35,494 nt of DNA from a virus: the IMG/VR virus record IMGVR_UViG_3300042549_009684, positions 1-35,494 of that record; one strand, 5' to 3'. Both the position numbers and the translations under genes were made by a program. This document shows positions 1 through 35,494 of this stretch, in pieces. Below the pieces are notes generated by a model that worked only from the letters and a program-made list of their open reading frames with translations, was not told where the DNA came from and made no database searches. Each line of letters begins with the position of its first letter. Position 1 is the first letter of the stretch.

Positions 1-1476
1 CCAAACATAAGTAGGGTTTCCTGCTGCTGTAGCTGTTATTGATACGTTTGTATTTTGACAAATATTTTGAGGTGGTGTAATAGAAACTGGATTCATTGGA
101 ACAACAGATACATTTGATACTGCTGTTGAAGAACAAACTAATGTAGTACTAGGACTTGTAAATGTAGCTGTAACTGAATAGTCACCTGAGTTAGCAGGTG
201 TTGCTGAAGGTAATATTGGATTTTGTAAATTGCTATTGTAGTTAGGTCCTGTCCAAGTAAAAGTACTTGCTCCTAACACGTTTGCATTTAAACTTATGTT
301 TGTGCCTTGACATTGAGTGTATGAAGGAATAACAGATACTTGAGCAACAGGTACTATTGCTAAACTACTATTTGAAGTTGCACTACAAATACCTCCATTA
401 GTAAATGTGTTTGTTATTGTAAAGTTATAAATGCCAGTGTTTGAAGGTTGTGCTGATGGTATAGTTGGAGATACTACATTGCTGGTAAAGCCATTAGGAC
501 CAGTCCAAGTATAAGTTGTTACGCCACTACCTAAAATAGTATTTAAAAATATAGCATTACTACCTTGACATAAAGGACCGTTGTTTGTAATTGAAGTAGA
601 TGGATTTGGATTAACCCATATTTGTATTGTAGCTGTTGTATTACAACCATTTCCAGGAGCTATATTTAATGTATAAATTCCACTCATTGCTACTGAAGTT
701 GCTGTAAAACTAGGATTCATCTGATTGCTTGTGAATCCGTTAGGACCAGCCCAAGTATAAGTGTAAGTGGCTGGGTTTCCTGATCCTCCAGTTATTGTTG
801 TGTTTATGTTTATCATTTGACTAACACAAACAGGAGAGTTGCTAGTTAATGTTACTGTACCTGTTCCTGGAGGATTTATACCTACATACAGCATATAATC
901 TTCACATTCACCATAAGTGTAAGTGTTGCAAGGATCTATAAAATTACCACTACTAGAATAAACACAACGAACTCTTAATCTATATGCTCCAGGTGCTTGT
1001 GTTAGTGGTACTGTAAAGTTTCCTGATATGAATGTTCCTGCAGGTGGTACTCCAGTTCCAATCAATCTTTCTGCTGGTAAGTTAAATACACCATTATTAT
1101 TCCAATCAACAAATAAAGCAAAACCTTGACTAAAGGTATTACCTGATTGGAAGTTGCAAGTAATTACTTGTCCTGGATTTACTTTAAGGTAGTGTTGGCA
1201 ACCCCAAAATCTATAATTTTTAGTACCACTTAAGTTTTGAGCATTACAACCTGAGTTATTGTTTACAATGTTTGTTATTGCTCCGGTTGTATTAAAGCTA
1301 TTGATAAAGTCATTAACACTATTACCTGGTGAGTTTGAAGGTCCAAACTGATTACAAGGTTGCATTATATAATTAGGCATACAATAAGGTGCTGGGCCTA
1401 TTCCTACTTGTGGGAAAATTAATGAGGGGATGATGGTTGCTAAAAATATTAGCAAAGTAATTAAGATTTTTTTCAT
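1..1476 (-). CDS. Secreted GEVED / Ig-like repeat protein (partial, 3' end outside window)
   Basis: The frame is open from ATG at 1476 to the window edge (492 codons, no stop), so the C-terminus is missing. Residues 1-22 form a signal-peptide-like segment (MKKILITLLIFLATIIPSL). Residues about 85-200 look like a GEVED domain: FVDWNNNGVFN at 121-131, RLRVRC at 166-171, and a terminal TYGECEDYMLYVG at 186-198. Then come at least three Ig/PKD-like repeats of about 85 residues, each with a TYTWxGPNGF-type core (near 237, 321 and 406), a Cys early in the repeat and an SGxY motif; a fourth begins at about 459. GEVED and such Ig-like repeats are typical of secreted Bacteroidota surface proteins. In a phage it could be a fibre, a decoration protein or an adhesin displayed by the infected cell; this is inference. 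A late-type motif lies just upstream. The domain call is firmer than the role. Confidence 0.8.
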   Translation of the reverse strand, partial: MKKILITLLIFLATIIPSLIFPQVGIGPAPYCMPNYIMQPCNQFGPSNSPGNSVNDFINSFNTTGAITNIVNNNSGCNAQNLSGTKNYRFWGCQHYLKVNPGQVITCNFQSGNTFSQGFALFVDWNNNGVFNLPAERLIGTGVPPAGTFISGNFTVPLTQAPGAYRLRVRCVYSSSGNFIDPCNTYTYGECEDYMLYVGINPPGTGTVTLTSNSPVCVSQMININTTITGGSGNPATYTYTWAGPNGFTSNQMNPSFTATSVAMSGIYTLNIAPGNGCNTTATIQIWVNPNPSTSITNNGPLCQGSNAIFLNTILGSGVTTYTWTGPNGFTSNVVSPTIPSAQPSNTGIYNFTITNTFTNGGICSATSNSSLAIVPVAQVSVIPSYTQCQGTNISLNANVLGASTFTWTGPNYNSNLQNPILPSATPANSGDYSVTATFTSPSTTLVCSSTAVSNVSVVPMNPVSITPPQNICQNTNVSITATAAGNPTYVW

Positions 1477-1484
1477 GATGGTTG

Positions 1485-1500
1485 GTTTTATTATAACTAT
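1485..1500 (-). promoter_or_regulatory. Late-motif-like box upstream of the secreted protein
   Basis: On the minus strand this reads ATAGTTATAATAAAAC, 8 bases before the ATG at 1476. It matches the right half of the motif found before the tail genes (TTATAATAAAC). This suggests late, virion-type expression, but it is based on similarity alone in very AT-rich DNA. Confidence 0.3.
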
Positions 1501-1580
1501 TTTATTTATTTTTGTGCTGTGAGCTTTTAGCTCATTTATAACCGTTATTTACTCAATAAAGAGCCTTGATATTTTTATTT

Positions 1581-2801
1581 TTAATTTGATAAAGGTGCTT
1601 TAATGGTTGGGTGCGATTGATAGTTACTTAATTGTATATCTTCTTCTAATAAACATTTACAAAAGTTATCGTCTTTAAATGATTTAAATACTTTAACAGC
1701 ATCTAATGGACCTACACCACACTCACCACCTTCATAAGGCCAAAACTCTGTATTGATGTTTAATGTTGGTAATGGAAATGGTTCTCTTGTTTGTTTTGGA
1801 ATATTATGTTCATCACATGTAAGGTGAATATTACCGAATTGGAATTCTTTCCATAATCCTTTTTTTCTGCCGAGTTCCATTCTTTCTAATTCATCAAATT
1901 CTCTACCAATCTGTTCTTTTGCTTGTTCAACATGGTTTGAATATAAATGAGTATCACCTAAGTTTCCAATTAGCTCATCAGGAACCATATTAACTGCTTT
2001 AGCAATGATTTCTAATAGTAAGCCATAAGAAGCAATATTGAATGGTAACCCTAAGAACGTATCTACTGAACGTTGATTCCACATTAAAGAGATTGCTCGT
2101 GTTGGTGATTCATTTTCAACAACTTCTCTTATATGATCGTGGTCTAAATTACCAACTAACAAATCATATCCTTTATTGTCTTCTAACCATTTTGCTCGTT
2201 CTTCCAAACTCAACTCTCTTGTATAAACTTGAAATCCATAATGACAAGGTGGAAGAACTGAGTGTTGGTTATAACCAGGATGCCAAGCGGTAACCATTAA
2301 TCTTCTACTATCTGGATTTGTTTTTAAATCATCAATAAGGTTTTGTATTTGGTCAATACCACCGTAGCTATCCTCATCAAACTTTCTCCACATCCTTCCG
2401 TAGATTGGTCCTAAATCACCCCACTTCTTAGCAAACTCATCATCTGTTTTGATTTTGTTGATAAAACCCTCCTTTGATAGTGGAAAATCATTATTAAGTT
2501 TTTTATTATATGCTATTTCAGTAAAATACCTTTTATAAGCATCACCATCCCAAATATGACAATTATTATCAACCAAATACTTAATATTTGTATCACCTCG
2601 TAAGAACCAAAGAAGTTCTGTTACTACTGATTTCCAAGCCATCTTTTTAGTTGTGAGTAAAGGAAACCCATCACTCATTTTATGACGTATTTGTCTTCCA
2701 AATACTGATAGTGTTCCTGTTCCAGTGCGATCTCCTTTTTGTATTCCGTTGTCTAGGATGTCTTGGAGTAGGTCTGTGTATTGTTTATCTAGGTTGTTCA
2801 T
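1581..2801 (-). CDS. thyA: Thymidylate synthase (ThyA type), enlarged
   Basis: It methylates dUMP to dTMP with methylene-tetrahydrofolate, supplying dTTP for an AT-rich genome. The folate-dependent ThyA signature is complete: phosphate-binding Arg in GDRTGTGT (23-30), paired arginines in DSRRLMVTAWHP (164-175), the catalytic Cys186 in LPPCHYGFQ, the SLMWNQRSVDTFLGLPFNI block, and the C-terminal YQSHPTIKAP. At 406 residues it is much longer than the usual 264-290. The extra length sits in two insertions (about 88-128 and 193-232) and in a longer segment before the C-terminus. It follows the small genes at 2808-3258 and precedes the secreted protein. The insertions keep the frame, so this is an expanded variant rather than an intron-bearing gene. 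Confidence 0.96.
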   Translation of the reverse strand: MNNLDKQYTDLLQDILDNGIQKGDRTGTGTLSVFGRQIRHKMSDGFPLLTTKKMAWKSVVTELLWFLRGDTNIKYLVDNNCHIWDGDAYKRYFTEIAYNKKLNNDFPLSKEGFINKIKTDDEFAKKWGDLGPIYGRMWRKFDEDSYGGIDQIQNLIDDLKTNPDSRRLMVTAWHPGYNQHSVLPPCHYGFQVYTRELSLEERAKWLEDNKGYDLLVGNLDHDHIREVVENESPTRAISLMWNQRSVDTFLGLPFNIASYGLLLEIIAKAVNMVPDELIGNLGDTHLYSNHVEQAKEQIGREFDELERMELGRKKGLWKEFQFGNIHLTCDEHNIPKQTREPFPLPTLNINTEFWPYEGGECGVGPLDAVKVFKSFKDDNFCKCLLEEDIQLSNYQSHPTIKAPLSN

Positions 2802-2807
2802 TTTTAT

Positions 2808-3080
2808 TTAATTAAAATATACAATATGTGAATTTTTCATTTCTGTTATTAAGCTTTTTTCTCCATCTACTCCCAAAATCCTTATACAATTTTTTATAAA
2901 ATATAAAGGTTTACCATCTTCAGAATTAGTAGATTCAGGAAATTTTACTGCTACTAAATTTTGGAAACCAAATATATTGTTAAATTTCTTAGAATTTATA
3001 TAAAACTTGGATTCGTATATATTTCCGGAACTGGATCTATAAAAAGCTAAATACTTTATATACATAGATTCCTTATCCAT
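2808..3080 (-). CDS. Hypothetical protein (90 aa)
   Basis: I do not recognise it. It is a mixed alpha/beta-looking soluble protein rich in Tyr, Phe, Lys and Ser, with no signal peptide, membrane segment or metal motif. Its start overlaps the end of the preceding 61-residue gene by 8 bases and it stops 6 bases before thyA, so it is most likely translated as part of the same operon. No function can be assigned. Confidence 0.65.
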   Translation of the reverse strand: MDKESMYIKYLAFYRSSSGNIYESKFYINSKKFNNIFGFQNLVAVKFPESTNSEDGKPLYFIKNCIRILGVDGEKSLITEMKNSHIVYFN

Positions 3081-3258
3081 TAATAATCTCTTTTAGACGT
3101 TTAAGTTCAGCGATTACATCATCGCCTAATTCAATTTTAGACATCATTGATAAGTCCATTACTTGAGAGTATAATACATTGATTAACTCTTGTTGAGCTG
3201 CCATTTTTGCAGATATCATTTGTGGTACATTTTCTAATTCTTCTTGTGTCATGTTCAT
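3073..3258 (-). CDS. Hypothetical protein (61 aa), helical
   Basis: A short, methionine-rich, predominantly helical acidic protein (EELENVPQ near the N-terminus, ELKRLKEIING at the end), without cysteines or a hydrophobic segment. It begins one base after the stop of the membrane protein gene at 3260 and overlaps the next gene, as expected in a compact phage operon. A second Met at residue 3 is an alternative start. Function unknown. Confidence 0.6.
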   Translation of the reverse strand: MNMTQEELENVPQMISAKMAAQQELINVLYSQVMDLSMMSKIELGDDVIAELKRLKEIING

Positions 3259-3259
3259 T

Positions 3260-3526
3260 TTATGAGCTTATTAGTACTGATAAGTAAATTCCTACATATG
3301 ATCCTATTACAGAACCAGTTACATAACCAATCCATTGATGGAATGTATCTGTGGATTGAGCTATTTTCCTAATTATAAAAAAATTCATTGACGCAACTAA
3401 AAAATCTGTTAGTGCTGCTTCATGATAATGAGCTTCAGCTACTGCTCTAAAATTTATACATAATATTGAATACAAAACAATTTGTATTACGCCTAGTGTT
3501 ATTGCTTCTTTTATTTTTTCTTTCAT
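3260..3526 (-). CDS. Small membrane protein (88 aa, about three helices)
   Basis: Three hydrophobic stretches are visible: residues about 9-30 (LGVIQIVLYSILCINF), 38-56 (ALTDFLVASMNFFII) and 63-87 (a Gly/Ser-containing segment ending SVLISS). The N-terminus is charged (MKEKIKEA). From memory, similar small membrane proteins occur in T4-like marine phages without known function, so I do not name it a holin. It overlaps the stop of the 55-residue membrane gene before it (TAATG), which suggests coupled translation and a joint role. Confidence 0.7.
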   Translation of the reverse strand: MKEKIKEAITLGVIQIVLYSILCINFRAVAEAHYHEAALTDFLVASMNFFIIRKIAQSTDTFHQWIGYVTGSVIGSYVGIYLSVLISS

Positions 3527-3693
3527 TATACCATTTCTTCAATTATTCCTATTACTTCTGATAATACTAATACTACTGCTCCTACTCCTAAATTGAACGG
3601 CAGGATAAAATATCCTGCTATTCGAATTCCGGATTTAAGAAAACTAATTTGTTTATGTAGTTTTGGGTCTGGGTGTTTAGAATCTTTGTCCAT
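3526..3693 (-). CDS. Very small membrane protein (55 aa)
   Basis: The frame opens with ATG at 3693-3691 and ends with TAA at 3528-3526. The product begins MDKDSKHPDPKLHKQISFLK, followed by one long hydrophobic helix (about 24-50: IAGYFILPFNLGVGAVVLVL) and an acidic end (IIEEMV). It overlaps the end of folE by 17 bases and its stop overlaps the ATG of the next membrane protein gene. The gene-like overlaps, the single clean transmembrane helix and the lack of any other gene in the gap make it real despite its size. Function unknown; a partner of the 88-residue membrane protein is the natural guess. Confidence 0.72.
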   Translation of the reverse strand: MDKDSKHPDPKLHKQISFLKSGIRIAGYFILPFNLGVGAVVLVLSEVIGIIEEMV

Positions 3694-4312
3694 TTGTAGA
3701 AATTGAGTGTAAAAATTCTTCTCTAATTAAATTATCTTTCTCCATAAACACACCACTAAATTTATTAGTTGTCATTACTGATTCAGGATGTTTAATACCA
3801 CGTAATCCGCAACACATATGTTTTGAGGAAATACTAACTGCTACTGATCTGCAATCCATTTTTTCACTTAAAAATGTATGAATTTGTTGAGTTAATGATT
3901 CTTGCATTTGAGGACGACGAGCAAACCAATCAACAATTCTGTTTAATTTACTTAATCCTACTGCTTTTTCTCCTGGGATGTAACCAATTGTACACCACCC
4001 ATAGAATGGTAAGTTATGATGAGCACACATACTATTTACTCTAATTCCTGATTGAATTACTACTCCATCATAATTATCTTCATTTGGAAATGAAGTAACA
4101 TTAGGTGCTTCAGATAAAGAACCAACAATTAAATCTTTAGTCCAACTTTTAGCTACTCGAAGAGGAGTATCAATTGTTTGAGGATCTTTTTCATAATCAA
4201 AACCTAATGATTTTAAAAAGTTTCCATAATGTTTAGATGCATCCTTAATCATTTTTTCGATTTCTTTAGGAGTGCGGGGCTTGTTTTCGTTTGCTTTGTT
4301 TATATATTCCAT
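3677..4312 (-). CDS. folE: GTP cyclohydrolase I (FolE)
   Basis: It converts GTP to dihydroneopterin triphosphate, the first step of 7-deazaguanine synthesis. The zinc and catalytic motifs are intact: CAHHNLPF (Cys96, His98, His99 counted from the chosen start), GYIPGEKAVGLSKLNR, FARRPQMQESLTQQI, and HMCCGLRG with the remaining Cys ligand. I choose the ATG at 4312 (211 residues). The frame extends to an ATG at 4357, but that start lies inside the end of queE, the extra residues (NKLKNKLKN) look like translated AT-rich leader, and the ATG at 4312 follows an A/T-only leader like other genes here. Its place directly after queE in a queC-queD-queE set argues for a role in DNA modification rather than folate supply. 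Confidence 0.95.
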   Translation of the reverse strand: MEYINKANENKPRTPKEIEKMIKDASKHYGNFLKSLGFDYEKDPQTIDTPLRVAKSWTKDLIVGSLSEAPNVTSFPNEDNYDGVVIQSGIRVNSMCAHHNLPFYGWCTIGYIPGEKAVGLSKLNRIVDWFARRPQMQESLTQQIHTFLSEKMDCRSVAVSISSKHMCCGLRGIKHPESVMTTNKFSGVFMEKDNLIREEFLHSISTNGQRF

Positions 4313-4337
4313 ATTTTTTAATTTATTTTTTAATTTG

Positions 4338-5102
4338 TTATACACCTCTTTTATCATTGTAAGCTACAATGTGATCTCTACCTGTAAAATTATATCCTCG
4401 TTTAATACATTCTTCCATTACATAAGGATAATTAGGTTGTAATTTATCTAAAGTATCTCCTGCAGGCATAACCCAAACCTTGTTTTTAGGTATTTTATGT
4501 ATTTTAATAAACTCTTCTATTTCATCCCATATTTCAGGTTCGTTTCTATCTACTACTGGTTTAAAATGATAATCTAAATGGTAATCAAGCATTTTCTTTA
4601 TTTCATCATGTTTCATTCTAAATTTATTGTGTTGATCGATCATTCTTTGATCTACATCTTTATTTGCTGGTGTTTTAGTTCCTAGTTTAGGTAATGAATT
4701 TTTAAATTTAGGAGATAAAGATATTAAGTCTATTTTGTAATTTGTTTCAATAAAATGACTACCTTCAGTTTCAATAGTAACATACATTCCTCTCATGGTT
4801 TTAGCCATATTAATCAATGTATCAACTAATTCAGGATGCATAGTTGGAGAACCACCTGATATCATTAAGTGGTTGATTTGGGGATTAGCTTCAAATAATT
4901 CTTCAATAGCTTTTAATGTCCAAGTACCTTTTTCAGGATGAATACTTGTATACCAGCTGTCGCACCAACCACCTTCACCAAAATAGCATCTGTGGGTACA
5001 CCCTGTTGTTCTTATTAAAAAGTGAGGATACCCTGCTCTAGATCCCTCTGTTTGAATGCATACATATGCTTCAATTATTGGTTGTATTTTATTATAGTCC
5101 AT
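4338..5102 (-). CDS. queE: 7-carboxy-7-deazaguanine synthase (QueE), radical SAM
   Basis: A radical-SAM enzyme that turns carboxytetrahydropterin into 7-carboxy-7-deazaguanine. The cluster motif is RTTGCTHRCYFGEGGWCDSW: Cys35, Cys39 and Cys47, spaced C-x3-C-x7-C instead of the standard C-x3-C-x2-C. ISGGSPTMHP (81-90) is the GGE-like SAM-binding motif and RAGYPHF (22-28) the substrate loop typical of QueE. Length (254) is slightly above the usual 210-245. It lies between an unknown gene and folE, and its start region is duplicated at 5691-5712. Assignment is secure; the widened cysteine spacing is a known kind of variation in QueE. Confidence 0.94.
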   Translation of the reverse strand: MDYNKIQPIIEAYVCIQTEGSRAGYPHFLIRTTGCTHRCYFGEGGWCDSWYTSIHPEKGTWTLKAIEELFEANPQINHLMISGGSPTMHPELVDTLINMAKTMRGMYVTIETEGSHFIETNYKIDLISLSPKFKNSLPKLGTKTPANKDVDQRMIDQHNKFRMKHDEIKKMLDYHLDYHFKPVVDRNEPEIWDEIEEFIKIHKIPKNKVWVMPAGDTLDKLQPNYPYVMEECIKRGYNFTGRDHIVAYNDKRGV

Positions 5103-5120
5103 ATATATAATTTATTTTAA
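5099..5120. repeat. 22-bp direct repeat, copy 1
   Basis: The stretch CCATATATATAATTTATTTTAA is identical to 5691-5712. This copy holds the start codon and the leader of queE. The two copies bracket the unknown 181-residue gene. Confidence 0.75.
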
Positions 5121-5662
5121 ATTGCTGCAAATCTTATTAAAGATACTATATGGCCTTTTGGCCTGTATTCTTCAGGATTGTCTAGTACCTTTTCTAACAT
5201 ATCACGAATCATTTGTTTATCATCTTCATATGTTCTTACCGGAGCATCTAGGTCTTGAGGAAACTCAGGTGACCAAGTTAAAGTGATACTTTGTTTTGGT
5301 TCAAATGTTTCTGGATTGTATGTTGTGGGTGCAAATACACATCCATCTTTTACTGGCTTATACATTTCTCCCGGTTCGTACATTTTTGGAGTAAATGTTA
5401 CGGCGTACACATATCCTACTTTATGTTTGTAAGTCGGATTGTCTGAGTCTGATATTCTAAGAGACGTTGCAACGAATGGTGTTTTTCCATCTTCTGCGAG
5501 TCCTGAAGGTAATGTCATCCATATAATTTTATCAAACTCAAAATGTTTGATTAGTTCTGCTTCTACTTGAATACGCTGTTCTTCTGTTGAGTTTTTAATG
5601 CTAAAATCCTCCATTGAGTTTCCACATATTGACAATAGTTTTTCTGTTAAATTTGATTTCAT
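5117..5662 (-). CDS. Unknown protein (181 aa) inside the deazaguanine operon
   Basis: I do not recognise the family. It is soluble, acidic, rich in Pro, Tyr and Thr, with a central beta-rich part (WMTLPSG, KVGYVYAVTFTPKMYEPGEM, SITLTWSPEFP) and an amphipathic helix near 145-160 (QMIRDMLEKVL). It has no cysteine pair, radical-SAM, PP-loop, T-fold or methylase motif. It is not QueF: the QueF Cys and E(S/L)KSxK motif are absent. It sits between queD and queE and its stop is 14 bases before the queE start. It could be an accessory enzyme acting on preQ0 or on modified DNA, or an unrelated passenger; the flanking 22-bp repeats fit a later insertion. Confidence 0.75.
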   Translation of the reverse strand: MKSNLTEKLLSICGNSMEDFSIKNSTEEQRIQVEAELIKHFEFDKIIWMTLPSGLAEDGKTPFVATSLRISDSDNPTYKHKVGYVYAVTFTPKMYEPGEMYKPVKDGCVFAPTTYNPETFEPKQSITLTWSPEFPQDLDAPVRTYEDDKQMIRDMLEKVLDNPEEYRPKGHIVSLIRFAAI

Positions 5663-5690
5663 GATTTATTTTTTTATAATGTTATGGTTA

Positions 5691-5712
5691 CCATATATAT
5701 AATTTATTTTAA
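5691..5712. repeat. 22-bp direct repeat, copy 2
   Basis: Identical to 5099-5120. Here the embedded ATG (5694-5692) opens only a six-codon frame (MVTITL, then TAA), so it looks like a stranded copy of the queE start region, 29 bases upstream of the 181-residue gene. Confidence 0.75.
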
Positions 5713-5744
5713 TATCTCCGAATGTGGTTGTTACAACCCAAAAA

Positions 5745-6221
5745 CTATTCTTCATAAATTGAGGAGTTATTATCGTTTTCAAAACATTCTACTTTAATTA
5801 CTTTACATCTACCAGCATCTGTTTTTGCTAGTACTGAGTTGAAATGGTCGAATACTAATTTAGCATTACTTTCAGCTCCCATTTTATCCATTAAATGAAC
5901 TTTAGCTAGACCCATTTGACCTAATTGTTCAAATACATCAGCATATGGATCATCTTTTTGAATTAATGTCGTATGATCCCACATATGATCCATCCATGAT
6001 TTTAAACCATTACCTTTAGGAGCATCTTTAAATCCACCATAATCAACAATCCAATTCATGTCGTCTAATTGTTTATCAATATCTGGTTCGTTAGATGCAA
6101 ACCATACTTTAAATTTTAAAGCATATCCATGAAGTAATTGACAGTGTGAATGTTGAGCTTTCCATTGTCTAATTGCTACTGAATAATTTTCAAATAATTT
6201 TGTTGAAATGTATCTTGCCAT
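5745..6221 (-). CDS. queD: 6-carboxytetrahydropterin synthase (QueD-like, HGY variant)
   Basis: A T-fold enzyme making 6-carboxy-tetrahydropterin from the FolE product. The signature is FENYSVAIRQWKAQHSHCQLLHGYALKF: catalytic Cys27 and His31 keep E. coli QueD spacing, but the second His of the usual HGH zinc motif is Tyr33. Further motifs are NWIVDYGGFK and DHTTLIQKDDP (catalytic His/Asp), and a late Glu in KVIKVECFEN. The RQW..HSHC..HGYAL pattern seems to define a QueD subfamily, in which upstream His24/His26 may complete the zinc site; that is inference. Length 158. It starts 1 base after the thioredoxin stop and is followed by an 82-base gap before the unknown 181-residue gene. Confidence 0.92.
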   Translation of the reverse strand: MARYISTKLFENYSVAIRQWKAQHSHCQLLHGYALKFKVWFASNEPDIDKQLDDMNWIVDYGGFKDAPKGNGLKSWMDHMWDHTTLIQKDDPYADVFEQLGQMGLAKVHLMDKMGAESNAKLVFDHFNSVLAKTDAGRCKVIKVECFENDNNSSIYEE

Positions 6222-6222
6222 T

Positions 6223-6474
6223 TTATCCGTTAATAAAATTTTTCAATTGGGATTCAGTTAATGCTCCACCAGAATATCTTTTAATTTCTTGTCCGTTTTC
6301 TAACATTACTACAGTTGGAATACTTTTTACTTTATATTGTTCAGTAAGACTAACATCATAATCTGTATCTATTGTAGCTACTTGGATTCCTGATTTTACT
6401 ATTTGATCTATAGCTGGTTTCATTGATTGGCATGCTGCACACCAATTTGCTGAGAAATAAATTAATTGTTTCAT
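6223..6474 (-). CDS. Thioredoxin-like protein
   Basis: A compact 83-residue thioredoxin fold: active site WCAAC (Cys12, Cys15), the cis-proline motif KSIPTV (Pro53) and the GGALTESQL segment near the end. It lacks part of the N-terminal strand and helix of E. coli thioredoxin (109 residues). The obvious role is to re-reduce the phage ribonucleotide reductase encoded at 12260-14950, although here it sits between queC and queD, so a role with the deazaguanine enzymes cannot be excluded. Spacing to both neighbours is under 5 bases. Confidence 0.92.
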   Translation of the reverse strand: MKQLIYFSANWCAACQSMKPAIDQIVKSGIQVATIDTDYDVSLTEQYKVKSIPTVVMLENGQEIKRYSGGALTESQLKNFING

Positions 6475-6478
6475 TTGT

Positions 6479-7366
6479 TTATTTATTGTTATGGGTTAAT
6501 AATATTGCTTTAACATGTATTTTTACTTCATCCCATGTTCTGGGAAGTATCTCTCCATTTTTTAAAATTTCAGCATAATTAACAGGATCTTTTTTTCCTA
6601 ATTTAATAAATGCTTCGATTCTTTCTACTGATGATGCTGATTTATAATCTGAATACCAGCTATGTTTTAACCATCCTTGGGGGTCAGGTATTGGGACTAG
6701 GATTGGTTTATAAGATGTATTAGTACGTTTATATACTTCATTAAAATCTAGATTTAAACATTCACAACATGATTCTCCATCTTTTAAAATATCGAATTTA
6801 TCTACTTCTAGATAAGGAGTATAAACAGTTACTCTTTCCGCACCCCAATTTCCTTGTTTAAATGCTTCAAAATCTACATCTCTAAATTCTTGTCTACAAT
6901 CAGGATAAATTGCATGATCACCAGCATGAATACCCATTGCAATAGCACATTCAGTATTATTTTTATCTGCAATTGATAAAGCAACTGCTTGAATAATTGA
7001 ACTAAATATTTTATTACGATTTGGAACAACTGTTTCTTTCATGTTTTCAGATGCATAATGACCTTCAGGTACTTCTGCTCCTCCTTCTACTAGTGTAGAA
7101 TTCAATAATTGAGATAAACCATCTAATTTAATTATTTGATGAGTAACCGGTGGGAAGGCATTTATTAAATGATTAGGGAAAAAATTATTTTGATTTACAT
7201 ATTCTACTAAGTCAGTAGCACATTGTAATTCTATTTTGTGTTTTTGTCCATAATCAAATGATAAAGCTGTTACTTCATAACCATTTGCTAATAAATGGAG
7301 TAGTAATGTTGATGAGTCTAGTCCTCCACTTAGACTTAAGACAGCATGTTTTTGTTTGTTTTTCAT
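6479..7366 (-). CDS. queC: 7-cyano-7-deazaguanine (preQ0) synthase, QueC
   Basis: An ATP-dependent PP-loop enzyme that converts 7-carboxy-7-deazaguanine to preQ0. The PP-loop SGGLDSSTLL lies at residues 13-22, followed by ALSFDYGQKHKIEL, VPNRNKIFSSI (the NRN motif) and GIHAGDHAIYPDCRQEF, all QueC hallmarks. The usual C-terminal C-x8-C-x2-C-x2-C zinc cluster is not visible; instead there is SCCEC near 196-201 and TNTSYKP where TxxCY is usual. The C-terminal SDYKSASSVERIEAFIKLGKKDP block resembles phage-type QueC. Length 295, longer than the bacterial enzyme (about 230). An AT-rich box (7370-7382) immediately precedes the start. Confidence 0.94.
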   Translation of the reverse strand: MKNKQKHAVLSLSGGLDSSTLLLHLLANGYEVTALSFDYGQKHKIELQCATDLVEYVNQNNFFPNHLINAFPPVTHQIIKLDGLSQLLNSTLVEGGAEVPEGHYASENMKETVVPNRNKIFSSIIQAVALSIADKNNTECAIAMGIHAGDHAIYPDCRQEFRDVDFEAFKQGNWGAERVTVYTPYLEVDKFDILKDGESCCECLNLDFNEVYKRTNTSYKPILVPIPDPQGWLKHSWYSDYKSASSVERIEAFIKLGKKDPVNYAEILKNGEILPRTWDEVKIHVKAILLTHNNK

Positions 7367-7369
7367 AAT

Positions 7370-7382
7370 TTAAATATATTAA
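7370..7382 (-). promoter_or_regulatory. TTAATATATTTAA box before queC
   Basis: The identical 13-base box precedes three starts (also at 8332-8344 and 9169-9181). Here it ends 4 bases before the ATG, which is too close for a promoter with a leader, so it may act in translation initiation or give a nearly leaderless transcript. Confidence 0.3.
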
Positions 7383-7390
7383 ACTTATTT

Positions 7391-8005
7391 TTAATTTCCA
7401 ATTTTATTTCCTTTTTTTAAATTATCTTCCCACCATAAAGGTTGAAGATTTGTATAATGACATGCTTTTTTAACTTCTTCTTCTATAGTTAAATCAAAAG
7501 AAGATAAAGGTATTATATGATCTACATGCCATCCTTTTAATCCATAATTTTTCCATGACATATCTTTTACAAACTGTTCTTCAATGTAAAACATAAATGT
7601 TTCTCTATCACATCCTATGAGTTCAAATGTGTTTGTAGATAGATTTCTTTTATTAATTATATCCGAAAGTCTACTAGAAAGATTTCCTTTAATTTTAAAA
7701 AACATATCTTCTTTTCTTCGATTGTATCTATATTCTCTTTCATATTTTCTCCACCAATCTAAATTTTTAGATATATATTTTTTTCTATATTGTTTAGCTT
7801 TATCTGTTTTATCTCTTTTAGCTCTAATATTTGTTTTAGATTGAAATTTTTTATCATATTCTGTGTCACAATCTTTACATTGGGCTTTTAAACCCATAAA
7901 ACCTGCTTTTTGTTTAGTAAAATCTTTTAATTCTTTTATTTTTGTACATTTAGTACATTGTTTTTGATTTTTTTCAAATAATTTAATTTTTTCTGCTTTA
8001 TTCAT
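7391..8005 (-). CDS. HNH endonuclease (free-standing, homing type)
   Basis: An N-terminal zinc ribbon (CTKC near 17-20, CKDC near 43-46) is followed by a Lys/Arg-rich linker and a C-terminal HNH nuclease core: WHVDHIIPLSSF with the catalytic His pair, then TNLQPLWWEDNLKKGNKI with the Asn residues. The family cuts DNA at or near its own insertion site and spreads into phages lacking it. It sits between the SSB-tip gene and queC, and its base composition is even more AT-biased than its neighbours. It resembles the HNH gene at 11509-12210 in layout (same zinc ribbon, same core), so the two are probably paralogues. A late-like box (8028-8044) lies upstream. Confidence 0.9.
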   Translation of the reverse strand: MNKAEKIKLFEKNQKQCTKCTKIKELKDFTKQKAGFMGLKAQCKDCDTEYDKKFQSKTNIRAKRDKTDKAKQYRKKYISKNLDWWRKYEREYRYNRRKEDMFFKIKGNLSSRLSDIINKRNLSTNTFELIGCDRETFMFYIEEQFVKDMSWKNYGLKGWHVDHIIPLSSFDLTIEEEVKKACHYTNLQPLWWEDNLKKGNKIGN

Positions 8006-8027
8006 TTTTAATTATAATTTTATGGCG

Positions 8028-8044
8028 GATATAAATATTGTAAC
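8028..8044 (-). promoter_or_regulatory. Late-motif-like box upstream of HNH endonuclease
   Basis: The minus strand reads GTTACAATATTTATATC, sharing AATATTTATA with the boxes before the tail genes. It lies 23 bases before the ATG at 8005. Late expression would fit a phage homing nuclease; the call rests on motif similarity only. Confidence 0.3.
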
Positions 8045-8069
8045 CCTCCAGTAAAATCATATCTATTTA

Positions 8070-8315
8070 TTAAAATGGTAATTCGTCGTCTTGTAAAATA
8101 TTATTATAATCAGTTGTAGATTTGTTAAAATATTTATCTAAAAATTCACGAGTATAAAGTAATACTGTTCCTTTGTATTTAAGAGTCTCTACATTTCTTG
8201 CTTCAATTGGTTGATTTTCTTTTTTAGCAACAGCATGTACTGCTTTACCTAATTCACCTCCAGCTGCACGACCTAAATAATCATACAACGATAAAAATTC
8301 TTGATTTTTTTCCAT
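8070..8315 (-). CDS. Small protein with SSB-like C-terminal tip (81 aa)
   Basis: The protein runs MEKNQEFLSLYDYLGRAAGG at the N-terminus and ends exactly in LQDDELPF, which closely matches the acidic DDDIPF tip by which bacterial SSB recruits partner enzymes. There is no OB-fold pattern and no cysteine. I choose ATG 8315 because it follows an AT-rich leader with the TTAATATATTTAA box; an ATG at 8363 in the same frame would add 16 residues translated from that leader. It is placed between the DpdA-like gene and an HNH gene. Function unknown; the tip suggests contact with an SSB-binding host or phage protein. Confidence 0.72.
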   Translation of the reverse strand: MEKNQEFLSLYDYLGRAAGGELGKAVHAVAKKENQPIEARNVETLKYKGTVLLYTREFLDKYFNKSTTDYNNILQDDELPF

Positions 8316-8331
8316 AACTTTATTTTTTGTT

Positions 8332-8344
8332 TTAAATATATTAA
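8332..8344 (-). promoter_or_regulatory. TTAATATATTTAA box before the SSB-tip gene
   Basis: An exact copy of the box before queC and the DpdA-like gene, here 17 bases before the ATG at 8315. This wider spacing would allow a short leader if it is a promoter. Confidence 0.3.
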
Positions 8345-8364
8345 TTGTTTTTTGGGACTCCAAA

Positions 8365-9165
8365 CTATAGATTATTTATTTTTCTAAAATCAAAGATATT
8401 ATTCATTAAATATCCTTTATTTATTTGATCTTTATCTATTGTAAAGAAATCATTCATGTTTGCTTTAGGTTTATCGTATAAACCAGATGCTTGATAACAA
8501 ACGTTATCTAGTGCTGCCATAACTGGATTTGATGTATCTATTGATTCAATAAAAGGCATATCTTTATACCATCCAAATTCTTGAGGGACAGAACAACCTA
8601 ATAAATGTATTTTGTCTGTGTTTAATATAATTCCTTCTGAGTGTAATTTAGATATTACTTGAATTCGACCTAATGCTTTTCCTAGATTTTTATTTGGGTG
8701 AGGGCATACTTCATTATAATAAGATGCTCCATAACTAAATGCTATTTTTTTATAACCTAAATCTTTATATGTTTGATAGCATTCTAATGCTTCAGCATAT
8801 GATTTACCTTGTACAACAGCTATAAAAGTAACATTTGGAAAACCATGTTGAATTGAAGACCATCTTTTAGCAGATACTATTGATTCAGTTTTGTTTTCCC
8901 AAAAATCAGCTACAAAAAATTCTTGTGGTTGTAGAGCTTGTAACCAGTAAAGTAATCTATCTTCATCATATGGAACTCCTAGTTCATGTAAACTATTGTC
9001 CATCATTATATGACGACCAAGTGTTTTAGATCTTAAGAAGAAATTTTTGTATTCTTCATGTTTGTCCATTAAGTGGGGTAAGCAGTAGTCAAAATCATTA
9101 AAAAGTAGACTTTCCTCTAATAAACATAAAGGTACTTCATGTGAAATTATTATTTTTTTATCCAT
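8365..9165 (-). CDS. dpdA: DpdA-like DNA guanine transglycosylase
   Basis: Motifs follow the tRNA-guanine transglycosylase barrel in order: MMDNS (Asp56, as the DSGG general base), VADF (Asp87), IAVVQGKS (Gln119-Gly120, as the IVQGG loop), IAFSYGAS (substrate loop), LLGCSVPQEF (strand after the loop) and IESIDTSNPV with Asp210 in the place of the catalytic nucleophile. At 266 residues it is shorter than bacterial Tgt (about 370), and the C-terminal tRNA-side zinc cluster is not visible. Phage DpdA proteins exchange guanine in DNA for 7-deazaguanines. Linkage to folE, queE, queD and queC strongly supports DNA rather than tRNA as substrate. The exact DpdA subfamily cannot be fixed by eye. Confidence 0.85.
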   Translation of the reverse strand: MDKKIIISHEVPLCLLEESLLFNDFDYCLPHLMDKHEEYKNFFLRSKTLGRHIMMDNSLHELGVPYDEDRLLYWLQALQPQEFFVADFWENKTESIVSAKRWSSIQHGFPNVTFIAVVQGKSYAEALECYQTYKDLGYKKIAFSYGASYYNEVCPHPNKNLGKALGRIQVISKLHSEGIILNTDKIHLLGCSVPQEFGWYKDMPFIESIDTSNPVMAALDNVCYQASGLYDKPKANMNDFFTIDKDQINKGYLMNNIFDFRKINNL

Positions 9166-9168
9166 AAC

Positions 9169-9181
9169 TTAAATATATTAA
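9169..9181 (-). promoter_or_regulatory. TTAATATATTTAA box before the DpdA-like gene
   Basis: Third exact copy of the 13-base box, ending 4 bases before the ATG at 9165. It touches the 3' end of the GIY-YIG gene (stop at 9182). Confidence 0.3.
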
Positions 9182-9787
9182 TTAATTTTTATATTTCCAA
9201 ATGTAACCAGAAGAACTAGCATTTCCTCCTTTTCTTAAAGCATTACTTATTGCTGTTGGGTTTCCATTTACTTTTGTAGCTGCTATTTCGATACTAATAT
9301 GTTCATCAATTTGATTACCCGTCATATCATATTGGATTATAGACTTAGCATTTAAATAATTAGGAATGCCTTTTTTAGATTTACTAATATTTAAACAATT
9401 TTCTTTACTTCTTTTTTTTCCTTTCCAATGTGAATCTTTTCGTTTTCCAACATTTAATTTCCCCTTTTCACTAATTAATTTTTTAGTATTTTCATTATGT
9501 GCATCAACTCCTCCTCCTCCAGAGTTTGAATTTAAACCATCTATGTATGAATTATAATATTTAATCCAATATTTTTCTCTATTTGTAAGTAAGTATTCAA
9601 TGTTTTCTATAATTTCAAATATGTGATTTTCAAAACCATATTTTTTAAATGATTGATGTAGTTTAGGTTGTTTAATAATTTTTTTATCATTTTTATAATT
9701 TACCCATCTAGTAGAAATATTTTTTGAACATCCTATATATATTTTTCCTTCTGGGTTTGTAATTTTATAAATTCCTATATTTTCCAC
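9182..9787 (-). CDS. GIY-YIG homing endonuclease (GTG start)
   Basis: The N-terminal GIY-YIG nuclease domain is clear (GIYKITNPEGKIYIG, residues 4-18, then the helix STRWVNY and the Glu in NREKYWIKYYNS). The C-terminal half has a NUMOD3-like SHWKGKKRSKEN and a NUMOD1-like module (KSIIQYDMTGNQIDEHISIEIAATK, ending GYIWKYKN) for DNA binding, as in I-TevI-type and SegA-type enzymes. The only suitable start is GTG at 9787-9785 and it lies inside a hairpin (9784-9814). The gene is free-standing between the four-helix membrane protein and dpdA. Product 201 residues. Confidence 0.93.
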   Translation of the reverse strand: MENIGIYKITNPEGKIYIGCSKNISTRWVNYKNDKKIIKQPKLHQSFKKYGFENHIFEIIENIEYLLTNREKYWIKYYNSYIDGLNSNSGGGGVDAHNENTKKLISEKGKLNVGKRKDSHWKGKKRSKENCLNISKSKKGIPNYLNAKSIIQYDMTGNQIDEHISIEIAATKVNGNPTAISNALRKGGNASSSGYIWKYKN

Positions 9788-9814
9788 AATGTGTATTTAT
9801 AATACATATGTGGG
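9784..9814 (-). promoter_or_regulatory. Hairpin holding the GTG start and a TATAAATA box
   Basis: On the minus strand CCCACATATGTATT pairs imperfectly with AATACACATTGTGG around an ATA loop. The 3' arm contains the GTG start codon of the endonuclease (9787-9785), and an exact T4-type late promoter octamer TATAAATA spans 9801-9794. Transcripts coming from upstream genes would fold and hide the start, whereas a transcript starting just after the octamer would not. Confidence 0.5.
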
Positions 9815-9851
9815 AGATAATAAAAAATGTGGAAGACAATAACTTTTTAAT

Positions 9852-9866
9852 TTAATATAAATATAC
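9852..9866 (-). promoter_or_regulatory. Late-motif-like box upstream of the GIY-YIG gene
   Basis: The minus strand reads GTATATTTATATTAA, sharing ATATTTATA with the tail-gene boxes. It lies about 65 bases before the GTG start and downstream of the stem-loop at 9871-9888. Confidence 0.25.
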
Positions 9867-9870
9867 GACT

Positions 9871-9888
9871 TAGGATTAAGGAATCCTA
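9871..9888 (-). other. Stem-loop at the end of the membrane protein gene
   Basis: TAGGATT-CCTT-AATCCTA is a perfect 7-bp stem with a 4-base loop, and its first three bases are the TAG stop of the 320-residue membrane protein. No T-run follows, so it is not a standard terminator; it could stabilise the mRNA 3' end. Confidence 0.4.
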
Positions 9889-10848
9889 GTAAGTTATTAT
9901 AGTATCATCATCTTCTTTTTTTCTCTTGAAAACAGGAGGAACATAATTATACCATGACTTAGTAGGAGTAGGTGGAGCTGGTGGAGGTGTTGGTTGCAGT
10001 TCAACAACTACAGGTTCAACAGGTTTTTCATCATATATAGCTAGTTGTTCTGGTTTTTTAAGTTGAGAAAAAGCAAAGTTAGCAGCGATTACTAAACTTA
10101 TAGCTAATGGATCAAATACAAATATAATAATCATCAAAAACCAATTAATAATTTTATCCATCGCTGTTCCTGTTAATTTAGCGATATATTTTAATGGACC
10201 TAACTCACCTGCTAATTCAGCATTTGATTCTTTAGCTAGCTTTTCTTCTGAAAGGACTAGCAATGTAGAATCTAGAGTAGATATTTTATCATTTAGGATT
10301 TTTTCTCCATTTAAAGCAAATTCAAGTTGTTTTTCATATGATTTTCTATTTGCTGAGGAGGTAGTAGTTAAGATATTTCCATCTTTATCTTTATAGGTTT
10401 GATTGTTGTTTCCTAAAGCTCCTCTTAATTGGGCTATACTTTGTTGGGTTTGTTTTAGTTGTTCTAATGTAAATTCTTTACTTGATTCTTGTGTTTTTAT
10501 TCTATTGTCAACTAAAGCAATTTCTTTATCTACAACACCGGTTTTATTAGCTACATCTTGGTATCCTGAGGAGAGGTATCCATATATGCCTGCAGATGTA
10601 ATTATCATTAAAGTAACTAAAGCAATTATAAGATATGTTTTCAATAATTTATTTAATTCTTTCCAGTATTGGTAAAGTAAAGATGCTACAACTAATTTTG
10701 CTACTTCAAGAGAAGAAGCCATCCATATAACTGCTGTTTCTACTCCAGCAAATAATTTTGCTAAGCCTGTAACGCTATAATAAGCAGCTGCTGCACTAAT
10801 TGATAATGCAGACAGTGCTATTAGTATTGGTAAAAAGTATTTTTTCAT
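9886..10848 (-). CDS. Four-helix membrane protein with coiled coil and Pro-rich tail
   Basis: Hydrophobic helices lie at about 4-24, 38-60, 70-92 and 232-262. Between helices 3 and 4 is a long hydrophilic, heptad-like region (about 100-225: EQLKQTQQSIAQL, KISTLDSTLLVLSEEKLAKE). The C-terminus is proline-rich (TPPPAPPTPTKSW) and then basic and acidic. With four helices the coiled coil and the tail face opposite sides of the membrane only if helix 4 crosses as predicted. I do not recognise a named family; it might act on the host envelope, for example in exclusion or lysis timing, but nothing here proves that. It follows the 96-residue-frame gene by one base. Confidence 0.85.
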   Translation of the reverse strand: MKKYFLPILIALSALSISAAAAYYSVTGLAKLFAGVETAVIWMASSLEVAKLVVASLLYQYWKELNKLLKTYLIIALVTLMIITSAGIYGYLSSGYQDVANKTGVVDKEIALVDNRIKTQESSKEFTLEQLKQTQQSIAQLRGALGNNNQTYKDKDGNILTTTSSANRKSYEKQLEFALNGEKILNDKISTLDSTLLVLSEEKLAKESNAELAGELGPLKYIAKLTGTAMDKIINWFLMIIIFVFDPLAISLVIAANFAFSQLKKPEQLAIYDEKPVEPVVVELQPTPPPAPPTPTKSWYNYVPPVFKRKKEDDDTIITY

Positions 10849-10849
10849 T

Positions 10850-11113
10850 TTAAAATTTTTCGTCTAGTCCTGGTGCCACAATTATTCCTTGATCTTTGTT
10901 TCCGGTTGAATCTACTACTTTGTCTTGAGGAGTAATAATAAATGAATTACCATTGATTTTTGTTGCTCCACCTTGTTGAAGTAGTTTTTTAAAGAAATTT
11001 ATTTGTTTTTCAGTCCAAGTAGAACTTAAATCTATAATTTCTTGTTTTTCAGCTTCTTTACCATTTAGAGTAATTTTTACTCCTTTTCTTATTGATTGAG
11101 GTTTTAATGCCAT
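10850..11113 (-). CDS. Hypothetical protein (87 aa)
   Basis: An unrecognised soluble protein starting MALKPQSIRKG, with a central WTEKQINFFKKLLQQGG helix and a basic/acidic C-terminus ending GLDEKF. I prefer ATG 11113 over ATG 11140 because the longer form would overlap the end of the preceding gene and translate a K/N-rich leader, whereas 11113 starts 4 bases after that gene's stop. Its stop lies one base before the membrane protein start, so the two may be translationally coupled. Confidence 0.68.
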   Translation of the reverse strand: MALKPQSIRKGVKITLNGKEAEKQEIIDLSSTWTEKQINFFKKLLQQGGATKINGNSFIITPQDKVVDSTGNKDQGIIVAPGLDEKF

Positions 11114-11117
11114 ATTT

Positions 11118-11348
11118 TTATTTTTTATATTCAAATACATTTTTCATTTCCATATCCAACATATCTAACCACCCATTTAAAGATTGGATAATTCGATTTT
11201 CTAACTCTATATTTGTATTAGAATTTATTAATAATAAAAATTTATCAGTGATATATTCTTTAAATCTATCTTTTAATTCAGGGTTTTCAGTTTGAATGGT
11301 TTGTAAAACATTATCTAATCTTTTTCCTAAGGTTTGTAATTCACTCAT
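11118..11348 (-). CDS. Hypothetical protein (76 aa), helical
   Basis: A predicted all-helical soluble protein (LGKRLDNVLQTIQ, ELKDRFKEYITDKFLLLIN, RIIQSLNGWLDMLDMEMKNVF). No motif or named family is visible. Its ATG overlaps the TGA of the 55-residue gene upstream (ATGA), so it is probably translated by coupling. Confidence 0.65.
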   Translation of the reverse strand: MSELQTLGKRLDNVLQTIQTENPELKDRFKEYITDKFLLLINSNTNIELENRIIQSLNGWLDMLDMEMKNVFEYKK

Positions 11349-11512
11349 TTTTTTCTATTTTTAAATAATTTCATGAATTCATCCATTCCTGTTAATAAAT
11401 CATTATATAATTTTTCTGATTTGTTAGAATTTTCTTGTAGGTTTATACCTGCTAACTTTTGCATTTTTCTCTTTTGTTCAATTTCTTGAACTTCTTGTTC
11501 TATTGATTTCAT
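11345..11512 (-). CDS. Very small helical protein (55 aa)
   Basis: The frame runs from ATG 11512-11510 to TGA 11347-11345. The product (MKSIEQEVQEIEQKRKMQKL at the start, MDEFMKLFKNRKK at the end) is highly charged and coiled-coil-like. ATGA overlaps join it both to the HNH gene before it and to the 76-residue gene after it, and it fills an otherwise empty gap, so it is likely real. Function unknown. Confidence 0.65.
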   Translation of the reverse strand: MKSIEQEVQEIEQKRKMQKLAGINLQENSNKSEKLYNDLLTGMDEFMKLFKNRKK

Positions 11513-12210
11513 ATTTTATTACTTTTATTTCTGTTTCCAATTTGATTTATATATCCGAGAGATTCTGCTATTTTTGTTGTTTTAAATAAAGGTTGAGTGT
11601 TTTGATAGTTAAAGGCTTTAAATATATTTTTTTCTATTGTTAAATTAAATTTAGAAATTGGTTTTATATGATCTATTTCCCATATCTTACCCCAGTTATC
11701 CCAAGTCATTTCAGGATAAAAAAGGGATTCTAAATATGTTTTGTATTGTATAAAATCACACCCCAAATATTCTAAAGATGTACTTATTTTGTTTTTAAGA
11801 ATTTTTTTTAATCTATTACAAATATCTGTTGAAATTCTAAGTCTTAATTTATAAGATATATCTTTTTTTACTTTATTATTTCTTCGTGTATAACTTTTTT
11901 TCAATAATATTTCTTTATTCTTACTATTGTAAAGTTTTTGACTTTTATACCCATTGGATTTTTTATAAATATTTTGATATTTATTATAGTTTTCCTTATT
12001 ATTTTTTACATATAATTTTTGTTTTTTAATTATATTTTCTTTATTATTTTCATAATAAATTTTATCATAATTAGTTTTATCTTTATATTTTTTTAAGTAA
12101 ATATTCCTACAATTTTTACATTTAGACTCTACTCCAAATTTTCCCCTTATATCTTTTTGATATTCATTAATATTTTTATTTATATTACATTTTTTACAAA
12201 TTTTTTCCAT
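11509..12210 (-). CDS. HNH endonuclease (free-standing, homing type)
   Basis: Layout matches the HNH gene at 7391-8005: N-terminal zinc ribbon (CKKC near 4-7, CKNC near 30-33), a very long Lys/Asn/Tyr-rich linker, and an HNH core WEIDHIKPISKF followed by YQNTQPLFKTTKIAES. In the second half the usual DNLKKG becomes TKIAES, so the last catalytic Asn may be missing. I choose ATG 12210; the frame continues to 12309, but that part overlaps the end of nrdA and gives a non-conserved N-terminus. It lies directly behind nrdA, a favourite neighbourhood of phage homing genes. Codon use is extremely A/T-biased, which fits independent acquisition. Confidence 0.86.
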   Translation of the reverse strand: MEKICKKCNINKNINEYQKDIRGKFGVESKCKNCRNIYLKKYKDKTNYDKIYYENNKENIIKKQKLYVKNNKENYNKYQNIYKKSNGYKSQKLYNSKNKEILLKKSYTRRNNKVKKDISYKLRLRISTDICNRLKKILKNKISTSLEYLGCDFIQYKTYLESLFYPEMTWDNWGKIWEIDHIKPISKFNLTIEKNIFKAFNYQNTQPLFKTTKIAESLGYINQIGNRNKSNKI

Positions 12211-12233
12211 ATTTAGTATTATTTTAGATCCGA

Positions 12234-12247
12234 TAATAAATATATGG
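12234..12247 (-). promoter_or_regulatory. AT-rich box upstream of the second HNH gene
   Basis: The minus strand reads CCATATATTTATTA in the 49-base gap behind nrdA, 24 bases before ATG 12210. It shares ATATTTAT with the other endonuclease and tail-gene boxes. Confidence 0.2.
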
Positions 12248-12259
12248 AGAATAAATTTT

Positions 12260-13984
12260 TTACCCCTGACATGAAAGGCATTCTGAAGTTCTTTGTAAGT
12301 TATCACCACGAAGAATTGATTCAGTACGAAGATAATATAAACACTTAATACCTAATTTATGAGCTTCTTTATGTACTTGAGATATCCATTTTGGAGAATC
12401 ATCAGGCGAGAAACATAAATTTAATGATATTGCTTGGTCAACATATTTTTGACGAATAGCATTTTGACGAACGATTTCTAATTGATTAATTTCTTTAAAT
12501 GTTAAGAATGTTTCTTTTTCTTCATCAGTTAAAACATAGTCAGGTAAACCTAAAATCGATCCTTGATCTTTTAAAATTTGATCCCAAATACTATCAATGT
12601 TGTATCCTTTACTTTCTAATAATTCTTCTAATATTTTGTTTCGTTTAATAAAAACACCTTTTGCGGTTTTTAAATTGTAAACATTAGCTGGGATTGGTTC
12701 AATTGATGGAGAAACACCTCCTGAAATATGAGCATTTGATACTGTTGGAGCAGGTGCTAAATGATGTGTATGTCTTAACCCTGTACCTTTACACCATTCT
12801 GGTTCGCCATATAATTCAGCTTGTGCTTTAGATGCTTTTAATGTTTCTTTTTCTATAAAATCAAAAATTAATCTTGTATGAGCATTTGCTTGAATACCTA
12901 CAAATGGGATACCTTTTGCTTGTAAAAACGTATGCCATCCTAAAACACCTAATCCAATTGCTCTACCTTTAGTAGCTGAACGAACTGTGTTTTCAAAAAA
13001 TTTAATATTTTTAGCTCTGTCAATAAATTCTTGTAATACACCTTCTAAAAACCAAGTTGATAGTTCAGGTAAAGTCATTCCGTTTTCGAATTTATATTCT
13101 TTCCATTCATCCCAACGAGCTAAATTTAGTGAAGATAAACAACAAATAAATGAATGTAATTCGTCTGTGTATAAAGCAATTTCAGTACAAATGTTAGTCA
13201 TTGTAACTTGTAAATTGTTTTTCTTATACGCTTCAGGATTAGCATTATTAATGTTGTCTTCAAACATGATATATGGTTGACCTGTTTCTAAACGTGTTTT
13301 AAGAATTTCACCCCATAATTTTTGTGCTTTAGGATCTTTATTCTCTAACTTATCCATCCATTTATCATCAATAACAACACATTGATTTAAATTTAAACAT
13401 TGACGATTAACATCTCCTTTAGGACGACGAATCATTAAAAATTCTTCAATATCTGGGTGATTAATACTTAAATTTACTGATGCTGCTCCTCTACGTACTG
13501 AACCTTGATTAGTAGCTAAGATAGTTGAGTCATAGATTTTAGCCCAAGGTACAACACCTTCTGATATACCATTATCTTTAATATTTTTACCTCTACCTCT
13601 GATTCTTGATAAACCAATTCCTACTCCACCACCTTGAGACGATAATCTCATTAATTCAGAGTTTGCATCAGCAATTCCTTCAATTGAATCACCTACATCA
13701 ATTCCAAAACATGAAATAGGCATTCCTCTTTCTGTTCCCATATTTGATAGAACAGGAGATGCAGGACATAACCAATTTTTAACTATTGCGTCATAGAAAA
13801 ATGGTTGTAAATCTTTACGTTTTAATCTTCGAGCAGCTGCTTTACTAATTCTTTTATATGCATCAAATACATTTTCGTCTGATAGGAGATATCCTTTAGA
13901 TACCATATCTACTCCAATTTGATCAAACCATAATGGGTAATCTTTTCCTTTAATCCATGTACTTGTGTCTACGTGTATACTCAT
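12260..13984 (-). CDS. nrdA: Ribonucleoside-diphosphate reductase, large subunit (class I)
   Basis: It reduces ribonucleotides to deoxyribonucleotides together with NrdB. Visible landmarks: the first redox Cys92 (PISCFGIDVGDSIEGI), QGGGVGIGLSRIRGRG, the active-site N-x-C-x-E as TNICTEI (Asn264, Cys266, Glu268), the partner Cys in FICCLSSLNL (281/282), the PSIEPIPANVYNLK block, the tyrosine pair in LYYLRTES for radical transfer, and the C-terminal CLSC pair re-reduced by thioredoxin. At 574 residues it is much shorter than E. coli NrdA (761): the N-terminal ATP-cone is missing and other segments are trimmed, so dATP inhibition through that cone is not expected. nrdB lies directly upstream. Confidence 0.95.
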   Translation of the reverse strand: MSIHVDTSTWIKGKDYPLWFDQIGVDMVSKGYLLSDENVFDAYKRISKAAARRLKRKDLQPFFYDAIVKNWLCPASPVLSNMGTERGMPISCFGIDVGDSIEGIADANSELMRLSSQGGGVGIGLSRIRGRGKNIKDNGISEGVVPWAKIYDSTILATNQGSVRRGAASVNLSINHPDIEEFLMIRRPKGDVNRQCLNLNQCVVIDDKWMDKLENKDPKAQKLWGEILKTRLETGQPYIMFEDNINNANPEAYKKNNLQVTMTNICTEIALYTDELHSFICCLSSLNLARWDEWKEYKFENGMTLPELSTWFLEGVLQEFIDRAKNIKFFENTVRSATKGRAIGLGVLGWHTFLQAKGIPFVGIQANAHTRLIFDFIEKETLKASKAQAELYGEPEWCKGTGLRHTHHLAPAPTVSNAHISGGVSPSIEPIPANVYNLKTAKGVFIKRNKILEELLESKGYNIDSIWDQILKDQGSILGLPDYVLTDEEKETFLTFKEINQLEIVRQNAIRQKYVDQAISLNLCFSPDDSPKWISQVHKEAHKLGIKCLYYLRTESILRGDNLQRTSECLSCQG

Positions 13985-13999
13985 ATTTTTTATTTTTAT

Positions 14000-14950
14000 T
14001 TATAGATCGCTCCAGTCACCTACTGACTTAGCGTAATTTGTAACTCTTCCTGCGAAAAAATCTTGATGTGTTTTACCACTTGTTAAATGACCAAACCATT
14101 CCATCTGTTTTAATAAATTGGGGTCAAGATCATTATAGATATTTGAATAACCTAATTCAATCATTTTTTCATTTGCTCTTGCTTTAATGAATACTTTTAG
14201 TTGTTCTTTATTTAAACCTTCAATGTCACCCATTTCAAATGCTTTATCAATAAAATCATATTCTAATTTAACTGACAATTCACATGCTTCAGTGATTTGG
14301 TTTCTTAATTTAGGTGTATTTAGTTCAGGATATTCTTTTAATAAAGTTGTAAATAACCAACATCCTGCTTTTGAATGTAATGATTCATCTCTAACACTCC
14401 ACTCTACAATTTGTCCTGTTCCTTTCATTAAGTTTCTTAATTGAAAAGACATTAATATAGCAAATGAAGAAAATAAATTCACTCCTTCAGTAAATGCTGA
14501 AAATATAGCTAATGAAATTGCTTTTTCTTCTAATGTTTCGCCTGGTACTTCAATTAAACGATCAATTTTATTTTTTGATGTTTCATCTTCCATAAATGCT
14601 TGAAAATCATCCAAACCTAATTCTTCATTTAAACGAGCATATGCTTCAGCATGTATAGATTCAAAATCAGCAAACACACGAGCCATTGCTTGTACTTCAG
14701 GTTTTGGGAACCAAAGTGATACTTTAGTTGACCAATAATCATTTACGTGTACTTCTGTTTGAGCAAATGACTTTAAAATATTACCTATTAAATTCTTTTC
14801 AGATTCGTTTAATTTAAGTTTCCAATCATTTAAATCAGATGCTAATGGCACTTCATCAGCTAGCCAGTGGCTACGATGTTGATCTTTAAAAAAATCAAAT
14901 GCTTGTTGGTATTCAAATGGTTTATAAAATATTCGTGGTTCTGTTATCAT
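14000..14950 (-). CDS. nrdB: Ribonucleoside-diphosphate reductase, small subunit (class I)
   Basis: A di-metal/radical subunit. Ligands and radical site are visible: Glu66 (in QTEVHVND), Glu97 and His100 (FESIHAEAY), Tyr104, Glu155 (FTEGVNLF), and Glu189 and His192 (RDESLH). The first ligand is Glu instead of the usual Asp (E. coli Asp84; the 31-residue spacing to the next Glu is the same), but the radical Tyr is retained. The C-terminus DWSDL would dock into NrdA. Length 316. It follows the helicase gene by 6 bases and precedes nrdA by 15 bases. Confidence 0.95.
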   Translation of the reverse strand: MITEPRIFYKPFEYQQAFDFFKDQHRSHWLADEVPLASDLNDWKLKLNESEKNLIGNILKSFAQTEVHVNDYWSTKVSLWFPKPEVQAMARVFADFESIHAEAYARLNEELGLDDFQAFMEDETSKNKIDRLIEVPGETLEEKAISLAIFSAFTEGVNLFSSFAILMSFQLRNLMKGTGQIVEWSVRDESLHSKAGCWLFTTLLKEYPELNTPKLRNQITEACELSVKLEYDFIDKAFEMGDIEGLNKEQLKVFIKARANEKMIELGYSNIYNDLDPNLLKQMEWFGHLTSGKTHQDFFAGRVTNYAKSVGDWSDL

Positions 14951-14956
14951 TTATTG

Positions 14957-16333
14957 TTATTTATTTAATTCAAAAAACTGTTTAGACAAATAGTCTCTAT
15001 CAAAATTATCAAGGTTATTTAGTGGTTTGGATGGATTAGATCTAACGTTGTTTAAATTGTCTTCTTCCTCTTCACCCATTTCACTTAATATATCTATATG
15101 TCCAGTAGATGTATCAACTGCTACATTAAAAGTCATACCGTCTGTACCATATCTATTTTTCATAATATGAAATCTTCCTGTTCCATTTACTTTATCTTTC
15201 TTTTGTCTTGATAAAGACATTGCAAAATCCGCAATCATCATTTTATCGTAAGATCCGGCGGCTTTATCGCCTTCTATTATATTATCTTTAGCACCTGAAC
15301 GATTAACTTGTGATACACTCCATATTGGTAATTTAAGTTCACGAGCTAATCCCTTGGTGCTAGTATAAATATCATCGATTTCTTCTTTACGTTCACCATT
15401 TCTTCTTTTTGATGATAAAAGATCAACATAATCAATAATAATTAAATCTGGTTTAAAATCTAAATCAATACATTTTTTAATGTGTGATTCTATTGTATGA
15501 ATAGATGCTTTACCCATCGGGTATTCTTTAATAATTAATTTACCAGGTAATTGAGATGTTGCGGCTTCTACTTTATCTTTATTTAAGGTAATTTTATTTA
15601 CAGGTATATTAGTAAAATATGAATCATATCGTCTTCCTACGTATCCTTCACCTAATTCTAAAGTATAATGAATAACATTATATCCTATTTGTACGGCACA
15701 TGCTCCTAATGCTACTAAACTCCATGATTTACCTCCTCCTGGATTACCAAATATAAGACCAAAATCTCCTTCACCCAAACCTCCTTGTAAGTATTCATTA
15801 AATTTTTCCCAAGGTGTTGGAATAGGATTTCTATCTTCTTCTCTATAACGTAATTCAGTATCTTTATTGTATTCATGACCTATATTTTTGTCTTGTCCTG
15901 AACGTAAAGCGCTGTCAACTAATAGTCTAATGGAATCATAGTCTCCTGCTTTTAATAAATCAACCGAACTTAATAATGCTTTTTTTAGTTGTTGGTTTTT
16001 ACAAAAATTAGCAAATTCTTGTTTTATATAAGTTAAATCACTTCCATCAGATGACCTATATGCTTCTTTTAATTGTTCTTTAATAGAAAGTTGTAATACT
16101 TCATTTTCAACTTTTTTCATTTCTACTTTAAGAACATCCATTGTTGGAGGACAATTATATTTATTATAATATTTAAGTATTTCTCCTGCAATCCATTTTT
16201 GAGCAACATTAGGGAAATATTCTTCTGTTAAAATATCATTAACATTTTGTAAAAATGGTTTATCAGTTAGTAGTGCTGATATAACTTTTGTTTGGAATCC
16301 AATTCCATATGATTCAATCGAATTTAAGGTCAT
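14957..16333 (-). CDS. Replicative DNA helicase (DnaB / T4 gp41-like)
   Basis: A RecA-fold hexameric helicase. Walker A is GNPGGGKS (196-203), Walker B LIIIDYVDLL (Asp301), and the DnaB-type PIWSVSQVNRSG (336-347) carries the sensor Gln. The N-terminal part (1-150) resembles the DnaB N-terminal helical domain (PFLQNVNDILTEEYF). Length 458 compares with 475 for T4 gp41. It starts 3 bases after the FEN-like nuclease gene, so it is in the replication operon. No primase domain is fused and none is seen in the window. Confidence 0.92.
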   Translation of the reverse strand: MTLNSIESYGIGFQTKVISALLTDKPFLQNVNDILTEEYFPNVAQKWIAGEILKYYNKYNCPPTMDVLKVEMKKVENEVLQLSIKEQLKEAYRSSDGSDLTYIKQEFANFCKNQQLKKALLSSVDLLKAGDYDSIRLLVDSALRSGQDKNIGHEYNKDTELRYREEDRNPIPTPWEKFNEYLQGGLGEGDFGLIFGNPGGGKSWSLVALGACAVQIGYNVIHYTLELGEGYVGRRYDSYFTNIPVNKITLNKDKVEAATSQLPGKLIIKEYPMGKASIHTIESHIKKCIDLDFKPDLIIIDYVDLLSSKRRNGERKEEIDDIYTSTKGLARELKLPIWSVSQVNRSGAKDNIIEGDKAAGSYDKMMIADFAMSLSRQKKDKVNGTGRFHIMKNRYGTDGMTFNVAVDTSTGHIDILSEMGEEEEDNLNNVRSNPSKPLNNLDNFDRDYLSKQFFELNK

Positions 16334-16336
16334 AAC

Positions 16337-17389
16337 TTATTTATTTTTTGCTTTATTATATCTATCAATTATTGTCCAATTATCTCTAATCCAAAAATCT
16401 ACATTTTTTAAAACATTTCCTAATCCATCTTTATGATAGAATCTTAAAAATGTTTCTATATTTAGTTCATATGGAGATTCTTTTATTTGTTCTAATATAT
16501 GTTCTTTTTCTTGCTCATCCAACATAGGATTACTTAAGTTCATAATCTTGTATGCTTTTCTTAAATTATTAAAATTTTCTAACGCTCTACAATATATAAC
16601 ATGTTCTTTGAATTTCTCAGCACATATATCATGTATATCATCTAATGATATTTTTTTCTCACCTGTTACTTCTGGAAAATATTTTTCGAATTTATTTTGA
16701 CCTAAACCTTTAACACCACCCACTTTATCTGATTTATCTCCCATTAATGTTTTATAAATAAGAAAGTTATGTGGATAAACATTATATTTTATTTTTACAT
16801 CTTTTGGTGTAATAAATTCTTTTTCTACAGATCTATACATTAAAATATTTTCATCTACTAATTGAAGAAAATCGTTATCGGCAGATACTAAATATACTTT
16901 ATTTTTCTTATTTTGGGTAAGTTCTTTACTCAAAAAAGCTATAATATCATCTGCTTCAACTCCATCAATAGATAAAAGTTTAATAGGTAAACATTGTAGA
17001 TAATGAATTAAATGTATAATTTGGTCTGTTTTAGATTCATTTTCCTTTTCTATATTATCAAAAGAATTTTTATTAACTCGATTAACATTTCTTCCTGATT
17101 TGTATTCGGGGAGTAAATTCTTCCTATTTATGGAAGAACCTACCCCATCGAACACAACATAAATTGATGTTGGTTTTAATTGTTTAACCAAGGATCCTAA
17201 TGAACGTAAAAATCCACCTAAACCTCCTATATGGGTACCCTCTGTGTTTATATAATTTAATACTGCGAAGTTTCGTAAAAATAGATTTAAACCATCTACA
17301 ATTATAATTCTTTCTCCAGTTTCTTCTGGGGTAGGCTTTATATCTTCTTTGATGCCATCAAGAAGTTTAAGTAAATTTTTATTGCTCAT
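16337..17389 (-). CDS. 5'-3' exonuclease / FEN family (T4 RNase H-like)
   Basis: Removes RNA primers and flaps during lagging-strand synthesis. FEN-type metal ligands appear in order: IIIVDGLN (Asp32), VVFDGVGS, GVEADDIIAF, VSADNDFLQL, and LMGDKSDKVGGVKGLGQNKF with the helix-hairpin-helix. The length of 350 resembles T4 Rnh (305) and the PolI 5'-nuclease domain. It lies between uvsX and the helicase, 2-3 bases from each. I cannot tell whether it favours RNA or DNA flaps. Confidence 0.9.
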   Translation of the reverse strand: MSNKNLLKLLDGIKEDIKPTPEETGERIIIVDGLNLFLRNFAVLNYINTEGTHIGGLGGFLRSLGSLVKQLKPTSIYVVFDGVGSSINRKNLLPEYKSGRNVNRVNKNSFDNIEKENESKTDQIIHLIHYLQCLPIKLLSIDGVEADDIIAFLSKELTQNKKNKVYLVSADNDFLQLVDENILMYRSVEKEFITPKDVKIKYNVYPHNFLIYKTLMGDKSDKVGGVKGLGQNKFEKYFPEVTGEKKISLDDIHDICAEKFKEHVIYCRALENFNNLRKAYKIMNLSNPMLDEQEKEHILEQIKESPYELNIETFLRFYHKDGLGNVLKNVDFWIRDNWTIIDRYNKAKNK

Positions 17390-17391
17390 TT

Positions 17392-18480
17392 TTAATCTTC
17401 AGATTCTACAATGTCAGTGATATCTGCTTTTTCATTCCATTCACTGTTATCCTCAATTGTTTTATAATTTCCTTCTCCTAATATACTAGCCCATTCATGT
17501 GAATGTTCTTTTTTATATTTAGTAACTTCTTTAGGATCATCAGGTATAAAACCATGTACTGTACTGATAACTGTGTTTTTAGTAGTAATTCCATTTACGT
17601 GATTTTTATCACATGCTACTTTTGTTCTTAAAGCAAATTCTACATCTTTACCATCTTTTTGTGCTTTAATTTTTGATGTTCCACTATTAGTAACATTACC
17701 AAAAGTCAAACACAATGAAGAATCATAATAGAATGTATTTCCACCTTTATTAGTCATTCTCGGTTGTGAGAAGATATTTTCAGCTGGTGCTACTCCTGTT
17801 TTATTAATGATTAAGAATGTATTTGTATATTTACTTTCTTCCTTTCTAGATAAAATGATTCTTTGATTGATAAAATTACCAAATTGGGTTGCAATTGCTC
17901 CTGCATTCCACATTGGGTTGTTTTTACCTTGTTCAATACTCATTCTACAAGCAATTGATCCTACTGAATCCCATAAAAATAGTAAATCGTATGGTAAATT
18001 ACCTTTGTCTTGTTCATTTAAAAGATCAATGATAAAATCAGCCACATCTTCAATTGATGCTAATTTACCTCTATCTTTATAAATAAAAAACCCATCATAA
18101 TCAATTACATTACCGTCTTTATCTTTTATTTCATTCATTTCGAAACCCATCGTTTGCCAATGGTCCCAACTATGTTTCATTTCAGTAATGATAAGAACTG
18201 GTAATATACCTATTTTTTGAGCTGATACTGCGGCTTCTATAGATGTAGTAGTTTTACCAGTGTTACTAGCTCCACGTACTATATTTATATGACCTACTGC
18301 TATTCCAGGAATTGAAAGCGCTTCTTGCATTGCTGGAGAAAAAGGAATCCATTTTTGTTCTTTGAATTTTACATTTCCGCCTAATGATTTCTTCTCTTTA
18401 AACTTATTTAAATCAAATTTAGATTTAAGTTCTTTAGAGACTGCTTCCATTAACGAATCTTTGTCGTTTGATTTAGCCAT
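17392..18480 (-). CDS. uvsX: UvsX/RecA-like recombinase
   Basis: A strand-exchange ATPase needed for recombination-dependent replication. Walker A is GASNTGKTT (70-78), the catalytic Glu lies in LIITEMKHSWDHW, and Walker B is DLLFLWDSVGSIA. The later part (QRIILSRKEE, FLIINKTGVAP, MTNKGGNTFYYDSS) corresponds to the DNA-binding loops and following strand. The C-terminus is acidic (ADITDIVESED). Length 362 compares with about 390 for T4 UvsX. It sits between the gp32-like gene and the FEN-like gene, T4 style. RecA is excluded as a better label by the UvsX-like loop region and genome context. Confidence 0.92.
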   Translation of the reverse strand: MAKSNDKDSLMEAVSKELKSKFDLNKFKEKKSLGGNVKFKEQKWIPFSPAMQEALSIPGIAVGHINIVRGASNTGKTTTSIEAAVSAQKIGILPVLIITEMKHSWDHWQTMGFEMNEIKDKDGNVIDYDGFFIYKDRGKLASIEDVADFIIDLLNEQDKGNLPYDLLFLWDSVGSIACRMSIEQGKNNPMWNAGAIATQFGNFINQRIILSRKEESKYTNTFLIINKTGVAPAENIFSQPRMTNKGGNTFYYDSSLCLTFGNVTNSGTSKIKAQKDGKDVEFALRTKVACDKNHVNGITTKNTVISTVHGFIPDDPKEVTKYKKEHSHEWASILGEGNYKTIEDNSEWNEKADITDIVESED

Positions 18481-18497
18481 TTTAAATTAGTTTAATT

Positions 18498-19352
18498 TTA
18501 GTCTTCGTCTTCTTCAAATAAAGCATCAAATTTATCTGCTTTAGATACTTTACCCGTTGTTTTTAGGGTATAATTTGATTTTGATTCTTTTTTAGGAGCA
18601 TCTTCTTCCCAAGGTAAATCACTTTTTGAAGTTGTTTCTTCTACTTCTACTTCTTCTACTTCATCTTCAGAAGACTCTTCTGGATTTAGAAAGTTTTGTA
18701 GTGTTTCTTTCATTTTATCGAAAGTCATTTTATAAGTATTTTGAATCTCTAAGATATTTGGTTGTTCTTCTAACCATTTTTCAATATCAGATTTACTTGT
18801 ACTTAATGGAGATGTTTTTGGTTTAATACGAATTGATGATTTTAAACCTTTACGACCACCAATATCACCCGTTACTGTTTCAACAGTAAAGTCACGACCT
18901 TCACTCATATCAGTATAATCACCATAATCTTCATCATCAGCGATTCCTAATAATTGCATGTAAATTTCTTTACCAAATTCCCAAAGGCGAACACCTTTGT
19001 CTTCTTCACCCCTAACTATTACTGGAGCGAATATTCTCATTTTTGGTTCTAGTTTTTTAGACAATTTCCAATTTTCTTTGTCATTGGTTTGTTGTAATTG
19101 TTTTGTAAATTCTACAATTGGATCTTTTTCACCCCAATTTGTAAGAGCATACATTGGAAATTTAGATATACCATAGTGTAAAAACACTTCTTTGAATGGA
19201 TTGTTTTTGTCTAGTTTAGACGGAACAATTCTAATTTGGTACTTTCCTTCTTGTTTTGGTTTCCACAGGTACTTTGAATAGTCGACCTTTTCTTTTTTCT
19301 GCCCGGATGTCTGTAAGGCACTCAGTTTTGATTTGATAGATTTTAAATCCAT
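18498..19352 (-). CDS. Single-stranded DNA-binding protein (gp32-like), no zinc site
   Basis: Coats ssDNA for replication and recombination. It has the basic N-terminal segment (LKSIKSKLSALQ), a core with YQIRIVP and VFLHYGISKFPMYALTNWG, MRIFAPVIVRGEEDKGVRLWEFGKEIY (OB-fold-like), and a strongly acidic tail (EVEEVEVEET; last residues ALFEEDED) as protein-interaction tip. In T4 gp32 three Cys and one His bind zinc; this 284-residue protein contains no Cys at all, with only the His of FLHYG kept. It is followed by uvsX (17 bases). Confidence 0.88.
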   Translation of the reverse strand: MDLKSIKSKLSALQTSGQKKEKVDYSKYLWKPKQEGKYQIRIVPSKLDKNNPFKEVFLHYGISKFPMYALTNWGEKDPIVEFTKQLQQTNDKENWKLSKKLEPKMRIFAPVIVRGEEDKGVRLWEFGKEIYMQLLGIADDEDYGDYTDMSEGRDFTVETVTGDIGGRKGLKSSIRIKPKTSPLSTSKSDIEKWLEEQPNILEIQNTYKMTFDKMKETLQNFLNPEESSEDEVEEVEVEETTSKSDLPWEEDAPKKESKSNYTLKTTGKVSKADKFDALFEEDED

Positions 19353-19465
19353 GATTTATTTTATTTTATTGGTTACTATTTAAATATACTACTTATTTTT
19401 TTATAGGCCAAATTTAGCTATTAAAGCTCTCGAATGCCTTTTTATTTGTAGTGTTGTATTTTAGT

Positions 19466-19484
19466 ATATACTATAAATATTTAA
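19466..19484 (-). promoter_or_regulatory. Late-motif-like box in the gap before the gp32-like gene
   Basis: The minus strand reads TTTAAATATTTATAGTATA, close to the box before the tape measure (AATATTTATAGTAAAC). It sits 114 bases before the start of the SSB gene, in the 128-base gap 19353-19480. A second AT-rich box (GTATATTTAAATAG) is nearer to the start. Either could drive strong SSB expression. Confidence 0.25.
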
Positions 19485-19948
19485 AGATCTACGATCTTAA
19501 AAATCTTGGTATTGAGTTGTTTTATGTCTCCGTGTTGAGTTAATAATATACAATTTTTGTAATGTTGCCAATCGATTCGATATGTTGGATCAACTACGCC
19601 ACCATTTAATTTTTTAATTAAATCGTTTAATGCGTTTATTGTATATAAAGTATTTGATTCTTTTTTACGATGAACTAATATTGTGTTTAAAGGAATATTG
19701 TCTACATTACCTTGTTCTATGTTGTAGGTGATAACGTATTCATTAGTACTCTTAACAAAAAGTATAAACATTTTTTTATACATTATATTGTATGTAGTTG
19801 ACAAATTGTTAATCAATTCATCTATTTCATTTTGCTGAGTAAATGTAGCAAATAACCTGTTGTTCATAAAATCAGTAAAAGTCCTGTCAGTTATAAAATC
19901 GTACCGATTATAAATATGTAGGGGTGATTCAAAAATGTTAGTTTCCAT
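19481..19948 (-). CDS. Hypothetical protein (155 aa)
   Basis: Unrecognised. It is soluble, mixed alpha/beta, Asn- and Tyr-rich, with MFILFVKSTNEYVITYNIEQGN as a likely beta hairpin and no metal or nucleotide motif. It begins 2 bases after the polymerase stop and precedes the SSB gene, so a role in replication is plausible but unproven. Confidence 0.7.
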   Translation of the reverse strand: METNIFESPLHIYNRYDFITDRTFTDFMNNRLFATFTQQNEIDELINNLSTTYNIMYKKMFILFVKSTNEYVITYNIEQGNVDNIPLNTILVHRKKESNTLYTINALNDLIKKLNGGVVDPTYRIDWQHYKNCILLTQHGDIKQLNTKIFKIVDL

Positions 19949-19950
19949 AA

Positions 19951-21231
19951 TTAGTGCAAAGGTGCCATATCACCGTAGTTTTTACCTGTTGTTATTTTTA
20001 TTTTTAATTTATGTTTCTTAAATGTATCTTTTATGTCTTCTAATACATTGTCTTCTTTTTTATAATCTAATAGGATAGAATCGTAAGTATAAAGTACAAT
20101 TTTTGTTGATTTTCCTTTTAATAGTTTTATAATATCCCATAATATAAGAACATTATTTGAGGTTTCCAAGTTTTGAAGAGTATAATTAAAAAGCTTTTGA
20201 GGATTTATATCCTTTAAATCTTTAAATATATGTCCTGAGATTGGGCATTTTACGAATCCTATAGAAGTATATGTATTCCATAAATCTTTTACATATTCTT
20301 GTATTAATTGTAGGTATTCTATATATTGATATTCTTTATAAACTCCACCATATAATTGTTTAAACATTAATATTTTAGCTTCATTTATATCAATTCCTGC
20401 TTCACGAGCAAAGTATTGATAAGGTGTTTCATCTTTAAAATCATAATCAATTAATTGAGCAGCTAGTGTTGGATGATAAGCACTAATATCTATTTCAATA
20501 AAACAATCATTTTCAGGTATAAATGATGATCTACAACCATTATCTTTTGCTAAAGCAGCGAAATTAATCCCATTAAAACTATTGGATGGTCTTCCTGTTG
20601 TTGTGTATAAGTTATATTTAGTATATATTGTACCATCTTGTATAGAAAATTTATCGTTAGGTAATTCATAGTATTTATTGAATGTTTTTTCGTTTAATTT
20701 AATTCCATTTCTTTCAATAGCAAAAAACACATTGATTAATTTATTATAGAATTTTACATTATCAAATTTAATACAGTTGTCTCTTATTTTATTAAATATC
20801 ATTTCGCATTTTTCATAGTGCTTAACTAATGGAATGATAGTGTTTATATTTAATTTATCATTGTGTTTTTGATAGAAAAAATCATGTGTTGAAGTAGATG
20901 GTTCTACACATTCAGGTGTATTGAATGAAATATCTATAGTATTTTTTAATGGAAAATGATATATAAATGATTTCCTATCCCTAACATATATTTCGTTAAA
21001 AGATGCAAATAAACCGTTTATAACGGTTTTATTCAACGAAAGCGCTTCATTGTGATTAACACATATAATATAGCCTTTATCGCCGTTTAATGGTTTGATA
21101 TACAATAAAGATATGCGATTTAAAGCAGAATGAACATTATCATTGTAGTATACAGGTTCAATAAATACTTTATCATAACCTGTTTCAAATAATTCATTTA
21201 GTTGCTCATCATTTTCAACAATATAAAACAT
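19951..21231 (-). CDS. Divergent family A DNA polymerase
   Basis: The polymerase half shows family A motifs in order: TTTGRPSNSFNGINFAAL (about 213-230), motif A IDISAYHPTLAAQL (245-258), motif B AKILMFKQLYGGV (about 284-296) and motif C LYTYDSILLDY (about 377-387), where Tyr-Asp-Ser replaces the usual His-Asp-Glu. The first about 170 residues look like a 3'-5' exonuclease remnant: VFIEPVYYND stands where DxE would be expected, so proofreading is doubtful. At 426 residues it is shorter than T7 polymerase (704). It leads the replication operon ahead of the SSB, which makes it a candidate replicase; a gp43-like enzyme may lie outside the window. Confidence 0.82.
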   Translation of the reverse strand: MFYIVENDEQLNELFETGYDKVFIEPVYYNDNVHSALNRISLLYIKPLNGDKGYIICVNHNEALSLNKTVINGLFASFNEIYVRDRKSFIYHFPLKNTIDISFNTPECVEPSTSTHDFFYQKHNDKLNINTIIPLVKHYEKCEMIFNKIRDNCIKFDNVKFYNKLINVFFAIERNGIKLNEKTFNKYYELPNDKFSIQDGTIYTKYNLYTTTGRPSNSFNGINFAALAKDNGCRSSFIPENDCFIEIDISAYHPTLAAQLIDYDFKDETPYQYFAREAGIDINEAKILMFKQLYGGVYKEYQYIEYLQLIQEYVKDLWNTYTSIGFVKCPISGHIFKDLKDINPQKLFNYTLQNLETSNNVLILWDIIKLLKGKSTKIVLYTYDSILLDYKKEDNVLEDIKDTFKKHKLKIKITTGKNYGDMAPLH

Positions 21232-21264
21232 AACCTTTTAATTAACATACTTAATATATGTAAA

Positions 21265-21897
21265 TTATTCTGGATTCCAAAATTTAAGGTAATTTTCTTT
21301 TAAGAATTTATTGAAAGCAGGAAATTTGAATTTAGTTGTCATATATCTAGTAACCTGTTCATTTGTTTTATAAACAGTTTCTTTATCACCTGAAATTATC
21401 CATTGATATTTAAATGGAGTATATAGTTGCCAAAGATATGTTGAGTCTTGTCCTGTTAGTTTTTCGTAGGTATCTTTGTTTATTTCTATATATCTTAATT
21501 CATTTGTTTTTTTACAAAAATATCTTGTAAATTCTCCCAAAGCATAATCGTCTTGAGTAGGTTGGGGGTTGTAAGAAGTAGGTAATAAATTTACATTAAG
21601 TAACGTATCATTTAATCTATTGTATTCTCCAGTTATAATATCTGAGTTATTTAGATAAACAGATGTAGTTTTAAGTTCAAATGCTTCTGAGGTTAGATTA
21701 GAGTATTGTAAAGAAATAGCAGATGTAGCAACAATTAATTCTTGTATATTTTTGTCTTCAGGTGTTTTTCCAGTAAAGAATTTTCCATCAGATGTTTTCC
21801 AATAATTTCCTATATAATTTTCACTAGTAGACTTTATAACATATTCTTGTCCATTAGTGTATAAATTGGTTACTATTTGAGATTTTGGATAATACAT
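21265..21897 (-). CDS. Hypothetical protein at the tail/replication boundary (210 aa)
   Basis: Starts MYYPKSQIVTNLYTNGQEYV with a following YWKTSDGKFFTGKTPED; Tyr/Thr/Asn-rich, beta-leaning and without a hydrophobic segment. I know similar starts from T4-like marine phages as unnamed, probably virion-associated proteins, but cannot assign a role. It lies 4 bases after the hub gene, so it is likely the last gene of the late operon. The polymerase gene begins 33 bases downstream. Confidence 0.7.
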   Translation of the reverse strand: MYYPKSQIVTNLYTNGQEYVIKSTSENYIGNYWKTSDGKFFTGKTPEDKNIQELIVATSAISLQYSNLTSEAFELKTTSVYLNNSDIITGEYNRLNDTLLNVNLLPTSYNPQPTQDDYALGEFTRYFCKKTNELRYIEINKDTYEKLTGQDSTYLWQLYTPFKYQWIISGDKETVYKTNEQVTRYMTTKFKFPAFNKFLKENYLKFWNPE

Positions 21898-21901
21898 TTA
21901 A

Positions 21902-24673
21902 TTATATTTGAATGTGAAAGTGATTACCAGTTGCAGCTTTTGTTTGCTCAGCATATTCATCTATATAAGAAAATTTAGGATTAGTTACTTTATATTTTTC
22001 TAATATAACAACTATTTTGTCTAATGTTTTTCTATCAGAAGGGGATACAGCAAAATCTACAGCATTACCTGATTTATGTTTACTAGGATAATTTACTTTA
22101 GGATTATACTGATGATAGTAATCATTTCCACCAGTAACAGTTACTTTAACAGTTGGTAATTCTTGTTTTATAAGTTTTAATACATCTGAAGCTGCTTTAG
22201 ATATAGCGGCAGTTATATCTATTCCACTACTATCTATTTCTTTTCCTTTTTCTCTATATCCTAATTGTGAAATAGTATTTCTTAAATTAGTAGCATTTAC
22301 ATTGTTTCTAGATTCTTCTCTATTTGCTGAAGATGGAGCGGCTATAGCTGGGTTAGTTCCATTACTATCAGTACTTGAAGGAATAACATCGTTTATTTCT
22401 GTTATAGTTGTAGATACTGTTTCTAAAGAAGTAGTCCAAATATTTTTTTCTATTCTATGAGTAACTCCAGTAATAAGAAATTTTAATACTGATGGATAGT
22501 TTTGAGGTAAAAATGAAGTATCTACTTTTACATTTTGATAAATTTTTACTCCTGATATTCCATCTAGAGTAAGGTTTAAACTAACTGGAAGAAATCCTTT
22601 ACTACTAACTGGAGCAGCTATTTTTTTACCTGATGCTAGGTTAAACAATGACTGGATATTTTGTTGGTATTCAATATATCTAGGAACTAAATCTGTATAT
22701 TGATCAAAGTCTTCTAAAGATTCAAAATTAAGATTTTTATATTGGTCAATATATTTAAGAAAAGCTTCTTCTAATAATTTATTGTCATCTTTAATTGTAT
22801 TTATTTTTTTATTTATATCTTTTATTTCATTACTTTCTTTACTATTAGTAGGGTAATCTAAGCTTTTATTCATTACGGGTTCTAATCCATAGTTCCATTT
22901 TGAAAATGCTGTAGCGTCTTCACCTACAACTGTTCCATTAGCTGTAGCTCCTATAGATAGCATAGAAACTAATTCATTACTTATTTTTGTTTGAAATGAA
23001 ATATCTCTTACAAAACCTGCAGATTGATTTTCAGTTCCATTATTGTAGTACCCATAAGCAAGTATTGTTGGTGGTTCTTCAGCTGTATTTGGATTCTTTT
23101 TAATTTCAGGAATTAATTGTTCACCATTAGGAATAGGAGTACCATCAATAATTAAAGCAGTGTTTGTATCTTCATCAATAACTAATTCTAATGAATTAAC
23201 ATTTCCTAAAGTTTTATTTATAGAAGATAAAATACTTTCTATTAAAGAATATAAATTAACCTTACCTCCATCATCTCTTAATTCAATTAGTTTTTGAATA
23301 ATAAAAGCAGTATTAACATATATATTCATTATTCTACCAGCTTGTGCCGTATAGTCAGGACTAATAACTTTAAATGATAAATCAAATATTGGATATTTAG
23401 ATAGCTCAGGAATAATGTCTACAGGTTGTTTTGCATTTCTAGATTTATAACGAATCCCTCCAATTAAACAAATTCTAGGATCAGAAGAAGCAACTTGATT
23501 TGGATCAGTATACATTAAATTAGTATCTCGATCTGTATCTATATTTAATAATGGGCTTGGTTTTTCTTTGTCTTCTACATTAGCTATAATTAAGCGTTTT
23601 TGAATATAATTTAAAAGTGCTCCTAGTCTTATGTAATATTTGTCTAATTTATTTGCATAAAGAAAATCTCCGTATTTAAAAATATCATTGTCTTCTTCAG
23701 TTATTTTTATAAATGATGAAGATACTCCCGAAGATGGTTTTGTAGCTGAGAATACTTTAAAAAATAATTTTCCTAATTCATGAGAGTTTTTATATTTTAT
23801 AACCCAGTCCTTATCTGTTTTGGGTTGAGAGTCTGTATTTGCAGATGCATCTTCTGGGGCATCACCAACATCAACTTTATCTTTAATATAAACATCCATT
23901 TTAAGGGATTCGACTACAGCTCCAATACTAATTAGCTTTAAAGTAATATCGTAAGAACCATTTTTATTAAATGTCCAACTAAAATTAACTACACGACCAT
24001 ACATTGCATCATAGTTACCAGCAGATTCTTTTCTTTTATCTGCAAGAGTTCTTAACAAGTCACTGTCAGTTTTAAATCTATCTGCAGCCGTAGCTCCAAC
24101 AAATTTAGAAGCAACACTGTAATTAGGAGAATTAGTTTCTATAGCTCCATTTTTATTAACTACTATTGTGTGTCCCCACTCTAATAGTACTGGAAAGCCT
24201 AAACGTAAATAAAGTAAATCAATTATTTCTAATTGAACTCGATTCCAGGCTTTTAATTGAATTGTTCCTTCTCTAATTGAACCTCTATTTCTAAATTTAG
24301 TTTCACAAGAAGTAATACCAGGCATAGGTCTTAATCCATAAGCATTTCCCCCCATACCATAAGCGTATTTGTTTACAAAAGAATTTGTTCTATCTATGCC
24401 TGCAAACAAAGTACCATTAGTATCTGATGTGCCATTAAATAATATAAAGTTTTCTGCTAGTTTAGTACCTTTATAATCAGCAGGAATCCCTAAATCTGTT
24501 AAGCGTTTTTCATCAGCTATTAATGTTCCTGAGGTTAGTTTTATCCAACTAGTTTTTGAATTTAAGTATGAGAGTACTTCGTTTGTTCTATTGCGTCTAC
24601 CTTGAATTAGTTGTCGGTCAACTATTTGCTTGGCAACATATTTATCAAAATTTTCTCCTACTAAATTTGGCAT
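21902..24673 (-). CDS. Baseplate hub protein with C-terminal M15-type peptidase
   Basis: A 923-residue virion protein. The first about 750 residues are beta-rich with hub-like features (GIDRTNSF, FPVLLEWGHT, and near 710-745 a VKFLITGVTHRIEKNIWTTSLE segment typical of baseplate hubs). The last about 130 residues form a zinc DD-peptidase domain: KHKSGNAVDF near 863-872 (zinc His and Asp) and GNHFHIQI at the very end (second His). Such a domain would cut peptide cross-links of the host wall at the tail tip during DNA entry, analogous to T4 gp5 lysozyme. It starts 3 bases after the gp53-like gene. Peptidase motif confident; hub assignment from position and general pattern. Confidence 0.8.
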   Translation of the reverse strand: MPNLVGENFDKYVAKQIVDRQLIQGRRNRTNEVLSYLNSKTSWIKLTSGTLIADEKRLTDLGIPADYKGTKLAENFILFNGTSDTNGTLFAGIDRTNSFVNKYAYGMGGNAYGLRPMPGITSCETKFRNRGSIREGTIQLKAWNRVQLEIIDLLYLRLGFPVLLEWGHTIVVNKNGAIETNSPNYSVASKFVGATAADRFKTDSDLLRTLADKRKESAGNYDAMYGRVVNFSWTFNKNGSYDITLKLISIGAVVESLKMDVYIKDKVDVGDAPEDASANTDSQPKTDKDWVIKYKNSHELGKLFFKVFSATKPSSGVSSSFIKITEEDNDIFKYGDFLYANKLDKYYIRLGALLNYIQKRLIIANVEDKEKPSPLLNIDTDRDTNLMYTDPNQVASSDPRICLIGGIRYKSRNAKQPVDIIPELSKYPIFDLSFKVISPDYTAQAGRIMNIYVNTAFIIQKLIELRDDGGKVNLYSLIESILSSINKTLGNVNSLELVIDEDTNTALIIDGTPIPNGEQLIPEIKKNPNTAEEPPTILAYGYYNNGTENQSAGFVRDISFQTKISNELVSMLSIGATANGTVVGEDATAFSKWNYGLEPVMNKSLDYPTNSKESNEIKDINKKINTIKDDNKLLEEAFLKYIDQYKNLNFESLEDFDQYTDLVPRYIEYQQNIQSLFNLASGKKIAAPVSSKGFLPVSLNLTLDGISGVKIYQNVKVDTSFLPQNYPSVLKFLITGVTHRIEKNIWTTSLETVSTTITEINDVIPSSTDSNGTNPAIAAPSSANREESRNNVNATNLRNTISQLGYREKGKEIDSSGIDITAAISKAASDVLKLIKQELPTVKVTVTGGNDYYHQYNPKVNYPSKHKSGNAVDFAVSPSDRKTLDKIVVILEKYKVTNPKFSYIDEYAEQTKAATGNHFHIQI

Positions 24674-24676
24674 AAC

Positions 24677-24973
24677 TTATGAATTTATTCTATTGTAATT
24701 TTCTATAATATTTGATATATTTGAAGGAATCCTTAATTGAATACCTTCAGGTATTAATAATGAGTTTTGAGATAAAGAATCATTTGCTATAGATATTATC
24801 CACCACAATGATTCATCTTGGTAATATTGAAGTGCTAAAACATCAAATCTATCTCCTTGAACTGTAGTAACATAAGTATCATTTTCATCCAAAGGAATTT
24901 CAGGATACCTAACTGTTCTATAAACAGGCTTTTTATTTATTTTTGTTACTGGTATATTTTGGTAACGATTCAT
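24677..24973 (-). CDS. Baseplate wedge protein, gp53/LysM-like
   Basis: A 98-residue protein with a LysM-like core: VTTVQGDRFDVLALQYYQDESLWWIISIAND followed by IPEGIQLRIP. This pattern is shared by T4 gp53 and small baseplate LysM proteins, where it is structural rather than wall-binding. Its ATG overlaps the last base of the preceding 700-residue gene. T4 gp53 is longer (196), so this is the core domain only. Confidence 0.78.
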   Translation of the reverse strand: MNRYQNIPVTKINKKPVYRTVRYPEIPLDENDTYVTTVQGDRFDVLALQYYQDESLWWIISIANDSLSQNSLLIPEGIQLRIPSNISNIIENYNRINS

Positions 24974-27075
24974 TATATATCTTGAGGATTTTCTTTAGTA
25001 TCATTAGCATTAGCTGCTTCATTTTGTAAATCTTTTAAAGTAATATTTGGTGTAGTATAGTTACTTAAATCACCTGCTTGATGACCTTTAGTACTTAATG
25101 CTATATATTTAGATTTTTGGTTATCATGATCTAAAACTTTTCTAGGTACAAATGGATGAATTGGAGTAAAGCTAAAACCAGTTACTTTAATCATGTGAGG
25201 TAACTCTTTAACTGTTGAATCGTATGTACTATCACTATTACCATCATCATCTATTCCTATTTCCCAAGAAGCATTATCAACTATATCATAAGTTAAACTA
25301 GTAATAAACCCAGGTAATTCACGAAGATATCCTCCAACTGTTAATTGAACTAAAGGACCTCTCATTAAACCATATCCACTATAATCTGGGGCTAAATTTG
25401 ATGCTAAGTAATTTAATTTTTTATACATTGGAATTAATTCAATTTTTGATTGAGCTGCTATGGTAAACGATAATGAAATTTTTCTATCAAATCCATCGTA
25501 AGTGTAAAAATTTTCACCTCTTCCAACATATTGAGCTGGGCTCCAATTTCCTGTATAGGCATCATTAAAGCTATCTAAAAATGCTCTAAAATGTATGTAT
25601 ACTTTTTTATTAGGATCAGTATTATCTATAGCTGCTATTCTAAATTGAACTAAATCATTTGTTACTTTTGCATCTGTTGGACCTGATGATTTATATAAAG
25701 GTAAAACAGTTATTTGATCAAATGAATTTTGAGAAGCTGCTCCATAGTAAGTAGAAGGTTTGTTGTTGCTATCTAAAGTACCTATTCCTTTAGTATATGA
25801 GGTTAGGTTTTTTCCAAATTTATTTCCTGGGTCTCCTAAGTTAACTCTATTTTCAATGTTTTGAGTAGCATAATCTGGGGAGTTAGGGACTAAAAGTTCT
25901 AAAGCTGTTTTAAGGGTACTATCAAATTTTGCTTTTTCTCTTAATGTGGCTCTAAAATCTTTTATTTTTTTAGTATCTAACCAGTATGTAGTACTATTTG
26001 TAAGTTCATCTTGAGTATAAACTGCAGTTTTAACAGGGCCGGTAACAATAACTTCATCATAAGTTGCAAATGCAGTATTAGTATCAGTCGCATCTGTAAT
26101 ATATTGAGAAGTTGAAGATCCTGAGTATGGGGTAGTAGAGATTGATTGGGGACCAGAACTAATTTCTAAAGATCCAGATGAATTAGGATATAATTTTTTA
26201 TATATAGTTGATGCTCCTAAAGGTTTTTTTATTTGAGAAATATATGCTTCATCTTCTCTATTAGTTAAAGAATTTTTTAAACCATTTAAATAGTTAGGAT
26301 TTTTTCCATAATTTGGATTATTTGCTCCTGTTCTTTGATCTGCAAACTGGATGTTTGTTAATCCTATACCTAAAAAAGAACCAGGACCACCTTGATAACT
26401 TATTAAGTTAACATTATCTCCTCTAACACTTATAAGACCATTAGTTAAATATGAAGCTTTAGAATTATCTATTTTAACTCCATACAACGCAACTAATCTA
26501 TTGTCTGAGAGTGAGCTTAATGGATTTGCAGCTCCTCCAAGTAAATTTCCAGCAATTCCTGTTAATGAAGCTGCTCCTAAAGATAAGGCACTAATTACTC
26601 CTGCTATAGGAGATGAGTCATTAGTTACCACATCAGAATATGTACGTAATGAACCTAAACCACCAGGAATCGGGTTTAATCCCTGTTTATTTAAATGAAG
26701 ACCAAAAGCTGATACACCTGCCTGAGCTAGAGTAGACAGCGGTGTATAAACGCCTTCATTAACTAATTTACCACTAGCTTGAGTACGTACTGCTGTTCTA
26801 GAAAGTAAATTTTGTTTTGCAATGAATAATAACCCTGATGGGGTTTTTATGTCTGCAAAATATTTAGTTAATCTAGCTAAGTCATTAACAGTAGCCAATG
26901 GAGCACCTATTGGTCCTCCACGCAATATAAAATCACTGCCAAGAAAGTTAAAAGCAGGTGGTAAATTTACATTAAGTGGTGTTTTAATGTAAGGTTGATT
27001 ACTTGACCCTCCTCCTTCTCTATCATGACCATATTTTAAATCTTTGAAATTTGTTCTAAGATTTACTAATGACAT
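24973..27075 (-). CDS. Large baseplate/tail structural protein (700 aa)
   Basis: The N-terminal two thirds are Gly/Ser/Asn-rich without clear motif. The C-terminal third (about 500-660) shows a tube-type fold pattern: NWSPAQYVGRGENFYTYDGF, ISLSFTIAAQSKIELIPMYKKLNYLAS, LVQLTVGGYLRELPGFI and SLTYDIVDNASWEIG. This pattern occurs in tube-initiating baseplate proteins (the gp48/gp54 type), so it could cap the baseplate and seed the tube; inference only. It begins one base into the end of the 90-residue gene and ends at the gp53-like gene. Confidence 0.72.
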   Translation of the reverse strand: MSLVNLRTNFKDLKYGHDREGGGSSNQPYIKTPLNVNLPPAFNFLGSDFILRGGPIGAPLATVNDLARLTKYFADIKTPSGLLFIAKQNLLSRTAVRTQASGKLVNEGVYTPLSTLAQAGVSAFGLHLNKQGLNPIPGGLGSLRTYSDVVTNDSSPIAGVISALSLGAASLTGIAGNLLGGAANPLSSLSDNRLVALYGVKIDNSKASYLTNGLISVRGDNVNLISYQGGPGSFLGIGLTNIQFADQRTGANNPNYGKNPNYLNGLKNSLTNREDEAYISQIKKPLGASTIYKKLYPNSSGSLEISSGPQSISTTPYSGSSTSQYITDATDTNTAFATYDEVIVTGPVKTAVYTQDELTNSTTYWLDTKKIKDFRATLREKAKFDSTLKTALELLVPNSPDYATQNIENRVNLGDPGNKFGKNLTSYTKGIGTLDSNNKPSTYYGAASQNSFDQITVLPLYKSSGPTDAKVTNDLVQFRIAAIDNTDPNKKVYIHFRAFLDSFNDAYTGNWSPAQYVGRGENFYTYDGFDRKISLSFTIAAQSKIELIPMYKKLNYLASNLAPDYSGYGLMRGPLVQLTVGGYLRELPGFITSLTYDIVDNASWEIGIDDDGNSDSTYDSTVKELPHMIKVTGFSFTPIHPFVPRKVLDHDNQKSKYIALSTKGHQAGDLSNYTTPNITLKDLQNEAANANDTKENPQDI

Positions 27076-27347
27076 TATCCAGGTAAGTTATTGATGTACT
27101 GAGATGGAGTTATTCCGTTTGTATCTAATTGTGAAGGTTGAGGTAATACGTTGGGTGCACCATCAACATATTGTTGATATTGACCATTCACAGTAGAGAA
27201 ATTTGCTCCATTAAGTGAATATCCAGGAGCGCTACCATCAGCATGTAGTTTAGATTGTTGTGTAGCTAATATATTTGTTGCTACTGGGCCACCATTTGCA
27301 ATAGAATATGGAGAACCTTGAAGTGTTAGTTTATTTAATAATCCCAT
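27075..27347 (-). CDS. Small probable virion protein (90 aa)
   Basis: Gly-, Asn-, Gln- and Pro-rich low-complexity protein (MGLLNKLTLQGSPYSIANGG at the start, SQYINNLPG at the end). No motif. Between tape measure and a baseplate gene it is probably a minor structural or assembly protein. A late-type box precedes it by 20 bases. Confidence 0.65.
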   Translation of the reverse strand: MGLLNKLTLQGSPYSIANGGPVATNILATQQSKLHADGSAPGYSLNGANFSTVNGQYQQYVDGAPNVLPQPSQLDTNGITPSQYINNLPG

Positions 27348-27367
27348 GGTATTTTAATTTAAATTAA

Positions 27368-27381
27368 TTTATTATAAATAT
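27368..27381 (-). promoter_or_regulatory. Late-motif box before the 90-residue tail gene
   Basis: The minus strand reads ATATTTATAATAAA, the consensus form of the motif, 20 bases before the ATG at 27347. It overlaps the last codon of the tape measure gene. Confidence 0.4.
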
Positions 27382-30152
27382 TATTGAATTCTAGAAGTAC
27401 CTACAGTTAAAGCAGTACCTACTTTAGTAGAGTCTAAATAGACATGGCCTTCTTTATTTAAAATTCCCATTAAATGTTTGTTTTGTTCTTTCATAGCATC
27501 TAACATATTTTTTAATATTGTTATTGAATTTGCTCCTAAATACATTTCTCCTGTATCTACTTGTGCTAAACCACCACGAGTTACTAATCCCCCAACATTT
27601 AATTTTTCAATCTCAACATCTTTTTGATCTTCAATAATATCTTCTGTATAGCTTTGTGGATTAGTTCTTATATCTGTTATTAATTCTTTATTAGGTATAA
27701 CAGTTGATGAATCAGGATGAAGTTTTCTATATATAGCTCTAGCGTTTGCAACATTATCAGTATCCATATTACTAATACCTAAACCAAATCCTGCTGTGTC
27801 AATACCAACCATTTTAGGTATAGATTCTAATAAACTTAAACCAGAGCCTCCTAAAGATTCTAACCAGCCTCCAAATCCAGTTCCCCTGGTTTTTTCTTCT
27901 GAGAAGAAATCAAACTGGTCTTTTACTGTTCCTAAAACTGATCCTATTCCACTTCCTCCTAAAACTTTACCTGCTATATTACCAGCTATTTTTCCTCCAC
28001 CTTTTAATAAACCTTTACCTAAAGCTTTAGTAGTTATTCCACTTCCAGCTTTAGTAAAAGTAGCTCCTCCTTGTCGAGCTAAAGCTTTCATCATAGTACC
28101 AGGCTTACTTAGTTTTTTAAGAAAGCTAGCAGGTTTAGAACCTCCTAATCCTAAATTTCCTGCATCACCTATACCTTCACCATCTCCACCTAATCCTCCA
28201 CCTAATCCTCCACCCATATTTACTACTTCAACTTTCTGTACTTTGCCTCTTCCAAATATTCCTTTAATAACATTTATTGCTCCCATTATACCTGCAGCGG
28301 CTGTAATTACACCTAATCCAAATCCAGCAACTTTAAGTATAGCTGCTACAGTTGGATTGTTTAAAAAGTCAGTTAATTTTAATAAGTACCTAGATACTTT
28401 TTCCATTAATGGAGCAATTCCACTTTTAAAGGCGTTACTTGCTTTTTCAAATCCAGCTTGAGCCTTTGCAGCATTATCTAATTCCATTTTAGATAGTTCA
28501 AATTCTTTTCTACCAAACATAGCTTTTTCTAAAGCAGAAGCTTTTTCCATATCTCCTGCTTCTTTAGCTTTTTTAATTTCTTCTTGGTATAGTTTAGCTT
28601 GACCTTGATCTAACTTATTTATTTCTTGTTTTTTTCTTAAAGTATCGGTAAATTCATCAACACCCATTCCTGCTGCTTTAGCAAGAGATTCTTGTTGAAT
28701 AACATTTAATTTAGTAAATTCACTTAAACCACCTACTTGCCTAGCAATTTCTTCAGCAGCTCCTGCTGAGTCACCTTGCAATGCTAAGTATCTGGCTTTT
28801 TCTAGGTTTAGGTTTTTACCTGTTAATAATTCTGCTTCTAATTCGTTAGTAATTGAGTCTTCAAAATTAAGTAATCCTCTAGATATGTTTTGAGCTTGTT
28901 GTAAACTCATACCTAATTTTTGAGTTTGAACTACTGCTTTAGCTATGTTTTCAGGATTTCCTTTATATTGAGCATATAACTGTCCACTTACTTTAGCTAC
29001 TTCTTGTATTACTTTTTTATTACTTAAATTTCCTTTTGTTTGTTTAGCAACTGAGTTAACTATATCTTCAGCTGATCTTCCACTTATTGCTGAGAAACTA
29101 GCATATGCCGCTGCTTCATCAGTTGTGAGTCCTAATTTTTGAGTTAAATTAGTATAATCTTCTAATTGTTTAGAAGAATACATATTTGCTAATCCTAATG
29201 CATCATTTAATTCATTAGTAGCTTTAACAAAATTTTGTTGCGTTGCTAGAATATCTTTTGATGCTACTGAAGCATCCATCAGTCTTTGGGCTTCTAAACT
29301 AGCATAATTGTAATTTATAGCCTGGTTTTTACTAATCTCGTATATTGATTTACTATATTCGTTACCATAACTAACTAGCATTTTTAAACCTTTAACAAAT
29401 AAGCCTAATTGAATTAAAGGATCTTTTAATGTTCCAAAAGCCGCTTTAAGAGAAGCACCAATACCCGTAGTAAATGTTTTCCATTTACTACCTGATTCGG
29501 CTGCCTCTCTCATTTGTTTATTTATATTTTCAATTTCATCACTTTGTACACCTATTTTTTGGAGTGCACCTGAGATTCCTTGAAATAGTTTACCTGTAAC
29601 TCCTAGTGTTTTTTGGATTTTGATTTCTTTTTCAAGGCGTTTTTCTGTTTGTTTTAATAAATCTTCAGTTACATCATATTCTGATTTTAGATTATTTAAG
29701 ATTGTTGCTTCAACTTCAGTTAATTCTTTTTTAGCTTCTAATTTTCGTACTATTGACTCAAGATTAGCTTGTTCTAATTTAATTTGTTTAAAACTGTTTT
29801 CAAGTTGTTTTTTGTTTAATTGAGCAATACCTTTAATATCACCTGAAAGTTTTTCTGCTATTCCTTTTAATTGAGTAAAAGATTTAGCTGCTTCTTTTGA
29901 AGGATCAACAAACTTTGGTTTCCATTCACTTACTATATTTTTAATACTTTCAGCAATACCACCAAATCCTGTTTCTAAATCTAAAGCTGCTATTTTAGCT
30001 TCTTCTAAATACATTTTCAGTACTTTTATACCATCAGCAGTTTCACTAAATGAACTTGATGAGACTTTTTTCTTACCTAATTGCTCATAAAGCTTGTTAA
30101 GCTCAATTAAGTCTTTTTTCATTTGAGCAATATCTTTTGGATCTAGTGCCAT
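27381..30152 (-). CDS. Tail tape measure protein
   Basis: A 923-residue protein placed after the tube gene and its assembly-chaperone gene. Features are those of tape measures: long heptad-rich helices (about 1-190 and again 440-590, such as YQEEIKKAKEAGDMEKASALEKAMFGRKEFEL), one hydrophobic segment at about 600-635 (AAILKVAGFGLGVITAAAGIMG), a Gly-rich stretch after it, and a globular C-terminus. It sets tail length and passes into or across the host membrane during DNA ejection. Length is well above T4 gp29 (590), predicting a longer tail if the helix-to-length rule holds. Confidence 0.87.
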   Translation of the reverse strand: MALDPKDIAQMKKDLIELNKLYEQLGKKKVSSSSFSETADGIKVLKMYLEEAKIAALDLETGFGGIAESIKNIVSEWKPKFVDPSKEAAKSFTQLKGIAEKLSGDIKGIAQLNKKQLENSFKQIKLEQANLESIVRKLEAKKELTEVEATILNNLKSEYDVTEDLLKQTEKRLEKEIKIQKTLGVTGKLFQGISGALQKIGVQSDEIENINKQMREAAESGSKWKTFTTGIGASLKAAFGTLKDPLIQLGLFVKGLKMLVSYGNEYSKSIYEISKNQAINYNYASLEAQRLMDASVASKDILATQQNFVKATNELNDALGLANMYSSKQLEDYTNLTQKLGLTTDEAAAYASFSAISGRSAEDIVNSVAKQTKGNLSNKKVIQEVAKVSGQLYAQYKGNPENIAKAVVQTQKLGMSLQQAQNISRGLLNFEDSITNELEAELLTGKNLNLEKARYLALQGDSAGAAEEIARQVGGLSEFTKLNVIQQESLAKAAGMGVDEFTDTLRKKQEINKLDQGQAKLYQEEIKKAKEAGDMEKASALEKAMFGRKEFELSKMELDNAAKAQAGFEKASNAFKSGIAPLMEKVSRYLLKLTDFLNNPTVAAILKVAGFGLGVITAAAGIMGAINVIKGIFGRGKVQKVEVVNMGGGLGGGLGGDGEGIGDAGNLGLGGSKPASFLKKLSKPGTMMKALARQGGATFTKAGSGITTKALGKGLLKGGGKIAGNIAGKVLGGSGIGSVLGTVKDQFDFFSEEKTRGTGFGGWLESLGGSGLSLLESIPKMVGIDTAGFGLGISNMDTDNVANARAIYRKLHPDSSTVIPNKELITDIRTNPQSYTEDIIEDQKDVEIEKLNVGGLVTRGGLAQVDTGEMYLGANSITILKNMLDAMKEQNKHLMGILNKEGHVYLDSTKVGTALTVGTSRIQ

Positions 30153-30165
30153 CTATATAATGTAA

Positions 30166-30180
30166 GTTTACTATAAATAT
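30166..30180 (-). promoter_or_regulatory. Late-motif box before the tape measure gene
   Basis: The minus strand reads ATATTTATAGTAAAC, one mismatch from the motif consensus, 13 bases upstream of ATG 30152. Confidence 0.4.
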
Positions 30181-30189
30181 TAGTAAATA

Positions 30190-30489
30190 TTATTTTTTAG
30201 TTGAAGTAGGAGTATACGAGACTGGTTTTTTAGCAGCAGTTTTTACAAAATTAGGTACTTGGGTTTTAGCAGCTGTTGCAGTTTCACCAGATTTATTAGT
30301 CCATGATTCTTCAGCTTCTTCTGCTTGTGTATTTTGGTTTTTGTAGTATTCTTTCATTTTGTTAAACGTGAATAAACGTAACCAAATAGGCATATTGTAA
30401 ACAGTTTCCCAATCGTATCCACCATTACCGTGGAATATTATTTCATGAATTGTATTAAAAAGTGATAATCTATATTCCGGAGTCAGGCC
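30190..30489 (-). CDS. Frameshift extension of the tail assembly protein (99 aa)
   Basis: This frame opens behind a stop near 30516 and has no ATG, GTG or TTG before the Met at 30393, yet its upstream part reads as good protein: GLTPEYRLSLFNTIHEIIFH, then GNGGYDWETVYNMPIWLRLF, continuing into KMKEYYKNQ and an Ala/Lys/Thr-rich tail. It therefore seems to be reached by a +1 shift from the gp26-like gene at the T7 run, giving a fusion of 256 + 99 = 355 residues. Starting at the Met at 30393 (67 residues) is possible but lacks an AT-rich leader and leaves conserved-looking sequence untranslated. The layout equals the G/GT chaperone pair between tube and tape measure of lambda. Confidence 0.72.
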   Translation of the reverse strand, partial: GLTPEYRLSLFNTIHEIIFHGNGGYDWETVYNMPIWLRLFTFNKMKEYYKNQNTQAEEAEESWTNKSGETATAAKTQVPNFVKTAAKKPVSYTPTSTKK

Positions 30490-31258
30490 AAAAAAAGCTA
30501 ATCCCGATTGGGATATTTACGCCCTCCTCAACGTAATCTTCACTTACATATGTAAATTCTAATTTTATTCCTGGGATTATTGATGAGATATGTTCTCTTA
30601 ATGCTCGAGAATCTTTAGCTAAAAGATAGTTATCTACAAATTCTCTAATTGTTTTTAAGCTTTTATCTCCATTAACTGAAGTAATAATATGTTTCCATCT
30701 AGTAGATACTTCAGGATTTGCTTTAGGATCTATTTTTTTTAAACCTTGTAAATCTTGGTCGATTTTTTTCTCATCTCCATGAGTTAAAAGTTTAAAAGTT
30801 ATTTGGTTTTTAGTATGAGGTAATGTAAATGAAAATTCATTAGTGTGAGGAGTTTTAATTAAACTTTCATCTAAATGTTTTTCTTCTAATGTAGTTAAGT
30901 CAACTATAACATCTTCTGAAATTCCTGTTGAATTTGGAGCATATTTAAATTTATAATCTTTACCATACCCTAATATTCTAGATGCTATCATTACAGCATC
31001 TTTATCACATATGAGTAAATCATCATAATTGATTTTAGATATAATCATTGATTGTAATAATTTATCAATTACTGTACCTTGTTTAATGTAATTTTGGTTT
31101 GTTAAGATATCTTCTTCTTTAGCAGTCATATACTTCATTTCAATTCTTCCTGAAGCTAAAGGACTGTCTGCTGGGTAAAGTAAACCTTTTGAAGGTAATT
31201 CAATTGTTTCTGTTGGAAAATTAAATTTGGCTGTTTCTTGAGTTGTAACTGGTTCCAT
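30470..31258 (-). CDS. Baseplate/tail assembly protein, gp26-like (probable chaperone)
   Basis: Resembles the T4 gp26 family (T4 baseplate protein): FNFPTETIELPSKGLLYPADSPL, MKYMTAKEEDILTNQNYIKQG and TVIDKLLQSMI at the N-terminus, then NEFSFTLPHTKNQITFKLLTHGDEK. It ends in VNIPIGISFFWPDSGI at a TAG (30472-30470). Its position between the tail tube and tape measure is that of tail assembly chaperones, which coat the tape measure before tube polymerisation. Shortly before its stop lies a T7 run in the codons TTT TTT TGG, where a fraction of ribosomes may shift into the frame at 30190-30489. Length 262 (T4 gp26: about 208). Confidence 0.82.
   Translation of the reverse strand: MEPVTTQETAKFNFPTETIELPSKGLLYPADSPLASGRIEMKYMTAKEEDILTNQNYIKQGTVIDKLLQSMIISKINYDDLLICDKDAVMIASRILGYGKDYKFKYAPNSTGISEDVIVDLTTLEEKHLDESLIKTPHTNEFSFTLPHTKNQITFKLLTHGDEKKIDQDLQGLKKIDPKANPEVSTRWKHIITSVNGDKSLKTIREFVDNYLLAKDSRALREHISSIIPGIKLEFTYVSEDYVEEGVNIPIGISFFWPDSGI
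30488..30514 (-). promoter_or_regulatory. Candidate +1 frameshift site with upstream hairpin
   Basis: The minus strand carries AGC TTT TTT TGG (30499-30488). If the Phe-tRNA on TTT slips one base forward (TTT-T), reading continues GGC CTG ACT CCG in the extension frame. A perfect 5-bp hairpin ATCCC-AATC-GGGAT (30514-30501) ends 4 bases before the T-run. Slip direction is deduced from frames; the hairpin's role is guesswork. Confidence 0.55.
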
Positions 31259-31277
31259 AATTCTTATTTAAATAACT

Positions 31278-31298
31278 TTATTGTTTATTATACATATT
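31278..31298 (-). promoter_or_regulatory. Late-motif box before the gp26-like gene
   Basis: The minus strand reads AATATGTATAATAAACAATAA, almost identical to the box before the tube gene, 19 bases upstream of ATG 31258 and just behind the tube-gene terminator. Confidence 0.45.
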
Positions 31299-31304
31299 GT
31301 AAGA

Positions 31305-31332
31305 TAAAAAAAGCTTGCCAAATAGCAAGCTT
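31305..31332 (-). terminator. Rho-independent terminator after the tail tube gene
   Basis: The minus strand folds AAGCTTGC-TATTTG-GCAAGCTT (perfect 8-bp stem) followed by a T-run of seven counting the last stem bases. It starts 22 bases after the tube gene stop at 31354 and would isolate the abundant tube transcript from the chaperone gene. Confidence 0.85.
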
Positions 31333-31353
31333 AAATTTATTTTTATTAAAATC

Positions 31354-31842
31354 TTAATAATTTAAGATACAGTAATCCATACCTAAATTAATAGATAATT
31401 CTTGAGCCGCAGCATCTTGATCCCAATCATAATCACCAAAGCCTGCAGATTTAATAAATGCACCTTTAATAATCCATTCAGAAACAACATCACCTACTGG
31501 GCCTAATACGTTAATAGTAATATCTTTTTTATAAAAATCAGAATAACCATCACGGCCAGTTACAGATTCATGATGTAAACGAACCCATTCCATTGTTGCT
31601 TGAGCACCAGATGGAGTGATTGGATCGAATAATGTCATTTCAATGTCGTCCCATGCTGCTCTACCTTTAATTTTGCGATAAACGTTAATATGGTTTAATT
31701 TAATTTCTTCCATTTTTACGCTTACTGCACCTATTTTCTTTATCATGTAAGAAGGAAATCCATCTACATACATAATAAAACGATTTTTTACCTTTGGTTC
31801 AAATGCTGTAAAAAATATTTCGTTTGGTGATAATACTGCCAT
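31354..31842 (-). CDS. Tail tube protein (gp19-like)
   Basis: Polymerises into the inner tube of the contractile tail. The 162-residue length matches T4 gp19 (163), and the family pattern is clear: FEPKVKNRFIMYVDGFPSYM at 14-33, KLNHINVYRKIKGRAAWDDIEMTLFDPI at 48-75, WVRLHHESVTGRDGYSDFYKKDI and a C-terminal WDQDAAAQELSINLGMDYCILNY. It lies directly behind the sheath gene, separated by a terminator and a late-type box, so it is a separately controlled, highly expressed unit. Confidence 0.94.
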   Translation of the reverse strand: MAVLSPNEIFFTAFEPKVKNRFIMYVDGFPSYMIKKIGAVSVKMEEIKLNHINVYRKIKGRAAWDDIEMTLFDPITPSGAQATMEWVRLHHESVTGRDGYSDFYKKDITINVLGPVGDVVSEWIIKGAFIKSAGFGDYDWDQDAAAQELSINLGMDYCILNY

Positions 31843-31860
31843 TTTATATTTTGTTTAGTT

Positions 31861-31887
31861 TTGTTATTGTTTATTATACGTATTGTA
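31861..31887 (-). promoter_or_regulatory. Late-motif box before the tail tube gene
   Basis: The minus strand reads AATACGTATAATAAACAATAA within this interval, 19 bases before ATG 31842 and just after the sheath-gene terminator. Near-identity with 31278-31298 over 21 bases, both following a terminator, makes these two the best promoter candidates. Confidence 0.5.
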
Positions 31888-31891
31888 TTTT

Positions 31892-31924
31892 AAAAAATCT
31901 TCCCCCATTTTTCAGAGGGAAGAT
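31892..31924 (-). terminator. Rho-independent terminator after the tail sheath gene
   Basis: The minus strand folds ATCTTCCCTC-TGAAAAAT-GGGGGAAGAT (10-bp stem with one T-G wobble) followed by TTTTT. It lies 12 bases after the sheath stop at 31937. Confidence 0.87.
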
Positions 31925-31936
31925 AATTATTTTTTA

Positions 31937-33646
31937 TTAAGCTGGGAATGTAGCTCCAGTTGGAGTAATGATAAAATCTAAGTAGATAAATTCAGCCGTT
32001 TTAGTAGGTTGAACATAAATCTGACCAATTAACTGATTTCTATCTATTACATCAGCTGTATTGTTTGTTTCATCCATTATTACTTTAAATGCAAATAAAC
32101 CTTGTCTTTGTTGAACAGAAGATAAATATGGATTTACTTGACTTAAGAATATATTTCTTGTAGCAGCTGTATTTTGTTCAAATACTAAGTTATTTGCTAC
32201 TTGAGAGATATAAGATTTAAGAGAAATTAACAAACGTCTTACATTCACACGATCAAGAGCTGATGGTTTTGTTTGTAATGTTTTTTGTCCGTATACTACA
32301 ATACCTTGACCAGGGAAAGTAGCAATTGGATTTACTTTACCAGTGTAAAGAGAATCACGAGTTGTTTGATTTAATTTTTGTTCAACACGTAATACTGTTC
32401 CTAAACCACCACGATTAATACCTGCAGGTGCGAACCAAGGTTCTGCTACTGTATCATTATAAGCATAAACACCTATAATCATTGTTGAAGCAGGAACCCA
32501 AACGTTTTTACCAGTTGCTGGATCTTGAATTTGGCACCAAGGCCAGTATTCTGCAGCGTATGAAGTATCACGGCTAGATGCTTGAGTAATTACACCTGAA
32601 GCAGCTTGACCATAAACTACTGGATCTAATACAAAAATATTATCACCACGTTGTTGAGTATTTGTAATAATTGTACTTATAGCACTTGTGTTTAACGAAT
32701 CAAATAAGCCTGGAGTAACTAATACATTAAATTGATAATCATCTTTATTTGCTAATAAATTGATCATGTTTGTATAGTTAGCTGTTTCTAAACCTTGAGT
32801 ATTAGTTGCTGTAGTAATGTTATTATAAAATGCAGCTCCACCTTTTATATCACCTGTAGCGCCTGTAAATGAACCACTAGCAGCTACTGGGATGGAAGAT
32901 GTATATTGATTTTTAGCAACACCATTATTATCTAAATAGTCAGGAGTTAATAAATTAACTGAAGATACATAAATATAGTTTGAATTGTTTCTATAGCTTC
33001 CTGATAGTTCAATTTGTTGAGTTGATGGATTATAATTATAAACATAATCACCAATTTGTTTAGCTACGAAATTTGGAGATTTAGGATCTAAAGATAAACC
33101 AGTAAATGATTCTAATACAATTTTACTGTTTGTAATATCATTACCCTGTCTAACTAATAAATCAAATGTTCCAGAAGAAGTGTTTGGATTAATAATTTCC
33201 CAACGGATATTATCAGCTGAACCACTTACTAAAGCACCAGCAGTATCTAATGCACCTGAGTTGTTCATTATAATACCTTTAGATATTGTTTTTAATACAA
33301 GTGCAGGTTGAGAAGAAGCATTTGTACTAGCGCTGATTGCTGTACTTGTTGCTGAGGTATAAGAACCAGATACTACTCTTGCTACTAATAAAGAATCTCC
33401 ACCTTCATTAAAATAATTATAAGCTGCGATTGAAGTAAAGTAAGAATAAGTATCACTACCACTTACTAATACATCACCAAATTTATTTACGTAATCACCA
33501 TAAGAACTTACCACAGTAGGTAATTCTACAGGACCTTTTACTGTAGGGCCAATTATTGCTGCACCTACAACTACTGGTTGAGCTGCTATTTGAGAGCGAT
33601 CAATCTCTCTAGCTAATACACCAGGGGATATTAAAGTTTCTGCCAT
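31937..33646 (-). CDS. Tail sheath protein (gp18-like)
   Basis: The contractile sheath subunit. N-terminal AETLISPGVLAREIDRSQIA and VVVGAAIIGPTVKGPVELPTVVSSYGDYVNKFGD are the sheath signature; the C-terminal part has WFAPAGINRGGL, KVNPIATFPGQGIVVYGQKTLQ, DRVNVRRLLISLKSYISQVANNLVFE and a final DFIITPTGATFPA, as in gp18 and FI-like sheaths. Length 569 compares with 659 in T4; the variable middle (about 150-300) is shorter. It is transcribed toward the tube gene, from which it is separated by a terminator. Confident. Confidence 0.96.
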   Translation of the reverse strand: MAETLISPGVLAREIDRSQIAAQPVVVGAAIIGPTVKGPVELPTVVSSYGDYVNKFGDVLVSGSDTYSYFTSIAAYNYFNEGGDSLLVARVVSGSYTSATSTAISASTNASSQPALVLKTISKGIIMNNSGALDTAGALVSGSADNIRWEIINPNTSSGTFDLLVRQGNDITNSKIVLESFTGLSLDPKSPNFVAKQIGDYVYNYNPSTQQIELSGSYRNNSNYIYVSSVNLLTPDYLDNNGVAKNQYTSSIPVAASGSFTGATGDIKGGAAFYNNITTATNTQGLETANYTNMINLLANKDDYQFNVLVTPGLFDSLNTSAISTIITNTQQRGDNIFVLDPVVYGQAASGVITQASSRDTSYAAEYWPWCQIQDPATGKNVWVPASTMIIGVYAYNDTVAEPWFAPAGINRGGLGTVLRVEQKLNQTTRDSLYTGKVNPIATFPGQGIVVYGQKTLQTKPSALDRVNVRRLLISLKSYISQVANNLVFEQNTAATRNIFLSQVNPYLSSVQQRQGLFAFKVIMDETNNTADVIDRNQLIGQIYVQPTKTAEFIYLDFIITPTGATFPA

Positions 33647-33663
33647 TTTTTAAAATATTTAAT

Positions 33664-33686
33664 TGTTTATTGTTACTTATAAATAT
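33664..33686 (-). promoter_or_regulatory. Late-motif box before the tail sheath gene
   Basis: The minus strand reads GATATTTATAAGTAACAATAAAC, the motif with a two-base variation in the middle, 17 bases upstream of ATG 33646. Confidence 0.4.
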
Positions 33687-33704
33687 CTAAAAATAGCTCA
33701 AAAA

Positions 33705-34019
33705 TTAACTAGTTGGTGTAATTTCTCCTGTTTCTAAATTAATACTTATACTACCGTATTTATTTTGTAAAGATTGACTAAATTCGGTTTCTTTAAGTTT
33801 TAGGTTTGCTAATTCTTTAACTAATTCATTTTTTTGGTCTTTTAATATTTGAACTTGATATTCATTTTGACCAAATTTAATAATTAATTCTTGAGAAAAA
33901 ACATTTAATTGTTTTAATTCTTCTATTTCTTCTTGAGTTAAGAATTTAGAATTTGTTTCAGCAAACGGTTGTTGTTGAAATTGAGTGTTTTCGGTTGATT
34001 GTTCTTTAGGTATAAACAT
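33705..34019 (-). CDS. Small coiled-coil protein before the sheath gene (104 aa)
   Basis: Gln/Glu/Lys-rich with a heptad-like middle (EEIEELKQLNVFSQELIIKF, QILKDQKNELVKELANLKL) and a short beta-like end (SISINLETGEITP). No cysteine and no membrane segment. Between neck genes and sheath it is probably a minor virion or assembly protein. No family name can be given. Confidence 0.65.
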   Translation of the reverse strand: MFIPKEQSTENTQFQQQPFAETNSKFLTQEEIEELKQLNVFSQELIIKFGQNEYQVQILKDQKNELVKELANLKLKETEFSQSLQNKYGSISINLETGEITPTS

Positions 34020-34027
34020 AATCTTTA

Positions 34028-34044
34028 TTTATTATAAATATATT
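34028..34044 (-). promoter_or_regulatory. Late-motif box before the coiled-coil gene
   Basis: The minus strand reads AATATATTTATAATAAA, 8 bases before ATG 34019. It contains the full motif core. Confidence 0.4.
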
Positions 34045-34066
34045 AAAGATATTTACTTATCCAAAT

Positions 34067-34963
34067 TTAATTTGTATTTTTTGGAGGAGGAGGAACTTGA
34101 TTAATATTACTTGTAGTTTCAATTCCAAATACTGTTTTAGTAACAACAGGTATTTTTTTAATTGCACTTACATCTTTTTGTATTGTGTCTGGGATTAAAT
34201 AACCGTTTAATTTAATGTCAAAGGTACTTTTAACTGCTCTATCTCTTCCATCCACCACTTCTACTACTGTATTAAATGAATCGATTCTAGCGTTGAATTT
34301 AAATCTAGAAGGATCACCCCAATATGAATCAGAAGCATAATTAATTGCTTCTACAATTTTATTCATTTGTTCTACATAGTAAGTATATATAACACAACTG
34401 TAAGTTATCGTAACATAGTCTGGTATTACAACAGCATATTGTTCTGTTTCTGGTTTAATATTATTTAATACATCAAATGGAGTGTAGAAATTTCTTTTAG
34501 AGTATGGTTTAATTAAAGAACTATATAAGTGAGGTTGATTTGCATCTAATTTATTTCCTATACTTCTATTTTTTGTTAAATTATCTCTTTTAAATACTAA
34601 TAATGGAGACATAATTGCTCCATTTTTATCTCTATAATATCCGTCTTTTTGAATTGATTTCCACTTTTCAGGATTACCATAAACAATAGGAACAGCTATT
34701 CTTTGTCCGTTTTGGATTACATACGGTTTTATTACTTCATTAAAATAATAATAAATAGCTTCATCAATATCTTGAATACCTAATGTAAATGGTTTTGTAG
34801 TATCTCCTTTAAAACTAAGTTTATTACCTCTATTTGAATAATCAGGACCTAAATCATTAGGATTTCCTACAGGTTGAAAACCAGGACCGCCTTGATTGTA
34901 AGGTTCTTGTTGAGAAATACTAATTTCTCGTTGTGATTTAGGGGTTGGTTTTCTATTTGCCAT
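34067..34963 (-). CDS. Neck/tail-completion type virion protein (298 aa)
   Basis: Disordered, Gly/Pro/Gln-rich N-terminus (about 1-50), then a structured part with DIDEAIYYYFNEVIKPYV, a central VVIPDYVTITYSCVIYTYYVEQMNKIVEAINYASDSYWGDPSRFKF (about 178-225) and a C-terminal KSTFDIKLNGYLIPD. I recall this central pattern from T4-like marine phage neck or tail-sheath-stabiliser proteins (gp3/gp15 class), but cannot fix which. Its ATG overlaps the preceding gene's last base, and the order connector - this - sheath - tube agrees with a head-tail joining role. Confidence 0.68.
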   Translation of the reverse strand: MANRKPTPKSQREISISQQEPYNQGGPGFQPVGNPNDLGPDYSNRGNKLSFKGDTTKPFTLGIQDIDEAIYYYFNEVIKPYVIQNGQRIAVPIVYGNPEKWKSIQKDGYYRDKNGAIMSPLLVFKRDNLTKNRSIGNKLDANQPHLYSSLIKPYSKRNFYTPFDVLNNIKPETEQYAVVIPDYVTITYSCVIYTYYVEQMNKIVEAINYASDSYWGDPSRFKFNARIDSFNTVVEVVDGRDRAVKSTFDIKLNGYLIPDTIQKDVSAIKKIPVVTKTVFGIETTSNINQVPPPPKNTN

Positions 34964-35472
34964 TATGGTCTTTCTTTAGTTAAGTTAACTTTATCCGCAG
35001 GAATATAATGACCTATACAATTTATAGATACTGAGTAGCCAAAATTTTCTAATCCTGGATTTAGTGGATTTATAGCATATGGATAATCAGGATCTTTACC
35101 TACAAATAATTGGTTATCGTATACTTGCTCTAATTCGAAATATCCTTCATAGTACATAAGTATATCTCCTACTTCAGGATAAGCTTTAGCATCAACTAAA
35201 TCATCTCTTAAAAATGAGAATGTCATAGTTCTATTGTAATTAGGACCTATATCTGTTATTTCAAAACTAGGATCTGTTCTTGTTATTCTACAATACAATA
35301 AAGTAGGTTCTGTAAAGTATCTATATCCTGTTGATTCACCGTACATATTTGATACTGTTTTTTCTAAGTTAACTTTATAAAGAGTACATTGTTGAGACAT
35401 AACGTTGCCTAACAATTCTCTGTTAACTTTTCTAATTACAGAAACATCTCTACTTGATCCAAATAATGCCAT
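34963..35472 (-). CDS. Head-tail connector/neck-type virion protein (169 aa)
   Basis: Starts MALFGSSRDVSVIRKVNREL and contains YKVNLEKTVSNMYGESTGYRYF, NRTMTFSFLRDDLVDAKAYPEVGDILMYYEGYFELEQVYDNQLFVGKDP: a beta-rich pattern I know from unnamed neck-region proteins of T4-like marine phages. It is not T4 gp14 by motif. It stands first in the visible late gene row, 22 bases from the window edge, with a weak AGGA before the ATG. Coding is certain, exact role is not. Confidence 0.68.
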   Translation of the reverse strand: MALFGSSRDVSVIRKVNRELLGNVMSQQCTLYKVNLEKTVSNMYGESTGYRYFTEPTLLYCRITRTDPSFEITDIGPNYNRTMTFSFLRDDLVDAKAYPEVGDILMYYEGYFELEQVYDNQLFVGKDPDYPYAINPLNPGLENFGYSVSINCIGHYIPADKVNLTKERP

Positions 35473-35494
35473 GTTATCCTATATAAATTGTCAT

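Follow-up and report, generated by a model that had tools for sequence, protein, structure and literature searches.

A probable +1 frameshift in a gp26-type tail assembly chaperone gene of T4-like phages, with a homologous extension reached by -1 in the sister branch

A close described counterpart of the locus presented here is the G/GT pair of phage lambda, which lies between the tail tube and tape measure genes and provides a tail assembly chaperone in a short and a frameshift-extended form by means of a -1 shift; a 2016 review found this G-T frameshift to be widely conserved, with T4 being the exception (PMC5009743). The T4-like tail assembly chaperones were identified as gp26 and gp51 by Vladimirov et al. 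2022, as cited in passages of PMC10885494 and PMC12846349. Citing the same work, the passage in PMC10885494 describes some T4-like phages as having a short gene and a long fused gene, while that in PMC12846349 credits it with the description of -1 signals of the poly-T type in TAC-N genes of T4-like phages. The role of gp26 and gp51 as T4 tail chaperones is thus prior art, and the remark in a sequence-only reading of the present locus, that frameshifting of this kind was not known to be described for gp26-type proteins, went too far in view of what these passages credit to Vladimirov et al. In the literature searched, Vladimirov et al. 2022 itself lying outside it, no +1 version, direction switch or distant purine element was found, which is not proof that these are unpublished.

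Forward shifts have been proposed for the myovirus chaperone genes of haloviruses, namely a probable +1 case in HSTV-2 (PMC5009743) and a +1 shift at TTT-CGC in the HF1-group viruses (PMC7230728). These are archaeal viruses, and they are likened to the present locus by the proposed shift. In addition, a passage of PMC7230728 cites UUU_CGN sites for +1 shifting in influenza A virus (UCC_UUU_CGU) and the amalgaviruses, in which the forward slip occurs at UUU as is proposed here. The Streptococcus phage GXN1 examined below has exactly TTT CGT, although the sites cited in that passage belong to eukaryotic hosts and most of the sites reported here read TTT TTT TGG.

The locus and its relatives

The window, i.e. 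the whole stretch of 35,494 nucleotides analysed (IMG/VR record IMGVR_UViG_3300042549_009684), carries its tail tube, chaperone and tape measure genes in this order, and the same synteny is found in the relatives, placing the chaperone gene where a G/GT-type gene is expected (Table 1). The likeness to lambda is one of position, of a short and an extended form, and of logic; lambda shifts by -1, whereas the gene of the window would shift by +1 and has a gp26-type N-domain of about 255 aa. Family searches with the tape measure candidate returned no match; in the Flavobacterium phage immuto, the annotation 'tail tape measure protein' is given to the gene in the corresponding position.

The zero frame of the chaperone gene ends with AGC TTT TTT TGG CCT GAC TCC GGA ATA TAG, in which the T-run consists of 7 T (30496-30490). 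It had been pointed out earlier that this frame stops soon after the run, which is correct, although the TAG begins at 18 nt past the last T and not 19 bases later. The +1 frame stays open between 30516 and a stop ending at 30190, its first ATG, GTG or TTG being the ATG at 30393, so that the absence of a start codon between 30516 and this Met is confirmed. From the T-run onwards, the +1 frame reads FFGLTPEYRLSLFNTIHEIIFHGNGGYDWETVYNMPIWLRLF, and the skipping of one base would yield 355 residues, joined across F256-G257. Annotation of the genomes examined has either overlooked the extension or mis-called it.

Table 1. Positions of the chaperone locus, its neighbours and the elements near the slip site within the window
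Feature	Coordinates	Strand	Remarks
gp26-like tail assembly chaperone, short form (TAC-N-like), zero frame, 262 aa	30470..31258, stop included	-	T4_baseplate family; model pLDDT 94
Putative slip site TTT TTT TGG	30488..30496	-	Shift would occur at one of the two Phe codons
+1-frame extension, 99 codons and stop	30190..30489	-	Modelled as a helical hairpin; corresponds to the T4 gp51 C-tail
Predicted frameshift fusion (TAC-NC-like), 355 aa	30190..31258	-	
Tail tube protein, gp19-like	31354..31842	-	Upstream neighbour of the chaperone gene
Probable tape measure protein, 923 aa	27381..30152	-	By position and length; starts 37 nt downstream of the extension
GAGGAGG, Shine-Dalgarno-like purine element	30523..30529	-	26 nt before the T-run
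5-bp hairpin ATCCC-AATC-GGGAT	30501..30514	-	Absent from 58/83 near relatives

Several other genes of the window were observed in passing. Genes for GTP cyclohydrolase I, a radical SAM protein, a 6-pyruvoyl tetrahydropterin synthase-type protein and QueC are clustered at 3677-7366 and likely represent a 7-deazaguanine (preQ0) pathway, possibly serving DNA modification. A GIY-YIG domain protein (PF01541) encoded at 9182-9787 is probably a homing endonuclease, and an HNH endonuclease-like frame recognised by eye at 11509-12309, with no Pfam match, overlaps the 3' end of an apparent ribonucleotide reductase large-subunit gene.

Relatives of the chaperone gene were collected in two sets. Set 1 consists of 80 loci from a scan of viral contigs, at 55-65% identity, together with 7 isolates (identity down to 22%); set 2, from a scan with the Microcystis phage orthologue, consists of 78 usable loci, one more ending before the site. 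Scans with SP-15 and with the giant-phage protein gave one or no further loci. The 165 relatives, which share 22-65% identity with the window, include phages of Flavobacterium, Microcystis, Listeria, Bacillus, Streptococcus and Rhodothermus as well as giant phages. Together with the window they make up 166 tallied sites, which do not amount to 166 independent observations as some loci are near-copies.

Two coding frames meeting at a conserved slippery site

The expectation that the T-run and both frames would be conserved among relatives was borne out: the site and the open +1 frame are kept in 88/88 loci of set 1 (the window, 80 contigs and 7 isolates) and in 78/78 of set 2, and all 165 relatives have the site at the same pair of codons. 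The site is TTTTTTTGGC in 143 of the 166, while those of set 2 comprise 75 Phe-Phe pairs and 3 instances of CTT TTT TGG. Seven bacteria-binned contigs display the same arrangement, five of which are labelled as Flavobacteriales or as a genus or family within this order. Judged across these genomes, the joint conservation of site and open frame is not a product of chance. A T-run is a place where sequencing indels arise, and an indel in the homopolymer of a gene that truly has a single frame would produce the same picture; nonetheless, all isolate genomes and metagenome contigs of unrelated studies agree, including at sites lacking a long run, and no in-frame fusion, which the sequence-only reading had named as a sign of such an error, was encountered among the relatives examined in the +1 branch. 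A sequencing indel is thereby considered refuted.

The extension behaves as a coding region. In set 1 its pN/pS is 0.56 overall and 0.39 over the first 25 codons, as opposed to 1.0 and 1.26 in the other frames, these being raw proportions with pS near saturation (about 0.62-0.67), such that the frames should be judged only against each other. These first 25 codons precede the usual first start codon; by this contrast, purifying selection acts on the part of the extension that has no start codon, which upholds the earlier impression that the +1 frame reads as protein from the T-run on and that the residues between the run and the first Met are conserved.

Annotators have called the extension as a separate gene, in the form of a 36-aa ORF in immuto and of an overlapping ORF in Mel-JY01, and a gene with its own start, or reinitiation after the TAG, would account for such calls. 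Against it, the first 25-35 codons are conserved yet devoid of a start codon in most loci: 109 of 153 loci carry no start codon, the presence of which had been proposed as a decisive objection to frameshifting, on the way from the slip site to a conserved GG[YF] motif, and two near loci have no ATG anywhere in the extension. Independent initiation is consequently given hardly any weight in comparison with a shift between the frames.

The place of this shift is confined by stop codons on either side. In 23/163 loci a +1-frame stop is located just before the T-run, reaching to 2 nt before it, and the zero-frame stop is found at least 15 nt after the first T of the run; with stops in both frames, the switch must occur in or just after the T-run. 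Among the 83 near loci, the codons following the site are almost fixed (CCT in 81/83, and GAC in 70/70 Asp cases, as against upstream of the site, where GAT is four times commoner than GAC for Asp), a near-fixation attributed to dual coding. Comparison of the loci shows that two overlapping conserved coding frames join at a conserved slippery site, and the comparative support for a programmed frameshift is strong.

Direction of the shift and the -1 branch

At all 166 sites the cognate tRNA-Phe could re-pair after a +1 slip, in support of the original proposal that such a slip on the T-run gives products of 262 and 355 residues. The same frame would also be entered by slipping back two bases (-2), as phage Mu does, with one extra Phe (SFFFGLT), and cognate re-pairing two bases back is indeed possible at 157/166 sites. 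The other nine fit +1 but not -2; they come from the near set as well as from a giant phage and a Streptococcus phage, and include immuto (TTT CTT TGG), giant phage LR756508 (TTT CTA TTC) and Streptococcus phage GXN1 (TTC TTT CGT), which makes a -2 shift unlikely. Alternatively, RNA polymerase could slip on the T-run, which has at least 7 T in 152/166 sites, to produce some mRNAs with one U fewer or two more that would then be read straight through. The fusion is nevertheless kept at the same nine sites, which are without any run of 6 T, and 7 T is short in comparison with known bacterial slippage sites, so that transcriptional slippage appears somewhat less likely still than the -2 shift. As the nine +1-only sites also lack a 6-T run, a ribosomal +1 shift is the simplest single explanation, with a -2 shift or transcriptional slippage keeping a low probability at the 7-T sites. 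It is very likely, on the whole, that the gene provides two forms of a tail assembly chaperone of the lambda G/GT type through a +1 slip, and that a homologous extension is reached by -1 in the cyanophage/T4 branch.

The N-domain is placed with the T4 gp26/gp51 family by several profile matches. PF12322 (T4_baseplate) matches the window protein with an E-value of 1e-4, 2 bits under the curated cut-off, and the SP-15 orthologue with 1.5e-28; phrog_150 is matched at 6e-10, and comparison of the profile of the window-family N-domain with that of the T4 gp26/gp51 family gives 8e-7. The near fusion and the SP-15/LIS04/GXN1/RM378 fusion align over their whole length at 8e-32. In T4 itself, the T4_baseplate domain extends over residues 1-206 of the 208 that make up gp26 and over residues 1-201 of the 249 of gp51, and gp51 can therefore be described as a gp26-type domain with a tail. 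Vladimirov et al. 2022 reportedly regarded genes 26 and 51 as the two T4 chaperone genes, and the T4_baseplate domain match obtained here is the reason for treating them as this pair.

A link between the extension and T4 gp51, which it had been suggested should be sought, was found by profile comparison with gp51 and the -1 tails (E 6e-5, a modest value), significance being reached only with a profile of ten tails and not with the single T4 gp51 tail. The family phrog_634 is matched by 6 of 59 extensions (best E 0.012) and also by residues 147-246 of T4 gp51, and by these matches the long form would carry the gp51 C-tail. T4 thus has an N-domain homologous to that of the window and a gp51 tail corresponding to the extension, but holds them in two separate genes instead of one gene with a shift. 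As a separate observation, DUF6760 (PF20546) matches 17/59 extensions (best E 3e-5; alignment over window 30193-30489), and a chaperone extension is a possible function for this family.

The fusion was folded as two separate parts, each from the window's own frame, the extension model being a helical hairpin whose end is flexible (pLDDT 78). The best PDB match of the N-domain model is the HK97 tail assembly chaperone 2ob9 (Z 5.3 over 85 residues, rmsd 6.8, the next match having Z 3.3; Foldseek E 0.9), a match that is weak in absolute terms and when taken alone, in which the expected protein nonetheless ranks first. Searches of PDB sequences with both parts found nothing, and a fold search of a viral library with the extension alone gave nothing significant.

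In the cyanophage S-RIM8, Aeromonas phage 65.2 and Nitratidesulfovibrio phage SRB7757, gp26 ends with ..T TTT TTC.. and the tail follows in the -1 frame, as it does in Pseudomonas phage Cygsa01 at a divergent site. The annotation of S-RIM8 gives this tail as an ORF of its own, 45 aa long and named 'baseplate hub assembly catalyst'. A scan yielded 80 further cyanophage-type loci, in 80/80 of which TTTTTTC was mapped in the -1 phase; their -1 frame is open to about +185 whereas the +1 frame closes at about +22, and the tail motif lies in the -1 frame in 67/80. These sequences suggest that the -1 branch reaches a homologous extension at the same Phe-Phe pair. The cyanophage and Aeromonas 65.2-type gp26 thus share gene family, Phe-Phe pair and a homologous tail with the window but differ in using T TTT TTC with a -1 shift, and in having a Shine-Dalgarno-like element (AGGG/GGGA) at -18..-4, a classical distance, in 70/80 loci against 26.5 expected. 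In an unrooted tree, 24/24 rows of the +1 type fall on one side of a branch with 100/100 support, and the -1 rows together with the T4 split genes fall on the other.

Upstream purine element and proposed mechanism

GGAGG is present at -36..-25 in 57/83 loci of set 1, compared with 2.2 +/- 1.4 under synonymous shuffling; elsewhere in the last 190 nt, windows free of overlap with this interval show no enrichment. In set 2, AGGAG is found at the same place in 40/75 loci against 3.0 expected, and GAGGAGG stands at an identical offset in the giant phage. The encoded residues differ (R-R-E in set 2, E-E-G in set 1), and the enrichment of AGGAG/GGAGG is, by these comparisons, a nucleotide-level signal. 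A role of the element in starting translation of an internal gene was also considered; 53 of its 67 carriers have no ATG, GTG or TTG 3-12 nt downstream and the remaining cases are mixed in frame and codon, making initiation there unlikely.

Classical stimulators of the Shine-Dalgarno type act at 3-14 nt from the slip site, and the present element, at about 26 nt, is well outside this spacing. In prfB (RF2), the A site holds a stop codon during an autoregulatory +1 frameshift, and a Shine-Dalgarno-like element lies 3 nt upstream; the slip proposed for the window is likewise a forward one of the CUU/UUU type, but its A-site codon is a sense codon and its enriched element is 26 nt upstream, setting it apart from the prfB type. 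Bacteroidota, which are among the hosts of the +1-branch phages, make little use of Shine-Dalgarno-like elements for initiation. The hairpin immediately upstream of the T-run, suggested earlier as a stimulator, does exist in the window but is unlikely to act as such given its absence from most near relatives. A search for conserved RNA structure with RNAalifold gave 0 kcal/mol in 5/5 windows, and single-sequence z-scores were weak. The combined proposal, that one orthologous chaperone gene has switched its shift direction (+1 versus -1) at the same Phe-Phe codons and that the +1 branch uses AGGAG/GGAGG about 26 nt upstream as a new stimulator, is put forward tentatively, with rather more doubt than confidence.

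In the mechanism envisaged, most ribosomes would stop at the TAG and release the 262-aa short form, while a fraction with tRNA-Phe on UUU would slip one base forward onto UUU or UUC prior to the reading of the next codon, mostly UGG, and continue to the 355-aa fusion. By analogy with lambda, the N-domain common to both forms is predicted to bind and coat the tape measure protein and the extension to recruit tube subunits. The window branch would make the two forms by +1 and the cyanophage/T4 branch by -1, with T4 itself relying on the separate genes 26 and 51.

A large T4-like branch would thus keep the G-T shift, in a direction opposite to that of its sister branch, and the purine element ahead of the slip site might represent a frameshift stimulator of a new type. 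With the split genes 26 and 51 of T4 falling on the -1 side, the two chaperone forms would be made in three ways within one family, which renders the evolution of shift direction directly testable.
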